Source of the DNA: Natronorubrum sediminis
GTDB lineage: Archaea > Halobacteriota > Halobacteria > Halobacteriales > Natrialbaceae
Direction of reading: 5' to 3'
Assembly (NCBI RefSeq): GCF_900108095.1
Contig: NZ_FNWL01000002.1
Span: 292,748 to 356,747 of the forward strand
Length of the DNA: 64,000 bases
Every line of letters begins with the position of its first letter. Position 1 is the first letter of the stretch. A model generated the notes under the pieces. The model ran no database searches. It saw only the letters and a program-made list of their open reading frames with translations, and was not told the origin of the DNA. A program made the translations under genes and the position numbers. Shown in pieces: positions 1 to 64,000 of the stretch.

Positions 1-110
1 ATCCGGGGTTCGACCTCTGGCTAAACACGGTTCCGGATCAGGGAAGCGAGGTCGTGCGAACGGAGGAGGCTCTGTTCGCAACCCTCGCTCCCCTCTCACT
101 GAGAGAGTGA
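1..110 (+). CDS. 3' end of a SPOUT-type RNA methyltransferase (partial)
   Basis: Only the last 35 residues are present, read from base 3 to a TGA ending four bases before rpl3. The visible tail includes NTVPDQGSEVVRTEEALFAT, which matches the SAM-binding knot end of the putative RNA uridine-N3 methyltransferase (DUF171/SPOUT) family. That family is known to sit just upstream of rpl3 in haloarchaea. The close spacing suggests it is the first or an early gene of the ribosomal transcript. Family assignment rests on this tail and on synteny alone. Confidence 0.7.
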   Translation, partial: PGFDLWLNTVPDQGSEVVRTEEALFATLAPLSLRE

Positions 111-114
111 TAGA

Positions 115-1134
115 ATGCCACAAGCAAATTCACCACGCAAAGGCTCACTCGGGTTCGGTCCGCGAGAGCGTGCGACCAGCGAGGTCCCACGCTTTAACTC
201 GTGGCCGGACGACGACGGACAGCCGACGCTCCAGGGCTTCGCGGGCTACAAGGCCGGCATGACCCACGTCGTAATGGTCGACGACAAAGCGAACTCGCCG
301 ACCGAAGGGATGGAAGAGACCGTCCCCGTTACGATCGTGGAGACGCCGCCAATGCGCGCTGTTGCACTGCGAGCGTACGAAGAGACGCCATACGGCATGC
401 AGCCGGTCACCGAGGTCTGGACCGACGAGTTCGTTTCCGAACTCGATCGCGTTCTGGACATTCCCGGTGATGACTACGACGCCACCGCCGCCGAAGACGA
501 TCTTCGCGGCCACCTCGAGGAGGGGCGCGTCGACGACGTTCGCGTCATCACGCACACGGTTCCGGGGGACATTCCCTCGATGCCGAAGAAGAAACCGGAC
601 GTGATGGAAACGCGAGTCGGCGGCGGCTCCCTCGAGGATCGCGTCGAATTCGCCCTCGAGACCGTCGCTGACGGCGGCGAGCACGTCATGAACGACGTGT
701 TCCGCGCCGGCGAGTACGTCGACGCAAGCGGCGTCACGAAAGGGAAAGGGACCCAAGGCCCAGTCAAACGCTGGGGCGTCCAGAAACGAAAGGGCAAGCA
801 CGCCCGGCAGGGATGGCGCCGCCGCATCGGGAACCTTGGTCCCTGGAATCCGTCCCGCGTTCGGTCGACGGTCCCCCAGCAGGGTCAGACCGGTTACCAC
901 CAGCGGACGGAACTGAACAAACGCCTCGTCGACATCGGCGACGGCGCAGACGCGACGGTCGACGGTGGCTTCGTCAACTACGGCGAAGTCGACGGACCGC
1001 ACGCGCTGATCAAGGGCTCGCTCCCCGGGCCAAACAAGCGTCTCGTACGCTTCCGCCCGGCGATCCGACCCGGAGACCAGCCGCGCCTCGATCCCGAGGT
1101 TCGCTACGTCTCCACCGAATCTAACCAGGGATAA
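115..1134 (+). CDS. rpl3: Large subunit ribosomal protein L3 (uL3)
   Basis: Binds the 3' domain of 23S rRNA and is needed early in large-subunit assembly. The 339-residue length is normal for archaea, which are longer than bacterial L3. The N-terminus has the archaeal PRKGSLGFGPR signature, and the basic loop reaching the peptidyl transferase centre is visible around residues 208-245 (VTKGKGTQGPVKRWGVQKRK). ATG is chosen because it gives this conserved N-terminus. It is followed three bases later by rpl4. Surface-acidic composition is typical of halophiles. Confidence 0.98.
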   Translation: MPQANSPRKGSLGFGPRERATSEVPRFNSWPDDDGQPTLQGFAGYKAGMTHVVMVDDKANSPTEGMEETVPVTIVETPPMRAVALRAYEETPYGMQPVTEVWTDEFVSELDRVLDIPGDDYDATAAEDDLRGHLEEGRVDDVRVITHTVPGDIPSMPKKKPDVMETRVGGGSLEDRVEFALETVADGGEHVMNDVFRAGEYVDASGVTKGKGTQGPVKRWGVQKRKGKHARQGWRRRIGNLGPWNPSRVRSTVPQQGQTGYHQRTELNKRLVDIGDGADATVDGGFVNYGEVDGPHALIKGSLPGPNKRLVRFRPAIRPGDQPRLDPEVRYVSTESNQG

Positions 1135-1137
1135 CAC

Positions 1138-1890
1138 ATGGACGCAACAGTACGAGACCTGGACGGCGACGACGCGGGCTCGGTCGAGCTCCCGGCGGTC
1201 TTCGAGACGAACTACCGCCCGGACTTGATCGCGCGCGCCGTCAACGTCTCCCAGGCAAACCGAAAACAGGCCTACGGTGCCGACGAGTTCGCCGGCAAGC
1301 GAACGCCCGCGGAATCGTTCGGTAGCGGCCGCGGTATGGCCCACGTCCCACGCCAGGACGGACGCGCACGACGCGTCCCTCAGGCTGTCAAAGGACGAAA
1401 GGCACACCCGCCAAAGGCCGAGAAAGACCAGACCGAATCGATCAACACGAAAGCAAAGAAGCTGGCCGTCCGCAGCGCCATCGCGGCAACGACGGACGCA
1501 GAACTCGTCGCAGAGCGCGGTCACGCGTTCGACGAGGACGCCGAGCTTCCGGTCGTCGTCGACGACGAATTCGAAGACCTCCAGAAGACGTCCGAGGTCG
1601 TCGAATTCCTCGAGGCAGCGGGCCTCGCAGACGATATCGAACGCGCTGACGACGGTCGAAACGTCCGCTCGGGTCGCGGAAAGACCCGTGGACGCAAGTA
1701 CCAGACGCCGAAGTCGATCCTCTTCGTCACCTCGAGCGAAACCGGCCCATCCCGTGCGGCACGGAACCTCGCTGGTGCCGACGTGGCGACCGCTGCAGAG
1801 GTCAACGCAGAGGACCTCGCACCCGGCACACAGGCCGGCAGATTGACCGTCTGGACCGAAAGCGCACTCGAGGAGGTGGCTGACCGATGA
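1138..1890 (+). CDS. rpl4: Large subunit ribosomal protein L4 (uL4)
   Basis: Primary 23S rRNA-binding protein whose extended loop lines the exit tunnel. The archaeal form is recognised from VNVSQANRKQAYGADEFAGK near residues 35-55 and the GRGMAHVPR tunnel-loop segment. The C-terminal half (GRGKTRGRKYQTPKS) is basic. The 250-residue length fits haloarchaeal L4. The stop codon overlaps the start of rpl23 (ATGA), which implies translational coupling. Nothing abnormal is visible. Confidence 0.98.
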   Translation: MDATVRDLDGDDAGSVELPAVFETNYRPDLIARAVNVSQANRKQAYGADEFAGKRTPAESFGSGRGMAHVPRQDGRARRVPQAVKGRKAHPPKAEKDQTESINTKAKKLAVRSAIAATTDAELVAERGHAFDEDAELPVVVDDEFEDLQKTSEVVEFLEAAGLADDIERADDGRNVRSGRGKTRGRKYQTPKSILFVTSSETGPSRAARNLAGADVATAAEVNAEDLAPGTQAGRLTVWTESALEEVADR

Positions 1891-2141
1891 GTACGATTAT
1901 CGATCACCCACTGGTCACCGAGAAGGCGATGAACGACATGGACTTCGAGAACAAGCTCCAGTTCGTTTGTAACCCCGACGCGACCAAACCCGAGATCCGG
2001 GAGGTCGTCGAGGAGCGCTTCGAAGTTGCAGTCGACGACATCAACACGCAACTAACGATGAAGGGCAAGAAGAAAGCGATCATCAAACTCTCCGAGGACG
2101 ACGACGCACAGGAAGTCGCCTCGAGAATTGGGGTGTTCTGA
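1887..2141 (+). CDS. rpl23: Large subunit ribosomal protein L23 (uL23)
   Basis: Sits at the peptide exit tunnel mouth, where it docks signal recognition particle and SecYEG. The 84-residue length matches archaeal L23. It begins with the IIDHPLVTEKAMNDMD signature seen across the family. It lacks the bacterial tunnel-reaching beta-hairpin, as usual in archaea. Start overlaps the rpl4 stop and the next gene begins two bases after its TGA. Confidence 0.97.
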   Translation: MSTIIDHPLVTEKAMNDMDFENKLQFVCNPDATKPEIREVVEERFEVAVDDINTQLTMKGKKKAIIKLSEDDDAQEVASRIGVF

Positions 2142-2143
2142 GA

Positions 2144-2866
2144 ATGGGACGACGTATTCTCGGACAACGACGTGGTCGCGGTACCTCTACGTTCCGCGCT
2201 CCGTCACACCGATACAAGGCGAAGCTCGATCACAAGCAGACCGAGGACGACGACATCGTTCGCGGAACGGTCGTCGACATCGAACACGACCCGGCCCGCT
2301 CTGCGCCAGTCGCAGCCATCGAGTTCGAGGACGGCGAACAGCGCCTCGTCCTCGCACCCGAGGGAATTAGCGTCGGCGAAGAGATCCAGGTCGGTGTCTC
2401 GGCTGAAATCAAGCCGGGTAACACGATGCCACTCGCAGAGATCCCGGAAGGGGTCCCAGTCTGTAACATCGAAGCCAACCAGGGCGACGGTGGCAAGTTC
2501 GCGCGCGCATCCGGTGTCAACGCGGACCTGATCACCCACGACCGCAACGCGGCGGTCGTCCAGCTTCCAAGCGGCGAGGTCAAGCGCCTCGATCCGCAGT
2601 GTCGTGCAACCATCGGCGTCGTCGCCGGCGGTGGCCGCACTGAGAAGCCGATGGTCAAAGCAGGGAACAAGTATCACAAGATGAAAGCACGGGGCTCCAA
2701 ATGGCCTCGCGTCCGTGGTGTCGCGATGAACGCCGTCGACCACCCATTCGGTGGCGGTGGCCGACAGCACCCGGGCAAACCCAAGTCCGTCTCGCGGGAC
2801 GCCCCGCCGGGACGGAAGGTGGGTGACATCTCCTCGCGTCGTACCGGCCGAGGTGGAGACAAATGA
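2144..2866 (+). CDS. rpl2: Large subunit ribosomal protein L2 (uL2)
   Basis: Binds domain IV of 23S rRNA near the peptidyl transferase centre and bridges the subunits. The archaeal N-terminus [14 protein letters not shown] is present. The highly conserved [15 protein letters not shown] motif lies near residues 190-204 and contains the histidine implicated in subunit joining and catalysis. At 240 residues it has the usual archaeal length. The stop codon overlaps rps19 (ATGA). Confidence 0.98.
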
Positions 2867-3285
2867 GCCAGGAGTACAGAACCGGCCGCGAAGGTGAGTT
2901 CACCTACCGTGGCCACACGCTCGAGGAACTGCAGGATCTGGAACTCGAGGAAGTTGCAGAACTGCTACCCGCTCGCAAGCGGCGAAGCATCGAACGCGGT
3001 CTCTCCGTCGAGAAACAGAAATTGCTCGAGGAAGCCCGCGAGAAAGACGAGGAGCAGACGGCGAACGCGCCGATCCGAACGCACCTGCGGGATATGCCGA
3101 TCCTGCCGGAGTTCGTCGACCTCACCTTCGAGGTCTACAACGGACAGTCGTTCGAGCGCGTCCGCGTCGAACCCGAGATGATCGGACACTATCTCGGCGA
3201 GTTCCGCCTCACCCGCACGTCCGTCGAGCACGGACAGGCAGGTATCGGTGCAACTCGTTCCTCGAAGTTCGTCCCACTGAAGTGA
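2863..3285 (+). CDS. rps19: Small subunit ribosomal protein S19 (uS19)
   Basis: Head protein of the 30S subunit, paired with S13 near the decoding site. The core is seen in [20 protein letters not shown] and [20 protein letters not shown]. An archaeal/eukaryotic-type N-terminal extension of about 60 residues is rich in Glu/Leu/Lys ([20 protein letters not shown]). Length is 140 residues. Seven bases separate its TGA from rpl22. Confidence 0.97.
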
Positions 3286-3292
3286 TCATCGT

Positions 3293-3772
3293 ATGGGAAT
3301 CAACTACTCAGTCGACGCCGATCCCGACTCCACCGCGAAAGCGATGCTTCGGGAGCGTCACATGAGCCACAAGCACAGCAAAGAGGTCGCACGCGAACTG
3401 AAGGGCAAAACTGTCGCCGACGCACAGGCGTACCTTCAGGACGTCATCGACGAAGAGCAGTCGGTTCCGTTTAAGTCCCACAACACCGGTGCGGGTCACC
3501 GCTCCGACATCGACGGCTGGGACGCCGGCAAGTACCCCGAGAAGGTCTCGGGCGAATTCCTCGACTTGCTCGAGAACGTCGCGGCGAACGCAGACCACCA
3601 GGGCTTCGACGGCGAGACGATGGAAATCGTCCATATCGCAGCCCACAAGGTCGGCGAATCGGTCGGCCGCAAACCCCGTGCGATGGGGCGAGCGTCCGCC
3701 TGGAACACGCCGCAGGTCGACGTTGAGATCGTTGTCGAGGAGACCGACGAAACATCGGAGGACGATAACTAA
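3293..3772 (+). CDS. rpl22: Large subunit ribosomal protein L22 (uL22)
   Basis: Contacts all six 23S rRNA domains and forms part of the exit tunnel wall. Archaeal features are the [18 protein letters not shown] start and the [19 protein letters not shown] segment. The C-terminal [21 protein letters not shown] is the tunnel-hairpin region. At 159 residues the length is normal for haloarchaea, and the last residues are an acidic tail. The TAA overlaps the ATG of rps3 (TAATG). Confidence 0.97.
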
Positions 3773-4728
3773 TGGCTGACGAACACCAATTCATCGAAAA
3801 TGGCCTTCAGCGGTCCCAAATCGACGAGTTCTTCCAGGAAGAACTCGGCCGCGCAGGCTACGGCGGTATGGACGTCGCCAAGACGCCGATGGGTACGCAA
3901 ATCGTCCTCAAGGCCGAAAAGCCCGGGATGGTCATCGGAAAAGGCGGCGAGAACATCCGGAAGGTCACGACGGCACTCGAGGAGAAGTTCAACCTTGAGG
4001 ACCCACAGATCGACGTGCAAGAGGTCGAAGAACCCGACCTGAACGCACGAATCGTCGCCGACCGACTGGCCAACGCACTCGAGCGTGGCTGGTACTTCCG
4101 GAAGGCCGGTCACACGACGATCGACCGGATCATGGAAGCCGGCGCACTCGGTGCGGAAATCGTCCTCTCCGGGAAGGTCACGGGTGCACGCTCACGCGTG
4201 GAGAAGTTCAACCGTGGCTACATCAAGCACAACGGCGAACCCGCCGAAGAGGTCGTCGACCACGGACAGGGCGTCGCCGTCATGAAACTCGGAACCATCG
4301 GGGTCAACGTCAAGATCATCCCGCCAGGTGCCGAGTTGCCCGACGACTTCGGTGTCCACGAAGATCTGGATCCCGAAGAGATCGTTCCAGACGCCGTCGA
4401 AGCCAACGAGGCCGAGGGTGTCGAGGAACTGCTCGAGGGCGAACCTGAGGAGGCAGAAGCCGCCGAATCCGGCGCAGAAGCGCCTGCTGAGGACGCTGTC
4501 GAGACCGAACCAGAACTCGAGGAAGAAGACGTCGAAGAGGTCATCGAGGCGGAAGTCGAGGCCGACGAGGAAGAAGTCGAGATCCCCGACGAGTCGCCGA
4601 TCGAAGACGACCTCGACGAACTCGAGGAAGACGTCGAAGCAGAAGCCGAAGAACTCGTCGCAGAGATGGACGAGGAGGAAGCGGACGACGCGGACGATGC
4701 CGAGGAAGACGAGGGAGGTGACGCCTGA
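3772..4728 (+). CDS. rps3: Small subunit ribosomal protein S3 (uS3) with long acidic tail
   Basis: Part of the mRNA entry tunnel of the 30S head. The N-terminal KH domain shows [14 protein letters not shown] near residues 44-57, followed by the S3 C-terminal domain to about residue 200 ([18 protein letters not shown]). The remaining ~110 residues are almost entirely Glu, Asp, Ala and Val. Many haloarchaeal S3 proteins carry such a tail, but this one is about a third of the protein. Its 3' end overlaps rpl29 by one base. Confidence 0.97.
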
Positions 4729-4943
4729 TGGCGATTCTCCACGTCGAAGAAGTTCGCGACATGACGCCTGCAGAACGCGAAGAAGAACTCGAAGAACTCG
4801 AGACGGAGCTGTTGAACCAGAAATCCGTTCTCGCAGCCGGTGGTGCCCCGGAGAACCCGGGACGCATCGGTGAGCTGAGCCGGACGATCGCGCGGGTCAA
4901 GACGATCCAGCGAGAAGAAGGCGATCTCGAGGAAGACGAGTAA
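4728..4943 (+). CDS. rpl29: Large subunit ribosomal protein L29 (uL29)
   Basis: Small helical protein at the exit tunnel rim, neighbour of L23. The 71 residues form a helical hairpin; the archaeal family signature is [20 protein letters not shown] near the start and [19 protein letters not shown] in the second helix. Its ATG overlaps the final base of the rps3 stop. Eight bases separate it from rnp1. Confidence 0.96.
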
Positions 4944-4951
4944 GAACAACG

Positions 4952-5398
4952 ATGGCACTGACACCCGAAACGCTCCCACGGCACGAACTCAACGGACTTC
5001 CCGTCCGCGTCGTCGAGAGTGACGACGCCAGCCGGGAGGGAATCGAAGGCCGAGTCGTCATCGAGACGACGAACACGCTTTCGATCGAAGTTCGTGACGA
5101 TGGCGAGTCTCGGGTGTTGCGGGTGCCAAAATCGGGCTCAGTATTCGAGTTCGCGATCACAGATGAAGCCGCCGAGGACGCGAAGTCCTCGGGGACTGCG
5201 TCCAAACTGGCCGACACCCAACCCGGCTCTGCCGATAAAACGGACGAGTCGGACCGAGCCGACGGCGACGCCGTCGGCTGTGCTCGTATCAACGAGCACG
5301 CTGGCGAGGATGTAGCCTACGTTACGGTCGATGGATCGCGGTTGCTCTCACGACCCGCCCGACGCACGGAAACTAATGGTGACTCACCATGGCAATAG
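4952..5398 (+). CDS. rnp1: Ribonuclease P protein component 1 (Rpp29/Pop4 homologue)
   Basis: Protein subunit of the archaeal RNase P that trims tRNA 5' ends. The Sm-like fold is visible in two parts: ETLPRHELNGLPVRVVES...GIEGRVVIETTNTLSIEV and LRVPKSGSVFEFAI at residues 6-71, then AYVTVDGSRLLSRPARRTE at the C-terminus. Between them lies an insertion of roughly 55 residues, acidic and Ser/Thr-rich, so the protein is 148 residues against the usual ~95-130. Position between rpl29 and rps17 is the standard archaeal one. Its 3' end overlaps rps17 by 10 bases. Confidence 0.9.
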   Translation: MALTPETLPRHELNGLPVRVVESDDASREGIEGRVVIETTNTLSIEVRDDGESRVLRVPKSGSVFEFAITDEAAEDAKSSGTASKLADTQPGSADKTDESDRADGDAVGCARINEHAGEDVAYVTVDGSRLLSRPARRTETNGDSPWQ

Positions 5399-5832
5399 GA
5401 CTAGACGTTGAAACCCCTCCGGAACCAGAAAACCCGGAGGAATACGACTACGAGACGTGTCCGTTCTACGGCGAACTGCCCGTTCGAGGACAGACCCTCG
5501 AGGGACAGGTCGTCTCGACGGACATGGACAAGACCGTAGTCGTCGAGCGAGAGTACGATGTGGCGGTACCCAAATACGACCGCCTCATGAAACGCCGCTC
5601 GCGCATCCCGGCACACGTTCCGGGCGTGCTCGAGCCGCTCTCGGTCGGTGACACGGTCACGATCGCAGAGACCCGACCACTGTCGAAGACGAAATCGCAC
5701 GTGGTCGTCGAAGTAACTGAAGAAGCGACTGCCGAAGACGTGGCAGCGCTCACCGGCGAAACCGAGCCGGACCCACAGCTGTCCGCCGAAGACCTCGGCG
5801 GCGACGACGCTGAAGACGAAGGTGATGCCTAA
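5389..5832 (+). CDS. rps17: Small subunit ribosomal protein S17 (uS17)
   Basis: OB-fold protein binding the 5' domain of 16S rRNA. The archaeal N-terminal extension ([20 protein letters not shown]) precedes the core with [20 protein letters not shown] and [14 protein letters not shown]. The last ~35 residues are an acidic tail. At 147 residues it is longer than many archaeal S17 (about 110) because of both extensions. The start lies inside the end of rnp1; the TAA overlaps the rpl14 start. Confidence 0.96.
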
Positions 5833-6230
5833 TGGAGGCAATGAAAGCCGACGTCACCCAGGGACTCAAGAAAGGGTCGCTGGTCACGTGTGCCGACAAC
5901 ACCGGCGCACGGGAGCTGAAAGTCATCAGCGTCGCGGGCTACCACGGCACCAAGAGCCGCCAGCCGAAGGCCGGCCTCGGTGACAAGGTGACCGTTTCGG
6001 TCACGAAAGGGACCCCCGAGATGCGCCGTCAGGTCCTCGAGGCAGTCATCGTTCGACAGCGGAAATCGATCCGCCGTCCGGACGGGACGCGCCTGAAGTT
6101 CGAGGACAACGCGGCGGTCATCATCGACGAGAACGAAGAGCCCCGCGGCACGGAGATCAAGGGGCCGATCGCCCGCGAAGTCGCAGAGCGCTTCGGAGCA
6201 ATCGCATCTACCGCGACGATGATCGTATAG
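5832..6230 (+). CDS. rpl14: Large subunit ribosomal protein L14 (uL14)
   Basis: Binds at the subunit interface and contacts 16S rRNA helix 14. Signatures are [20 protein letters not shown] and the [15 protein letters not shown]-terminus typical of archaea. Two starts are possible: the TAATG overlap used here, or a second ATG nine bases on (MKADVTQG), which is preceded by GGAGG only two bases away. The family N-terminus begins at MKAD in many archaea, so the true product may be three residues shorter. Confidence 0.96.
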
Positions 6231-6233
6231 ACA

Positions 6234-6611
6234 ATGAGTAAACAACCACACAAACAGCGAACGCAGACGGAGCGTGCACCGCTGCACAAGCGACAGAAGC
6301 AGCTTCACGCGACGCTGTCCGACGAGCTCCGCGAGGAGTACGGTACCCGTCGAACCCGCGTCAACGCGGGCGACACGGTCGAGGTCATGCGTGGCGACCA
6401 CGCCGGCGAGGAGGCCGAAGTTCTCCGCGCCATCCTCGAGGATGGAACCATCCACGTCGAGGAGGTTACGGTGGAGACGGCAGATGGCGAAGAAGTGCCA
6501 CGGCCACTCGCTCCCTCGAACGTTCGTATCACGGAGCTCAATCTCGAGGACGAGCGTCGCGAAGCACGTCTCGAAGGCGACGCAGACGAAGCCGAAGGTG
6601 ATAGCGAATGA
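6234..6611 (+). CDS. rpl24: Large subunit ribosomal protein L24 (uL24)
   Basis: One of the first proteins to join the 50S subunit. The archaeal form begins with a basic stretch ([20 protein letters not shown]) followed by the KOW motif [20 protein letters not shown] near residues 44-63. The 125-residue length is normal, and the final 15 residues are acidic. The stop overlaps rps4e (ATGA). Confidence 0.96.
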
Positions 6612-7357
6612 CGAAACACCAGAAACGACTGTCAGTGCCGAAGTCCTGGCCGGTCGAGCGCAAGACGGAGACCTTCACGGTCAAAGCCGGCGCAGGCCCA
6701 CACGGTAAGGACGGCGTCCCGCTCGTCGTCTTGCTGCGGGACGTACTCGGTTACGTCGACTCGAAGAAAGAAGCACGATACGCCCTTTCGGAGGACTCGA
6801 TCCTCATCAACGGGGAACCGATCAACGACGAACAGCGCCCGATCGGCATGTTCGACATCGTTGCCTTCCCCGGCCGAGAGGAGTACTACCGCGTCTTCCC
6901 AGACGAAGGCGGCCGCCTCGCGCTGACCGAAATCGACGAGGATGCCGCTGGTAGCCGTCTCGGAAAGATCGAGGGTAAACAGCAAGTTCCAGGCGGGGAC
7001 ACGCAGTTGACTCTCCACGACGGGACGAACGTCTTCGTCGACGACGAAACCGAGTACAACTCGAGTGACTCGATCGTCGTCGACAACGAGGACAAATCGA
7101 TCGTCGCTCACTTCCCGTTCGAAGAAGGGGCACTCGTGACGGCCGTTCGTGGCAACCACGGCGGCAAGATCGGTGAGATCGACGCAATCGATATCACGCC
7201 TGGAAGCGGTCCGAATACGGTCGGCGTCTCCACGGACGACGACGGATTCGAAACCATCCAGGAGTACGTCGTCGTCATCGACGAGAACTTCACGGACGAG
7301 GACTCGTCCTCGGAAGATGCAAGCGGTGAAACCGCGAGCACGGGTGATGCAGAATGA
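6608..7357 (+). CDS. rps4e: Small subunit ribosomal protein S4e (eS4)
   Basis: Archaeal/eukaryotic-specific 30S protein. It has the [20 protein letters not shown] start, an S4-type RNA-binding region ([20 protein letters not shown]), the central S4e domain and a C-terminal KOW element ([20 protein letters not shown]). Length 249 residues is normal; the extreme C-terminus is acidic and Ser-rich. Coupled to both neighbours by ATGA overlaps. Confidence 0.97.
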
Positions 7358-7893
7358 GCGAAGCTGATGCCGGTGACTTCCACGAGATGCGCGAACCACG
7401 CGTCGAGAAAGTCGTCGCCCACATGGGCGTCGGACGTGGTGGCCGCGAACTCGGGAAAGCCGAAGACATCATCGAGGAGATTACGGGTCAACAGAGCGTC
7501 CGTACCCAGGCGAAACGAACCGAACCCGACTTCGGTATTCGCCAGGGCGACCCGATCGGCACGAAGGTCACCCTTCGTGGCGAGGACGCATACGAGTTCC
7601 TCGAGACCGCGATTCCAATCGCCAGCGTGTCTGCGAAGCAATTCGACGATACGGGCAACATCAGCTTCGGCATCGAGGAACACACCGAGTTCCCAAGCCA
7701 GGAGTACGACCCGAACGTCGGTATCTACGGACTCGACGTCACCGTCAACCTGGTTCGACCAGGATACCGCGTCGCCAAACGCGACAAGGCGAACCGATCG
7801 ATCCCGTCGAACCACCGACTCACCCCCGAGGACGCAATTTCGTTCCTTGAGGCGAATTTCGACGTGAGCGTGGAGGAATCAGACGATGAGTGA
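7354..7893 (+). CDS. rpl5: Large subunit ribosomal protein L5 (uL5)
   Basis: Binds 5S rRNA and helix 84 of 23S rRNA in the central protuberance. Motifs include [20 protein letters not shown] near the N-terminus and [20 protein letters not shown] in the middle, both archaeal L5 hallmarks. 179 residues is the expected size. The 3' end overlaps rps14 by 8 bases. Confidence 0.97.
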
Positions 7894-8068
7894 AAGTGAA
7901 ACAGAAGCCGAGCGCACGGGCGAGCACGCCACGAAGCGTACCGGGCAGGACGAAGCCTGCCAGCGCTGTGGTCGCAAACAGGGGCTTGTCGGAAAGTACG
8001 ACATCAACCTCTGTCGACAGTGCTTCCGCGAAATCGCTCGCGACATGGGATTCAAGAAGTATCGATAA
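7886..8068 (+). CDS. rps14: Small subunit ribosomal protein S14, zinc-binding type (uS14)
   Basis: 30S head protein. The 60-residue product carries the zinc ligands C-x2-C (ACQRCGRKQ) and C-x2-C ([11 protein letters not shown]) and ends in GFKKYR, the archaeal S14 C-terminus. The N-terminal 20 residues are an acidic haloarchaeal extension. The start overlaps the end of rpl5, and rps8 follows after one base. Confidence 0.96.
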
Positions 8069-8069
8069 C

Positions 8070-8462
8070 ATGACTGGAAACGACCCACTCAGCAACGCGC
8101 TCTCGGGACTCGACAACGCCGAAAGCGTGGGGCATCTCAGCCACGAGGTAACACCCGCCTCCAACGAGATCGGCAGCGTACTCGAGGTCTTCTACGACCG
8201 CGGGTACATCGACGGCTTCGAGTACGTCGACGACGGTAAAGCCGGTCAGTTTGAGGTCGAATTGAAAGGAGCGATCAACGACTGTGGCCCAGTCAAACCC
8301 CGCTACAGTGCCAGCGCTGAAGACTTCGAGAAGTGGGAGAAACGGTATCTCCCCGCTCGAGACTTCGGTGCACTCGTCGTGACGACGAGCAGTGGCATCA
8401 TGAGCCACTACGAGGCTCGTGAGCAGGGTATTGGGGGCCAGGTGATCGCATACGTCTACTAA
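8070..8462 (+). CDS. rps8: Small subunit ribosomal protein S8 (uS8)
   Basis: Central-domain 16S rRNA binder. The ATG chosen gives [18 protein letters not shown], which aligns with archaeal S8; the open frame extends upstream through rps14 but that part is not S8-like. The conserved C-terminal motif [20 protein letters not shown] is intact. 130 residues is the usual length. It starts one base after the rps14 stop. Confidence 0.97.
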
Positions 8463-8464
8463 CC

Positions 8465-8998
8465 ATGCGAGTCGAACTGGAAATCCCTGACAACGTAACC
8501 GTCGAGATCGACCACCTCGACGTGACCGTCGACGGCCCAGAAGGCAGCGTTACCCGCCGCCTCTGGTACCCCGACGTGACCGTCGAACTCGAAGACGAGA
8601 CTGTGGTAATCGAAAGTGACAACGAGGACGCGAAGACGAACGCGACCGTTGGCACGTTCGAGAGTCACATCAAGAACGCATTCCACGGCGTGGCCGAGGG
8701 CTGGGAGTACAAGATGGAAGTCTTCTACTCTCACTTCCCGATGCAGGTCCGCGCGGAAGGCGACGATGTCGTCATCGAGAACTTCCTCGGCGAAAAGGCA
8801 GCGCGACGTACGACTATCCACGGTGAAACCGACGTGTCCGTCGACGACGAGAGACTCGTCCTCTCCGGACCCAACAAGGAAGACGTCGGCCAAACGGCGG
8901 CCGACATCGAGCAACTGACACGCGTCAGTGGCAAGGACACCCGAGTCTTCCAAGACGGCGTCTACATCACCGAGAAACCCGCTAAAGGAGGTGCCTGA
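8465..8998 (+). CDS. rpl6: Large subunit ribosomal protein L6 (uL6)
   Basis: Located at the factor-binding region near the sarcin-ricin loop. Two L6 domains are visible; the N-terminal one includes VEIDHLDVTVDGPEGSVTR and the second contains EKAARRTTIHGETDVSVDDE and KEDVGQTAADIEQLTRV, followed by RVFQDGVYITEKP. 177 residues is normal for archaea. The gene is three bases from rpl32e. Confidence 0.97.
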   Translation: MRVELEIPDNVTVEIDHLDVTVDGPEGSVTRRLWYPDVTVELEDETVVIESDNEDAKTNATVGTFESHIKNAFHGVAEGWEYKMEVFYSHFPMQVRAEGDDVVIENFLGEKAARRTTIHGETDVSVDDERLVLSGPNKEDVGQTAADIEQLTRVSGKDTRVFQDGVYITEKPAKGGA

Positions 8999-9001
8999 TA
9001 G

Positions 9002-9754
9002 ATGGCAGACGACGATCCAGAAACTGAAGACACTGGGGCCGACCCAGACGAGCCACAGGAACTCGAGGACATCAGCGGTGTCGGCACGAGCAAGGCAGAC
9101 GCCCTGCAAGATGCCGGCTTCGAAACTATCGAGGACGTCAAAGAAGCAGACCAGGACGACCTCGCTGGGGCCGACGGTATCGGGAACGCACTTGCGGCCC
9201 GAATCAAAGCAGACGTCGGCGACCTCGAAGTTAGCGACGAAACCGACGCCGAAATCGAAGACGAAGACGTCGACGAAGACGCAGAATCCGTCGACGAGGA
9301 CGTCGAAACCGAACTGCAACCTCGCGGATTGACCGAGAAGACGCCGGAGCTCTCCGAGGAAGAATCGGAGTTGCTCGAACAGCGTCGAAGTGAGGGCAAA
9401 CCGCAGTTCAACCGACAGGACTACCACATGAAAAAGCGGACGCCGGAGTCCTGGCGACGCCCACGCGGACAGCTGTCCAAGCAACGAAAGGGCGTCAAAG
9501 GCAAAGGCCCGACCGTCGAGGCTGGCTTCCGAACGCCAACCGCAGTTCGTGGCAAGCACCCAAGCGGATTCGACGAGGTCTACGTCGAGAACCTCGACGA
9601 CCTCGAGGGCGTCGACGGCGACCGAGAGGCTGTTCGTATCTCCTCGTCGGTTGGTGGGCGCAAGCGCGAACGAATCGAAGAAGAAGCCGAGGAACAGGAC
9701 GTTCGCGTCCTGAACCCAACCTACGAAGAAGTAGAGGTGGATTCAAATGACTGA
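9002..9754 (+). CDS. rpl32e: Large subunit ribosomal protein L32e with N-terminal HhH domain (eL32)
   Basis: Archaeal/eukaryotic 50S protein. The L32e domain occupies roughly residues 120-250 ([40 protein letters not shown]). The first ~80 residues form a helix-hairpin-helix pair of the Rad51-like type ([33 protein letters not shown]), then an acidic linker. This fusion is known in haloarchaea, where 250 residues is close to the usual ~235-240. The 3' end overlaps rpl19e by 8 bases. Confidence 0.96.
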
Positions 9755-10196
9755 TCTCTCCGCACAGAAACGACTTGCAGCCGACGTTCTCGACGTCGGA
9801 GAGAATCGCGTCTGGCTCGACCCCGACGCTCAGGCAGACATCGCCGAAGCGATCACCCGTGACGAGATCCGAGAACTCGTCCAGGAAGGTCGTATTCAGG
9901 CTGGTGACGCCAAGAGCAACTCCCGCGGACGCGCACGAGAGCGCAACGAAAAGCGAGCCTACGGCCACAAGAAGGGGCCAGGCAAGCGCCGCGGCAAGAA
10001 GGGTGCACGCCAGAACGAGAAAGACGAGTGGCAGAACAAGATTCGCGCACAGCGACGGAAGCTTCGTGAACTCCGAGACAAGGGCGAACTCACGCCCACG
10101 CAGTACCGCGAGCTCTACAAGAAGGCTGGCGGTGGCGAGTTCCGGAGCGTCCAATACCTGTTGAACTACATCGACGAAAACTACGGTGACCAATAA
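9747..10196 (+). CDS. rpl19e: Large subunit ribosomal protein L19e (eL19)
   Basis: Archaeal/eukaryotic 50S protein close to the tunnel exit. Family motifs are [20 protein letters not shown] at the N-terminus, the basic central helix ([19 protein letters not shown]) and a long C-terminal helix with [14 protein letters not shown]. 149 residues is typical. The TAA overlaps the rpl18 start (TAATG). Confidence 0.97.
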
Positions 10197-10744
10197 TGGC
10201 GACTGGACCACGATATAAAGTGCCGATGCGGCGTCGCCGTGAGGTCCGAACGGACTACCACCAGAGGTTGCGCCTGCTGAAATCGGGTAAGCCCCGCCTC
10301 GTTGCTCGCAAGAGCAACAAGCACACTACGGCGCAGCTGATCACTCCCGGACCTCAGGGAGACGAGACGCTTGCAAGCGCACACTCGAGCGATCTCGAGG
10401 AGTACGGCTGGGACGCACCCACGAGTAACATCTCTGCGGCATACCTGACCGGCCTGCTGGCCGGCACGCGGGCAGTCGAGGCAGGCCTCGAGGAAGCGGT
10501 CCTCGACATCGGTCTGAATACGGCCACGCCCGGGAACAAGGTATTCGCAGTTCAGGAGGGAGCAATCGACGCCGGTCTCGAGATCCCACACAACGACAGT
10601 GTGCTCGCAGACTGGTCGCGTACCCGTGGCGAACACATCGCCGAGTACGCAGAGCAACTCGACGAACCGCTCTACAGCGGTGACTTCGACGCAACCGAAC
10701 TCCCAGAACACTTCGACGAGGTACGAGAGGCGATTCTCGAATGA
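10196..10744 (+). CDS. rpl18: Large subunit ribosomal protein L18 (uL18)
   Basis: 5S rRNA-binding protein of the central protuberance. Archaeal signatures are [20 protein letters not shown] and [20 protein letters not shown], with [20 protein letters not shown] in the core. The C-terminal [11 protein letters not shown] is conserved. 182 residues fits archaeal L18, longer than bacterial. Overlaps rps5 by ATGA. Confidence 0.97.
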
Positions 10745-11394
10745 GCAACTACAACGACGACGGATGGGAACCCGTTACCCGTCTCGGCCGGAAGGTCCAA
10801 GAGGGCGAAATCGACGATATGGAGACCGCCCTCAACTCGGGACTCCCGCTCAAGGAGCCCGAACTCGTCGACCAGCTCCTCCCCGGACTGGACGACGAAG
10901 TGCTGGACATCAACATGGTCCAGCGCATGACTGACTCCGGACGCCGCGTCAAGTTCCGGTGTGTCGTCGTGGTTGGTAACCGCGACGGCTACGTCGGCTA
11001 CGCGGAAGGCCGAGACGATCAGGTCGGCTCCGCCATCCAGAAGGCAATCGGTATCGCGAAACTGAACATGATCAAAGTCCCCCGCGGCTCCGGGTCGTGG
11101 GAGGACCGTTCGGATCGGCCACACTCGCTGGCCCGACGCACCAGCGGCAAAGCTGGCTCCGTCGAAGTCGACGTCATTCCAGCCCCCGAAGGGCTCGGAT
11201 TGGCCGCGAGTGACACCGTCCGTCACGTCCTCGAACTGGCCGGCCTCGAGAACGTCTGGACGAAGAGTCACGGTAACACGCGTACGACCGTGAACCTCGC
11301 GAAAGCGACGTTCAACGCACTCGAGAACGCGTCCCAGTCGCGCCAACCCCAACAGCGGGGTCGACAAGACGAAGCCGAGGTGGCTGACCAATGA
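10741..11394 (+). CDS. rps5: Small subunit ribosomal protein S5 (uS5)
   Basis: Forms part of the mRNA entry site and contributes to decoding fidelity. The dsRNA-binding-like N-domain and the S5 C-domain are present: [20 protein letters not shown] and [20 protein letters not shown]. 217 residues is normal for archaea. A basic/acidic tail follows residue 195. The stop overlaps rpl30 (ATGA). Confidence 0.97.
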
Positions 11395-11858
11395 AAGCAA
11401 TCGTCCAGGTCCGCGGTGAGGTAAACCGACAGGAGGACGTCGAGGACACGCTGCAGATGCTCAACATCCACAGCGTCAATCACTGTGCTCTCGTCCCCGA
11501 AACCGACACCTACGTCGGAATGGTCAACAAAGTCAACGACTACGTTGCCCACGGTGAGCCCGAAAGCGACGTTCTCGAGACGGTTCTCGAAAGTCGAGCA
11601 GAACCTCTCGAGGGCAAACAGTCCGACGTCGACGAGGAGTGGCTCAGCGAGAACACCGATTACGACGACTTCGGTGACCTCGCCGAGGCATTGCTCGCCG
11701 AGGAGACGACACTTCGTGAGGAAGGCTTGTCACCAACGCTTCGACTTCACCCGCCACGAGGTGGCCACGACGGGATCAAGAAGCCGACACCCGAAGGCGG
11801 CCAACTCGGAAAACATACAACCGAGCAGATTAACGACCTGTTAGAATCGATGCGATAA
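11391..11858 (+). CDS. rpl30: Large subunit ribosomal protein L30 (uL30)
   Basis: 50S protein, long archaeal form (155 residues against about 60 in bacteria). The ferredoxin-like core begins [20 protein letters not shown]. The archaeal C-terminal region is seen in [20 protein letters not shown]. Start overlaps rps5, and rpl15 begins two bases after the stop. Confidence 0.96.
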
Positions 11859-11860
11859 CC

Positions 11861-12367
11861 ATGACAAGCAAAAAACGACGCCAGCGCGGATCGCGTACGC
11901 ACAGCGGTGGCTCCCACAAAAATCGACGGGGAGCCGGTCACCGCGGCGGTCGCGGCCGCGCCGGGCGGAGCAAACACGAGTTCCACAACTACGAACCGAA
12001 AGGCAAACACGGCTTCAAGCGTCCACAGGGCATCCGCGAGGAGGTCGAAGCAATCGACGTCCAGAAACTCGACGAGGATGCACTCTTGTACGCAGCCGAC
12101 GACCTCGCGGCAGAAACCGACGACGGATACGCCATCGACGCGCGTGATATCGTCGACGACGGTCACGAAGTCGACAAAGTCAAAGTCCTCGGTTCTGGAC
12201 AGGTCCGAAACAGCCTCGAAATCACGGCCGACGAGTTCTCCGACACTGCAGCGGAGAAAATCGAAGCAGCCGGTGGCGAGGCGCTGTTGACGGAGCGAGC
12301 GCAGGAGGCACAAGAGAAAGCGGACGCCGCCGAAGCTGACGAAGACTCCGAACAGGACGAGGACTAA
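11861..12367 (+). CDS. rpl15: Large subunit ribosomal protein L15 (uL15)
   Basis: Late-assembling 50S protein. The basic Gly/Arg/His-rich N-terminal extension (RGSRTHSGGSHKNRRGAGHR) threads into rRNA, and the C-terminal domain includes DKVKVLGSGQVRNSLEITAD. The final ~25 residues are acidic. 168 residues is close to other haloarchaeal L15. It lies three bases before secY. Confidence 0.97.
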   Translation: MTSKKRRQRGSRTHSGGSHKNRRGAGHRGGRGRAGRSKHEFHNYEPKGKHGFKRPQGIREEVEAIDVQKLDEDALLYAADDLAAETDDGYAIDARDIVDDGHEVDKVKVLGSGQVRNSLEITADEFSDTAAEKIEAAGGEALLTERAQEAQEKADAAEADEDSEQDED

Positions 12368-12370
12368 CAT

Positions 12371-13831
12371 ATGGGATGGAAGGAAGCCGCCGAACCGGTC
12401 TTGACGCGGATGCCCGCAGTGCGCCGTCCAGAGGGGCACGTCCCCTTCAAGCGTAAGCTGGCGTGGACTGCCGGCATCCTCGTGTTGTATTTCTTCCTGA
12501 CGAACATCGCCTTGCTCGGGTTGCAAGGCGGAGAAGCGACCGACATCTTCGGTGAGTTCCGTTCGGTGCTCGCCGGTGAGATGGGGTCGCTGATGCAGGT
12601 CGGTATCGGTCCGATCGTCACCGCCAGCATCGTTATGCAGTTGCTTGGTGGTGCAAACTTGCTTGGTCTCGACACGGACGACCCACGAGATCAGATCCTC
12701 TATCAGGGGCTGCAGAAGTTGCTCGTCATCGTCATGACGGCGTTGACTGCGCTCCCGATGGTGTTCGCCGGTGGCTTCCTGCCCGCTCAGCCGTCGCTCA
12801 CTCTCGGCGGACTCGAGTTCGGCCAGACACAGGTTCAGATGCTGATGTTCGCCCAGATCTTCGTTGGCGGGATCCTCATCCTCTACATGGACGAGGTCGT
12901 CAGCAAGTGGGGGATCGGCAGCGGGATTGGCCTGTTCATTATCGCTAGCGTGAGCCAGCAGCTCGTGACCGGATTCGTCAGTCCATCCAGTGAAGGATTC
13001 TTCTATAGCTGGTACGAGATCATTACGGGCCAGGTCGAAACCGGGTCCATCGTCTCCAGTGACGGGCTCTACACGATCTTCCTCGGCGAAGGACAGATCA
13101 TCGCCTTATTGACGACGTTGCTCATCTTCAGCGTCGTCGTCTACGCGGAGTCCGTCCGCGTCGAAATTCCACTCAGTCACTCTCGAGTCAAGGGTGCTCG
13201 CGGTCGCTTCCCAGTGAAGCTCATCTACGCGAGCGTCCTGCCAATGATCCTCGTTCGCGCGCTGCAGGCGAACATTCAGTTCATGGGCCAGATTCTCGAT
13301 AGTGTCTGGGCCGGAATGCCGACGTGGCTCGGGGACTATTCAGGAGGAGAGCCCGCCAGTGGGTTCTTCTACTACACTGCACCGATCTATTCACCTGACG
13401 ATTGGATGTGGTGGACCGGGGCAGTCACACAAGACGCGTGGATGGTACTAATTCGCATTTCCGTCGACCTGTCGTTCATGGTCATCGGTGGTGCAATCTT
13501 CGCCATCTTCTGGGTCGAGACGACGAACATGGGCCCCGACGCCACCGCACGTCAGATCCAAAACTCCGGAATGCAAATTCCCGGATTCCGACAGAACGTC
13601 GGCGTCATCGAGAAGGTCATGGAGCGCTACATTCCGCAGGTTACCGTCCTCGGCGGTGCGCTCGTCGGCTTGCTGGCCGTCTGGGCGAACATGCTCGGCA
13701 CGGTCGGTGGTGTCGAAGGGACCGGTCTGCTGCTCGCTGTCTCCATTACGTACAAACTGTACGAGGAGATCGCCGAGGAGCAGATGATGGAAATGCATCC
13801 GATGATGCGCCAGATGTTCGGCCGAGAGTAA
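12371..13831 (+). CDS. secY: Preprotein translocase subunit SecY
   Basis: Channel subunit of the SecYEG/Sec61 translocon for protein export and membrane insertion. 486 residues with ten predicted membrane segments. Archaeal signatures include the start WKEAAEPVLTRMPAVRRPEG, VPFKRKLAWTAGILVLYFFL for TM1, and IPLSHSRVKGARGRFPVKLI in the cytosolic ribosome-docking loop. It closes the ribosomal operon, as in most archaea. A pyrimidine-rich stretch (TTCTTCTCTCTTCTTTCTG) follows the stop and may terminate the transcript. Confidence 0.98.
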   Translation: MGWKEAAEPVLTRMPAVRRPEGHVPFKRKLAWTAGILVLYFFLTNIALLGLQGGEATDIFGEFRSVLAGEMGSLMQVGIGPIVTASIVMQLLGGANLLGLDTDDPRDQILYQGLQKLLVIVMTALTALPMVFAGGFLPAQPSLTLGGLEFGQTQVQMLMFAQIFVGGILILYMDEVVSKWGIGSGIGLFIIASVSQQLVTGFVSPSSEGFFYSWYEIITGQVETGSIVSSDGLYTIFLGEGQIIALLTTLLIFSVVVYAESVRVEIPLSHSRVKGARGRFPVKLIYASVLPMILVRALQANIQFMGQILDSVWAGMPTWLGDYSGGEPASGFFYYTAPIYSPDDWMWWTGAVTQDAWMVLIRISVDLSFMVIGGAIFAIFWVETTNMGPDATARQIQNSGMQIPGFRQNVGVIEKVMERYIPQVTVLGGALVGLLAVWANMLGTVGGVEGTGLLLAVSITYKLYEEIAEEQMMEMHPMMRQMFGRE

Positions 13832-14079
13832 GCGTTCTTCTCTCTTCTTTCTGTTTCGAGTACAGTACACTCACTGTACGACCAGCATGCTTTGTTGGTT
13901 CGGCCAGCCACCACTCGAGGCCAATCGTTCGCCTCGGGGGAGAACCAACGGAATAGATCTCGTCGGACTTCTGAGGGTCGCCAGCACGCGCTCATTGTGC
14001 TATGTTGTTTCAGTAACCGAGTGCCCAGCGTCTGGTGCGCTAGGACCTTGGTGGTGGCACACAGAAACACGGTGAACAC

Positions 14080-14848
14080 ATGAGTTCACTCTTCGACCTC
14101 ACAGACGACGTGGCAGTAGTCACAGGCGGCGGTCGCGGCATCGGACGGGTCATCTGCACTCGAGTTGGCTCGCGCCGGTGCGTGCGTCGTTCCGACGGCT
14201 CGTACCGATGCAGAGATCCAATCGGTCGTCGACGAAATCGAGGACGACGGCGGTGATGCACACGCTGTGACGACGGATGTAACCGACCCCGAGGACGTTG
14301 CTCGAGCCATCGACGAAACAGTCGGTACCTTCGGGTCAGTCGATATCGTCGTCAACAACGCCGGTGTCAACCCCGATGATGGGCTCGGCCTCCCCGAAGA
14401 CGTCTCGAGCGAAGGATTTGCGAAAACAGTCGACGTCAATCTGATGGGTGCATTCGAAGTTACAAGCGCGGCGGCAGCACAACTTCACGAAAACGGCGGC
14501 GGATCGGTGATCAACGTCGCGAATGTCGGTGGACTCGTTGGGTTGCCTCGACAACATCCCTACGTCGCGTCGAAACACGGCCTGGTCGGGTTGACGAAGA
14601 GTATCGCGCTCGATTAGGCACCAGACGTTCGCGTGAACGCACTCGCACCGGGATACGTCTCGACCGACATAGTAGAGGACTTAGAGGAGAACGAACGACT
14701 CCGCCAGTCCGTGATCGATCGAACGCCGCTCGAGCGGTTTGCGGCTCCCGAAGAAATCGGCGGTCCAGCCGTCTTTCTCGCGAGCGATGCAGCACGGTAC
14801 ATCACTGGGGCCTGTCTCGAAGTCGACGGCGGGTGGACCTCGAGGTAA
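14080..14848 (+). pseudogene. SDR-family oxidoreductase pseudogene (frameshift plus nonsense)
   Basis: The reading frames together encode a classical short-chain dehydrogenase: Rossmann motif VVTGGGRGIGR, NNAGV, the catalytic YVASK and the C-terminal ITGACLEVDGGW. Two lesions break it. After GIGRVI one extra T (base 14155) moves the frame, because ALELARAGA resumes in the next frame. Later an in-frame TAG at 14615-14617 interrupts LD*APDVRVNALAPGY, where the family normally has Trp (TGG to TAG). It stands alone between secY and the cytochrome oxidase genes. Substrate cannot be told; the nearest resemblance is to 3-oxoacyl-ACP reductase/glucose dehydrogenase-type SDRs. Confidence 0.85.
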
Positions 14849-14950
14849 CGACCGATATCGTCTTTCTCGTAAACAGTAGCTATCGGATGCCACACAGAGC
14901 TACAGAAAACCAAAGAACGGTAACGGCAAGAACAGTGGTTTTGTCGCCGA

Positions 14951-15211
14951 TTACTGAATCGAGTATCCCGCTGCAACGGTTAGCAGGAACACCATGAACA
15001 CGGCGATAACCATCATATAGGTGATTGCACGTGGCTCTTCCCGGAGGTGCTGATAATACGCGGCGATCAGCAGGGACTTGATGACAGCAAGTACGACGGT
15101 CCCGCCAATTGCCGCCGACTCGGGAATGTCTATCTCGAAGAAGACGAACTTCGCTGTCCCTAATATCAGCAGTACGACGTATATGAGGGTGTATGTCCGA
15201 ACGTCAGCCAT
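14951..15211 (-). CDS. Cytochrome c oxidase subunit IV-like protein
   Basis: Small membrane subunit of the terminal heme-copper oxidase. The 86 residues hold three hydrophobic segments; TYTLIYVVLLILGTAKFVFF, AAIGGTVVLAVIKSLLIAAY and ITYMMVIAVFMVFLLTVAAG match the caa3-type CoxIV family, including the K-x-x-L-I-x-x-Y-Y-Q-H-L core. It lies downstream of CoxI/III on the same strand but 314 bases away, with its own TATA-like element (CTTATA near 15236), so it may be transcribed separately. Confidence 0.85.
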   Translation of the reverse strand: MADVRTYTLIYVVLLILGTAKFVFFEIDIPESAAIGGTVVLAVIKSLLIAAYYQHLREEPRAITYMMVIAVFMVFLLTVAAGYSIQ

Positions 15212-15525
15212 TGGTATACAATGTGGAAGACGGACACTTATACCTTCCTCATACGATCGATGCTGTCGATCTACTCACTCAGCTCCGGTCGCACAATCTC
15301 TCGGTACGATTCCACACTGCTTCGGACATCGCGTTTGGTTTGACTCACCACCCACCGAATAGTGTGCAAGTGAGCGCAAGAGACGCACTCGTGTTTTTGA
15401 GAGGGGGTCGTAGTCGTGGAGCGATGGACTCGAGGTATGAGCCGAACTGAACAACTCGAGTGTAAGTGTGGCGTTAGAACGAAAACTGCAAAATGAATCG
15501 ATTCTACCTGCGTAGCCCGCCGGCA
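15212..15525. other. Intergenic gap with promoter for the CoxIV gene
   Basis: No gene is evident in these 314 bases. On the - strand a TATA-like TATAAG lies about 25-30 bases upstream of the CoxIV ATG, the spacing expected for a leaderless haloarchaeal transcript. The rest contains only short open frames without recognisable content. Confidence 0.5.
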
Positions 15526-18000
15526 CTACATCAGGTAGAACAGTGGGAACAGGAAGACCCACACGATGTCGACGAAGTGCCAGTAGAGTCCGAAGAACTC
15601 CACGGGCCGATGGTCCTCGAGGTAGGCGTCGATGCTCACGATCCGGTAGATCATGAAGATCGCGATCAGAAGCCCGAGGATCACGTGTAGTGCGTGCAGG
15701 CCGGTGGTGACGAAGTAGATGGAGTACTCGACTCCGTTCCACCAGTAATCGCCCTCAGCGAACTTGACGCTGTACTCGTAGGCTTTGACCCCCATGAACG
15801 TCAGCCCGAGGAGGAGCGTGACGCTCATCGCGCCGAGAAGTCCCTTCTTGTTCTGGCGCTCTGCGAAGACGAGGGCCATGATGACCGTGAAACTCGAGGT
15901 GAGCAACACATAGGTGTTGAGCAGGCCAGGCCAGGAGGCGAACGGAACGGTCTCCCAGCTGCCCCAGCCCATGTGCAGGCGCATGAAGACGAACGCGCCG
16001 ATGACGGCCCCGAAGACGACGACGTCCGACGCCAGGAAGATCCAGACACCGAGTTTCGAGTTCCCGACGCCTTCGAACGGCCAGCGTTCGGCAATCTCCA
16101 TCGTCGGTGCGTCGAATTGCTCGACACCGAACTTGAACAGCGTGTACGCGAGGATCGCCAGTCCAGCAACGATGAGGACTGGATACATGATGTTCGGGTC
16201 GGCATCCATTGCGGCCTCTTCGAACCCACGGTTCTCCGCGAACTGGATCATGTATGGCGTGAAGCCAGACAGACCGAGGAAGAACACGAAGGTACCAAAT
16301 CCAATGCCGAGTGGCCAGATACTGGCGTGGTCTGCGTGTTCTTCTTCGTGAGCCGTCTCAGTTGCCGTCGCAGCATCGTGACCAGTCGCGACACCGCCGT
16401 CGGTCGCCGCTTTCGAATCGTCGACAAACTCGAGTCGACCACTCGCGTAGCTCGGTCGTCCGCCCCAGTTGTCGAGCGGTGGTGGTGATGGAATCGCCCA
16501 TTCGGCGGTTCGGGAGAACTCCCACGGATTGTCGGGTGCTTCAGGCCCCGAAATCCAACTCTTCGCGAACGTGTAGAACATGATCAGGAACGACGCGCCG
16601 AGGATATACGCACCGACGGTCGCAACCTGATGGTAGATCTCCAAGCCCTCGCTGAAGCCGAAGACACGTCGTGGCGTCTCCCAGGCGAGGAACATCGGGA
16701 AGTAGAGCAGGTTGAAGCCGATGAAGTACACTGCGAAGTTGAGCTTCCCGAGGGTTTCGGAGTACATCTTCCCGGTGATTTTGGGCCACCAATAGTAGAG
16801 GCCCGCGACCAACGCGGTCACGCCCGAAACCATCACGTAGTGGAAGTGAGCGACGACCCAGTAGGTGCCACGGAACTCGTAGTCCAGCACGACGGCACCG
16901 AGGAACACCCCGGTAATTCCACCGAGGATGAACAAGACGAGCGCGCCGAGGCTGAACAGGAACGGCGTCGTGAACCGCACGCGTCCCTTGACCATCGTGT
17001 AGATCAGCGCGAAGACCATCAGGTCGAACGGCAACGAGATCCCGATAGTCGTCGCCATTATCAGAGTCGTAATCTCGAGGTTGATCGTCGTCAGGAACAT
17101 GTGGTGCATCCAGACGAGGAACGACTGGACGGCCACGAGTACCATTGCGACGATAACCCACTTACGACCGACGAGCCGTCGGCCGGTGAACGTCTGGAAC
17201 GTCTCGAACATGATCCCTAACGCGGGGAAGAAGACGATGTACACCTCCGGATGGCCGAAGAACCAGAACAGGTGCGCCCACAGCAGGCCCGATCCCTGAT
17301 CGGTCATGAAGTACTGTGTTAGGAACAGCCGGTCGATGGACAACAGGAGTAATGCTGCGAGGAGCGCTGCGAATGCGAACAGCATCATCCAGACCGTGAG
17401 CAGCCACGACCAGGTGAAAAGCGGCATGTTCCAGAGGCCGAGTCCCTCCGCGCGGGAGCGATGGATCGTGACCAGGAAGTTGATGGTCCCGAAGGTAATC
17501 GAAAGGACGAACATCAACAACGCGAGAACCGTTGCGGTGCCACCGGACGTCGCTTCCATCGCTGGGGTGTACGTTGGCACGTTCAGTGGCGCGTACATCG
17601 TCCAACCACCGGCGTACGTTCCGCCCTGGAAGAACGACAGTGCGATGAGAATCCCTGAGAACAGGTAGAACCAGTAACTCAAGGCGTTCAGTCGCGGGAA
17701 TGCGAGGTCTTTCGCACCGATTTGAAGCGGGACGAAGTAGTTCGCGAACCCGGATGCGATGGGCGAGAGGAACCAGAACACCATCAACAGCCCGTGGGCT
17801 GAGACGGCCTGATTGAACTCGTTACCCGTGAGGAGTCCTGTTCCGCCTGCTTCCCAGAGATGTGCACGGAAGATCAACGCGAGGATCCCGCCGAACAACA
17901 GGAAGAACAACGCAGTCACCATGTAGAGGATCCCGACGTCCTTGTGGTTTGTTGTGACTAACCACCGTTTGACGGACGTCATTGGGGGGAGATCACCCAT
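15526..18000 (-). CDS. coxAC: Cytochrome c oxidase subunit I/III fusion
   Basis: Proton-pumping terminal oxidase reducing O2. Residues 1-~560 are subunit I: heme ligand in SAHGLLMVFW (His69), CuB ligands in GHPEVY (His250, with Tyr254 available for the cross-link) and HH at 299-300, and heme ligands in AHFHYV (His385, His387). A hydrophilic linker (about 545-595) joins a subunit III domain with seven predicted helices (residues ~600-824). CoxI-CoxIII fusions are known among caa3/ba3-like oxidases of archaea and bacteria. It abuts CoxII, whose stop shares a base with its start, so the two are co-transcribed. Confidence 0.95.
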   Translation of the reverse strand: MGDLPPMTSVKRWLVTTNHKDVGILYMVTALFFLLFGGILALIFRAHLWEAGGTGLLTGNEFNQAVSAHGLLMVFWFLSPIASGFANYFVPLQIGAKDLAFPRLNALSYWFYLFSGILIALSFFQGGTYAGGWTMYAPLNVPTYTPAMEATSGGTATVLALLMFVLSITFGTINFLVTIHRSRAEGLGLWNMPLFTWSWLLTVWMMLFAFAALLAALLLLSIDRLFLTQYFMTDQGSGLLWAHLFWFFGHPEVYIVFFPALGIMFETFQTFTGRRLVGRKWVIVAMVLVAVQSFLVWMHHMFLTTINLEITTLIMATTIGISLPFDLMVFALIYTMVKGRVRFTTPFLFSLGALVLFILGGITGVFLGAVVLDYEFRGTYWVVAHFHYVMVSGVTALVAGLYYWWPKITGKMYSETLGKLNFAVYFIGFNLLYFPMFLAWETPRRVFGFSEGLEIYHQVATVGAYILGASFLIMFYTFAKSWISGPEAPDNPWEFSRTAEWAIPSPPPLDNWGGRPSYASGRLEFVDDSKAATDGGVATGHDAATATETAHEEEHADHASIWPLGIGFGTFVFFLGLSGFTPYMIQFAENRGFEEAAMDADPNIMYPVLIVAGLAILAYTLFKFGVEQFDAPTMEIAERWPFEGVGNSKLGVWIFLASDVVVFGAVIGAFVFMRLHMGWGSWETVPFASWPGLLNTYVLLTSSFTVIMALVFAERQNKKGLLGAMSVTLLLGLTFMGVKAYEYSVKFAEGDYWWNGVEYSIYFVTTGLHALHVILGLLIAIFMIYRIVSIDAYLEDHRPVEFFGLYWHFVDIVWVFLFPLFYLM

Positions 18001-19028
18001 TAGCTCTCACCTCCGTCCTCGTCGTCATCCGCTTCTTCTTCATCATCGTCATCTTCTTCGTCATCCTCTTCATCGTCTTCTGCATCCGGATCCTCGAGCG
18101 TTTCAGAGATGTTCTCTGGACCGTTGAGGTTGAACGAGTCCTCGATCGTCTCGTACTCGTCGTCCTCGAATTCGATCGTCAGCTCGTACTCGCCACCTTG
18201 CTCGATATCTTCGAAGGTGATCGTTCCGTTGTCGTACTCACCATCGTCTTCGTCGTAGACGAAGTCCTCTTCTTGGTGCTCGAGGGTGATTTCGTAGGTG
18301 CCTTCTTCGACTGGCTCTTCATCCTCGTCCTCGAGGGTAATCTCGACGTTCAGTTGGTCGTCGAGCCAGTCGTCGAATTCGTCCTCTTCCATAACCTGCA
18401 CGGTGCCGACCATATCGGAGTGCTGGTCACCACAGAGTTCGAAACACTCGATTTCGTGATCCTCACCGGCTTCTTCTGCGATGAACCACGTTTCGTCGTA
18501 TTCACCGGGGATTGCGTCAGCTTTCACCCGTAAGTCCGTGACGCCGAACGAGTGCCAGACGTCACCGCCAGTCACCTCGATTGCGACTGGGTGATCGGCA
18601 GGGACGTTCATGGTATTGGTCGCTTCGACGCCGTTTTCGTACTCGAAGTACCAGGCAAAGTTCTCACCTTCGACGTCGATCTCGATTGGATCTTCGTCGA
18701 AGTCGTCCTCTGGATTCTCGACGTACAACAGCATCGCGTACGTCCAAACAACCAGCGAAATGACGATGATTGCACTGATACCGAACGATAGGAACAGTTT
18801 CTTGCCGCCCTTTCCTCCTGTCGGTAACTCCCCGAGTGTTGGCACAGAATCGTCGGCTTCCGCGTCGTCGGTATCGCGATACTTGTACGCGTTGTACATC
18901 GTGTATGCGATCACGATGACACCGACGAGCGTCCCGAGTGCAAGAAACACCTGAAAGATGCTCTCGAACACGTCGACGCGCGTCTGCACTTCCATCGGAG
19001 TCGTAAATGCGCTGAAGATTGTATTCAC
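18000..19028 (-). CDS. coxB: Cytochrome c oxidase subunit II with acidic C-terminal domain
   Basis: Carries the CuA centre that accepts electrons from a soluble donor. Two membrane helices (about residues 26-45 and 78-101) precede the cupredoxin domain; CuA ligands are all present: His159, Cys195, Glu197, Cys199, His203, Met206 (in IECFELCGDQHSDM). After the domain ends near residue 222 there are ~100 extra residues: a beta-rich region with TYEITLEHQEED and YELTIEFEDDEYE, then a nearly pure Asp/Glu tail. GTG start is chosen because AGGTG overlaps it and no nearer ATG preserves TM1. Confidence 0.93.
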   Translation of the reverse strand: MNTIFSAFTTPMEVQTRVDVFESIFQVFLALGTLVGVIVIAYTMYNAYKYRDTDDAEADDSVPTLGELPTGGKGGKKLFLSFGISAIIVISLVVWTYAMLLYVENPEDDFDEDPIEIDVEGENFAWYFEYENGVEATNTMNVPADHPVAIEVTGGDVWHSFGVTDLRVKADAIPGEYDETWFIAEEAGEDHEIECFELCGDQHSDMVGTVQVMEEDEFDDWLDDQLNVEITLEDEDEEPVEEGTYEITLEHQEEDFVYDEDDGEYDNGTITFEDIEQGGEYELTIEFEDDEYETIEDSFNLNGPENISETLEDPDAEDDEEDDEEDDDDEEEADDDEDGGES

Positions 19029-19371
19029 CTCGTTTTGGAACCGCTTATATGTCGGACGATGATGGCCGTGGACACTTATCTATTTGGAAACGCTCTGACC
19101 GAATCGGAGACGTCATCACCTGCTACGGCGATTATTATCGATATATCGTCGTGCTTCAGGGCCATCACTCCGGGGTCCTTCATCAGTAGCTTCGAGGCAG
19201 GGACCTTTTTTCTATCGCTGTTTCCCGATTATCGTGTCTCCTGGAAAACACGTACTGCCTCAAATTGACGACGGAAGCGAACGTGTTCGTCCCGAAATTG
19301 AGGCGACTGTGGTTCGATGCTCGAGCAGCGAATTGAAAAGCCAAATTCACCCTCGCGCGCGCCCCGATAAT
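19029..19371. other. Intergenic region with coxB promoter
   Basis: No gene is seen. Reading leftward, CATATAAG (19044-19052) lies about 20-25 bases before the coxB GTG and is a good TATA box. The middle part (about 19090-19215) is AT-richer than its surroundings and includes GATTATTATCGATATATCG, but no repeat or RNA gene could be defined. Confidence 0.5.
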
Positions 19372-19839
19372 TCAGATTCCGACGACCCATACTCGAGCGC
19401 TCTCGTCGAGTCCATACACACGCTGAAAGATCGCATCGAGACATTGTGCAATTCGATTCGGATCCGCCTTCGCGCTTACGTGGACGTTCACTCCCGTCGC
19501 ATCTTCGGGACGTCGAATCTCGTCGATTTTGAACGCGGGAAACTCACCTAAGAGAGCTTTGAGTGCCTCGAGTTCCGAATCCGTACAATCGAGGTTGATC
19601 GTTCCGTCGCTGAACTGTATCCAGGGAAGGCCAAGTTCCGGATCGGGGCCCTCGAGTTCGGTGTCCGACACACCGCCCGATTCCTCGAGTGGTGTATCGG
19701 TGTCGGCGTCGGTCGACTCGAGGACCGACCTGTCGGCCTCGAGTGTCAGGAATTCGCTGCCTCGGTTTCGGTGTGCCGTGATGGCGTCGACGTACAGTTT
19801 TCGCCGTTCTGGTGGCTTGGACGCGTCGAATCGAGTCAT
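19372..19839 (-). CDS. Conserved haloarchaeal hypothetical protein
   Basis: 155 residues, soluble, no signal peptide or membrane segment. Ordered segments are the N-terminus (TRFDASKPPERRKLYVDAIT) and a C-terminal alpha/beta part (CTDSELEALKALLGEFPAFK, NVHVSAKADPNRIAQCLDAI), linked by a Ser/Thr/Asp-rich spacer of about 30 residues. Codon use is normal for this chromosome. It lies divergently next to adk, 59 bases apart. I do not recognise a function; the C-terminal part could be a small ligand- or partner-binding ferredoxin-like fold, but this is speculation. Confidence 0.7.
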   Translation of the reverse strand: MTRFDASKPPERRKLYVDAITAHRNRGSEFLTLEADRSVLESTDADTDTPLEESGGVSDTELEGPDPELGLPWIQFSDGTINLDCTDSELEALKALLGEFPAFKIDEIRRPEDATGVNVHVSAKADPNRIAQCLDAIFQRVYGLDESARVWVVGI

Positions 19840-19898
19840 ACTTCATTCGATGTGCCCGTTTCTTTAAGCCTTTATGTGACGCCGGAGAACGGGTCCCT

Positions 19899-20534
19899 AT
19901 GGCACAGCCACGAATGCTGATCCTGGGCGCACCAGGGGCAGGCAAGGGGACCCAGAGTGCAAAGATCACCGACGAATTCGACATCGACCACGTCACCACC
20001 GGTGATGCACTCCGTGCGAACAAGGAGATGGACATCTCCGACATGGATACCGAGTACGACACTCCACGAGAGTACATGGATCAAGGTGAACTGGTCCCCG
20101 ACGCAGTCGTCAACGCGATCGTCGACGAGGCTCTCTCACAGGCTGACGGCTTCGTCCTCGACGGCTACCCACGAAATCTCGAGCAAGCCGACGAACTCGA
20201 GGACATGACCGATCTCGACCTCGCGCTCTATCTCGACGTGAGCGAGGAGGAACTCGTCCACCGACTGACGGGCCGGCGACTCGATCCCGAAACTGGCGAT
20301 ATCTACCACGTCGAGTACAACCCGCCTGAAGATCCGGAAGTTGAGGATCGACTCGAGCAACGCGAGGACGATACAGAGGAAACCGTCAAGGAACGGCTTC
20401 GTGTCTTCCGAGAGAACACCGAACCGGTGATCGAGCACTACGAAGACGAGGGCTCGCTCGAGCGCGTCGACGGCGAACAGGCTCCTGAAGACGTGTGGGA
20501 AGACGTGAAGAAGACGATCGAAGACGCAGCGTAA
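19899..20534 (+). CDS. adk: Adenylate kinase
   Basis: Balances adenine nucleotides: AMP + ATP to 2 ADP. The P-loop GAPGAGKGT starts at residue 10, followed by HVTTGDALRA, the AMP-binding DGYPRNLEQADEL and the LID region TGRRLDPETGDIYH. The LID lacks zinc-binding cysteines. 211 residues is the usual size for the bacterial-type Adk found in halophiles. The ATG is the one immediately before MAQPRMLILGAPG; an upstream in-frame start would add 29 unrelated residues. In archaea adk belongs to the tail of the secY operon. Confidence 0.96.
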   Translation: MAQPRMLILGAPGAGKGTQSAKITDEFDIDHVTTGDALRANKEMDISDMDTEYDTPREYMDQGELVPDAVVNAIVDEALSQADGFVLDGYPRNLEQADELEDMTDLDLALYLDVSEEELVHRLTGRRLDPETGDIYHVEYNPPEDPEVEDRLEQREDDTEETVKERLRVFRENTEPVIEHYEDEGSLERVDGEQAPEDVWEDVKKTIEDAA

Positions 20535-20543
20535 CTCGAGCGG

Positions 20544-22100
20544 CTATTCTACGTTGATGTCGACTCGTTGCTCAGCCACGTTGAGGTAGGTGAGTTGTGG
20601 TGGGAGCATATCTGGATCAGGGTAGATAGAGAGTTCTTCGTTCTTGAGGTTGTCATCATATTCGAAATCGAGGCCTCCACCACCGCCTTGTATATAAACT
20701 GATGTGGCAACCAAAGAACCGTAAAAGTCTGGGTTTGAGTGGACACAAACTTGCTCTTCACAACCACTTGAGTGCTCCCACTCAGCATCCTCTTCATCAT
20801 TGACTTTACCACCCCCAGCATAGATTACACCTTCATACCGAGGACTTCCACCCTGGTTAAACTCAATGCGAGAGTCTGATGAAACAACTGTTTGGATTAC
20901 TGAGCCTGTGCCCTCTTTGTTCTCAGTACAATCCTTTCCGTCGGTAACACAGATTTTCCCGCTATCAATATCGAGGTCTCCTTCGAGGTAAATACTCAGG
21001 CTGTTTCCATCTTCATACTCACTAACTGTAATTATTTCATCAGTTCCTGCATAAATGGAATCATCGATTACGAGTGTTGCATTCCCCTCAGAAAGGTTGA
21101 AATCTAGATGTTCATCAGACATATCGTCAGTGTAATATGTTCCATCCTCTAATTTTGATACATCATCTTCTATATACTCTTCATCGAAAGGATCCAAAAC
21201 CTCTTCATCATCCTTTGTCTGGTTGATATACCGATTAACCTCATCGTCTAATGGCGGATATATCGATCTTTCTGACTCAACATCGTCACCGCGATTACCT
21301 TCAATATCATCAGCAGCATGGACGGCTCCACTCTTGAACGCGTCAGATACCTGCCTAAACCCGTATTCTGCAGTCACCGTTCCTGTATCATCATCGTGAA
21401 CCTCAACGTCTTGAACGGTTGATGCACCACCTTGGGACTCAAAGTAGTTCTCCCACCCACGGTAATACTCACTCGTCACCTCGACTGTCACCGAATCGTT
21501 TTCGACGACACTCACGTTGTGCATCGGGTTCGTTTCGTTGTGTACTGCCGTCACTTGACCCGAGGTCAGCTCGGCCTCGTTTTGGGTTTTAATGATAGGG
21601 AATGAAAGCGTCTCGGAATCATCGTCGTATTCGATTGGCGGAGCAGAGACTACCTGCGTCTCCTCACCTGTTTCACGGAATACACCACCTGCCTGATATG
21701 CGATCTTGGTGCCGTCATCGCCAGTGTATTCGATTGCTCCGATGTCGAGCGTTTCGTTCACGTAATTCCCATCACTTTCGTTCCCGTCACCACCTTCGAT
21801 ACGAAGCGTTCCAGCTTCGTTCATCACCACTGCCCCATGCTCTCCGACGTCCATGTCCATCGACTGTGGAATGTCATTACTTGAGGAGGCAGCCTCCATC
21901 TGTTGGCTCAATTCGACGAATCCAGACTCGACACGGTCATGCTCGGCATCTTGCTCGACACTCGAGATCGAGTCAGTCGCAACGAGAAAAAGTGCAGTGC
22001 TGCCGACTGCTACCATCCCAATCAGGAGGACGATACCAAGTACTGTGGATTGCCCCCGGAGGGATGATGGAAGTGATTGGTCCCCGGACTGAACAGTCAT
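20544..22100 (-). CDS. Pilin-like exoprotein (DUF7289/DUF7305-type)
   Basis: 518 residues. The N-terminus (LRGQSTVLGIVLLIGMVAVG) is the class III/pilin-like hydrophobic segment of haloarchaeal surface proteins. The middle is an extracellular beta-rich region. The C-terminal third has the polymer-forming repeats of haloarchaeal adhesin-like proteins (RYEGVIYAGGGKV, FYGSLVATSVYIQGGGGGLD). The DNA is clearly AT-richer than its neighbours, most of all from about 20620 to 21350, with AT-ending codons, so acquisition by transfer is likely. Convergent with adk, with stops 9 bases apart. Probably anchored on the cell surface. Function beyond that is unknown. Confidence 0.75.
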   Translation of the reverse strand: MTVQSGDQSLPSSLRGQSTVLGIVLLIGMVAVGSTALFLVATDSISSVEQDAEHDRVESGFVELSQQMEAASSSNDIPQSMDMDVGEHGAVVMNEAGTLRIEGGDGNESDGNYVNETLDIGAIEYTGDDGTKIAYQAGGVFRETGEETQVVSAPPIEYDDDSETLSFPIIKTQNEAELTSGQVTAVHNETNPMHNVSVVENDSVTVEVTSEYYRGWENYFESQGGASTVQDVEVHDDDTGTVTAEYGFRQVSDAFKSGAVHAADDIEGNRGDDVESERSIYPPLDDEVNRYINQTKDDEEVLDPFDEEYIEDDVSKLEDGTYYTDDMSDEHLDFNLSEGNATLVIDDSIYAGTDEIITVSEYEDGNSLSIYLEGDLDIDSGKICVTDGKDCTENKEGTGSVIQTVVSSDSRIEFNQGGSPRYEGVIYAGGGKVNDEEDAEWEHSSGCEEQVCVHSNPDFYGSLVATSVYIQGGGGGLDFEYDDNLKNEELSIYPDPDMLPPQLTYLNVAEQRVDINVE

Positions 22101-22331
22101 GATACACAGCTAGAAAACCAATACTATAGTAATATCGGTCGGACAAGTATTTCCAGACAGTTTATATTAGTTCACAGTGAGAATTTTTCTCCTCGTTTGT
22201 AGCGGAAAAAGTGGTGCGAAAACTCTTTATCGAATTTGGATCCAAGATCTACCGATAAAATAGTCGACCACTGGCCACTCGAGCACCGAAGATAAACACT
22301 TGTATACCGAACCTCCCCTAGCCACACATAG

Positions 22332-23276
22332 ATGACGCGTACAGCGGAGAAAATCGACGCCCTCGTCCGGGAGGATTCCGCCATGACGGATGCACTCGAG
22401 TCCATCCGTGAGGCGGCCGATCAGAACGGTGGCGAGGTCGAGTGGGCCGACGTCCGCGACGATTTGACGAGCGGGCAATGGGGCCGACTGATCGAAAAAG
22501 GAGTGTTAGTTGACGGCGAAAATGGGTTCGAAATCTCCGATCGTGAGGCGTACGACGACGCCCTCGATGGTGATTCGTCCGCTAAAAGCTACGATACCGA
22601 TATCGAGATCGAGGCCGAGGAATCACAGTGGTCCCAGTACGACAAGATGGCTGGTGTGGCCTCGCTATTGTTGATGTTCGGTTACTGGATCGAATCCGTC
22701 CGTGACACGGTCGGTGGAACGATCGACGCTGCACTCGGTCCACTCGACGCCGCGCTTCCGTTCTATGCGGTTATTCTCTCGGTTGCCCTCCTGACGGGAC
22801 TGTACTCCACGCTGTTGCAGGCGAATCTCATGAACCCCGAAATCATGGGTAAGTACCAACAGCGCATGAAGGCGATGCAGGAGAAGCAAAAGGATGCCCG
22901 CGAGCGCAAGAAAGAGGCCGAAGAACGCGGAGCCAGCGAAGCCGAAATCGAGCGACTCGACGACGAACTCGATGCCGTTCGTGAAGAGCAAATGGAGGCG
23001 ATGGCGGAGAACCTCGGCATGTTCAAAGAGCAACTCCGGCCGATGGTCTGGATCATGCTCTTTACCATTCCGTTGTTCCTCTGGATGTACTGGCGAATTC
23101 ACGGTGTCGGCGTCGAGGGAACGATCATCATGCCTCTCGTCGGTGAGACGAGTTGGAACGCGGGCCTCCTCGGTCCGATGCCAGCCTGGATTGTCTGGTA
23201 CTTCCTGTGCTCGATGGGCTTCTCGCAGTTACTGCGCAAGTCGCTCAATATCGACATGACGCCGTCGGGAACCTAA
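22332..23276 (+). CDS. DUF106 membrane protein, Oxa1/YidC/EMC3 superfamily
   Basis: Archaeal member of the Oxa1 insertase superfamily, which helps insert membrane proteins co-translationally. 314 residues: an N-terminal soluble ~100-residue extension resembling a helical/winged domain, a first membrane segment near residues 110-125, a second in ALPFYAVILSVALLTGLYST, the hallmark coiled-coil (MKAMQEKQKDARERKKEAEE to about 230), then MVWIMLFTIPLFLWMYW and a final helix with WYFLCSMGFSQLLRKSLNID. Location between adk and cmk, downstream of secY in archaea generally, agrees with a role at the translocon. Confidence 0.9.
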   Translation: MTRTAEKIDALVREDSAMTDALESIREAADQNGGEVEWADVRDDLTSGQWGRLIEKGVLVDGENGFEISDREAYDDALDGDSSAKSYDTDIEIEAEESQWSQYDKMAGVASLLLMFGYWIESVRDTVGGTIDAALGPLDAALPFYAVILSVALLTGLYSTLLQANLMNPEIMGKYQQRMKAMQEKQKDARERKKEAEERGASEAEIERLDDELDAVREEQMEAMAENLGMFKEQLRPMVWIMLFTIPLFLWMYWRIHGVGVEGTIIMPLVGETSWNAGLLGPMPAWIVWYFLCSMGFSQLLRKSLNIDMTPSGT

Positions 23277-23414
23277 CGAACGTCCCGTCCCGCCGGACGG
23301 TTCATTCTCACGAGATCACGCTGGATTATCAATCGTAATGTGGGTCTCAGATCGGTTTCGACCTGCTTGTGAGCGATTCAAAACCCATTTTACCCGCCAC
23401 CGCGCAGTTTGGAT

Positions 23415-23990
23415 ATGTTACTGACCGTCTCCGGCCCGCCGGGAAGCGGGAAGAGTACCACTGCGGAACTGCTCGCCGATGCATTCGACCTCGATCACGT
23501 CAGTGGTGGCGATATTTTTAGAGAACTCGCCGACGAACGCGGCTATACGCCACTCGAGTTCAACAAACTCGCGGAGGAAAACGACCAGATCGATCGAGAC
23601 CTGGATCGGCGACTTCGCGAAATTGCCGTCGAAGCGGACGGACTCGTGTTGGAATCCCGTCTTGCAGGTTGGCTCGCAGGCGAACAGGCTGATTTCCGGT
23701 TTTGGCTCGATGCGCCGCCACAGGTTCGGGGCGAACGAATCGCAGAACGCGAAGGGAAGGATCCCGAACGGGCGACTGAAGAGACGAAAGCGCGTGAGGC
23801 GAGCGAGGCCTCCCGATATCTAGAGTACTACGACATCAACATTCAGGATTTGACGATTTACGATCTCTCCGTGAATACGGCTCGCTGGGAACCCGACGCC
23901 GTACTCGACATGCTCGTCACGGCCGTTGGAGAGTACGACGAATCGGGTGACGAAGGACAGGCAGCGATTCAACTCGAGTACGAGTTTTGA
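23415..23990 (+). CDS. cmk: Cytidylate kinase (archaeal type)
   Basis: Phosphorylates (d)CMP with ATP. The P-loop GPPGSGKST covers residues 7-15, followed by [25 protein letters not shown] and the LID-like [20 protein letters not shown]. 191 residues fits the short archaeal family. ATG at [10 protein letters not shown] is preferred; a TTG six bases upstream is also in frame. Only two bases separate its stop from cbf5, so the two are co-transcribed. Confidence 0.95.
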
Positions 23991-23992
23991 CC

Positions 23993-24913
23993 ATGGCCGA
24001 GCATTCCCGTCTTCGTGGTCCACCCGACGACCGAACGCCGGTCGAGTTGCTCACCTTCGGTGTCGTCAACCTCGATAAGCCACCGGGACCATCCTCACAC
24101 CAAGTCAGCGGTTGGTTACGCGACTCCGTCGACGAAACGCTTTCTGCATATGGTTCGGAGGACACACTCGAGCAAGCGGCCCACGCCGGGACGCTCGACC
24201 CCAAGGTTACTGGCTGTCTCCCACTGATGCTCGGCGATGCGACGCGTCTCGCGCAGGTCTTTCTCGAAGGGTCGAAGGAATACATCGCCGTCCTCGAGTG
24301 TCACGCCCCCGTCCCAGCAGACGTCGAATCAGTCGTCAGTGACTTCGAGGGACCGATCTATCAGAAGCCACCGCGCAAAAGTGCAGTCTCTCGTCGATTG
24401 CGCGTCCGCGAGATATACGACCTCGAGGTGCTCGAAACCGACGACCGGAAGGTGCTCTTGCGAATTCGGTGTGAGAGTGGCACGTACGTGCGCAAACTGT
24501 GTCACGACCTTGGATTAGCCCTCGGTACTGGCGGACACATGGGGCATCTTCGGCGGTCGGCCACGACGCCGTTCGACGATACCGACCTCCACAACACGTC
24601 TGAGTTCCTCGATGCGCTCACGTTCTGGCTCGAAGACGATGACGAGACCCTCCTTCGCGAGGTGGTCGACCCGGCCGAACGAATCCTCGAGGACCTTCCG
24701 TCGGTGACGATTGCCGAAAGTGCTGCCCAAGAAGTAGCGAACGGTGCGCCAGTGTACGAACCGGGCGTACTCGACGTGGACGACGGTATCGAGCAGGGGT
24801 CGCTCGTGGCCTGTTACACGCCGAACGGGAGTGCCGTCTGCCTCGGTACGTTCGCCAGGTCGGGCGATGCCGACCACGGTATCGCCGTGTCCCTCGAGCG
24901 TGTACTCGTGTAA
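23993..24913 (+). CDS. cbf5: tRNA/rRNA pseudouridine synthase Cbf5 (TruB family)
   Basis: Catalytic subunit of archaeal H/ACA ribonucleoproteins and also able to make tRNA Psi55. Signature GVVNLDKPPGPSSHQV precedes HAGTLDPKVTG, where Asp69 is catalytic. QKPPRKSAVSRRLRVREIY and RCESGTYVRKLCHDLG are the family's other motifs. A PUA domain occupies about residues 225-306 (VANGAPVYEPGVLDVDDGIE). 306 residues is normal. The gene is followed by tRNA-Pro. Confidence 0.96.
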   Translation: MAEHSRLRGPPDDRTPVELLTFGVVNLDKPPGPSSHQVSGWLRDSVDETLSAYGSEDTLEQAAHAGTLDPKVTGCLPLMLGDATRLAQVFLEGSKEYIAVLECHAPVPADVESVVSDFEGPIYQKPPRKSAVSRRLRVREIYDLEVLETDDRKVLLRIRCESGTYVRKLCHDLGLALGTGGHMGHLRRSATTPFDDTDLHNTSEFLDALTFWLEDDDETLLREVVDPAERILEDLPSVTIAESAAQEVANGAPVYEPGVLDVDDGIEQGSLVACYTPNGSAVCLGTFARSGDADHGIAVSLERVLV

Positions 24914-24931
24914 CTCGAGTATCGAAACGAT

Positions 24932-24941
24932 ATGCTTAAAC
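24932..24941 (+). promoter_or_regulatory. Probable box A (TATA) of tRNA-Pro
   Basis: ATGCTTAAAC lies 26-35 bases upstream of the mature tRNA 5' end, matching the haloarchaeal TTTAWA-like box A and leaving room for a very short 5' leader. Only sequence and spacing support it. Confidence 0.5.
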
Positions 24942-24966
24942 AGCGGAGCGCCTTTCGTGAAACTGC

Positions 24967-25037
24967 GGGACCGTGGGGTAGTGGTATCCTCTGCGGATGG
25001 GGTCCGTAGGACCCGAGTTCAATTCTCGGCGGTCCCA
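24967..25037 (+). tRNA. tRNA-Pro (GGG)
   Basis: A 71-base cloverleaf: acceptor GGGACCG/CGGTCCC with discriminator A, anticodon stem TGCGG/CCGTA closing the loop ATGGGGT with anticodon GGG, and T arm CCGAG-TTCAATT-CTCGG. The terminal CCA is not encoded and there is no intron. It marks the edge of an accessory-looking segment to its right. Confidence 0.95.
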
Positions 25038-25158
25038 CTCGAAATTATTGGAGTACTCAACTCTTAGAGCCTCAGTCCGGCGAAACGCCTGTAGGTCCTA
25101 TCCTCGCCTTTCCGATAATTCTATGTAGACGACAGGATACAGTCTCGGGGTGGTCTGC

Positions 25159-25392
25159 GTGACGACGGCCCCCTGACCGTCGACTGGCAGTGACTCGACG
25201 TGTCGTCACTGTGGGTCGTACGTCACCGACCAGTTCGGTCGCGTCTTCGGCGACGATCGTGACCGCGTTCACCGCTGTCGGCACTGTGATTCCTACCGCC
25301 GAATTCAACGTGGCTCTGCCGCTGGCATCGCGGTCGGCGTTCCAGATCCAGAGACGACACTGGGCCACCGCGGAGGTGAGACTGATGTGTAG
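25159..25392 (+). pseudogene. Broken DUF7563-like zinc-ribbon gene
   Basis: An open frame from 25177 to a TAG at 25390 encodes TCRHCGSYVTDQFGRVFGDD and HRCRHCDSYRRIQRGSAAGI, which is the C-x2-C...C-x2-C arrangement of small haloarchaeal zinc-ribbon proteins (DUF7563-like). No start codon lies between its upstream in-frame stop and the first cysteine. A GTG at 25159 is in frame, but a TGA at 25174-25176 intervenes. So either a nonsense mutation or loss of the start inactivated it. It lies about 120 bases after tRNA-Pro. The family call is from memory of the motif pattern. Confidence 0.5.
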
Positions 25393-25561
25393 CGAGTTCG
25401 TCCCGGCGAGCGAACTCTACCACGTCGAGAGTGAGACCCATCGCCCATCCAGCCACCAGGTGTCCAATGTCGACGTACGCCATGCGCTCGAGGCCGAAGG
25501 CGAACGCCAGTTACGGGCCGGCGACGGGACCGACTCGAGTGGACCTGAACGATCTAACTAA
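25385..25561 (+). CDS. Possible small protein overlapping the zinc-ribbon remnant
   Basis: 58 codons starting with an ATG that overlaps the last codons of the preceding zinc-ribbon frame. The product (MCSEFVPASELYHVESETHR at the N-terminus) is hydrophilic with no motif I recognise. The overlap resembles coupled haloarchaeal gene pairs, and codon third positions are GC-rich. Because its neighbour is broken, it may be decaying or not expressed. Confidence 0.3.
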   Translation: MCSEFVPASELYHVESETHRPSSHQVSNVDVRHALEAEGERQLRAGDGTDSSGPERSN

Positions 25562-25584
25562 AGAAAGAGATGATCGGAGTACAA

Positions 25585-25779
25585 TCAGATTAGGTCCTCA
25601 CTCCGTTGCATCCACACGAGGAGCACTACGAGGCTCAAAATTCCGATAACGAGGAACTCGATCGCATCCGGTAGCCACGGGTTTTGGTTCGTTGCGAGTA
25701 AGCCGAGCCATGCGACGATTAGCGTCCCGACGCCAGTCGTCACTAGTGTGAGCAGCAGAAGATATGCTCTCTCCATCAC
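25585..25779 (-). CDS. Small two-TM membrane protein
   Basis: 64 residues forming two hydrophobic helices (AYLLLLTLVTTGVGTLIVAW and FLVIGILSLVVLLVWM) joined by a short polar loop with NQNPWLPD. A typical haloarchaeal small membrane protein of unknown function. Two adjacent ATGs give MM at the start. Nothing around it hints at a partner. Confidence 0.55.
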   Translation of the reverse strand: MMERAYLLLLTLVTTGVGTLIVAWLGLLATNQNPWLPDAIEFLVIGILSLVVLLVWMQRSEDLI

Positions 25780-26062
25780 GACTAGTCCGGTTTCCGTCTC
25801 GAAAAATCACCCGCTTGAACCAGCAGGTGAACGAGCGAGATGTCGGGCAGGTTGAGATGACACGACGAACGTTCAGTGCGGATACTGGCCACGAGGAAGG
25901 TGCGGAGCGTGCCTAAGGTTGAGACGACGGCCCACGAGAGTGGGGGCCGCTAGAAGTAACTCGACTGAGTCCGTAAACTCCAACGCGCTCTCATTGGTAC
26001 TGGTCGAGCTACTGTAAACGGACTGTCGATATTGGTGGCGATTCCTCCTCTCATCAAACCAG

Positions 26063-26254
26063 TTAGGTGCCGGTCTCGTCGAAGTCGAACGAGGGCTCCG
26101 GTAACGGTTCGAACTCCGTTGCTCCACACGAAGTACATCCATCACGACTTCCGATAGGCTGGATCGTTCCGTTCGGGAACTCGAGAGCGGCGAACACAGA
26201 TTCACACTCCACACACGTGGCCATCATGCGAGACGTTTCGTCGTCACCTCCCAT
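26063..26254 (-). CDS. Zinc-ribbon microprotein (paralogue A)
   Basis: 63 residues from the ATG giving MGGDDETSRMMATCVEC; upstream in-frame extension does not look coding. Zinc ligands are CVEC and CTSC, spaced 23 residues apart. Between them FPNGTIQPIGS matches SDGSIRPIGT in the neighbouring paralogue 225 bases upstream. It ends with an acidic Pro/Glu/Phe tail. Such one-ribbon proteins usually contact nucleic acid or a protein partner; nothing more specific can be said. Confidence 0.6.
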   Translation of the reverse strand: MGGDDETSRMMATCVECESVFAALEFPNGTIQPIGSRDGCTSCGATEFEPLPEPSFDFDETGT

Positions 26255-26479
26255 CGACTCCGCCTCAGAATCAATCAGAGAAAAATTCGCTGTGAGGACG
26301 AGAGGAGCACACTGTCGAGTGTCACTGAAGTAGTAACAGAGAGCGGTCGGCAAACGTGAGCACTACCTCGAGGGAAGTACACGATGGGCCAACTCGATGA
26401 CTCTACTGGGTACTGGGTGCGAACGCTGTGACGACACGGACGACAGGCACCGATACCGTGGTGTACGACCTCTTTCGAA

Positions 26480-26662
26480 TCACTCGGTCGAATCGGTTGG
26501 TACCGATTCCGGTGAGCCGATAACGTCGAACGAGTCGCCCCCACAAGAACAGTGTGTTCCGGTTCCAATTGGCCGAATCGATCCGTCGCTCACAATTCGG
26601 ACGGCAATGGCCCCGTTGCATCGACGGCAAATGGCGATCGATCGGCGACCTTTCACGGGCAT
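26480..26662 (-). CDS. Zinc-ribbon microprotein (paralogue B)
   Basis: 60 residues with a short basic N-terminus (MPVKGRRSIAI), ligands CRRC and CSCGG, and the shared core SDGSIRPIGT. It resembles paralogue A downstream on the same strand, and the pair looks like an old tandem duplication. It faces away from the Nmad3-like gene, with 145 bases between the two starts, so a shared divergent promoter region is possible. Confidence 0.6.
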   Translation of the reverse strand: MPVKGRRSIAICRRCNGAIAVRIVSDGSIRPIGTGTHCSCGGDSFDVIGSPESVPTDSTE

Positions 26663-26807
26663 GAACGGCCGTATTCCACACTATTATTTCAACCCTTCTA
26701 CTCCAGAACGATAGCTGTGGGGAGAGAAATAGTGGTGTGAGACCAATTCAGCGCCTGCCACACCGCGACCGGCGGCTTTACGTGCAATCCATCCTGACGG
26801 TAAGACA

Positions 26808-27662
26808 ATGACGGTCGTTCTCGCAGGGGTTGGTGCTGATAGTACGAATTTCGGTTCACTGGCACCGATATACGACGATGGCACCTTCGAGTACGTTCCA
26901 ATCCCCGAGAAGACACCCGAGACGGACGAAACTGAAACGCTCGGATCTTGGGCGTTGCGGACGACAGACCGAACAGCTGTGGATCTGACGACACGGATCA
27001 CCCCACAGCCTATCGGTGACGCAGACCGAACGGTTAGCGGTGACGCCCTCGAGTCCTGGCCGTTTCATCACGACCCGAACTTCGAGGCGCTAACGTACGG
27101 CGAACACCGAACGAGCGGCTACGTTTCCAGACTCCGGACGCTCGAGGCCGGCGACGTGGTAGGGTTTTACGCGGGGTTGCGCAAGCCCGATGGTGGGCGC
27201 GCACATCGGTACCTGATCGGTTACTTCACGGTCGAACGCGTCGACGTCGTGACGCCCGAGATGTCGGGCGAGACACGTGAGGAAATTCTCGGGAAGCACC
27301 CGGACAATGCCCATACCAAACGTGCTCGAGACGGAGAGTGCTATCTCGAGAAGCCAATCGTGCTCGTCGATGGCCGAGGGCCCGGCGGGTTGTTCGAGCG
27401 ACATCCGATTCGCCTCTCCGAGTACTACGTGAAAGAAGGAAATGAACGTGCACAGTATTATCTACGCGATTCGGTCGCTTCAGCGTTGAACGTCACCGAA
27501 GGGGGTGAGAATATGATGTACAAGCCCGCATATCGGTGTGACCTGACGGCCGATGCGTTTTACGATCGTGTTGGGACACCCGGCTCGCGGAGTGCAACCG
27601 ACGAACTGATCGACGGTTCGAACGATCCGATCGGCAAATCAGCCACAGAGCCGTCACGATGA
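26808..27662 (+). CDS. Nmad3-like putative nucleotide-modification protein
   Basis: 284 residues, soluble. The N-terminus MTVVLAGVGADSTNFGSLAP and the motif DDGTFEYVPIPE (residues 23-34) match the Nmad3 family (nucleotide modification associated domain 3), first described by comparative genomics around hypermodified-base systems of phages and bacteria. Further features are HHDPNFEALTYGEHRTSGYV, GDVVGFYAGLR and RYLIGYFTVERV, which resemble a ligand-binding alpha/beta domain. The biochemical role of the family is not established as far as I know. No base-modifying methyltransferase, TET/JBP oxygenase or glycosyltransferase lies within view. Family assignment is by motif recognition. Confidence 0.7.
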   Translation: MTVVLAGVGADSTNFGSLAPIYDDGTFEYVPIPEKTPETDETETLGSWALRTTDRTAVDLTTRITPQPIGDADRTVSGDALESWPFHHDPNFEALTYGEHRTSGYVSRLRTLEAGDVVGFYAGLRKPDGGRAHRYLIGYFTVERVDVVTPEMSGETREEILGKHPDNAHTKRARDGECYLEKPIVLVDGRGPGGLFERHPIRLSEYYVKEGNERAQYYLRDSVASALNVTEGGENMMYKPAYRCDLTADAFYDRVGTPGSRSATDELIDGSNDPIGKSATEPSR

Positions 27663-27920
27663 GTTGACTGGAATGTCCTGATCGGTGCTGTCCGGTTCGA
27701 TGGATTCGACCGTCGGACCCTGGACAATGACTTCACTCGAGTGGCCTTGCTAGGACGTCCCAATGAACGAGAAAACGACGACGGATCCAACAACGGTTTT
27801 CCGTACTGTGGGCCCTCATACCAGTCGTCGTCCACTACACCGGGGGACGATATCCGTACGATTGCTCGGCGTGTACTCGAACGGTCGGTTTCATGTAGTG
27901 ATAGATCATATCTCGTGGTA

Positions 27921-28442
27921 GTGACCGACGATACGGACTCCCGTCACGATCGAATTCAGACACATCCGACGCCAGGAAGTGGCAACTCCCTCTCTGGATG
28001 GTGGCGCAATCGTAGTCCACTCCGTCTGGCGATATCGTACGCCGTCGTCTGGCTCGTCCGGATCTCCCCGAGTCTCACCCTCAAACGATGGCTGCTTCGC
28101 CGACTGGGGGTAACGGTCGGGCCGGGAGTTTCCTGGGGTCTCGAGGCCACGCCGGACGTCTTCTGGCCGGAACTGATCACGGTCGAAGCCGAGGCGATCG
28201 TCGGATACGACGCGACGATTCTCTGCCACGAGTTTCTTCAAGACGAGTATCGGACGGGTGAGGTCCACATCGGTGAGCGCGCGATGATCGGCGCGGGCGC
28301 GACAGTCCTCCCAGGCGTCGAAATCGGTGCTGATGCGCGCGTTGCAGCGAACTCGCTCGTGACTCGAGACGTGCCGCCGGAGACGACGGTGGCCGGGGTG
28401 CCAGCCGAGCCGATGGGATCATCGAGCCGTGACGACGAGTAA
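27921..28442 (+). CDS. Hexapeptide-repeat acyltransferase
   Basis: Left-handed beta-helix O-acyltransferase of the CysE/LacA/NodL type, normally using acetyl-CoA. A hydrophobic helix (RLAISYAVVWLVRISPSL) is followed by hexapeptide turns: VGPGVSWGL, VGYDATILCHEF, IGERAMIGAGATVLPGVEIG and ADARVAANSLVTRDVPPETT, ending in AGVPAEPM. The open frame extends 180 bases upstream, but that part looks non-coding; GTG at 27921 (or 27915) gives about 173 residues. Acceptor substrate unknown, perhaps a sugar or lipid at the membrane. Confidence 0.75.
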   Translation: MTDDTDSRHDRIQTHPTPGSGNSLSGWWRNRSPLRLAISYAVVWLVRISPSLTLKRWLLRRLGVTVGPGVSWGLEATPDVFWPELITVEAEAIVGYDATILCHEFLQDEYRTGEVHIGERAMIGAGATVLPGVEIGADARVAANSLVTRDVPPETTVAGVPAEPMGSSSRDDE

Positions 28443-28600
28443 GACGTGTCGACGAGTGCAAACGAGAAATAACGGTCTACGGGAACGCCGAGACACTGGC
28501 GATCGCGTTCGATACGAACGTATCCGATCGAACGTGTGCGTACTGAGACTGAGATCGTCAGAATTGAAATCGGTGACTAAACGTCGCGTTCGTCTCCGAA

Positions 28601-29755
28601 TTACAGCGACGACCAGGACTTGCGCGCTTCGTTCCAGGAGGTAATGTCTGCGATCCAGCGAGCGGCGATCATCTTTTTCAGGTTCTTTGCGGGAATGCCG
28701 CCGAAGGTATCGACGGGAAGCATCATGACGTCGTGGGCGACGGCCTTGTCGCCGACGGAGATGACGGTCCCTTTGTCTTTGAACTCCCACGTTTTGAGCG
28801 GGCGGTTCTCGATTGCACGGGAAATGTTCTCACCGACGACTTCCGCGGCCTGCCAGGCTGCTTGTGCGGTCGGCGGTGCTGGCTGGTCACCCTGATCGAC
28901 GATGGCTGAGTCGCCAATCGCGAACACGCGTTCGTCGGAGGTCTGGAAGTTCGCTTCTGTGTTGACGCGGTTGTGTTCGTTCTCGAGGTCGACGTCGTCC
29001 ATCGCGTCGCGGCCGGTGATTCCGCCGGTCCAGACGAGGACGTCGTGTTCGAGCGGTTCACCCTCGTCGAACTCGATGACGTCTTCGTTGGCTTCCGTGA
29101 TCGGGTCGTCGGTATGGATCTGGACGCCAGCATCCTCTAAGAGGTCTCGAAGGGCCTGCTGGACTTCCGGATCGTTGCCCGGGAAGATTTCCTCGAGCGC
29201 TTCGACGAGATGGATGTCGATGGGCGCGCGATGGTTGTCGCGGAATTCGGCGATTTCGCCAGCAGTCTGGATACCCGAGAGTCCGGCACCGCCGATGACG
29301 ACCTGTGCGGGGTCACCACGGGTCGCGTCCTGACTGGCGTCGCTGATGGCGTCGTGAATCTCGAGGGCGTCGTCGAGACTCTTGAGCGTCAGCGAGTGCT
29401 CGTCGAGGCCAGGGATTCCGTAGTAGGCAGTCTGCGTCCCGAGGCCGACCATGACGTAATCGTACTCGACGTCGTCACCGTCGGCGAGTTCGACGACTTG
29501 TTCGTCGACGTCGAGGCCGGTGACTTCGTCACGGATGAATCGCGTCGACGGGTCTGCGATGTCGTCGATCGGGAACGTGATGTCCGATCGGACGCTCGGG
29601 TCGCGGATGACGCGGTGAGATTCGTGCAATACGAGGTGGTAGTCGACGTCAGCGATCCAGGTTAGCTGCGCGCTTCCCCCGAGTTCCGATTGGAGCTTGT
29701 TGATCGCACCAGCACCGGCGTATCCGGCACCGAGCACGACGACGTTCTCAGTCAT
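28601..29755 (-). CDS. ndh: Type II NADH dehydrogenase (NDH-2), FAD-dependent
   Basis: Non-proton-pumping flavoenzyme passing electrons from NAD(P)H to menaquinone. FAD-binding GAGYAGAG at the N-terminus, NAD-binding VVIGGAGLSGIQTAGEIAEF near residues 152-171, ATG-type motif VLVWTGGI, and the second FAD contact RVFAIGDSAIV with the quinone-site-like PPTAQAAWQAAE. 384 residues is standard. No long C-terminal amphipathic anchor is obvious apart from KNLKKMIAARWIADITSW. Feeds the same respiratory chain as the oxidase genes. Confidence 0.92.
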   Translation of the reverse strand: MTENVVVLGAGYAGAGAINKLQSELGGSAQLTWIADVDYHLVLHESHRVIRDPSVRSDITFPIDDIADPSTRFIRDEVTGLDVDEQVVELADGDDVEYDYVMVGLGTQTAYYGIPGLDEHSLTLKSLDDALEIHDAISDASQDATRGDPAQVVIGGAGLSGIQTAGEIAEFRDNHRAPIDIHLVEALEEIFPGNDPEVQQALRDLLEDAGVQIHTDDPITEANEDVIEFDEGEPLEHDVLVWTGGITGRDAMDDVDLENEHNRVNTEANFQTSDERVFAIGDSAIVDQGDQPAPPTAQAAWQAAEVVGENISRAIENRPLKTWEFKDKGTVISVGDKAVAHDVMMLPVDTFGGIPAKNLKKMIAARWIADITSWNEARKSWSSL

Positions 29756-29888
29756 AGCTGACAGTCTGATACACTACGATACAAAGGTGTTGAAACGAAT
29801 ATAACAGTGATTGGTGTTACCAAGGAACAGTGGTTGGCGGTTTCTCACCAGATTCTGCGACCCGCGATGTCGAGAAGTGATGGCCGCT

Positions 29889-30809
29889 TCAGAGAATTCG
29901 GTTCCCGAACGCACTCGCAGTGAGTTCGGCCGCGAGTCTGGCCGTTTCGTTTCGCTCGTCCAGTATCGGGTTCACTTCCACGACGTCCATCGATCGAACG
30001 ACTTCGTCGCGTTCGTGACGGGTGGCGACGGTCTCGAGTGCTGCGTGGGCTTCGCGATAGGTGACGCCGCCGCGAACCGGAGTGCCGACACCGGGGGCGG
30101 TTTTGGGATCGAGCCAATCCAGATCGAGACTGACGTGGACGCCGTCGGTCCCACTCGTCGCGACGTCGAGGGCATCTTCGACGACGGCCGTCATGCCGTA
30201 CTCGTCGATGTCGGCCATCGTAAACGCCGTCATCTCGCTCTCGCGGACGAGTTCACGTTCGCGGTCGTCGATACTCCGAAGGCCGACGTAGGCGATCGAT
30301 TCCTCGCGCACACGCGGTGCGTGCGCCCAGTCGACGTCGCCAAACGCTCCCCTGCCGAGCGTCGCGGCGAGTGGCATCCCGTGAACGTTTCCGCTGGGTG
30401 AGGTCGCGGGTGTATTCAAATCGGCGTGGGCGTCGAACCAGATCGCACCGAGGTCGGCGTCGCGGGCGGACCCACGCATCGAGCCGATGGCGACGGAGTG
30501 GTCGCCGCCGAGTACGAGCGGAAACTCGCCGCTCTCGAGCGTCGATTCGACGCGCTCGCCGAGGCGTGTACAGACGTCCTCGACTTCCCGGAGGAATTTC
30601 GCGTGTCCGTCCGCCGGTTGCTCCACGTCCGGGTCCCGCTCTTCGGCCCGCGGGATCGACAGGTCGCCATCGTCGATCGTCGTCACACCGGCGTCCTCGA
30701 GTCGATCGGCGAGCCCCGCGTATCTAATCGCAGACGGCCCCATATCGACGCCCCGCCGGTCGGCCCCGTAGTCCATCGGCGCGCCGAGTATTCTGACTGT
30801 TTCGCTCAT
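29889..30809 (-). CDS. rocF: Arginase (ureohydrolase family)
   Basis: Hydrolyses arginine to ornithine and urea at a dinuclear Mn centre. Metal ligands are in GGDHSVAIGS (His104), FDAHADLN (Asp126, His128, Asp130) and SLDLDWLDP; NTPATSPSGNVHGMPLA is the arginase-specific substrate loop, which argues against agmatinase. 306 residues fits Bacillus-type arginase. The ATG giving MSETVRILGAPMDYG is chosen over a start 135 bases upstream. It is divergent from a manganese/iron-type regulator 79 bases away, notable because arginase needs manganese. Confidence 0.9.
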   Translation of the reverse strand: MSETVRILGAPMDYGADRRGVDMGPSAIRYAGLADRLEDAGVTTIDDGDLSIPRAEERDPDVEQPADGHAKFLREVEDVCTRLGERVESTLESGEFPLVLGGDHSVAIGSMRGSARDADLGAIWFDAHADLNTPATSPSGNVHGMPLAATLGRGAFGDVDWAHAPRVREESIAYVGLRSIDDRERELVRESEMTAFTMADIDEYGMTAVVEDALDVATSGTDGVHVSLDLDWLDPKTAPGVGTPVRGGVTYREAHAALETVATRHERDEVVRSMDVVEVNPILDERNETARLAAELTASAFGNRIL

Positions 30810-30870
30810 ACTCACTCGTACACGGTGGTCCCGTTTGATGGTAGCGGTCGAGATGGCGACAGATTTAGGG

Positions 30871-30884
30871 TTAGATGGGGCTAA
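30871..30884. promoter_or_regulatory. Putative DtxR/MntR-type operator in front of its own gene
   Basis: TTAGATGGGGCTAA has half-sites TTAG and CTAA six bases apart and ends four bases before the repressor start codon. If the transcript is leaderless it covers about -17 to -4, so bound repressor would block initiation. A close copy precedes the ZIP transporter. It also lies 62 bases upstream of arginase, which could share control. Confidence 0.55.
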
Positions 30885-30887
30885 TTC

Positions 30888-31577
30888 GTGAGTACGATGA
30901 TGCTGAGTGACGTGATGGAAGACTACCTCAAAGCGATCTACCAACTCCAGCGAGAGACCGACGACCGCATCAAGACGTCGGCGATCGCCGAGGAGTTAGA
31001 CGTCACGTCGCCGACCGTCACCAGCATGCTCGACAAACTCGAGGAGCGCGGACTCGTCGACCGCGAAAAGTATCGCGGCGTCACGCTGACGGACGAAGGC
31101 GAAACGGTTGCACTCGAGGTCGTCCGTCACCACCGGTTGCTCGAGGCGTACCTCACCGAACACCTCGACTACGACTGGGCGGAAGTTCACGAGGAAGCCG
31201 ACAGACTCGAGCACCACATTAGCGAAAACTTCGAGGCTCGGGTCGCCGACGCGCTGGACCAGCCGACGGTGGACCCACACGGGTCCCCGATTCCCAGCGC
31301 GGATCTCGAGCCACCAGAGCGCCCCTCCGGCGAATCGGTGATGGAATTTTCCGAAGGCGACGCCGTCGTCGTCGAAGAAGTCGCCGACCGGGACCCGGAC
31401 GTCCTCTCGTATCTCGCCGAACACGGCGTCGAACCCGGCGTCGAACTCGAGATCGTCGAGGTTGCACCGTTCGGCATGGTAACGGCACAGTCGACCAATC
31501 GCGACGAGCCAGTTTCGCTGCCCGAGGCCGTCGCACATCACGTTCGCGTGTCACAGCCTGCCGGGATAGAGCAGTAA
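30888..31577 (+). CDS. Metal-dependent transcriptional regulator, DtxR/MntR/SirR family
   Basis: N-terminal winged helix (MLSDVMEDYLKAIYQLQRET, IAEELDVTSPTVTSMLDKLE, LVDREKYRGVTLTDEGE), then the dimerisation and metal-binding domain (RHHRLLEAYLTEHL, WAEVHEEADRLEHHISENFE) supplying His/Glu ligands, and a C-terminal FeoA/SH3-like domain (about residues 155-225). 229 residues. The GTG start is kept, but ATG codons 9 and 12 bases on are equally plausible. The neighbouring ZIP gene and shared operator suggest it represses manganese or iron uptake when metal is plentiful. Confidence 0.9.
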   Translation: MSTMMLSDVMEDYLKAIYQLQRETDDRIKTSAIAEELDVTSPTVTSMLDKLEERGLVDREKYRGVTLTDEGETVALEVVRHHRLLEAYLTEHLDYDWAEVHEEADRLEHHISENFEARVADALDQPTVDPHGSPIPSADLEPPERPSGESVMEFSEGDAVVVEEVADRDPDVLSYLAEHGVEPGVELEIVEVAPFGMVTAQSTNRDEPVSLPEAVAHHVRVSQPAGIEQ

Positions 31578-31662
31578 CCCGACTGTTCCTCGGTCTCTGT
31601 CGATGTTCAGTAGTGCCAACTCGGCAGTACGCTCGAGGACCATCAATGGGCAAGTTATAAGT

Positions 31663-31676
31663 TTAGATGTGTCTAA
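31663..31676. promoter_or_regulatory. Putative DtxR/MntR-type operator of the ZIP gene
   Basis: TTAGATGTGTCTAA is a perfect 5+5 palindrome (TTAGA/TCTAA) and differs from the site before the regulator at two positions. It follows directly after the TATA-like GTTATAAG (31654-31661) and so overlaps the likely transcription start region, a classic repression position. Confidence 0.65.
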
Positions 31677-31686
31677 TCCTTTGTTG

Positions 31687-31731
31687 ATGACCAATCTCGT
31701 CCACAGTCGAAGGGGTGTATCGGACCCGTGA
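31687..31731 (+). CDS. Possible 14-residue leader ORF before the ZIP gene
   Basis: ATG lies about 26-30 bases after the TATA-like element, exactly where a leaderless haloarchaeal transcript would begin. It encodes MTNLVHSRRGVSDP and its TGA overlaps the GTG start of the ZIP transporter (GTGA) in another frame. This looks like translational coupling. It may instead be chance, or the sign of a frame error joining the two. Confidence 0.35.
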   Translation: MTNLVHSRRGVSDP

Positions 31732-32693
31732 CGAATCGTTCGGTTCTCGATCTGCCACGGTGGGTGCAACTCGTCGGCCCAGTTGCCATTCTCGCGATCG
31801 TCTTCGGCGCACTCTATCTCACCTCACCGTTCGGTGATCTCTCTACCGTCGAGGAAGCGAGTACGCTCGAGATCCTCTGGATGCTGACCGTAATCGGGGC
31901 TATCGCCGGAATCATCCCCGTCGCAATCGGCATGCTCTGGTTTCCGTTCATCCGGGATCTCGATCCACGATACCTACACGCGTTTCTTGCGCTCGCAGCC
32001 GGTGTTCTCGCCTTCATCGCCGTCGAGATGACTGAAGACATGATCTTCGATTACGGCCTCGAGGTCGAGAGCGCAACGCTCGCCGGCAGTACGATCGACG
32101 GAACGATCCTCGCCGGAACGGCTGCAATCGTTGGGGTCGGCGGCACCTTCGTGGTCATGTACGCCGCAAGCGAGTGGCGTCAACGAAAGATGGCGTCGCC
32201 CCAGAAGAGCGGTCTCGAGATCGCCTACCTCGTTGCCCTGGCGCTTGGACTCCACAGTATCGGCGAAGGTCTCGGAATCGGCGTCGCCTACATACAGGGA
32301 GACGCGTCGCTGTTGATGCTCCTCGTGCTCGCGTTCATCATGCACAACGTGATGGAGGGGCCGACCATCGTCGCCGCAGTCGCACGCGAACGGGAAACGC
32401 CACCGCTTCGACACTTCGCTGCGATGGGCGTCATCGCCGGTGGCCCCGTTATTCTTGGCGGCTGGATCGGTAGCTTTGCGGAGTCGAATCTGCTCGCCGT
32501 CCTGTTCTTCGCCATCGCAATCGGCGCGATTTTGCAGGTGCTCCTCGAGGTTGCCGATCTCATTCGCTTCGACGCCGAGGCGGTCCTGACGCGAACGAAC
32601 GCGGCCACGTTTTCGTTCGGCTTCATTGTCATGTTCTTACTCGAAGATGTGCTGACTGAAGTCCTTCTCGAGGGCTGGCTCGTCCCTGTCTAA
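31728..32693 (+). CDS. ZIP-family divalent metal transporter
   Basis: Membrane importer for Zn, Mn or Fe. 321 residues with about eight predicted helices. The metal site is seen in TM4 HSIGEG (His176, Glu180) and TM5 HNVMEG (His206, Glu210). An N-terminal helix (VQLVGPVAILAIVFGALY) precedes the core, and the variable loop near residues 148-162 (EWRQRKMASPQK) is short without a His-rich stretch. The GTG start overlaps a short leader ORF. Operator and adjacent DtxR-like repressor suggest Mn or Fe rather than Zn. A T6 run after the stop likely ends transcription. Confidence 0.9.
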   Translation: MTNRSVLDLPRWVQLVGPVAILAIVFGALYLTSPFGDLSTVEEASTLEILWMLTVIGAIAGIIPVAIGMLWFPFIRDLDPRYLHAFLALAAGVLAFIAVEMTEDMIFDYGLEVESATLAGSTIDGTILAGTAAIVGVGGTFVVMYAASEWRQRKMASPQKSGLEIAYLVALALGLHSIGEGLGIGVAYIQGDASLLMLLVLAFIMHNVMEGPTIVAAVARERETPPLRHFAAMGVIAGGPVILGGWIGSFAESNLLAVLFFAIAIGAILQVLLEVADLIRFDAEAVLTRTNAATFSFGFIVMFLLEDVLTEVLLEGWLVPV

Positions 32694-32699
32694 TTTTTT
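32694..32699 (+). terminator. Oligo-T terminator after the ZIP gene
   Basis: Six T residues start immediately after the TAA. Intrinsic archaeal termination needs only a T run in the non-template strand, so this is a good candidate; no hairpin is evident. Confidence 0.5.
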
Positions 32700-32836
32700 C
32701 AACTCGTACGTACGTGGATCCACCTGTATAGATCGAAACAAAACGCCTTACTATGGCCGGTTCAAACACAAGAATCTGAGCGTATCCGACCAACTCACCC
32801 GTCGGGTTTAAGGAAATCAATTACGAAGATCATAGT

Positions 32837-33370
32837 ATGTCATCAATCGAACTCACCCCCAGCCAGAAAAAGATTCTCCGCGCATTGACAAATCTCCACA
32901 AAGAATCGGAAGCAGCGATCAAAGGCGAGGATATCGCCGAGCAAGTCGATCGGAATCCGGGGACCATTCGAAACCAGATGCAGAGTCTGAAAGCGCTCCA
33001 GCTTGTCGAAGGTGTACCGGGACCAAAAGGTGGCTACAAGCCGACTGCCTCGGCCTACGAGGCCCTCGAGATTCAACAGATGGACGACCCGGCGTCCGTC
33101 CCACTCGAGCACGAAGGCCAGTCGGTCGAAGACGTCATCGTCGAAGAGATCGATCTCTCGAGCGTTCATCATCCGGAACTCTGTCGTGCCGAGATACACA
33201 TCCAGGGTGCGATGAGTGATATTTCCGAGGATGACGCTGTCATCGTCGGTCCGACGCCGCTCTCGAAACTCCGCATCGAGGGTCGCGTCGACGGCAAAGA
33301 CGACACGAACAACATTCTCATCTTGCGCATCGAGGACATGGTTGCACCGGCCGAAGAGCCGGCCCACTGA
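32837..33370 (+). CDS. Winged-helix transcriptional regulator
   Basis: 177 residues. The N-terminal winged helix runs from IELTPSQKKILRALTNLH through IAEQVDRNPGTIRNQMQSLK (recognition helix) to the wing VPGPKGGYKPTASAYEAL. It resembles the HTH of Rrf2-like archaeal regulators that are often fused to CBS domains. The C-terminal ~95 residues (VEDVIVEEIDLSSVHHPELC, IVGPTPLSKLRIEGRVDGKD) form a beta-rich effector domain; only one cysteine is present, so an Fe-S sensor is unlikely. Common in haloarchaea; the target is unknown. Confidence 0.75.
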   Translation: MSSIELTPSQKKILRALTNLHKESEAAIKGEDIAEQVDRNPGTIRNQMQSLKALQLVEGVPGPKGGYKPTASAYEALEIQQMDDPASVPLEHEGQSVEDVIVEEIDLSSVHHPELCRAEIHIQGAMSDISEDDAVIVGPTPLSKLRIEGRVDGKDDTNNILILRIEDMVAPAEEPAH

Positions 33371-33391
33371 GCCAAGCGACTCTCCGTTATA

Positions 33392-33467
33392 CTTCTTGCA
33401 GCGGCGTCGTCTTCTTGCAGCGGCGTAATCTTCTTGCAGCGGCGTAATCTTCTTGTAGTGGCGTACT
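33392..33467. repeat. Four tandem 19-base repeats
   Basis: The unit CTTCTTGCAGCGGCGTAAT occurs four times head to tail. Units 2 and 3 are identical, unit 1 ends CGT, and unit 4 has two changes in its body plus a different end (CTTCTTGTAGTGGCGTACT). It lies in the convergent gap between the winged-helix gene and gyrA. 19 bases is not a multiple of three, so it is not a coding repeat. Confidence 0.9.
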
Positions 33468-33599
33468 GGTCTCTCGAGTGTACCGAGTGCTGTCTCGGTG
33501 ATTTGCTGTGACGTCTTGGAGTCGACTACTGCCAGTCGAGTGTTGGGTACCTGTGTAGCGATCCCGTACTCACTTTCAGTCGAGATAGGGAGCGACCAG

Positions 33600-33605
33600 A
33601 AAAAA
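33600..33605 (-). terminator. Oligo-T terminator after gyrA
   Basis: Read on the gyrA strand, six T residues follow the stop codon by 10 bases, after GAAGCGCG. This suits intrinsic archaeal termination of the gyrB-gyrA transcript. Confidence 0.5.
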
Positions 33606-33615
33606 CGCGCTTCGA

Positions 33616-36087
33616 TTAGTGTTCGTCGTCAGCGGCGACTGCGGCGGGGATGTCGTCGACGCTCGCGACGGCGTCGCCTTCGTCGACGTCCATGACGATC
33701 ACACCCATCGTGTTTCGGCCGACTTCCGAAATTTCGTCGGCTCGAGTGCGGACGATCTGGCCGCGCTCGCTCATCAACACGAGGTGGTCGGCGTCGGAGA
33801 CGGCTTTGACGGTCGTAACCGGGCCGTTTCGCTCGCCGGTTTTGATGTCGATCAGTCCCTTACCGTATCGCGATTGCGTGCGATACTCGGCGAGGCGGGT
33901 CCGTTTGCCGTAGCCGTTTCGAGTCACGGTCAACAGCGCCTGTCCGTCGTCCTCGTCGGTTGCAACGAGTCCTGCGACGGCGTCCTCGCCCTCAAGTTTG
34001 ATACCGTTGACACCGCGTGCGGTTCGGCCCATCGCACGGGCTTCGGATTCGTCGAAGCGGATCGTCATGCCGCCTTCCGTCGCGATGACGAGATCCTGTG
34101 AACCGTCGGTGACCTCGACGTCGACGAGTTCGTCGTCGTCTTCTAAGTCGGCCGCGATGATCCCCGTCGAGCGAATGTTGTCGAACTCCTCGCCGGCCGT
34201 TCGCTTGACGTAGCCGTGGCGAGTCGCCATCGTGACGTACTCGTCGTCGCCGAAGGCGTCGGTGTCGACGATGGCCGTGATCTCCTCTCGCGGATCGAGG
34301 TCGAGGATGTTGACGGCCGATTTCCCGCGGGCAGTTCGGCCCATTTCGGGAATTTCGTAGGTCTTGAGCTGATAGACCTTCCCCTGATTCGTAAAGCACA
34401 GGAGGAAGTCGTGGGTGTTCGCCTGGAACACCGTCGTCACGCGGTCGTCTTCTTTGACGTCCGCGCCGATGATGCCTTTCCCGCCTCGACCCTGGGGGTC
34501 GAACTGGTCGATCGGCATCCGTTTGACGTAGTCGTCTTCGGTCATGACGACGAAGACCTCTTCTTCCGGGATGAGGTCCTCGTGCGTGACCGTTCCCGTG
34601 TCCTCGATGATCGAGGTCCGCCGGTCGTCGTCGTACTCGTCTTTGACCTCGCGAAGTTCGTCTTTGATAACCGTGAGCAGTTCGGACTCGCTCTCGAGGA
34701 TCGAGGTCAGGCGTTCGATCTCGGCGGTCACGTCGTCGTACTCGTCTTCGATCTCGGCCGCTTCCATCGACGTGAGACTCCCCAGTTGCATCCGAACGAT
34801 GTGTGCAGCCTGGTCTTCGGAGAAGTCGAACTCTGTCTGCAAGCCGGCTCTCGCAGCGTCGCGGTCCTCGGAGTTCTGGATGAGGTCGACGACATCGTCG
34901 ACGTTCTCGAGTGCCTTCAGTCGGCCCTCGAGGATGTGTGCGCGGTCTTCGGCCTCGCCGAGGTCGTACTCACTGCGCCGACGAACGACGTTTCGTCGGT
35001 GGGTGATGTACTCTTCTAAGGTCTCTCTCAGCGAGAGGACCTGTGGTTGACCGTCGACCACCGAGAGGTTGATGACGCCGAAGGTCCGCTCGAGGTGGTT
35101 CTCGAGGAGTTGGTTTTTGACGACCTCGACGTTCGCGCCACGTTTGCACTCGACGACGACTCGGACGCCGTCGCGGTCGGATTCATCACGCAGGTCGGAG
35201 ACGCCCTCGATCTTCCCTTCGGTAACGTCTTCGGCGATTCGTTCGACCAATCGAGCTTTGTTCGACTGGTAGGGAAGTTCGGTAATGACGATGCGTTCAC
35301 GGCTGTTCTTCCACTCTTCGACCTCGAACTCGGCGCGAACGCGGATGCGCCCGCGGCCGGTCTTGTACGCCGAGTAGATGGCGTCGCGGCCGACGATGTT
35401 CGCACCGGTCGGGAAGTCTGGACCCTTGACGTGGTCCATCAGGTCCTCGACGGTCGCGTCGGGGTTGTCGATCAACTCGATCGTGGCGTCGATGACCTCG
35501 CCCAAGTTGTGTGGCGGAATGTTCGTCGACATGCCGACGGCGATCCCCGAGGAGCCGTTGACGAGGAGGTTCGGGAACGCTGCGGGCAGGACGTCGGGTT
35601 CCTGTAAGCGGTCGTCGTAGTTCGCCGAGAAGTCGACCGTGTCCTTTCCGATATCCTCGAGCAGTTCCTCGGAAACGGGGGCCATCCGAGCCTCCGTGTA
35701 CCGGGGTGCTGCGGCCGGATCGCCGTCCATCGAGCCAAAGTTCCCCTGGCCGTCGACGAGCGGGTAGCGCATCGAGAAGTCCTGGGCCATGCGGACCAGT
35801 GTGTCGTAGATCGCGCTGTCGCCGTGGGGGTGGTAGTCACCCATCGTCTCCCCGACGATCGAGGAGGACTTGCGGTGACTCGAGCCGCTGGTGACGCCCA
35901 TCTCGTGCATCGCGTAGAGGATGCGTCGGTGGACTGGTTTCAACCCGTCCCGAACGTCCGGGAGGGCTCGACCCGCGATAACGGACATCGCGTAGTCGAT
36001 GTAGCTCTGTTCCATCTCGTCTTCGATGCGGACGTTTTCGACCGCCCGCGCCTCGATATCAGTCGGATCGGGTACGTCTGAACTCAT
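33616..36087 (-). CDS. gyrA: DNA gyrase subunit A
   Basis: Breakage-reunion subunit of the supercoiling type II topoisomerase; haloarchaea acquired gyrase from bacteria. 823 residues. Catalytic Tyr130 is in [10 protein letters not shown], and the QRDR-like region contains [17 protein letters not shown]. The C-terminal beta-pinwheel carries the GyrA box as [10 protein letters not shown], needed for DNA wrapping and negative supercoiling. Ends in an acidic tail. It is 18 bases downstream of gyrB on the same strand. Confidence 0.97.
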
Positions 36088-36105
36088 GTAATCAACTCAA
36101 TACGC

Positions 36106-38040
36106 TTAGATGTCGATCCACTCGGCTTCCGGCGCGTTGTCCTTGATGAACTGCTTTCGTGGCTCGACGGCGTCGCCCATCAACACCGAGAACATCTTGT
36201 CGGCTGCAGCCGCGTCCTCGACGGTGATCTGCTTGAGAATCCGGTTATCGGGATTCATCGTCGTCTCCCAGAGCTGTTCGGGGTTCATCTCGCCCAGTCC
36301 CTTGAACCGCTGGACCTGGGTCGGATTGCCGTCGCACTTCTCTTCGACGATTTCGTCACGTTCGGCGTCGGTCATCGCATCGTAGGTCTCACCACGATAG
36401 CGAATCCGATACAGCGGCGGCTGGGTCGCGTAGACGTAGCCACCCTCGAGCAGCGGACGCATGTGCCGGTAGAAGAACGTCAGCATCAGCGTCCGGATGT
36501 GCGCCCCGTCGACGTCGGCGTCCGTCGCCATGATGATCTTCTTGTAGCGCACGTCTTCGACGTCGAACTCGTCGCCGATCCCCGCGCCGATTGCGGTGAT
36601 CATGTTCCGTATCTCGTCGTTCTCGAGAATGCGATCGAGACGGTGTTTCTCGACGTTCAGGATCTTCCCCTTGATGGGGAGCACCGCCTGAAACTCCGGA
36701 TTTCGAGCCTGCTTCGCGCTGCCGCCTGCGGAGTCACCCTCCGCGATGAACAGTTCTGCTTTCTCCGGGTCTTTGGTCTGGCAGTCGGCCAGCTTTCCGG
36801 GGAGCGAGGTGGACTCGAGGGCGGATTTCCGGCGCGTCAACTCTTCGGCTTTCTGAGCCGCTTTCCGGGCTTTCGCGGCCTCGACGGCCTTCATCACGAT
36901 GGCCTGTGCGGTGTCTGGGTGTTCCTCGAAGTACGTTCCCAGCCCCTCGTGCATCGCGCTCTCGACGATGCCACGAACTTCCGAGTTACCGAGTTTGGTC
37001 TTCGTCTGGCCTTCGAACTGCGGGTCTGGATGTTTGATCGAGATGACCGCAGTGAGTCCTTCGCGGATATCTTCACCCTTGAGGTTCTCCTCCAGGTCGG
37101 AGAGCAAGTCGTTGTCCTGTGCGTAGTCGTTTATGGTCCGCGTGAGGGCTGTTTTGAAGCCGGTGAGGTGAGTGCCGCCTTCGCGCGTGTTGATGTTGTT
37201 CGCAAAGGCGTGGATCGAGCCCTGCAGTTCCTCGGTGGCCTGCATCGCGACTTCGATCTGAATGTTCTGTTCTTCGTCTTCGAAGTAGATGATGTCCTCG
37301 TGCATCGCCGAGCGCGTCTCGTTGAGGTAGGTGACGAACTCGCGGATGCCGCCCTCGTACTCGTAGGTCTCTTCGACGATTCCCTCGCCCTCTCCGGCCG
37401 CTTCGCGCTCGTCGCGCAGCGTGATCCGCACGTCGGAGTTGAGGAAGGCGAGTTCTCGAAGCCGATTCGAGAGCGTCGAGAACGAGAAGCCATCCGATTC
37501 GAAGATTCCGGTGTCGGGCCAGAACCGAACCTGTGTCCCGGTCTCTTCGTCTGCGTCCATGTCTCGAACGCGCTCCATGTCGCCGACGGGTTCACCGCCT
37601 TCGAAGGCGTGCTCGAAGACGCTCCCGTTGCGTTTAACCTGGGCCTCGAGGCGCTCGGAGAGCGCGTTGACGACGCTCACGCCGACACCGTGGAGGCCGC
37701 CGGAGACCTGGTAGGACTTGTTGTCGAACTTCCCGCCTGCGTGGAGGACGGTCAGAATCACCTCGAGAGCGGGGCGATCGTACTCTTCGTGCGTATCGAC
37801 GGGGATACCACGGCCGTCGTCTGCGACGCTCACCGAGTCATCCTCGTGGATGGTGACGGTGATGTCGTCGCAGTGGCCGGCCAGTGCCTCGTCGATCGAA
37901 TTGTCCACCACTTCGTAGACGAGATGGTGGAGTCCTCGAGAATCGGTAGAGCCGATGTACATCGCTGGCCGTTTTCTGACGGCTTCCAGGCCTTCTAGGA
38001 CCTGAATTTGACCAGCGCCGTACTCGCTTTCCTGGGACAT
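36106..38040 (-). CDS. gyrB: DNA gyrase subunit B
   Basis: ATPase subunit of gyrase. GHKL ATP-binding motifs (EVVDNSIDEAL, DDGRGIPVD, GGLHGVGVSVVNALS) form the N-terminal half; TOPRIM motifs EGDSAGGSAKQ and DADVDGAHIRTLMLTFFYRH hold the acidic metal ligands; the C-terminus has RFKGLGEMNPEQLWETTMNP. 644 residues from the ATG giving MSQESEYGAGQIQVLEGLEA; the frame stays open 72 bases upstream but without homology. Confidence 0.97.
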   Translation of the reverse strand: MSQESEYGAGQIQVLEGLEAVRKRPAMYIGSTDSRGLHHLVYEVVDNSIDEALAGHCDDITVTIHEDDSVSVADDGRGIPVDTHEEYDRPALEVILTVLHAGGKFDNKSYQVSGGLHGVGVSVVNALSERLEAQVKRNGSVFEHAFEGGEPVGDMERVRDMDADEETGTQVRFWPDTGIFESDGFSFSTLSNRLRELAFLNSDVRITLRDEREAAGEGEGIVEETYEYEGGIREFVTYLNETRSAMHEDIIYFEDEEQNIQIEVAMQATEELQGSIHAFANNINTREGGTHLTGFKTALTRTINDYAQDNDLLSDLEENLKGEDIREGLTAVISIKHPDPQFEGQTKTKLGNSEVRGIVESAMHEGLGTYFEEHPDTAQAIVMKAVEAAKARKAAQKAEELTRRKSALESTSLPGKLADCQTKDPEKAELFIAEGDSAGGSAKQARNPEFQAVLPIKGKILNVEKHRLDRILENDEIRNMITAIGAGIGDEFDVEDVRYKKIIMATDADVDGAHIRTLMLTFFYRHMRPLLEGGYVYATQPPLYRIRYRGETYDAMTDAERDEIVEEKCDGNPTQVQRFKGLGEMNPEQLWETTMNPDNRILKQITVEDAAAADKMFSVLMGDAVEPRKQFIKDNAPEAEWIDI

Positions 38041-38232
38041 GTAAAACCTGCTTTCTGGTAGTGTTCGGGCACTAATAAAAGTCACGTACGCGCGCGGGCG
38101 AGCAGGGGGCAATGTGTGATTACGTTTTAAGAGGTCTACCGCCCCCGCAGTCGCGGACGCAACCCGTTCATCGAATACGACAGGTAATGGGTCGTTGGAG
38201 ACCGAAAGACCGGGCGTACTCGGCCCCGAGCG

Positions 38233-39993
38233 TTAGAACCCGATCGCCTGTCCATCCCGTCGCGGATCGGAGCCGCCGATCAACGTCCCATCCGAATCGC
38301 GGTAGATGAACTGTGCGCCACCGAAGTGATTCGCATCCGGTTCGAAGTACTCCGACTCGAGGACGATTTCGTGGCCTCGCTCGCGCAAAGAGTCGATGGT
38401 CTCCTCGGGCAGTCGCGTCGTCTCGAGGGCGACCTCGTGGCCCTCCTCGAATCTGAATCGGGGAACGTCGATCGCTGCCTGGGGGTTCAACCCGGACTCG
38501 AACGTGTTAGCCAGCAATTGGAGGTGTCCCTGTGGCATCATCGACCCACCCATCACGCCGAACGAAGCGCGGAACTCGCCGTTGTGGGCGAGCATGCCGG
38601 GGATGAGCGTGTGGAACGGACGTTTTCTCGGTTCGATCGCGTTCGGATCCGCTGGATCGAGACTGAATTCTGTCGCGTGGTTTTGGAGCGTGAAGCCACC
38701 GACGACGAGACCGCTTCCGAAGGGCTTGAAGCCACTGGTGAGCATCGAGACGGCGTTTCCGTTCCGGTCGACGACGGTGAGATAGACCGTATTCGAATTC
38801 GGTGTGTCGCCGGCCTCGGGGTCGTACTCCCCGACCGACTCGCCGATCTCTGTTGCACGCTCGCGAGCGTACGCTTCATCGAGTTTCGACTCGAGTGGAA
38901 CGTCTGCGTCGAGTGGGTCTCCGAGGTACTCCTCGGCGTCCGTGAAGGCGATTTTGATCGCTTCGATCAGTTTATGGAGTCGTTCTGGATCGGTCGGTTC
39001 GTCGGGCAACTCGAGGTGCTCGACGATGTTCAACGCCTCGAGTGCGACTACTCCGATCGTGTTAGGTGGGTGTTCGAGTACCTCGTACCCCTGGTATTCC
39101 GTGCTGATCGGGTCGTTCCAGTTGCTCTCGAACGCCTCCAGGTCCTCGAGTTCGAGTAACCCATCGTGTTCTTGCACGCGATTGACGATCTGTTGTCCTA
39201 ACTGCCCCCCGTACACCGTCTCGATGCCCTCGTTTGCGATTCGCTCGAGCGATTCCGCGAACGCACGATTGGTGAAGACGGACTCGGGAGCCGGCGTCTC
39301 GCCGTTCTCGAGGTAGGTCTCTCGAAACGACTCGAACGCTGCAACGCGCGGTGCAGCGGCTTCCCACTGAGTCGCGATGTACTCGCTGATCGGGACGCCG
39401 TCTCTGGCGTGTTGAATCGCTGGCTGAAGCACGTCGGCGAACGGGAGGTCTCCGTAGCGATCCGACAGCCGGTAGAGCCCGTCGACGACACCGGGGACCG
39501 TTACAGATAGTGGTCCTTCGGACGGAATACTCGGGGACGCGTCCCCGTCCGTCTCGTCGATTTTCTCGCGATAGGTTTCGACGTCGGCGGCGGCCGGTGC
39601 GTACCCCGTTCCGTTGAGCGCCTTGTACTCGCCGTCGAAGTGCGTGAGCGCGACGATATCGCCGCCGAGCGTGGTCATGTGTGGTTCGACGAACGCGAGT
39701 TCGGCCGCGACGGCGACGGCCGCATCGGCCGCGTTTCCACCGTTCTGAAGGACGCGAACCCCCGTCTCTGCCGCCAGTGGATGGCTCGTCGCGACCATTC
39801 CGTTTCGGGCCATGACGGCCGAGCGACGGCCGATGAACTGCCATGGATACTCGAACTCGCCCGTCGAAGACGGACTATACTCGTTGCGTTCGGCGGCCCC
39901 GATACCACTCCCACCCGGTGCGTTGGCCCCGATAACACCGGTCACTGCCGTTTCAGAACCGAATCGCTCGAGGAACGTCCGTCTGTTCGTCAC
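38233..39993 (-). CDS. ggt: Gamma-glutamyltransferase with Tat-type signal
   Basis: N-terminal nucleophile hydrolase acting on gamma-glutamyl compounds. 586 residues; the expected autoprocessing/nucleophile threonine is Thr402 in NSNTVYLTVVD, and the oxyanion and substrate motifs FGVMGGSMMPQGHLQ are present. ALNGTGYAPA is the acyl-binding region. The N-terminus MTNRRTFLERF has the twin-arginine RRxFL motif, then a weak Ala/Gly-rich h-region without lipobox cysteine, so folded export is likely. Haloarchaea use gamma-glutamylcysteine in place of glutathione, a candidate substrate (inference). Confidence 0.92.
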   Translation of the reverse strand: MTNRRTFLERFGSETAVTGVIGANAPGGSGIGAAERNEYSPSSTGEFEYPWQFIGRRSAVMARNGMVATSHPLAAETGVRVLQNGGNAADAAVAVAAELAFVEPHMTTLGGDIVALTHFDGEYKALNGTGYAPAAADVETYREKIDETDGDASPSIPSEGPLSVTVPGVVDGLYRLSDRYGDLPFADVLQPAIQHARDGVPISEYIATQWEAAAPRVAAFESFRETYLENGETPAPESVFTNRAFAESLERIANEGIETVYGGQLGQQIVNRVQEHDGLLELEDLEAFESNWNDPISTEYQGYEVLEHPPNTIGVVALEALNIVEHLELPDEPTDPERLHKLIEAIKIAFTDAEEYLGDPLDADVPLESKLDEAYARERATEIGESVGEYDPEAGDTPNSNTVYLTVVDRNGNAVSMLTSGFKPFGSGLVVGGFTLQNHATEFSLDPADPNAIEPRKRPFHTLIPGMLAHNGEFRASFGVMGGSMMPQGHLQLLANTFESGLNPQAAIDVPRFRFEEGHEVALETTRLPEETIDSLRERGHEIVLESEYFEPDANHFGGAQFIYRDSDGTLIGGSDPRRDGQAIGF

Positions 39994-40185
39994 ACCGTCG
40001 ATACCTGAAGCACTGACTAAACGGTTATTGGCGATCGCTCTGTCCGTCTGCGGTGCCTGACAGTCTGGTAAAGGAAACGAAACTCGGCGACGAAAACGAC
40101 TGCTGAACAGTCTCTCTTGTTGTGATTGGCCTGCTAATCAGAAGAGTCACAACCCCCGCCACGAGCGTCTCACCAACGCCCGCAG

Positions 40186-40965
40186 ATGCTTGGATTTCCG
40201 TTCGAACTCACCCTCGTCTTGTTGCTCGTCTCGATCGCCTTCTTCGCCGGCATCGGAATCACAACGATCGGTCCCGGTGGCATCTTCGTCACCATCGCCC
40301 TCTACTCGCTAACACCGCTCGCCTCGGGCGAGGTCGCGGGGACCGCCCACGCGACGTTCGTCGTCACCGGTCTCGTCGGTAGCGTCGCCTACCTCTACTC
40401 CGGCGAGATGGACACCGGCGAGAGTCGCGCGATCGCCGTTATTTTGAGCGCCTCGAGTATCGTCGGTGCCCTCGCCGGGGCGTACATCAACTCGTTCGTG
40501 CCGCGAACCGTGTTCGGAATCTTGCTCGGAGCCGTGTCGATGGCCGTCGGCGCTATTATCCTCTATCGAGAGCGACGAGGCTTCACCCCGCTGTACGACC
40601 TCGACGCGCTCGAGCGACAGGGGCAACTCGCGCTCGCGGGTCTCGGCGTGTTTCTTGGCGTCTGTAGCGGCCTCTTGGGAATTGGTGGGCCCGTGTTGGC
40701 CGTCCCGGCCCTGGTGTTGATCGGCGTCCCCATGTTACTCGCCGTCGCCGTCGCGCAGGTCCAGTCGATCTTTATCGCGGCGTTTGCCACCGCAGGGTAC
40801 GCCTTGCAGGGAGAGGTCATCTTACCACTTGCCGTCGCCATCGGCTCTCCGCTGCTCCTCGGTGTCATCATGGGGTGGAAGATCGCCTATATGATCGAGC
40901 CGGAACGCCTCAAGCTCATCCTCGGGGTCGTCCTCCTCGGCGTCGGTCCGTACCTCGCGCTGTAG
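40186..40965 (+). CDS. TSUP-family (TauE/SafE) anion transporter
   Basis: Predicted exporter or importer of sulfur-containing or organic anions. 259 residues with about eight hydrophobic segments in two inverted halves; IGITTIGPGGIFVTIALYSL in the first and LGVCSGLLGIGGPVLAVPAL in the second are the paired family motifs. Charged loop RERRGFTPLYDLDALERQG lies between. It starts 192 bases from the divergent ggt gene; a link through sulfur compounds is possible but not proven. Confidence 0.85.
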   Translation: MLGFPFELTLVLLLVSIAFFAGIGITTIGPGGIFVTIALYSLTPLASGEVAGTAHATFVVTGLVGSVAYLYSGEMDTGESRAIAVILSASSIVGALAGAYINSFVPRTVFGILLGAVSMAVGAIILYRERRGFTPLYDLDALERQGQLALAGLGVFLGVCSGLLGIGGPVLAVPALVLIGVPMLLAVAVAQVQSIFIAAFATAGYALQGEVILPLAVAIGSPLLLGVIMGWKIAYMIEPERLKLILGVVLLGVGPYLAL

Positions 40966-41085
40966 CTCGCGTGTCGACGAGTACGTCGACGTGGAATGGT
41001 CGGCCAGCCAGTCCGGCCGAGCGTCGGCACCATCGTGCCAGACACTGAAGTCACTCGCTATCGATTCTCCGTTCGACTACCGGTT

Positions 41086-41532
41086 ATGTCCCCCCGGATC
41101 CTCATCCCGTTCGACGACTCCGAACCCGCACGCGAGGCCCTCGAGTACGCCGTCGACCTCTTTCCCGATGGCGAGTTCGTCGCGTTGACCGTCGTCGACG
41201 TGACGACGATGCCGTTCATCCCGAACAGTGCAACCGACGCGCAAGCCCGTGACAGACTCGAGGAACTCTTCGGAGAATCGGACGAATCCACCTCCGTCGA
41301 CGAACACCTACAAACCGCCGAATCGCTCGCGAACGAATTGGGCGTAGACCTCGAGACGCGAATGCGACTCGGATCGCCGGCCCAAGAAATAGTCGAGTTC
41401 GCCGAGACCGAATCGATCGACCACGTGGTGATCGGAAGTCGCGGGCGCTCCGGTATGCGACGCGTCGTTCTCGGGAGTGTCGCCGAAGTCGTCGTCCGAC
41501 ATTCCCCAGTGCCGGTGACAGTCGTTCGCTAA
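41086..41532 (+). CDS. Universal stress protein (UspA family)
   Basis: Alpha/beta nucleotide-binding protein. From ATG at MSPRILIPFDDSEPAREALE, 148 residues. The ATP-binding loop G-x2-G-x9-G-S/T is intact in VIGSRGRSGMRRVVLGSVAE followed by VVRHSPVPVTVVR. The frame is open for 90 bases upstream, but the family starts at this ATG. Haloarchaea carry dozens of such genes; the ligand-dependent role is unknown. Confidence 0.92.
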   Translation: MSPRILIPFDDSEPAREALEYAVDLFPDGEFVALTVVDVTTMPFIPNSATDAQARDRLEELFGESDESTSVDEHLQTAESLANELGVDLETRMRLGSPAQEIVEFAETESIDHVVIGSRGRSGMRRVVLGSVAEVVVRHSPVPVTVVR

Positions 41533-41668
41533 TCGGGACTGCTCTCCTGCGTTACTTTCCTAGCGTATCAGTTACTACCTCCATTCAGCCCCAGTGGAGT
41601 TCAACAATCGAGATTGTAGGGACAATCGCCAAAATTCACTTACCACCAGTGCTGGTAGCCACACCCGA

Positions 41669-42916
41669 ATGCTTCCAGTTGTCGCGCTTGTGCTCGCGTT
41701 CGTCGCACTCGTGATCGTGCTCGAGGTCGTCTCGTACGCCTCACTCAAACGGATCCCCGCCGTTGCGACGGAAGAGTTTCCGGAGATCGATCGAACGCTG
41801 CTGGACAAATTCAGCAGCTACGATCCGGAGTTAGGGTGGTCTCCACAGCCAAACCGCGAAAAGCAAAAAGACACGGGTGATCACCTCCCTGGCGAAGAAG
41901 TTCGCAGCGTCGTCACGTACTCGACCGACGAGTACGGAAGCCGAGTGTGCGTCCCGAAAGACCGGGACGAAGACGCCGACCTCACCGTTTCCACGTACGG
42001 GGATTCGTACTGTTTCTGCCGGGAGGTCGACGACGACGAGACGTTTCAACACTATCTCTCGACGGACCTCGACACCCACGTTTCGAACTACGGCGGCGGC
42101 AACTACGGTCTCGATCAGGCGCTGATGCGGCTCAAACGCCAGTACCCCGACGAAGAGACCGACTACGTGTTCATGGTCGTCACCGCTGCATCGATCGCCA
42201 GAATCCTCTCCGTCTGGAAACACTACCAGGAGTTCGGCAACATCCTCGCGGTCAAGCCCCGATACGTCCTCGAGAACGGCACGCTCGAGCGCGTCGAGAA
42301 CCCCGTTCAGGAGAAAGAGGAACTGCTCGACCTGCCGGCCAAAGCTGACGTCTTGCGGGAGTACGACTTTCACTACGACCACTGGTTCAAACCCCACTAC
42401 GCGACGTTTCCGTACACGTCGGACTTCCTCGACAAGCCGGAGTACCTTCGGTACGCCCTCTACACGGGAGGGAAGGAACTCGAGCGCCGCGCCGGGCGGT
42501 CGGTTCCGGGTGTCGACTTCGATCAGGCGCAAACGCAGTCAGCGCTGCGAATGGAACGCCCTCGCGTCCACTATCACGAACGACTGTTCGAGACGCACGA
42601 GCAACTCTTCGACGCGCTCATCGAGGAGTTCGTCGACTACGCGGACGAACAGGAGTTCACGCCGGTGTTCGTGATGGTTCAACAGCTTCGATACGCGACG
42701 TACGAGTCCGAACACGGAGCGATATACGGCGACTTGATGGACCGACTGGACGACTCCTACGACGCCCTCGAGACGATCGACATGGCTCGACACTTAGACC
42801 CGGACGACGGCGTCGAGTCGCTGTACGTCGAACGCGGAGAGGGAGGTCACTACAGTCCGGAGACGAATCAACAGATCGCAGACGTGCTGGCTTCGGTGAT
42901 CGACGAAGAGCCCTAA
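41669..42916 (+). CDS. Membrane-anchored SGNH-hydrolase-like protein
   Basis: 415 residues. An N-terminal helix (MLPVVALVLAFVALVIVLEV) anchors a large extracytoplasmic domain. The block I motif appears as YGDSYCFC, an Asn/Gly block as YGGGNYGLDQAL, and a late GHYSPETNQQIADVL where the family has D-x2-H/H; this layout recalls AlgX/DltD/PatB-like SGNH proteins that move acyl groups on cell-surface polymers. The catalytic assignment is tentative, since the Asp of the last block is not obvious. Start chosen at the ATG before the hydrophobic segment. Confidence 0.65.
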   Translation: MLPVVALVLAFVALVIVLEVVSYASLKRIPAVATEEFPEIDRTLLDKFSSYDPELGWSPQPNREKQKDTGDHLPGEEVRSVVTYSTDEYGSRVCVPKDRDEDADLTVSTYGDSYCFCREVDDDETFQHYLSTDLDTHVSNYGGGNYGLDQALMRLKRQYPDEETDYVFMVVTAASIARILSVWKHYQEFGNILAVKPRYVLENGTLERVENPVQEKEELLDLPAKADVLREYDFHYDHWFKPHYATFPYTSDFLDKPEYLRYALYTGGKELERRAGRSVPGVDFDQAQTQSALRMERPRVHYHERLFETHEQLFDALIEEFVDYADEQEFTPVFVMVQQLRYATYESEHGAIYGDLMDRLDDSYDALETIDMARHLDPDDGVESLYVERGEGGHYSPETNQQIADVLASVIDEEP

Positions 42917-42991
42917 TGGAGCGATTCATCGTCGAACGTACGTTGAACGTGGTGTAATAGGGATTTACAAACTCGAAGTCAAACAGTACGG

Positions 42992-43651
42992 ATGATGGCA
43001 GCTGAGGCGACGTTTACGATTCCGGCAGCGCAGTTTCCACTTGGGACGGTTTTCGATCGACTGCCGAGTGTTACGGTCGAATTCGAGCGAATTATTCCTG
43101 CACAGGACGTCGTAGTCCCGTACTTCTGGGTCCGCGGGACGACGGTCGACGACGTGGCGGATTCGTTCGCGGAGCACCCGGGAGTCGAGGACATTCGATT
43201 CGTCGATTCCGTCGACGACCAACACCTCCTGCGCGTCGAGTGGGCGCTCGAGTACGACGGCGTATTGCGTGCACTCTCGGAGGGGAACGTGGCACTCATT
43301 GAAGCCGTCGGAACGAGCGACCAGTGGACGTTCGAAACTCGCGCCGACAGTCGACAGGATATCTCCGATTTCCAGAACCGATGTCGGGAGTACGACGTCC
43401 CGATTCGACTGATGAAGCTACACGCGCTCACGCCACTCGAGTCCGATATCAAAGGGACACTCACGGACACACAACTAGAGACGCTGGTGCTCGCGTACGA
43501 CCGCGGATACTTCAACTCACCTCGCGACGTGACGATGGCGGAACTCGGAGCCGAACTCGGCATCTCACAGCAAGCCGTGGCGTCTCGCATTCGGCGTGGT
43601 CTCGATCAACTCCTCGAGACGGCGCTCGCTGACGTCATTTCGAACGAGTAA
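42992..43651 (+). CDS. Bat-type HTH_10 transcriptional regulator
   Basis: 219 residues. The C-terminal HTH_10 domain (bacterio-opsin activator type) is clear: LTDTQLETLVLAYDRGYFNS, then RDVTMAELGAELGISQQAVA and SRIRRGLDQLLETAL. The N-terminal ~150 residues form the associated GAF-HTH/BAT sensor-like domain (FWVRGTTVDDVADSFAEHPG). Haloarchaea have many of these; the target and signal are unknown. It is 75 bases after the SGNH-like gene on the same strand. Confidence 0.88.
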   Translation: MMAAEATFTIPAAQFPLGTVFDRLPSVTVEFERIIPAQDVVVPYFWVRGTTVDDVADSFAEHPGVEDIRFVDSVDDQHLLRVEWALEYDGVLRALSEGNVALIEAVGTSDQWTFETRADSRQDISDFQNRCREYDVPIRLMKLHALTPLESDIKGTLTDTQLETLVLAYDRGYFNSPRDVTMAELGAELGISQQAVASRIRRGLDQLLETALADVISNE

Positions 43652-43739
43652 CCGGCCCGTCGACACTCCGACACCGCTTATAAACGAGTTGTATTTTCAA
43701 CAACCACCCTCAACATCGACGACAGATTCACCTCACCGT

Positions 43740-44105
43740 ATGGGTGGAACGCGGATTACTGTTGACACCATATTCGAATTGTGTCGAAGTAGACACCGCC
43801 GTCTCGTTCTCGCGAAATTGTCGAATCGATCTCGACCGATGACGGTCGACGAACTCACTGCAGTACTCGTCGAACACGAGCGAACGCAATCGACCCACCC
43901 ACCATCGATGACTGAATCTGATTACGTTTCGCTGTCACTTCATCACGTCCACCTCCCGAAACTAGCCGCACACGACCTCATCGAATACGAGTGCACCGAC
44001 GGGCATCTCGAGCCGACAGCCACGTTCGAACAGCACAAATCTAAGATAACTGCCGTCATCGACGCGACCGAGTCGACGTTCGACGCCCCGCCAGATAGCT
44101 CGTAA
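43740..44105 (+). CDS. DUF7344-type HTH protein
   Basis: 121 residues with a winged-helix-like N-terminal domain: TIFELCRSRHRRLVLAKLSN, then PMTVDELTAVLVEHE and LHHVHLPKLAAHDLIEYECT. This R-R-R-x2-L pattern followed by HVHLPKLxxxGLI is characteristic of the haloarchaeal DUF7344 regulators. The ATG at MGGTRITVDTIF is chosen over an upstream in-frame ATG within the preceding gene. Function unknown; probable small DNA-binding regulator. Confidence 0.75.
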   Translation: MGGTRITVDTIFELCRSRHRRLVLAKLSNRSRPMTVDELTAVLVEHERTQSTHPPSMTESDYVSLSLHHVHLPKLAAHDLIEYECTDGHLEPTATFEQHKSKITAVIDATESTFDAPPDSS

Positions 44106-44299
44106 TCCGTTCCCTTCCACTCACCGCTCCTGACACACGGCGGGTCGTCCCACATAGTCGGATTCGATAGTGCTCAGATGGTCGTTCGCCGCCACGACTC
44201 GAGATCCCTGCTCGAGACCGATTTCTGTGGGCTCGGTGATAAACACGTGTCAGTACCCGGGGTATCGTTGACGGGGATGAGTGTCGTAACGATTGTACG

Positions 44300-45307
44300 A
44301 TGGAGTGGCTGTATCTGGCTCTGGGAGTGGTCGTGCTCGTCGCTGTGGTCGTCGATATTCTCTGGACGACGCTCTGGGTCGACGGTGGATCCGGTCCTCT
44401 CTCAGCGCGGTTGACCACGTGGACCTGGCGTGGTCTCCGTCGGGTGAGCAGTGATCACCCACTGGGGTTGAGTCTCGCCGGCCCGTTGATCCTCGCGTTG
44501 ACACTCGCGATGTGGATCGCGTTACTGTGGCTCGGATGGACGTTGCTCTTCGCCGGTGACGAAACCGCACTCATCAGCACCCACACCGGCGAGCCAGCGG
44601 ACTGGTCAGGACGGTTCTACTACGTCGCGTACACGATGTTTACGAACGGGAACGGCGATTACACCCCGACGGCAGGCGAGTGGGAAATCACGAGTTCGCT
44701 GACGACCGCGACGGGGATGGCGTTCGTCACGCTCGGCGTCTCTTACATCCTCACCGTGCTCGGTGCCGTCTCCGAAAAACGCTCGTTCGCGAGCGACGTC
44801 ACCGGCCTCGGCGAGCGAAGCGAAGCCTTCGTTCGCGCCGGGTGGACCGACGAGGACGAATTTTCCGGACTCGACTTGCCACTCGAGTCGCTGTCGGCCC
44901 AACTCTCCGTCCTCGCTGACCAGCACAAGGCGTACCCAATTCTCCACTATTATCACAGCGAACGGCCCTCTCGAGCCTCTGCGATGGCCGTCCCCATCTT
45001 CGACGAGGCGCTGACCATCTTTCGCCACGGTGTGAGCGAGGAACGACAGCCCAATCCGACGTTAGTCGAGAACGCTCGCTCGAGCGTCGATAGCTACCTC
45101 GATACGCTCGATACGGCGTTTATCGACCCCGCTGACGAGGTGCCCCCACCTCCTGCCCTCGAGCGCGTTCACGAAGAGGAGATTCCGACCGCCACCGACG
45201 CCGAGTTCGAGTCGGCCCTCGATGAGCTCTCTATGCGCCGTCGAAAGCTCCTCGGCGTGGTCCGCGCCGATGCGTGGTACTGGCCGCCACTCGAGGAAGA
45301 ATCGTGA
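44300..45307 (+). CDS. Two-pore-domain-like ion channel protein with altered filter
   Basis: 335 residues. Helices lie at residues 2-24, 58-85 and 130-156. A pore loop between the last two reads YTMFTNGNGDYTP (residues 111-123). This aligns with the K+ filter T-x-G-Y/F-G-D but has Asn where Tyr/Phe is expected. The C-terminal ~170 residues are cytosolic and helical (SLSAQLSVLADQHKAYPILH), without an RCK fold that I can see. So it is channel-like, but ion selectivity is doubtful. It is followed by top6B about 100 bases on. Confidence 0.7.
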   Translation: MEWLYLALGVVVLVAVVVDILWTTLWVDGGSGPLSARLTTWTWRGLRRVSSDHPLGLSLAGPLILALTLAMWIALLWLGWTLLFAGDETALISTHTGEPADWSGRFYYVAYTMFTNGNGDYTPTAGEWEITSSLTTATGMAFVTLGVSYILTVLGAVSEKRSFASDVTGLGERSEAFVRAGWTDEDEFSGLDLPLESLSAQLSVLADQHKAYPILHYYHSERPSRASAMAVPIFDEALTIFRHGVSEERQPNPTLVENARSSVDSYLDTLDTAFIDPADEVPPPPALERVHEEEIPTATDAEFESALDELSMRRRKLLGVVRADAWYWPPLEEES

Positions 45308-45405
45308 TCTTCGTTCACTTCCATCACCCACCGACCGCTATTGCCCCCTTCACTTTCACTCCGGTAACACACAGCTTTTAGCCCCGCCGTTAGTATGGAG
45401 GGACA

Positions 45406-47877
45406 ATGACGTCGTTTCAGTCGACACTCGAGGACGAGGAGGGGATCGCCGAGGAGCTGGCCGAGAGCCAGCAGGCGATCTCGATCGCCGAGTTCTTCGA
45501 GAAGAACAAGCACATGCTCGGCTTCGACAGCGGCGCTCGAGGCCTCGTCACGGCCGTCAAAGAAGCCGTCGACAACGCCTTGGACGCCGCCGAAGAGGCG
45601 GGTATTCTCCCGGATATCTACGTCGAAATCGAGGAAGCGGGCGACTACTATCGGTTGATCGTCGAAGACAACGGCCCCGGAATTACGAAAGAATCGCTCC
45701 CCAAAGTGTTCGGGAAGCTCCTCTACGGGTCTCGTTTCCACGCTCGCGAACAATCCCGGGGACAACAGGGGATCGGGATCTCTGCGGCCGTGCTCTACTC
45801 TCAACTCACCAGTGGCAAACCGGCGAAGATCACGAGTCGGCCACAGGGGGCGAGTGACGCCCAGTACTTCGAACTCATCGTCGACACCGACTCGAACGAA
45901 CCCGAGATCAGCGTCGACGAGACCACCTCCTGGGACCGCCCCCACGGCACCCGGATCGAACTCGAGATGGAGGGGAACATGCGCGCCCGCAGCCAGCTCC
46001 ACGACTACATCAAGCACACCGCCGTTGTGAACCCCCACGCGCGTCTCGAACTGCGCGAGCCACAGGAACACTTCAAGTTCGAGCGGGCGACGGACCAACT
46101 CCCCGAGGAAACAGAGGAGATTCGCCCGCACCCCCACGGGGTTGAACTCGGTACCGTGATGAAGATGCTGTCGGCGACCGACTCGCAGACGGCTTCCGGC
46201 TTCCTCCAAGAAGAGTTCACCCGCGTCGGCAAGAAGACCGCCGAGTCGGTCATCGACGAGTTCCGGGACCGACACTACGGCCGAGAAATGCGCTGGCGTC
46301 CGCCTGCCGGCCACGAATCGATCGATATCGAAGCGGCGATCACCGAGGCGACGGCGAACAAAGGTGCCGACGCGACGGCCGCGTTCGCCGAACAGATCGC
46401 AACCGGCGTCGGTGATACCGACCGAATCGCCCACCACGAACTGCACGAGGTCGTCGAGACGGCCGCCGATACCGTCGCGGACGAACACGGAACGACGTTC
46501 GGTGACACCGTTCGCGAGAACGCCCTCGAGGTCGTCTGGAACGCACTGATCGACGCCCGCGAGGACGACTCTGACGGTGAAGATATCGAGGACGACGACG
46601 CTCAGTCGCGACTCGTCGCGGACCTGTACGAACTCACCGACGACGCGACGAGTACGCGAAAAGACGACGAAGTGATTCACGCCTTCGGCGAACGCCTCGC
46701 CGCGAAGTTCGAGGACGAACACGCAGACCGCGAGAACGTCCGACACCGCCTTTCCCGACGCGACCTTCGCGACCACGTCGATCGTGCTGCGGAACTCACC
46801 GAAGAGTACGACGATGTCACCTTCGGCGACACTGCACGCGAGAACGTGACCGAGGCTATCTGGGATCTCATGGTCACCGTTCCGGACGACCCGCCGCTCG
46901 TCCGCGAATTCAACGGCGACCGCGATGCGACCAGCGACCTCGTGGAGGGCATGCGCGCGACCGACATCATGGCTCCGCCCACTCGCTGTCTCGCTCCGAT
47001 CACGGAGGATCTCATCTCTGCCGGCCTTGAGAAGGAGTTCGACGCCGACTTCTACTCCTCTGCGACTCGAGACGCCGAAGTTCACGGCGGTGACCCGTTC
47101 ATCGTCGAAGCTGGGATCGCCTACGGCGGCGACCTCGAGGCCGAAGGAAGCGTGGACGTCATGCGGTTTGCGAACCGCGTCCCGCTGGTTTATCAACGCG
47201 GTGCCTGTGCGACGACCGACGTCGTCAAAGCTATCGGGTGGCGAAATTACGGACTCGACCATCCCGGCGGCTCCGGCCTGCCAAACGGTCCGGCCGTCAT
47301 CATGGTCCACGTCGCCTCGACGAACGTTCCGTTCACGAGCGAGTCGAAAGACGCCGTCGCGAATGTTCCCGAGATGGAAGACGAGATCGAGTTGGCGATT
47401 CGCGAAGCCGCACGCGAACTCAAGAGTTACCTCAACAAACGCCGCTCGATGGAACAACGCCGGAAGAAGCAGAACGTCCTCGGCAAGATTCTGCCCGAGA
47501 TGGCGACGAAGGTCGCCGAGGTAACCGGCCGCAACGAACCCGATATCGACGACGCCATCGCCCGAATCATGAACAACGTCCTCGTCGAGCGCTCGGTGAG
47601 CGAAAACGGAACCAGTAACACCGTCTCGGTCACCATCGAGAACAACTCGAATACGAGCGAATCGCTCGAGGTCACCGAAATCGTGACCGCAGAGCCGACG
47701 ACCATTCCCGACGACGCCAACGTCGTCGAAATGGACGGTGAATGGTTCCTCAAGTGGGAACCGGATGTCTCGAGCGGAGAGGAAGCGACACTCGAGTACG
47801 AAGTGGCCGACGACGCAGCGTTCGACCTCGACGTAAAGGGTGTCGAAGCGGAGAAACTGACGGTGAGTGACCAATGA
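45406..47877 (+). CDS. top6B: DNA topoisomerase VI subunit B
   Basis: ATPase subunit of the archaeal type IIB topoisomerase. GHKL motifs [36 protein letters not shown] and [19 protein letters not shown] are at residues 45-135. The H2TH and transducer domains follow, with [20 protein letters not shown]. 823 residues is far above the ~530 of Saccharolobus; the excess is an acidic insertion about residues 300-500 containing two copies of a helical unit ([19 protein letters not shown] and [19 protein letters not shown]). The C-terminal ~90 residues form a beta-sandwich-like domain. Overlaps top6A by ATGA. Confidence 0.95.
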
Positions 47878-48965
47878 GCGCAGATTCCGACGAGCAAGCA
47901 CGAGAGCAGTTGATCGACCTCGCAGCACAGTTTTACGACCAGTTCGAACTGGGCGAGATCCCCCACATGTCCGTCCCGACGCGGACGAAGAACAACATCG
48001 AGTACAGCGAAGCGGAGGACGTCTGGGTGTACGGCGACCGCGAATCGACACGGTCGGCAAACTCCGTCCGCGGGGCCCGAAAGCTGCTCAAGGCCGTCTA
48101 CACCATCGAGTTCCTCGCGAACCAACTCGAGCAAGATCGGTCTTCCACCCTGCGTGAGTTGTACTATCTCTCTGAAAGCTGGGACAACAAGGAAGCCCAG
48201 TTCAACGATCAAGACGAGTCCAACGGGCTGATCGAGGACTTAGAGATCGTCTCCGGCGTCACTCGTGAGGACTTTCACATGCGCCCGGAGGAATCCGGCG
48301 CGACGATCATGGGTCCGCTTCACCTTCGCGAGCAAACTCGCCGCGGCGAACGCGAGATTCACTGCCAGAAAGACGTTGGCGAAGGTGGGTATCAGATCCC
48401 GAACAACCCGGACACGATCGAATTCCTGAATTCTGAGGCCGATTTCATCCTGGCGGTCGAGACGGGTGGTATGCGCGACCGACTCGTCGAAAACGGCTTC
48501 GACGACGAGTATAACGCCCTCATCGTCCACCTCAAGGGACAGCCCGCCCGTGCAACTCGTCGGATCATCAAGCGACTCCACGACGAACTCGGCATTCCAG
48601 TCACCGTCTTCGCCGACGGTGACCCGTGGTCGTATCGAATCTACGGCTCAGTCGCCTACGGGTCGATCAAATCGGCTCACCTCTCAGAATACCTCGCAAC
48701 CCCTGAAGCCGAGTACATCGGCATCCAACCCGCCGACATCGTCGAGTACGAACTCCCGACCGACCCGCTCAGTGACTCCGACATCAACGCCCTCGAGAGC
48801 GAACTCGAGGACCCACGATTCCAGACCGACTACTGGGAAGAACAGATCGAACTCCAACTCGAAATTGGGAAGAAGTCCGAACAGCAGTCGCTCGCTGCTC
48901 GCGGCCTCGACTTCGTGACGGAGACGTACCTTCCCGAGCGACTCGACGAGATGGGCGTCATCTAA
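47874..48965 (+). CDS. top6A: DNA topoisomerase VI subunit A (Spo11-like)
   Basis: DNA-cleaving subunit. The 5Y-CAP domain contains LRELYYLSE (Tyr97-Tyr98, one of which is catalytic), and the TOPRIM domain contains [17 protein letters not shown] and [20 protein letters not shown] with the Asp-x-Asp metal site. 363 residues is standard. Co-transcribed with top6B through an ATGA overlap. Confidence 0.97.
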
Positions 48966-49011
48966 GGACGGTTTCGGCCACTTTCTCCGACGCTTTCGCT
49001 CTTCTCGAGAC

Positions 49012-49728
49012 TCAGCAATTCTCTGGATCGTCGAGCACGACCGGGACACCACGATTCGCGACGTCGACGACGAACGCGTCCGCGTCGATCTCGATCGCCT
49101 CGAACGTGTCGTAGTGCACCGGGAGAACGAGATCCGGCTCGAGTGTTTCTGCGAGTGCTGCAGCCTCGTGGCGATCCATCGTGAACGTCCCCCCAACGGG
49201 TGGCATGAAGAGGTCGACGTCAAGCGTCTCGTGGCTCTCGAGGGCGTCGGTGTCACCCGGCCAGAACGCGGTGACACCGTCGATGGTGACCGCGAAGCCA
49301 CACCCTCGTCCCTCGGGGTGATACGGGTCGCCGTGTTCGTCGACGTGGGGCCCGTCAGGATCGTTGTACGCCGGCGTCGTGAACAAATCGAGCGGCCCGA
49401 GGATGAACGATTCGTCCGCGCGGACGCGTTCGACTTCGTACGGTAACTCCTCTGGCTGTTCGACCTCCCGATCGAGTTCCGTCGCGTCGATAGATTCGTG
49501 GACGACGACGATCGCGTTTTCGTGGGCTACCCGTCGGATCGAGTCGGAATCGTAGTGATGGTCGTGACTGACGAGGACGAGGTCGCCATCGTTCGGTTCG
49601 TGGCCCTCGAGCGTTCCATACGCCTCGGGTCCGGGATCGATGTAGATCACGGTCCCCGTCCGACCCTCCAGCCGGATCGTGGCGAGACCGTACCAGTCGA
49701 CGGTCACTGCACCGAATTCAACGGTCAT
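49012..49728 (-). CDS. Metallo-beta-lactamase fold hydrolase (UlaG-like)
   Basis: 238 residues. Metal-binding loop VSHDHHYDSDS (H-x-H-x-D-type), further ligand in FWPGDTDAL and final His in LPVHYDTFEAIEID match the UPF0173/UlaG-type branch. MTVEFGAVTVDWYGLATIRL begins the fold with its characteristic Trp-Tyr-Gly. Likely a cytosolic hydrolase; substrate unknown. It runs in the same direction as the FAH-like gene upstream but 74 bases apart. Confidence 0.88.
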   Translation of the reverse strand: MTVEFGAVTVDWYGLATIRLEGRTGTVIYIDPGPEAYGTLEGHEPNDGDLVLVSHDHHYDSDSIRRVAHENAIVVVHESIDATELDREVEQPEELPYEVERVRADESFILGPLDLFTTPAYNDPDGPHVDEHGDPYHPEGRGCGFAVTIDGVTAFWPGDTDALESHETLDVDLFMPPVGGTFTMDRHEAAALAETLEPDLVLPVHYDTFEAIEIDADAFVVDVANRGVPVVLDDPENC

Positions 49729-49802
49729 ACGTGGGGTTTCGAGGGAGCAGGTCGAAAAAGGTTCGAAACGGGGTGCTCACTTAGCGTGCTTCGATCGCGG
49801 GC

Positions 49803-50540
49803 TCAGGGGACGCGAACGCTGTGCTCGAGCGTCCCGACGCCTTCGACTTCGATTTCGACGGTATCGCCGTCCTCGAGTGGGCCGACGCCTTCCGGCGTTC
49901 CGGTCGCGATGACGTCTCCGGGCTCGAGGGTCATGTACGTCGTAATCTCTGCGATGAGTTCCGGAATGGAGAAGATCAGCTGTGCGCGCGAGCCGTCCTG
50001 TTTGAGTTCGCCGTTGATTCGCGAACGGACTGCCGCGTCCGCGGGAACTTCCTCGGGCGTGGCCAACACCGGGCCGATCGGTGCAGCGCCGTCGAACGCT
50101 TTCCCGCGGACCCAGTTTTGCTCCTGGCGTTGATCGTCCCGGTTCGAGACGTCGTTGACGCAGGTGAAGCCCTCGACGACGTCCATCGCGTCCGCTTCGG
50201 AAACGTGGCGACATTGCTCGCCGATGACGACGCCGAGTTCGGCTTCGTGATCGATTCGCTCCTTTCCGGCGGGGACGGTGACGGTGTCACCGTAACTCGC
50301 CAGTGTGTTCGGTGGCTTCAAGAACAACAACGGCCGATCGGGAACGTCGGAGCCCATTTCGTCTGCGTGGTCCGCGTAGTTCCGACCGATACAGACGACC
50401 TTCGAGGGCTCACTCGGTGGGAGGATGTCAATTGCCTCGTCCTCGAGGCCGTAACTCTCGTCTGCGAAGTGAACGGTGCCGTCGTCGTACTCGCCGCGGC
50501 GGATTGCGCCGGCCGGATCACGGAATCGGACGTATTTCAT
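49803..50540 (-). CDS. Fumarylacetoacetate hydrolase family protein
   Basis: 245 residues. Family motifs are VCIGRNYADHADEMG, RPLLFLKPPNTL, IDHEAELGVVIGE (metal-binding Glu residues) and GKAFDGAAPIGPVL, with GDVIATGTPEGVGPL at the C-terminus. Members hydrolyse or decarboxylate beta-diketo acids (acylpyruvases, oxaloacetate decarboxylase, HHDD isomerase); the substrate cannot be fixed from sequence. Start at ATG giving MKYVRFRDPAG. Confidence 0.9.
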   Translation of the reverse strand: MKYVRFRDPAGAIRRGEYDDGTVHFADESYGLEDEAIDILPPSEPSKVVCIGRNYADHADEMGSDVPDRPLLFLKPPNTLASYGDTVTVPAGKERIDHEAELGVVIGEQCRHVSEADAMDVVEGFTCVNDVSNRDDQRQEQNWVRGKAFDGAAPIGPVLATPEEVPADAAVRSRINGELKQDGSRAQLIFSIPELIAEITTYMTLEPGDVIATGTPEGVGPLEDGDTVEIEVEGVGTLEHSVRVP

Positions 50541-50764
50541 GAGCGAAGGGTTGTGGCGATGGGTCAAAAGCGTTGAGATGGCGGTGGTGTCGGTTGGACA
50601 TCAGAAGATGCCAGAAAAACTGTGGTGCGGTACTGTATGTCACGACGGAGTTGGAACGGAACGCTTTTTACTAGGCCTCGGCAATCACTGATTGCAGATC
50701 AAGTCGCGCACCGTTGGCGAGATGGACACCGTCCGTCGAAGCACGGCGCGTGAACGATGTGAAC

Positions 50765-50839
50765 GCTCCGTTGGTGTAGTCCGGCCAATCATTTCGGCCT
50801 TTCGAGCCGATGACCAGGGTTCAAATCCCTGACGGAGCA
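50765..50839 (+). tRNA. tRNA-Glu (TTC)
   Basis: 75 bases: acceptor GCTCCGT/ACGGAGC with discriminator A, anticodon stem TCGGC/GCCGA closing loop CTTTCGA with anticodon TTC, T arm CAGGG-TTCAAAT-CCCTG. No encoded CCA and no intron. The nearest strong TATA-like element (GCTTTTTA near 50663) is about 95 bases upstream, so a longer 5' leader or another promoter is implied. Confidence 0.95.
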
Positions 50840-51071
50840 TTCTTCCGACGTTCAACCGTTTTGAGTCACGTCTGCCGCGTTTGTTGTGCCCGGGCTCTGA
50901 TTCTGGAGTGACAGCACTCGAGTTCCAGGCAATAGTGTCAATTCAGTATGTAATACGCGGTTTTCTCACCGTCTAATCCGTGTCCTTCCACCCTGCCTAG
51001 TTAGTACTACTAATTGCTATCGATGATCAATATCTCAACCACGTCCGAACTCAATACAGCCACTGGCCAAT

Positions 51072-51081
51072 GTATTTTTAA
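51072..51081 (+). promoter_or_regulatory. TATA box of the pilin gene
   Basis: GTATTTTTAA lies 28-37 bases before the chosen ATG, fitting a leaderless transcript starting at or just before that codon. This supports MGRFRLSTDE as the true N-terminus. Confidence 0.55.
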
Positions 51082-51108
51082 TAGTGTGATTCATTGGATA
51101 GGAAAACT

Positions 51109-52428
51109 ATGGGACGGTTTCGCCTTTCTACGGACGAGCGGGCTCTTTCGCCGGTTATCGGGACGGTGCTTATGATCGGTATTACAGTGACGCTAATGGC
51201 GATGGTTGGGGCCGTCGTCTTGCAGGGGACACCGGCTGAAGCGAATTCGGAAATGGAAGTCGTTTACCAAGAAGAGCACGACGGCGATAATACGCTGCTA
51301 CAGGTTGGTGTGGCGTCAGGCGAGGGAGAACTTGACCTAGTCGCAGGTAATGAAGACGTTTGTGACTGGGACGGCCCGATGAACGTCGAAACAGGAGACA
51401 CTGTTACTATGACGTGTTCTGAAAGCGATCTACCAGTAGCTGACTCCGTTTCTGTCATTCACGATGGTGGACAGTCGGAAGTTGTCGACGAGATTGATAT
51501 CGAAGGGAATGCGCCGGAGTTCTTGACTAGTCTCAGTACAGAGACGAGTTTTCAAAATGGCCAGTACACAATAGAAGCCACCGGACAAGTCGAGAACAAC
51601 GGCAATGCACCAGGGGAACAAGATGTTGTGCTTGAAGTCGTCGACGAAAAATCAGAAACTGAGACCGTTATTCTTGACGAAGGGCAGACTGGATACCTAG
51701 ACATAGAATGGGAAGCTCCAATCGGCCAGGCAGACGACCAAACTGTCCAGATCCAGAGTGAAGACGACTCTGAAACCTCGAATATCGCGTTTGGTGAGTT
51801 CGTTATCACCGACGTAGAGACACCAGACGAAACCTTCGAAGGTGAACCGACAGAAATTGAAGCCGAAATTGAAAATACAGGTGGAGAAACCGACGTGCAA
51901 GATATTGAGTTTGAAATCACCAACGAAGGGGGTAATAGCGATGAAACCGTTGACACCCACCACGATCTTGAACTCGGCGCAGGTGAATCCGAGTCGGTGA
52001 CATTCGAGTGGGAACCAGCGGAGGAAAATAACGAACGAACGTATTCGTCAGTTGTTAGTACTGAGGACAATCACCAACCAGGTAACCCAATTCACGTTGA
52101 TACGGTTCCGGTACCAAAGTTCGACAGCGTGACAGCAGAGGCCACTGAAGACCATAATCCGGAGCCCAACGATCCACCTAGTGTAGTGGAATTTGAGCAC
52201 GATATCGAAAGTGAGCCCGCCGATATCGATATTGAGTTCGCTGTAGATGTTAATAAAGACGGTAATACGGAAACTGAGTCAGTAACGGAGACTGATGAAA
52301 CAGTTGTAATTGAACTCGATGTCGACGGTCATGTTGACGATTATCCTGCAGAAGTCACAGCGACCGTCGGTGAAACGGAGTGTACAGCGACGATCGACGA
52401 AAACGACGGTGTCGTCGACGTTTGCTAA
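51109..52428 (+). CDS. Type IV pilin-like protein with CARDB repeats
   Basis: 439 residues. The N-terminus (RFRLSTDERALSPVIGTVLM) is the archaeal Pilin_N type signal, with IGITVTLMAMVGAVVLQG as hydrophobic stalk; PibD would cleave next to the RALSPVIG segment. Two CARDB-like beta-sandwich repeats follow: about residues 140-235 (QVENNGNAPGEQDVVLEVVD) and 240-335 (EIENTGGETDVQDIEFEITN). Each has the same DI-E-W/F-E-W rhythm. Extremely acidic. A Cys pair near the middle and another at the C-terminus (ETECTATIDE, VVDVC) could form disulfides. AT-richer than flanking genes. Confidence 0.82.
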   Translation: MGRFRLSTDERALSPVIGTVLMIGITVTLMAMVGAVVLQGTPAEANSEMEVVYQEEHDGDNTLLQVGVASGEGELDLVAGNEDVCDWDGPMNVETGDTVTMTCSESDLPVADSVSVIHDGGQSEVVDEIDIEGNAPEFLTSLSTETSFQNGQYTIEATGQVENNGNAPGEQDVVLEVVDEKSETETVILDEGQTGYLDIEWEAPIGQADDQTVQIQSEDDSETSNIAFGEFVITDVETPDETFEGEPTEIEAEIENTGGETDVQDIEFEITNEGGNSDETVDTHHDLELGAGESESVTFEWEPAEENNERTYSSVVSTEDNHQPGNPIHVDTVPVPKFDSVTAEATEDHNPEPNDPPSVVEFEHDIESEPADIDIEFAVDVNKDGNTETESVTETDETVVIELDVDGHVDDYPAEVTATVGETECTATIDENDGVVDVC

Positions 52429-52492
52429 TCAATCCGGTTAGATAGTACGATATTCTAAGCGGAAGTATTACGATTTTGTGACCGATTCCTGG

Positions 52493-52769
52493 CTACTGAA
52501 ACGTCGTTTTGGTTGTCGTTGACTTCTCGAGTACATCCTCAATCTCAGAGGCAGCAAACACGTTGTTTCGATTGGACTCGTTGAGACAACGGAAGTGGTA
52601 CGTCTCGGCGCGGTCGAAGACCAGTTCGGTGAGGCGTCGTGAACGCTCGTACGGGATATCGCTTACAGCGACTGAAATTGCGTCGGTTTATTTGTCTCCT
52701 TGAGTTCGCAGTTTCGACATTGAGCAATCTGCGGGAAGTTTCAGGTATACTCCGTCGACGGTCACTCAT
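52493..52769 (-). pseudogene. Possible remnant of a small gene
   Basis: A 64-codon frame ending at 52493 has chromosome-like codon use and reads YERSRRLTELVFDRAETYHF, then RCLNESNRNNVFAASEIEDV, but has no start codon after its upstream in-frame stop. Just upstream another frame reads IAQCRNCELKETNKP, itself bounded by stops. Together they suggest a small cysteine-containing protein broken by frameshifts. No family recognised. This sits in a 400-base stretch with no intact gene. Confidence 0.3.
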
Positions 52770-52835
52770 TTCGTCTCCAACCCTGCTCGTTTGAGTGAGT
52801 CCGTTTGTACCGTTAGGCCTGAAAAATTAGGCCCG

Positions 52836-52955
52836 TCACTCCTCGAGTTCAGATACCTCGAGCCATCGCTCGCAGTTGTGACACTGGTATCCGCCTTCGA
52901 TGTGTTCGTAGACGCGTTCACCGCAGCGTTGGCATCGCCAGCGGGGATGTTTCAT
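52836..52955 (-). CDS. 39-residue zinc-ribbon microprotein
   Basis: The ATG gives MKHPRWRCQRCGERVYEHIE, followed by GGYQCHNCERWLEVSELEE and a stop. The two C-x2-C knuckles (CQRC, CHNC) 14 residues apart make a complete zinc ribbon, and the aromatic and charged spacing is that of real small haloarchaeal zinc-finger proteins. It stands alone between the pilin region and the DUF309 gene. Role unknown; microproteins of this kind affect stress, motility or biofilm phenotypes in Haloferax. Confidence 0.75.
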   Translation of the reverse strand: MKHPRWRCQRCGERVYEHIEGGYQCHNCERWLEVSELEE

Positions 52956-53096
52956 TGGTTGGGATGGGGCACCGAATAGTGATAAGGTCACGGGCTGTCA
53001 GTTGGGCTACCGATACGTCTGGACGCTCGAGCAGTCGATCATTGCCATCTCTGGTCCGGCGATGGAATTACCTTCACCCCTCGAGTACCGTCCGTT

Positions 53097-53588
53097 ATGG
53101 ACGACCACACCAGCGATCCCTCGGTGGCTCCACCGTCCGGGAATACCGTTCCAACTGGTTGGGACACCGCCGAGGGACGCTGGGAGCACGCGACGCTTCG
53201 CCAGGCGACTGTCCACGGCGTTCGACTGTTCAACGCCGGCGCGTACCACGAGAGTCACGATTGCTTCGAACTCGAGTGGTACAATTACGGCCGCGGAACG
53301 ACCGAAAGCGCGTTTTGCCACGGAATGGTTCAAGTTGCCGCTGGCGCGTACAAGCACGTCGACTTTCAAAACGACGACGGCATGCGCTCACTCTTTCGAA
53401 CGGCGTTGCAGTATCTCCAGCATACTCCGCGCGATTTCTACGGCGTCGACGTACTCGACGTTCGAACGGCGATTACGAACGCACTCGAAGAACCCGAGCG
53501 AATCGACGACTGGCAGATCCGTCTCGACGGCGACGAACCGACCGCTCGAGCGATCGATTTCGAGTACGTGCAGGAACTCGAAGAGTGA
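53097..53588 (+). CDS. DUF309 domain protein
   Basis: 163 residues. The DUF309 core is a helical bundle with the motif [20 protein letters not shown], followed by [20 protein letters not shown] and [20 protein letters not shown]. The H-E-x-H-x-x-x-E-x-x-W pattern is the family signature; no activity is known. Start at ATG giving MDDHTSDPS; the first ~25 residues are disordered. Confidence 0.88.
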
Positions 53589-53724
53589 GGCAGTCGATTT
53601 AGACACGCATCGGTCGTCGGAACGCAGATAGTGGGGGCAATTTACAACCTCCGTGGTCCGTGAGATAGTCTCGTCCGGGTACGAGACCGAATCGCCTTTT
53701 GGCGCTGAGTCCAACTAGTCGGTA

Positions 53725-54522
53725 ATGAACGTTGCACAGCTCGGGTCGGGAACGCCTGAGATTGCTGTCGTTGCAGGTGTTCACGGAGACGAGCCATGTG
53801 GTGTTCGGGCCGTCAAGCGATTGCTCGAGGAGCGTCCGACCGTTTCGCAGCCGATCAAACTCATCGTGGCGAACGAAAAGGCACTCGAGCGACAGGTCCG
53901 ATTCGTCGATGAAGACCTGAATCGAGCGTTTCCGGGGGATACAGACGCGGCAACCCACGAGGGTCGCCTCGCTGCTCGGCTGGTCGAAGAACTCGATGGC
54001 TGTCTGACCTTTTCGATGCACTCGACGCAGAGTCACGCCGAACCGTTCGCGATCGTCAACGAGGTGACCGACCGAGCGCGTGAACTCGTGCCGCAGTTGC
54101 CGGTCGCAGCGATGGTCGAGACGAGCAACTTTGCGGAGGGGCGGCTCTTCTCCGAAATCGATACGATCGAAGTCGAGTGTGGTCTTCAGGGATCCGAAAC
54201 GGCGGCTCAGAACGCAGACCGACTGATGCGAGCGTTCCTCACTGCCGTCGGTGCGCTCCCGGGCGATACGATCCATCGAGAACTCCCAATCTATCGACTG
54301 ACGGACGTTATTCGGAAGGAGCGAGCCGAGACCTACGAAGTCTTCGTCGACAACTTCACGGAAGTGAAGCCGGGCGATCCATTCGCCGCTGCCGACGGTA
54401 ACCGACAGGTTGCAGAGGAGGCGTTCTATCCGATTCTCATGTCCTCGAACGGCTATCGGAACGTGTTCGGATACGCAGCAGAGAAACTCGAGACCGTGTC
54501 GTCTCAGTCGACTGCCGAGTAA
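53725..54522 (+). CDS. Succinylglutamate desuccinylase/aspartoacylase family protein
   Basis: Zinc-dependent carboxypeptidase-fold deacylase. Zinc ligands are in GVHGDEPCGVRA (His-x-x-Glu) and SMHSTQSHAEPFAI; FVDEDLNRAFPGD is the substrate-binding motif. The C-terminal ~80 residues (VFVDNFTEVKPGDPFAAADG) are a beta-rich domain common to the group. 265 residues. Substrate unknown; an N-acyl amino acid is likely. Confidence 0.85.
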   Translation: MNVAQLGSGTPEIAVVAGVHGDEPCGVRAVKRLLEERPTVSQPIKLIVANEKALERQVRFVDEDLNRAFPGDTDAATHEGRLAARLVEELDGCLTFSMHSTQSHAEPFAIVNEVTDRARELVPQLPVAAMVETSNFAEGRLFSEIDTIEVECGLQGSETAAQNADRLMRAFLTAVGALPGDTIHRELPIYRLTDVIRKERAETYEVFVDNFTEVKPGDPFAAADGNRQVAEEAFYPILMSSNGYRNVFGYAAEKLETVSSQSTAE

Positions 54523-54614
54523 CGCGGCGGCGAGTCGTGCGTCGGCGTCCGAGATGGACACAAGTTTCCCCGGGTCGGTAGGTTTGATACGCTGGCCTCC
54601 CTTTCCGGAGCATA

Positions 54615-55169
54615 ATGAGTGCAACACTCACTATCGGGTTGCTTGCGGAGCTGTTCCCGAACGGGATCAGCCACTACGCGCTCGGGGGGCTGTTAGTCGG
54701 ACTCGGGGTTGCCGTCATTTACCTCGGAACGGGGATCGCTGCAGGAGCGAGTACGTTCCTGGAGTCGACGCTCTCCTACGGCTCGAACCTCTCCCAATTT
54801 CAACAATATCGCGCGTCGCGTGACTGGCGCGTCGTGTTCACACTCGGAATCGTCGCCGGTGCGGCCGTCTACGCATTGACGTTCCAGTCAGGTCTGGTTT
54901 CGAGTGGCTTGCAACCAGGTGCAACGACTGGTGAACTTCGTGACATCGGCGGGATTACGATCTGGTTGACTGACGTCCAGCCGTGGCGGCTGTTCCTCGG
55001 TGGCATTCTGATCGGGATCGGCACGCGCGTCGGGAAGGGCTGTACGTCGGGCCACGGCGTCTGTGGCGTCGGCTCTGCCTCGAGTGCGTCGTTTGTCGGC
55101 GTCGCGACGTTTCTCCTGATTGCGATTGGAACGGCACAGTTGGTGCAGGCCGTGGGGGTGAGCCCGTAA
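54615..55169 (+). CDS. YeeE/YedE-family sulfur-compound importer, first half
   Basis: 184 residues with about five membrane helices. It corresponds to the N-terminal half of bacterial YeeE/TsuA-type thiosulfate transporters: the cysteine motif GKGCTSGHGVCGVGS near residues 144-158 is in the place of the conserved sulfur-relaying cysteines. It overlaps the second half-gene by one base (TAATG), so the two are made together and probably assemble. Confidence 0.88.
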   Translation: MSATLTIGLLAELFPNGISHYALGGLLVGLGVAVIYLGTGIAAGASTFLESTLSYGSNLSQFQQYRASRDWRVVFTLGIVAGAAVYALTFQSGLVSSGLQPGATTGELRDIGGITIWLTDVQPWRLFLGGILIGIGTRVGKGCTSGHGVCGVGSASSASFVGVATFLLIAIGTAQLVQAVGVSP

Positions 55170-55636
55170 TGAGCGCCGACCACGAGCAACATCCGTTGTT
55201 CCTTCCGCTGGTGTTTGCTGGCGGGCTCATTTTCGGCTTCGGGCTTGGATTCAGTCACATGGCACAGCCGGAGGTCGTCCTGAACTTCCTCACGTTCGAG
55301 GACTTCGGACTGCTGTTCGTCATGTTCGGTGCGGCTGTCGTAACGGGACTCACGTTCTTCGGCGTGAAGCTCTTCCGGAGTGAGGCTCCGTTGACCAGCA
55401 CCGTTTACGAACGCCGACTAAAGACGCTAGATACGAACGTCGTTCTCGGCGGCGGAATCTTCGGTGTCGGCTGGGGACTCTCCGGAATCTGTCCCGGGGC
55501 AGCCTACGCCAGTCTCGGCGTGGGTAACATCTTCATCCTCTATGGAATCGCGGGCATGTTCGTCGGTGCGTACATTCAAGGCTACTGGCGCTCGACGAGT
55601 GCCAGGACAGACGCATCGACACCCACAGCGGAGTGA
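55169..55636 (+). CDS. YeeE/YedE-family sulfur-compound importer, second half
   Basis: 155 residues, four to five helices. The motif GWGLSGICPGAAYASLG supplies the second conserved cysteine of the family. Start at the ATG overlapping the previous stop. Together with the preceding gene it reconstructs a full YeeE-like channel, a split arrangement known in other prokaryotes. The glutaredoxin gene about 115 bases downstream suggests a sulfur or thiol pathway. Confidence 0.88.
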   Translation: MSADHEQHPLFLPLVFAGGLIFGFGLGFSHMAQPEVVLNFLTFEDFGLLFVMFGAAVVTGLTFFGVKLFRSEAPLTSTVYERRLKTLDTNVVLGGGIFGVGWGLSGICPGAAYASLGVGNIFILYGIAGMFVGAYIQGYWRSTSARTDASTPTAE

Positions 55637-55752
55637 GAGTGGGCGAATTTTCACGCTCGAATCATCGAGAGAGTCTCGAGGCCCGATATCTCGGTGACCA
55701 GTTCGGATGTGATGACGCAAGGTCTATCCCCCTTCGTCGACATATCTCAGAC

Positions 55753-56097
55753 ATGGAGTTCCCACCGAACCAGGGCCTCGATCAGGACGAAGTCGACGAA
55801 CAGGTAGACGACCTCCTCGCCGACAACGACGTCGTCCTCTTCATGAAGGGGACCGAACTCATGCCACAGTGTGGCTACTCGCGCAAAGCGCTCGGGCTCA
55901 TCTCCCAACACCGCGAGGAGTTCGAAACGGTCGATGTCCTCGACTCACTCGACGAGTACCGCGCCGCACTCAACCGACACAGTGGCTGGGAGACGATTCC
56001 CCAGACGTTCGTCGACGGCGAATTCGTTGGTGGATCCGACGTTCTCGAAGAACTCGAGGAGCGCGGAGAGTTGGACGAGACACTCGAAACAGCGTAA
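55753..56097 (+). CDS. Monothiol glutaredoxin (Grx4-like)
   Basis: 114 residues from ATG giving MEFPPNQGLDQDEVDEQVDD. Active site MPQCGYSRKALGLI contains the single cysteine of CGFS-type monothiol glutaredoxins, followed by IPQTFVDGEFVGGSDVLEEL. Such proteins bind or transfer Fe-S clusters rather than reduce disulfides; in haloarchaea the thiol cofactor would be gamma-glutamylcysteine. The in-frame upstream extension is not conserved in character. Confidence 0.9.
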   Translation: MEFPPNQGLDQDEVDEQVDDLLADNDVVLFMKGTELMPQCGYSRKALGLISQHREEFETVDVLDSLDEYRAALNRHSGWETIPQTFVDGEFVGGSDVLEELEERGELDETLETA

Positions 56098-56219
56098 GTA
56101 ACACACGCAATCCGATAGTACATGTATCCGGATTGATTCGAGGCGTATTCAATAGCAGGTCATATAAGTCACGCGCTCGTACTAGGAACTCAGCGACTAT
56201 CGCCGCAGACCATCCACTC

Positions 56220-56801
56220 ATGTCAACAGAGGAATCCAGACACGTATATCGGCTGCATTCAACGCTCGAATTGCCCCTCGAAGACCTACGCGAACACATC
56301 GACGAAGCTACATACCCAGATGGAGTCGCCGACGTGGAGATAACGCGGCGAAATAATACTCTCATTCTCAAAGCTGTCGCCGAGGATGAATCCGTTAGCA
56401 AGTACACGCCAACTGCACAACTCAAAGCGAGTGTCACCGAAAACCGGGTGTACGAAGAGGATCCGGAGGAGCGCCGGAACTCGTTCCGCTGGGACGAGGA
56501 GGAAGAAGAGGAGATCGAATCCGAACTCGTCGAGTTCGCCGCGTTCAAAGGCGACCGCGAGACGGTTCTCCAGAACTCCTTGTTGCAGTACCAGATGTTC
56601 CTCGTGCTCTGTGAAATTGCGGAGGCAGCGGAGAAAGGGACGCTGACCGCGATTTCAGAACACAGCGGCGACCTCGAGGCGACGCGGATCGTCGAAGGCG
56701 AAGCGCGTCCGGCAGACATCGAAGTGGTCGAAGGGCCTCGAGAACACTCCTCTGGCCAAAACGGCGTTAACTGGCGAGACAACAAGTTCATCAGCGACTA
56801 G
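56220..56801 (+). CDS. Conserved haloarchaeal protein (DUF7110-like)
   Basis: 193 residues. N-terminal domain VYRLHSTLELPLEDLREHID and DVEITRRNNTLILKAVAEDE looks like a small ferredoxin-like fold, then an acidic stretch (RWDEEEEEEIESELVEFAAF) and a helical part ETVLQNSLLQYQMFLVLCEI. I associate this with the DUF7110 family by memory. The combination of a beta-alpha-beta fold and a helix rich in Gln/Leu suggests protein-protein contacts, but no function is known. Confidence 0.7.
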   Translation: MSTEESRHVYRLHSTLELPLEDLREHIDEATYPDGVADVEITRRNNTLILKAVAEDESVSKYTPTAQLKASVTENRVYEEDPEERRNSFRWDEEEEEEIESELVEFAAFKGDRETVLQNSLLQYQMFLVLCEIAEAAEKGTLTAISEHSGDLEATRIVEGEARPADIEVVEGPREHSSGQNGVNWRDNKFISD

Positions 56802-56934
56802 CCGAGTGGAGTGGAGTTCGGTAGCGAGTCGAGTGAATTCGAGAAAGAGTGTCCGTTCTCAGCCGATTCGGTTTCGCGACCAGAGATCCTTCACGAGTCG
56901 ATCGTTTTCGTCTCGAGAGCGAGTGCTCCGACCG

Positions 56935-57366
56935 TTACGCCGAGTCGTAGACGGTGAACTCGCGCCAGTGTCGGAAACACCACATTCCGAGCCCAGTACA
57001 GACGAGGCCACACGCGAGCAAGTACACGATCAACTGTGAACTGACGATCTGATCGGGATTCGACAGGCCATAGCGCAGTCCCTCGATGGAAAGGGCTACC
57101 AAGATTCCACTGCCGAGGGCGATTCCCGTCGTCGCAATCAGGACGGTTACCCCGTCGGCGTCGTCTTCGTCGAGTCTCCACAGGATTGTCACGAACGCGA
57201 TAGCTGTGAGGAGCACATAGTACTGCAGTCTATCACTACTGGCCGTCACATCACCGGACAGCAGTGCGACGGCGCCGACCATCGCTGCCGTCAAGAGTAT
57301 CGTGACGCCGGCAATTGCCCCGAACACGCGATTATTGATTCTCTCGAGTGTCCGCTTCCAGTTCAT
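56935..57366 (-). CDS. Four-TM membrane protein of unknown function
   Basis: 143 residues with helices AGVTILLTAAMVGAVALLSG, LQYYVLLTAIAFVTILW, VLIATTGIALGSGILVALSI and LIVYLLACGLVCTGLGMWCF. Basic N-terminus (MNWKRTLERINNRVF) implies cytosolic start. It is divergent from the HerA-like gene, 96 bases apart, so the two may share a regulatory region. Confidence 0.65.
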   Translation of the reverse strand: MNWKRTLERINNRVFGAIAGVTILLTAAMVGAVALLSGDVTASSDRLQYYVLLTAIAFVTILWRLDEDDADGVTVLIATTGIALGSGILVALSIEGLRYGLSNPDQIVSSQLIVYLLACGLVCTGLGMWCFRHWREFTVYDSA

Positions 57367-57462
57367 GTCCCTTCAAGTACACCCATCCGAGAAAAACGTT
57401 GAGGTATCGAACAGCAATATTGACATGAAGTATTTATAGCACGAATTCGAAGGCTCGAGCGA

Positions 57463-58884
57463 ATGCCCGATTCCGTCGAACAACTGGCAGTGTCGACCGA
57501 CGACTTCGCGTTTCCAGCCGAGGAAATCCTCACAGGACGGGGCTTCATCACTGGCAAGTCGGGCAGCGGCAAGTCGAACACGGCGAGCGTCGTCGTCGAA
57601 GAGTTACTCGATCGGAATCTCCCGTTGTTGCTCGTCGATACCGACGGGGAGTACGTCGATTTGCAAGAGACTTACGAGAACCTCATGCACGTCGGCGGCG
57701 CCGATCGCTGTGACCTCCAGATCGACAGCGAGAGCGCAGACAAACTGACGTCGTACGCACTCGAGGAGCACGTTCCGATCGTACTCGACGTTTCGACGTA
57801 CCACGACGAGGAGGAAACGGCGGCAGTTCTCGAGGCGACAGTCGAGGCCCTGTTCATCGCCGAACACGAGTACCGAATTCCGTTCTTACTCTTGCTCGAG
57901 GAAGCCCACGAGTTTATCCCACAACAGGGCGGGACCGGTGGAAGCGATCTGAAGTCCTTGTTGATCCGAGTGGCAAAGCGCGGCCGGAAGCGGGGCCTTG
58001 GCATCTGTGCGCTCTCCCAGCGACCCGCTGCGGTCGACAAGGACTTCATCACTCAGTGCAACTGGTTCGTCTGGCATCGCCTGACCTGGGAGAACGACAC
58101 GACCGTCGTCTCCCGAATTATCGGCACCGAGTCCGCCGAGACGGTACAGACGTTAGACGACGGTGAAGCACTCGTGCAGACTGACTGGGCGGAATCGGTC
58201 GACCGCGTTCAGTTTCGGCTCCGGCGAACCGACGATGTCGGTTCGACGCCGTCACTCGAGGATCTCGATCGAACGCGTCGGACTGACCAACCGAACGATG
58301 TCAACGACCCCGATTCGATGGCGGCCTCCGGTGACTCCGCAGATTCGTCGTCCGGGTCTTCTGGCCAGTCGACGTCGTCCCAATCATCGAGTCAGTCGGC
58401 ATCGTCCAAGTCTTCGAGTCAGTCGGCGTTATCCACCTCGCGTCGAGCAAACAGACCGGGAGCGTCTGCGTCGAAAACGGACGTGAGTGGTGGTTTTGGG
58501 GCCAACACCGTGGAGCGGACCGAAATCCGCTACGACGAATCGGCTACTTCTGCGTCGTCGCTCTCCGTCCCCGATCAAAAACCGTCACTCGAGCGACGAC
58601 TCGACCGGCACAACCCACCGGAGAACACCGCAGAGCCGCTGTGGGAACTCGGTGCGATGGTTGTCTACCTCTACGACTTACTCGTCTGGTATCACCTGTC
58701 TGCTATTTCGATACTCGAGGCCCGGTACGCTCGCTCGATCAGACGGCTCAAAACCGCCCTCGTCAGTCGACACTACGCCAGCCGACCACGTCGATACGAA
58801 CGGTACCTGTATCGGCTGGGTGCACTCCTCACGGTACTCCTCTGTTATGGACTCCTCATCTCGAGTGTGCTCGTATTGGTCTGA
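57463..58884 (+). CDS. HerA/DUF87-family ATPase with C-terminal membrane anchor
   Basis: 473 residues. P-loop GKSGSGKSN (31-39) and Walker B FLLLLEEAHEF (141-151), with RVAKRGRKRGLGICALSQRP including the sensor Gln and arginine-finger region typical of HerA/FtsK ATPases. The N-terminal HAS-barrel is minimal. After about residue 255 a low-complexity Ser/Gln-rich linker (roughly 288-335) leads to an amphipathic/helical part and a final hydrophobic helix (LYRLGALLTVLLCYGLLISS). So it is probably tethered to the membrane, unlike HerA that works with NurA in end resection. No NurA is nearby. Confidence 0.85.
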   Translation: MPDSVEQLAVSTDDFAFPAEEILTGRGFITGKSGSGKSNTASVVVEELLDRNLPLLLVDTDGEYVDLQETYENLMHVGGADRCDLQIDSESADKLTSYALEEHVPIVLDVSTYHDEEETAAVLEATVEALFIAEHEYRIPFLLLLEEAHEFIPQQGGTGGSDLKSLLIRVAKRGRKRGLGICALSQRPAAVDKDFITQCNWFVWHRLTWENDTTVVSRIIGTESAETVQTLDDGEALVQTDWAESVDRVQFRLRRTDDVGSTPSLEDLDRTRRTDQPNDVNDPDSMAASGDSADSSSGSSGQSTSSQSSSQSASSKSSSQSALSTSRRANRPGASASKTDVSGGFGANTVERTEIRYDESATSASSLSVPDQKPSLERRLDRHNPPENTAEPLWELGAMVVYLYDLLVWYHLSAISILEARYARSIRRLKTALVSRHYASRPRRYERYLYRLGALLTVLLCYGLLISSVLVLV

Positions 58885-59052
58885 TCTGGTCTCACTCGAG
58901 CGACGAGATGGTGAAGCGGTTTTCGACGGCGATTACAGAAGGTATTCGAGTATGTGCGACATACGGGTCCGCCCTCCCTCGAGTTGACTCCCTACGAGCC
59001 ACGGACACGTACGGTCGCATGGGAACGTTTTGGAAAAGTAGCTCGCGGTCGA

Positions 59053-59808
59053 TTAGTCGGAAGGTGTTGGAATCGATTGACCGACGGTCGGTCCTCGCTC
59101 GGGTCGATAGACGCTCGTGGCGAGTGTTCGGGCCAAATCAGCGTTGGCGTCGACCACGATGCGGACGGTCTCACCGTCGACCGTATTGATGGTGAGGAAC
59201 GTCTCGTGACGTCGCTCGAGTCGAGGTGGTTCGAGCTGGTCGGAATAGCGAGCGGCGTAGGCCGCGAGTGCCAGCCCCCCTACCGTAACGAGTGCGTATA
59301 GTGGGATGAAGACGCTCGTTACGAAGATGGCGACACCCGCGAGCACGGCCAACGCGAGGATTCCCGCTCCGACCAGGATTGATTCGTACGATCGGTTGAC
59401 GCGTGATCGGCCGCGGACGTGTTGAACGCCTGCTGCGATCGCGATCGTTCCAGCGGCGAGGGCGACCGTCGCCAGTATTTGGCTCACATCGAGTGCAAAC
59501 GCAAGTGCGAGACCGATGCTGGCGGCGCTCAAGACGGCCAACCCACCCCACAGCGGTGTTCGATGCGAGCGTTCGCCATCGCTGCGATAGCGAGTCCTCG
59601 TCCGTCGATTGCTGTGAATCGAACAGATGTACTCGAAGGGAACGGCGATGTACTCGCCCGCGTTCGAGACGCAGAGTATTCGGCGGTCGGTCACGCCAAC
59701 TGCGGCCTCACCGCGTAATGGCGTCTCGAGCACGCTCCCGGACGTGAGATCCTGCACCGATTCGCCGTCGGCCAGATGGGCCGTGAACTGTTTTTCGGCA
59801 GGCCTCAT
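59053..59808 (-). CDS. PH-like domain membrane protein
   Basis: 251 residues from ATG at MRPAEKQFTAHLADGESV (an in-frame ATG 30 bases upstream is also possible). The N-terminal ~85 residues look like a bacterial PH-like domain (VGVTDRRILCVSNAGEYIAV, FEYICSIHS). Two or three pairs of hydrophobic segments follow (LAVLSAASIGLALAFAL, ILATVALAAGTIAIAAGV, ILVGAGILALAVLAGVAIFV, IPLYALVTVGGLALAAYAAR). A C-terminal domain (HETFLTINTVDGETVRIVVD) contains a second PH-like strand pattern. Function unknown. Confidence 0.65.
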   Translation of the reverse strand: MRPAEKQFTAHLADGESVQDLTSGSVLETPLRGEAAVGVTDRRILCVSNAGEYIAVPFEYICSIHSNRRTRTRYRSDGERSHRTPLWGGLAVLSAASIGLALAFALDVSQILATVALAAGTIAIAAGVQHVRGRSRVNRSYESILVGAGILALAVLAGVAIFVTSVFIPLYALVTVGGLALAAYAARYSDQLEPPRLERRHETFLTINTVDGETVRIVVDANADLARTLATSVYRPERGPTVGQSIPTPSD

Positions 59809-59838
59809 TCGCGATAGTGGTAGCCCGAACCAATACAT

Positions 59839-60195
59839 AGTAAGTCGCTGCCTTTTCGCGTCGTCGTTCGAGAATGCACGTCGTGACCACACCGCTGATC
59901 GTTCGATCGAGTAAAAACCATCCGATTGTGGATACGCTGAGGGCCAATCGAGTCGTTGCGTTCGTTTCGTGTCGATTCGGTACCACCCGTTTTGTCTCGA
60001 CGTGACACCGACCCGTTTCGTTCTTGGTCCTGTTTCCGTTCCATGCTGGTGTCCGTCCACATCTCGAGTGCGTGCTCGAGTCGCTACTCGGTCGGACACG
60101 GTGGAGGGTATGCGATACCATCGTGGCAAACTGACTCGTCAATTGACGAAATAGCGAACGACAATATCATATGGACGGACCAGTATGAAAGAGAT
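59839..60195. other. Intergenic region between the PH-like and HMG-CoA synthase genes
   Basis: No gene is recognised in these 357 bases. The open frame of HMG-CoA synthase extends upstream through most of it, but that part is Arg/Ser-rich and lacks homology. A TATA-like ATATCATATG near 60164-60174 sits about 25 bases before the HMG-CoA synthase ATG. ACTTACTATGTAT on the other strand may serve the PH-like gene. Confidence 0.5.
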
Positions 60196-61533
60196 ATGAC
60201 TGCAGTCGGTATCGACGCCGTCGAAATCTGGACCGGGAATCTCAAACTCGACTTACCCGGGACGTTCGCCCCCGAAAAGGACGAAGATCCCGAGAAGTAC
60301 ACCAAAGGGCTCGGCCTCAACGCCAGTTCGTTCCCCGACAGTTACGAAGATATCGTTACGATGGGTGCGAACGCCGCCCACCGACTGATGGAACGCAAAG
60401 GCCTCGATCCCGACGATATCGGCCGAATTGACGTCGCGACCGAGAGCGCGTTCGACAACTCGAAGCCGGTTTCGACGTACGTCGCTGGTTGCCTCGAGCA
60501 GGTGTTCGAGGGCGACTTCCACCACGCGAACAAAGGAGAGCGAAAGTTCGCCTGTATCGCCGGGACGCAGAGTCTCGACGACGCGTACAACTGGATCCGC
60601 GCGGGCCGGAATCGAGGTCGCTCGGCACTGGTCATCGCGACCGATACGGCGCTGTACGCACGCGGTGACGCCGGTGAGGCGACGCAGGGTGCGGGTGCCG
60701 TCGCGATGCTCATCAGCGAGGATCCGGATTTCGTCACGCTCTCGACCGAACAGGGCTACGGCTCTGCGGACGAAACGGACTTCCTCAAGCCGAATCAGCA
60801 GTTTCCCTCCGTCGACGGCAAACGCTCGGTACAGGTCTACCTCGCTCGTATGCGCGAAGCGTTACAGGACTACGAACAGGTTGCAGGCGACGTCCACCCC
60901 GACGATCTCGCGTTTATTCCGTTCCACACGCCGTTCCCCGGCATGGTCCGCAAAGCCGGCTTGCTCGGGTACCGACACATTACGCGCGACACCTCGTTCG
61001 AAGACGATTTGGCCGACGAAATCGGCCGCCAACCCCGTTCCGAGGCGTTCGACACCGACGAGGAGTTTCACGACGCGCTTCGGGAGTACATGGACGCACT
61101 CAAGGACACAGATGCCTACCAGGAGTGGTACGCGGAGACGATCGATCCGACGCTCACGCTCTCTCGAGAGGTCGGCAACTGGTACACCGGCTCCGTCCAC
61201 ATCGCCCGAATCAGCGCACTCAAACACGCACTCGAAGCGGGGCGTGACATGACGGGGAAGCAACTCCTCGTCGGATCCTACGGTAGTGGTGCCCAGGCCG
61301 AAATCCACTCCGAGATCGTCCAGGACGGCTGGGAAGGAGAGATCGAAGCGCTGAACATCGACAACCAACTCGAGGACCGCTACGACCTCTCCTGGGCGGA
61401 CTACGAGGAGGTCCACGACGTCCACAATCACGACATGGACGTCGACGTCGAGGAGTTCACTGCACCCGATTCGGAGTTCGTCTTCGATGGGTGGGGTCGG
61501 ATGGGTGAACGAAAGTATCGTTACGTCGAGTAG
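60196..61533 (+). CDS. hmgB: Hydroxymethylglutaryl-CoA synthase
   Basis: Condenses acetyl-CoA with acetoacetyl-CoA in the mevalonate pathway that supplies isoprenoid lipids and carotenoids. 445 residues; thiolase-fold motifs with Glu83 in VATESAFDNS, catalytic Cys120 in KFACIAGTQSLDDAYNW and His in IPFHTPFPGMVRKAG. ATG at MTAVGIDAVEIWTGNLKLDL matches haloarchaeal HMGS. The C-terminal FVFDGWGRMGERKYR is also typical. Single-gene transcript. Confidence 0.95.
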   Translation: MTAVGIDAVEIWTGNLKLDLPGTFAPEKDEDPEKYTKGLGLNASSFPDSYEDIVTMGANAAHRLMERKGLDPDDIGRIDVATESAFDNSKPVSTYVAGCLEQVFEGDFHHANKGERKFACIAGTQSLDDAYNWIRAGRNRGRSALVIATDTALYARGDAGEATQGAGAVAMLISEDPDFVTLSTEQGYGSADETDFLKPNQQFPSVDGKRSVQVYLARMREALQDYEQVAGDVHPDDLAFIPFHTPFPGMVRKAGLLGYRHITRDTSFEDDLADEIGRQPRSEAFDTDEEFHDALREYMDALKDTDAYQEWYAETIDPTLTLSREVGNWYTGSVHIARISALKHALEAGRDMTGKQLLVGSYGSGAQAEIHSEIVQDGWEGEIEALNIDNQLEDRYDLSWADYEEVHDVHNHDMDVDVEEFTAPDSEFVFDGWGRMGERKYRYVE

Positions 61534-61674
61534 ACTCGATTCGTTCGCCATCGGTTTTGCAACGTCAGTTGTTCCAGTCGAATCGGTTCAATCCCTACCG
61601 ACGCCCTTCTAGACCTGTCGAAAAACGGTGACGTGAGCGCAAGGTATTTCTTCGCCCGGAAAGGTGCGTGAGTC

Positions 61675-62346
61675 ATGGCTCGACAATCGTATCAAGAACA
61701 ACTCACGGAACTCCGAGAGGATATTCTCTACATGAGTGAGATTGTCATGGAGCGTCTTCGGATGGGGCTCGATGCCCTCGAGCAGAAAGACGAAGCACTC
61801 GCTCGAGAAGTGATGGAAGGTGACGGCGAGATCAATCGCATGTATCTGGAGTTAGAACAGCAGTGTATCGACCTGCTGGCGCTTCAACAACCCGTCGCGA
61901 GCGATCTGCGTTTTATCGCCGCTTCCTTCAAGATCATCACCGATCTCGAGCGAATCGCCGATCTCGCGGTCAACCTCGGCGAGTATACGCTCGAGGCACA
62001 GGAGAATCTCTTTCCCGACGTCGACGTCCAGGAGATGGGCGAGTTGACGCTCGAGATGATCGAGAACGCGATGGTTGCTTACGACGTGGAGGATACCGAC
62101 TCCTGTCGCGAACTCGCCGACCGAGACGACGACCTCGATCACTTCGCCGAGCGAGCCAGCGAAATCGTCGTTCGCGACCTGATCGAACGCGAACTCGACT
62201 CCCCTAAAGAGATCGAAGCGCTCTTACAGGACGTCTCACGGCTCCTGTTGACGATTCGGGATCTCGAGCGCGTGGGCGACCACGCCGTCAATATCGCTGC
62301 CCGGACGGTGTACATGGTCGAAAACGACGACGAGCTGATTTACTGA
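61675..62346 (+). CDS. phoU: PhoU-type phosphate regulatory protein
   Basis: 223 residues forming two three-helix PhoU repeats. Each has the metal-binding signature: LRFIAASFKIITDLERIADL (residues ~80-99) and RLLLTIRDLERVGDHAVNIA (~188-207). It normally modulates phosphate uptake; no Pst transporter is nearby. The N-terminus SYQEQLTELREDILYMSEIV is standard. Confidence 0.95.
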   Translation: MARQSYQEQLTELREDILYMSEIVMERLRMGLDALEQKDEALAREVMEGDGEINRMYLELEQQCIDLLALQQPVASDLRFIAASFKIITDLERIADLAVNLGEYTLEAQENLFPDVDVQEMGELTLEMIENAMVAYDVEDTDSCRELADRDDDLDHFAERASEIVVRDLIERELDSPKEIEALLQDVSRLLLTIRDLERVGDHAVNIAARTVYMVENDDELIY

Positions 62347-62423
62347 TTTGCTGATTTGCTAACCCAACTGACGTTCTAATCCGGGCTTGTGCCGAATTCG
62401 CTTCCGTTGAAGACGGGGTGTGT

Positions 62424-63194
62424 TCAAGTGAGTCGATCGCCGAGGTAGCCAGCGGCGATCATAACGACGACCAGCACCGTCGCCAGCGCGCTGATCTCCG
62501 GGCTGAGACCGGTCCCGATCTGGTTGTAGATGTAGATCGGTACGGTCTGTGAGCCAGCGCCCGTCAGGAACTGCGTCGCCGTGAACTCGCCGAACGAGAT
62601 CACGAACGCCAGCAGCATACCGGCAGCGACCGCCGGTGCCAGTAGGGGCAACGTGACGTTACACACCGTCTCGATGTTGTTCGCCCCGAGCGTCCGGGAG
62701 GCGTCCTCGAGTTGCGTATCGAAGGTGAGCAACCGAGAACGGACGATCAAGAAGACGAACGGGAACGTCAGGACGGTGTGCGTCAAGATGATGACGGGGT
62801 AGCCACTGGACATTCCGACCGTGCCGCCGAATCGCAACAGTGCGAGGCCGATGATAACCGGCGAGATCATGATCGGGAGCAACATCACCGTTGCGAGCGT
62901 CTCCTTGTAGGGTATTTCGCTTCTGACGAAGCCAAACGCCGTCGCCGTCCCGATCGCACCAGCCAGTAGCGATGCGGCGACGCCGACGATAACGCTCGAG
63001 ATGATGCTATCGTAGATTCGCGAATTGTAGAGGAGTTCGACGTACCACTCGAGGGTCACGCCGTCGTAGGGAATCGTCGGTTGCTCGCTGACGGTAAACG
63101 AGGTCAACACGACGATGACGACCGGTAACAACAGGAGGACGTAGACGAGTCCGAGCACCGGCAGTAGTCCGAGTCGCTCGAGTCGTTCGTTCAT
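62424..63194 (-). CDS. ABC transporter permease (PotC-like)
   Basis: 256 residues, six helices. The cytosolic EAA loop is DASRTLGANNIETVCNVTLP, followed by LLAPAVAAGMLLAFVISFGE; the motif FGEFTATQFLTG is characteristic of spermidine/putrescine- and iron-type permeases. It pairs with the upstream permease through an ATGA overlap. Likely substrate is a polyamine or another small organic cation/anion; binding protein and ATPase must lie beyond the window. Confidence 0.9.
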   Translation of the reverse strand: MNERLERLGLLPVLGLVYVLLLLPVVIVVLTSFTVSEQPTIPYDGVTLEWYVELLYNSRIYDSIISSVIVGVAASLLAGAIGTATAFGFVRSEIPYKETLATVMLLPIMISPVIIGLALLRFGGTVGMSSGYPVIILTHTVLTFPFVFLIVRSRLLTFDTQLEDASRTLGANNIETVCNVTLPLLAPAVAAGMLLAFVISFGEFTATQFLTGAGSQTVPIYIYNQIGTGLSPEISALATVLVVVMIAAGYLGDRLT

Positions 63195-64000
63195 AGGTCG
63201 CCGAGCACCTCCGAGACGTTTGCGAAGTGGTTGAACAAGCCGACGAGGATCAACAGGCCACCCGTAAACACGACGGACATGGCGGAGGCGAGTGCCACGC
63301 TGTAGCCCTGTGCGTCGGCGATTCGGTTGGCCATCATGAGGTTCTCTGAACTACCGAGGAACGACGGTGCCAGGTACGATCCGGCGGCGAGGATGAACAC
63401 GAACAGCGTCGCCGCGATGATTCCGGGATAACTCAGCGGCAAAATCACCGTTCGAAGCGTTTGGAGTTGGCTCGCCCCGAGCGTGTGAGAGGCGTTTATC
63501 AGTTCGTCGTCGATCGATCGGAGCGAGTTGTAGATTGGTAAGACCGCGAAGGGCAATAACGCACAGACGAGTCCGAGTATGACGCCGTTCCGAGAGAAGA
63601 GAAATCCGAAGTCAGTGCCGAACACCTGCTGGACCGGCCCCGAGGAGATGAAGAACAACCGAACCCCGAAGAACCGGATGATGATCGCGATCCAGAGCGG
63701 CAAGAGGACTAACGAGAGCAACAGGATCGCTCGTTTCGACTTGAACGCGATGTAGTACGCGCTCAGGTAGCCAAGGACCAGACAGATGGCCGTCGTGAGG
63801 AATGCGTACAGGAACGTCCGTACCAATGTTTCGCCGTAAACGCCGCTCAACGCCGTTTCGTAGTACGTAAAGAGTCCGCCGTCGCCGAAGTTGAGACTCT
63901 CGACGAGGAGATACAAGACGGGGACGATGAAGAAGACGGTGAGCCACACCAATCCGAGTCCGACGAGTGTCCGTGCCGACACGCGTTTGCGCAGCGCTGG
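63191..64000 (-). CDS. ABC transporter permease (PotB-like), 5' end beyond window
   Basis: Six helices and EAA loop NASHTLGASQLQTLRTVILP. The frame is open to the window edge (PALRKRVSAR precedes the first helix LVGLGLVWLTVFFIVPVLY), so the true start is probably outside; a GTG at 63980-63982 is an alternative internal start. Forms the heterodimeric membrane part of the importer with the following PotC-like gene. Confidence 0.88.
   Translation of the reverse strand, partial: PALRKRVSARTLVGLGLVWLTVFFIVPVLYLLVESLNFGDGGLFTYYETALSGVYGETLVRTFLYAFLTTAICLVLGYLSAYYIAFKSKRAILLLSLVLLPLWIAIIIRFFGVRLFFISSGPVQQVFGTDFGFLFSRNGVILGLVCALLPFAVLPIYNSLRSIDDELINASHTLGASQLQTLRTVILPLSYPGIIAATLFVFILAAGSYLAPSFLGSSENLMMANRIADAQGYSVALASAMSVVFTGGLLILVGLFNHFANVSEVLGDL

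Follow-up and report, generated by a model that had tools for sequence, protein, structure and literature searches.

The DNA analysed here, called the window in what follows, is a stretch of 64,000 nucleotides from Natronorubrum sediminis (contig NZ_FNWL01000002.1, positions 292,748 to 356,747). It contains a solitary Nmad3-family gene of the Natrialbaceae-type lineage (positions 26808-27662, + strand, 284 aa), arranged head-to-head with ribA, a lineage-specific gene coding for a single zinc-ribbon protein (26480-26662, - strand, 60 aa, CxxC...CxCG), and followed, beyond ribA, by the distal ribbon paralogue ribB (26063-26254, - strand, 63 aa, CxxC...CxxCG), whose ORF could be lengthened to position 26353 by using a TTG start. 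The start codons of ribA and Nmad3 are 145 bp apart, and the divergent intergenic region between them (26663-26807) carries a conserved promoter-like element, GACCGGCGGCTTTACG, some 40 bp ahead of the Nmad3 gene. An earlier note on this DNA had described two related one-ribbon genes on the strand opposite to Nmad3, and both are found as ORFs at the above positions and are paralogues. The same note had placed everything within 1.6 kb beside a tRNA: this is correct for the three genes, but the sole tRNA nearby, tRNA-Pro(GGG) (24967-25038, + strand), is located about 1.0 kb beyond ribB and is a neighbour, not a part of any unit.

Downstream of Nmad3 lies a gene for a hexapeptide-repeat acetyltransferase (27741-28442, + strand; PF00132, 2.4e-9). 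Its best NCBIfam match is NF058585, heptaprenylglyceryl phosphate O-acetyltransferase, at 2.1e-40 and under the cut-off of that model, and the product is possibly an archaeal lipid enzyme. The gene is kept downstream of Nmad3 in most Natrialbaceae, as a matter of synteny, and any functional link between the two is putative. The position occupied by window-type Nmad3 genes is between cbf5 and tRNA-Pro on one side and the acetyltransferase, a FAD protein and an arginase on the other. The spacing from cbf5 to Nmad3 differs among loci, ranging from about 1.6 to 8.7 kb. In Natronorubrum bangense, the chromosome and an 828-kb plasmid share, at 100% identity, a 20.8-kb block containing cbf5, cmk, DUF106, Nmad3 and arginase (loci L077 and L078), which is explained either by a recent large duplication or by an assembly error.

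The assignment of the larger gene to Nmad3, already proposed in the earlier note, is borne out by the Pfam profile PF18754, which is matched over residues 3-249 with an E-value of 4.6e-37 and a score of 128.4 bits (cut-off 27). The Nmad families were reportedly defined by Iyer et al. in 2013, and no functional study of Nmad3 was found in the open-access literature searched. The protein also matches phrog_34025, a PHROG without assigned function, at 2.5e-138; despite this strong match a viral origin was rejected, as no relative turned up among phage records, nor, by profile, among viral contigs. A relationship with a known anti-phage defence family was discarded as well, the PADLOC match being only weak (E=0.01). 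A search by sequence found no solved relative of Nmad3.

Counting both of the lineages described below, Nmad3 is present in 308 of the 392 genomes of the order to which the window belongs, usually in single copy. It is found in 116 of the 125 genomes of the family, Natrialbaceae, and is absent from the other 9; within the phylum, 45 of 247 sampled genomes are positive, 13 of them outside the order. Genes closely related to that of the window are carried by chromosomes and by two megaplasmids. When 74 Nmad3 proteins were placed in a tree, those of the Natrialbaceae type clustered with accessory copies from haloarchaea and a few proteins from MAGs (support 100/99), and the same split, drawn over long branches, excludes most other haloarchaeal Nmad3 as well as the Nmad3 of other orders. 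The other haloarchaeal lineage is located near nadE, an aldo/keto reductase (AKR), a hexapeptide acetyltransferase and a chlorite-dismutase/HemQ-like gene; apart from hexapeptide and DUF7577, the names given to these neighbours are the authors' own interpretation of the sequences. The acetyltransferases beside the two lineages were considered as one conserved partner and rejected, since their similarity is weak and mostly limited to the hexapeptide repeats. Of 40 loci belonging to the other lineage, 20 have, directly upstream of Nmad3 and in the same orientation, a gene for a membrane protein with a C-terminal ribbon, DUF7577 (e.g. L280:8070-9201). This ribbon belongs to a family unrelated to that of ribA and ribB; the recurrence of ribbon neighbours beside both Nmad3 lineages is only suggestive.

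Accessory relatives of the window gene show a different company. At three loci the Nmad3 gene overlaps or abuts the gene of a partner of about 290 aa, forming two-gene units (L311:7068-8713, L312:6598-8213 and L313:7228-8873), and at a fourth, L315, the partner is divergent. The partner in L311-L313 is recognised by no Pfam model; a profile comparison revealed a short motif resembling Nmad2 (26 columns, single-template E 1e-4, prob 57), which is suggestive of an Nmad2-like protein. A restriction gene of the GmrSD type and a GIY-YIG gene are found close to the L312 unit. Fusions of Nmad3 and Nmad2 within a single haloarchaeal protein were also found (L322:754-2085, L324:1051-2736, L325:96-1349). 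In L315:8976-11865 (the same locus as L127, from Haloarchaeobius sp. FL176), accessory Nmad3 and the Nmad2-like gene of about 290 aa are accompanied by a 5-hmdU DNA kinase (HMUDK; PF18723, 2.8e-69), making it a candidate DNA hypermodification or defence locus. Sampling of the order put the kinase in 5 of 293 genomes and Nmad2 in 4 of 243. The window genome contains no match to PF18723 or to PF18753 (Nmad2): the earlier remark that no modification enzyme is in view is right in this local sense, these two partners of an Nmad-type hypermodification system having been looked for in the genome and not found. The window protein matches the Pfam family over its full length but differs in being encoded by a stand-alone gene, in a genome where neither Nmad2 nor 5-hmdU DNA kinase was found.

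The fold of Nmad3 was predicted by AlphaFold (AF2) for the window protein (pLDDT 76, pTM 0.80) and for that of locus L131 (pLDDT 80, pTM 0.81), two different query sequences with overlapping alignments. When both models were used to search the PDB, the top matches were all PUA-like, including THYN1 with 5mC DNA, Thermococcus McrB-N with m5C DNA, EVE proteins, VcaM4I, ASCH and YTH. Scores are middling: the best Z is 7.1 for the window model and 7.4 for L131, and the best Foldseek E-values are 0.023 and 0.008, respectively. Comparison of a broad Nmad3 alignment with a profile of 22 archaeal EVE proteins gave an E-value of 6e-4 (prob 29), against E-values of at least 0.1 (prob at most 0.6) for eight control families, and the aligned region covers the GDxxxFY...GxxxV core. 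The likeness of Nmad3 to EVE/PUA-like readers such as THYN1, the EVE domain of VcaM4I, McrB-N and YTH would lie in the predicted fold, and in this core as seen by profile comparison. It differs from EVE in size, about 250 aa against about 145 aa, and in the conserved motifs GADSTN, HxDPNF and HRYLIGYF, which are its own. Pfam EVE (PF01878) is not matched by the window protein, for which Nmad3 alone was reported up to E=10. An EVE domain from one haloarchaeon, searched against PDB sequences, gave no match, and Nmad is absent from the main text of a 2020 survey of EVE domains. An EVE/PUA-like fold, kin to modified-base readers, is likely for Nmad3 on the strength of these models, whose scores are suggestive and not proof; binding of a modified base is a putative function, and the predicted fold would allow a role in base sensing.

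The two ribbon genes belong to a multi-copy family with 8 confident members in the window genome, two of which are those described here. Comparison with the sister genome G200 gave dN/dS values of 0.085 for ribA, 0.205 for ribB (both from small counts) and 0.174 for Nmad3; with these values, all three look like real genes. RibA and RibB match no Pfam or NCBIfam family above cut-off. Their knuckles, CRRC/CSCG in RibA and CVEC/CTSCG in RibB, carry a glycine on the second knuckle only, and metal binding by these zinc-ribbon proteins is putative. In the ribbon tree, which is coarse (about 50 columns) and limited to the ribbons of fetched loci, ribA falls in a clade of 13 rows (support 95/87) that spans several genera and in which all members are head-to-head with Nmad3. 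Members of the ribB-type clade (93/90) are mostly, not exclusively, near Nmad3. The slot upstream of Nmad3 hosts further separate lineages besides these two, namely those of L200, of L186 and of a co-directional Natronococcus type. The last, found at L164, L169, L171, L180 and L181 (genus g15; Natronococcus where named), lies upstream on the same strand as Nmad3 and forms a clade of its own.

In order to evaluate the linkage, 59 loci, each centred on Nmad3 and spanning at most 20 kb, were searched with a ribbon HMM, which was built from 19 other rows and partly from Nmad3-adjacent ribbons and therefore favours the latter. It produced 16 matches in 14 genes; all of these lie upstream of Nmad3, at a distance of no more than 3 kb, and the remainder of the 10 kb on either side gave no match. 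Ribbon-Nmad3 linkage in Natrialbaceae is beyond chance. A ribbon of the ribA/ribB family is present upstream of Nmad3 at 28 of 102 Natrialbaceae-type loci (16 ribA-type, 5 ribB-type only and 7 of other type) and is missing from the remaining 74. Both ribbons occur together in four genomes only (G000, G200, G235 and G380), and tblastn found none at 40 non-Natrialbaceae Nmad3 loci.

These counts bear on what had been made of the locus. The association of ribbons with Nmad3 stands as a linkage among the 59 loci, and fails as a general co-occurrence. The survey that the earlier note had proposed, of both ribbon genes within 2 kb of Nmad3 across haloarchaea, gave the 28 loci with any ribbon, the four with both and none outside Natrialbaceae, and the three-gene module does not survive it. 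By that note's own terms, Nmad3 homologues without a ribbon neighbour, here 74 of 102, refute a general unit. The initial observation is confirmed and its interpretation is supported in part: the pairing of ribbon genes with Nmad3 is real and probably old, and there is no universal three-gene machine. On the Nmad3 tree, ribA requires 8 gains or losses, reflecting either transfer or a pairing of long standing that was lost several times.

A promoter-like element similar to that of the window precedes Nmad3 whether a ribbon gene is present upstream or absent. A ribbon-dependent operator was rejected, as loci of both kinds have the conserved CGATCGGCGGCTTTA-type element. Because of this indifference to ribbons, the element is most likely the core promoter of Nmad3, and its persistence argues against a strict dependence on them.

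Parallels exist in known systems. The figure legend of the DefensePredictor study names, among the domains of validated E. coli anti-phage systems, TS, dNMP kinase, 5-hmdU DNA kinase and an NMAD (PMC13092281); in that legend the Nmad family is unspecified, and the passages leave unstated whether the parts belong to a single system. The accessory relative of Haloarchaeobius sp. FL176, beside a 5-hmdU DNA kinase, resembles this set, whereas the window Nmad3 has none of these neighbours. RibA and RibB resemble the C(P)XCG zinc-finger micro-proteins HVO_0758 and HVO_2753 of Haloferax volcanii in being shorter than 70 aa, in having four cysteines in two knuckles and in the many genes per genome (PMC11241148, PMC6562870). 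The latter have two C(P)XCG motifs, whereas RibA and RibB begin with a plain CxxC knuckle and are linked to Nmad3; some C(P)XCG micro-proteins bind other metals or none (PMC11241148). In Halobacterium salinarum, the small zinc-finger protein Brz is encoded by a gene adjoining bop and regulates it (PMC2253796). The likeness lies in a small zinc-finger protein gene beside a larger gene; brz, however, points the same way as bop, and regulation by it has been demonstrated, while ribA is divergent from Nmad3 and its regulatory role is putative.

The explanation preferred here, held tentatively and falling just short of probable, is that Nmad3 is a solitary EVE-like sensor of modified bases with a lineage-specific, dispensable ribbon companion. 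It would act as a reader or sensor that recognises a modified base in DNA or RNA and has no modification enzymes of its own close by. The target would most likely be a 5-substituted pyrimidine in DNA, because accessory relatives adjoin an Nmad2-like protein and, once, a 5-hmdU DNA kinase. RibA may be, with less confidence and by analogy with Brz beside bop, an auxiliary protein, regulator or adaptor, tuning or assisting Nmad3; it is conserved where present and lost or never gained in most relatives, hence Nmad3 works without it. The function of the ribbons may also be unrelated to Nmad3, since their presence is patchy (28/102) and the promoter-like element is independent of them. It is quite possible that the variable slot from tRNA-Pro to Nmad3, being tolerant of insertions, collects members of a big ribbon family with no functional tie to the gene, and hitchhiking in such a ribbon-rich slot is nearly as likely as an auxiliary role of RibA. 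Occupation of the stretch by several separate ribbon lineages, the patchy presence with 8 changes for ribA, the unequal cbf5-Nmad3 spacing and the possession by Nmad3 of its own promoter-like element, ribbon or not, would all be expected of a collecting slot. It accounts poorly for a ribA clade that is, in the sample, exclusively head-to-head with Nmad3 in several genera, for a ribA dN/dS below that of Nmad3 in the one pair measured, for equally open flanks that have no ribbons, and for the unrelated DUF7577 family abutting the other Nmad3 lineage.

The nature of the target divides the evidence further, as the Nmad2-like and 5-hmdU kinase context favours DNA, while the solitary, single-copy state leaves room for RNA. 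Many PUA-like proteins read modified bases in RNA, and YTH and ASCH domains, both among the fold matches of Nmad3, are known from RNA binding. A housekeeping translation factor reading a modified base in tRNA or rRNA, and having no part in DNA modification or defence, would be consistent with a gene that is usually single-copy (308/392 genomes, both lineages counted), that is often near cmk, cbf5 and tRNA-Pro in Natrialbaceae, and that occurs in a genome where no Nmad2 or HMUDK was found. Such a factor is nevertheless rather unlikely, given that among non-Natrialbaceae relatives of the window lineage there are accessory genes accompanied by Nmad2-like partners and by a DNA kinase, that the other haloarchaeal lineage is placed elsewhere (nadE, AKR, hemQ-like genes), and that 9 of 125 Natrialbaceae genomes do without Nmad3. 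An obligate unit in which a nucleotide sensor is joined by two ribbons that would bind DNA is very improbable: the sister genome G200 has kept all three genes, and G235 and G380 likewise have both ribbon types upstream, but both ribbons are confined to four genomes and 74 of 102 loci are devoid of any.

For the preferred sensor with a dispensable companion, the predicted EVE-like fold and the accessory relatives, with an Nmad2-like protein and a 5-hmdU DNA kinase as neighbours, turn Nmad3, present in most haloarchaea, from a name without function into a testable claim of modified-base binding. A bolder and distinctly doubtful extension is that Nmad3 is a so far unrecognised EVE-like reader of modified bases that, in haloarchaea, repeatedly adopted small zinc-ribbon partners, a soluble divergent RibA in one lineage and a membrane-anchored DUF7577 protein upstream in the other, as a two-component unit of surveillance or regulation directed at unusual bases, in organisms from which the synthesis of such bases is not known. 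Haloarchaea have dozens of single-ribbon micro-proteins each, and the ribA-Nmad3 pair offers a concrete system for what such proteins do for their neighbours.
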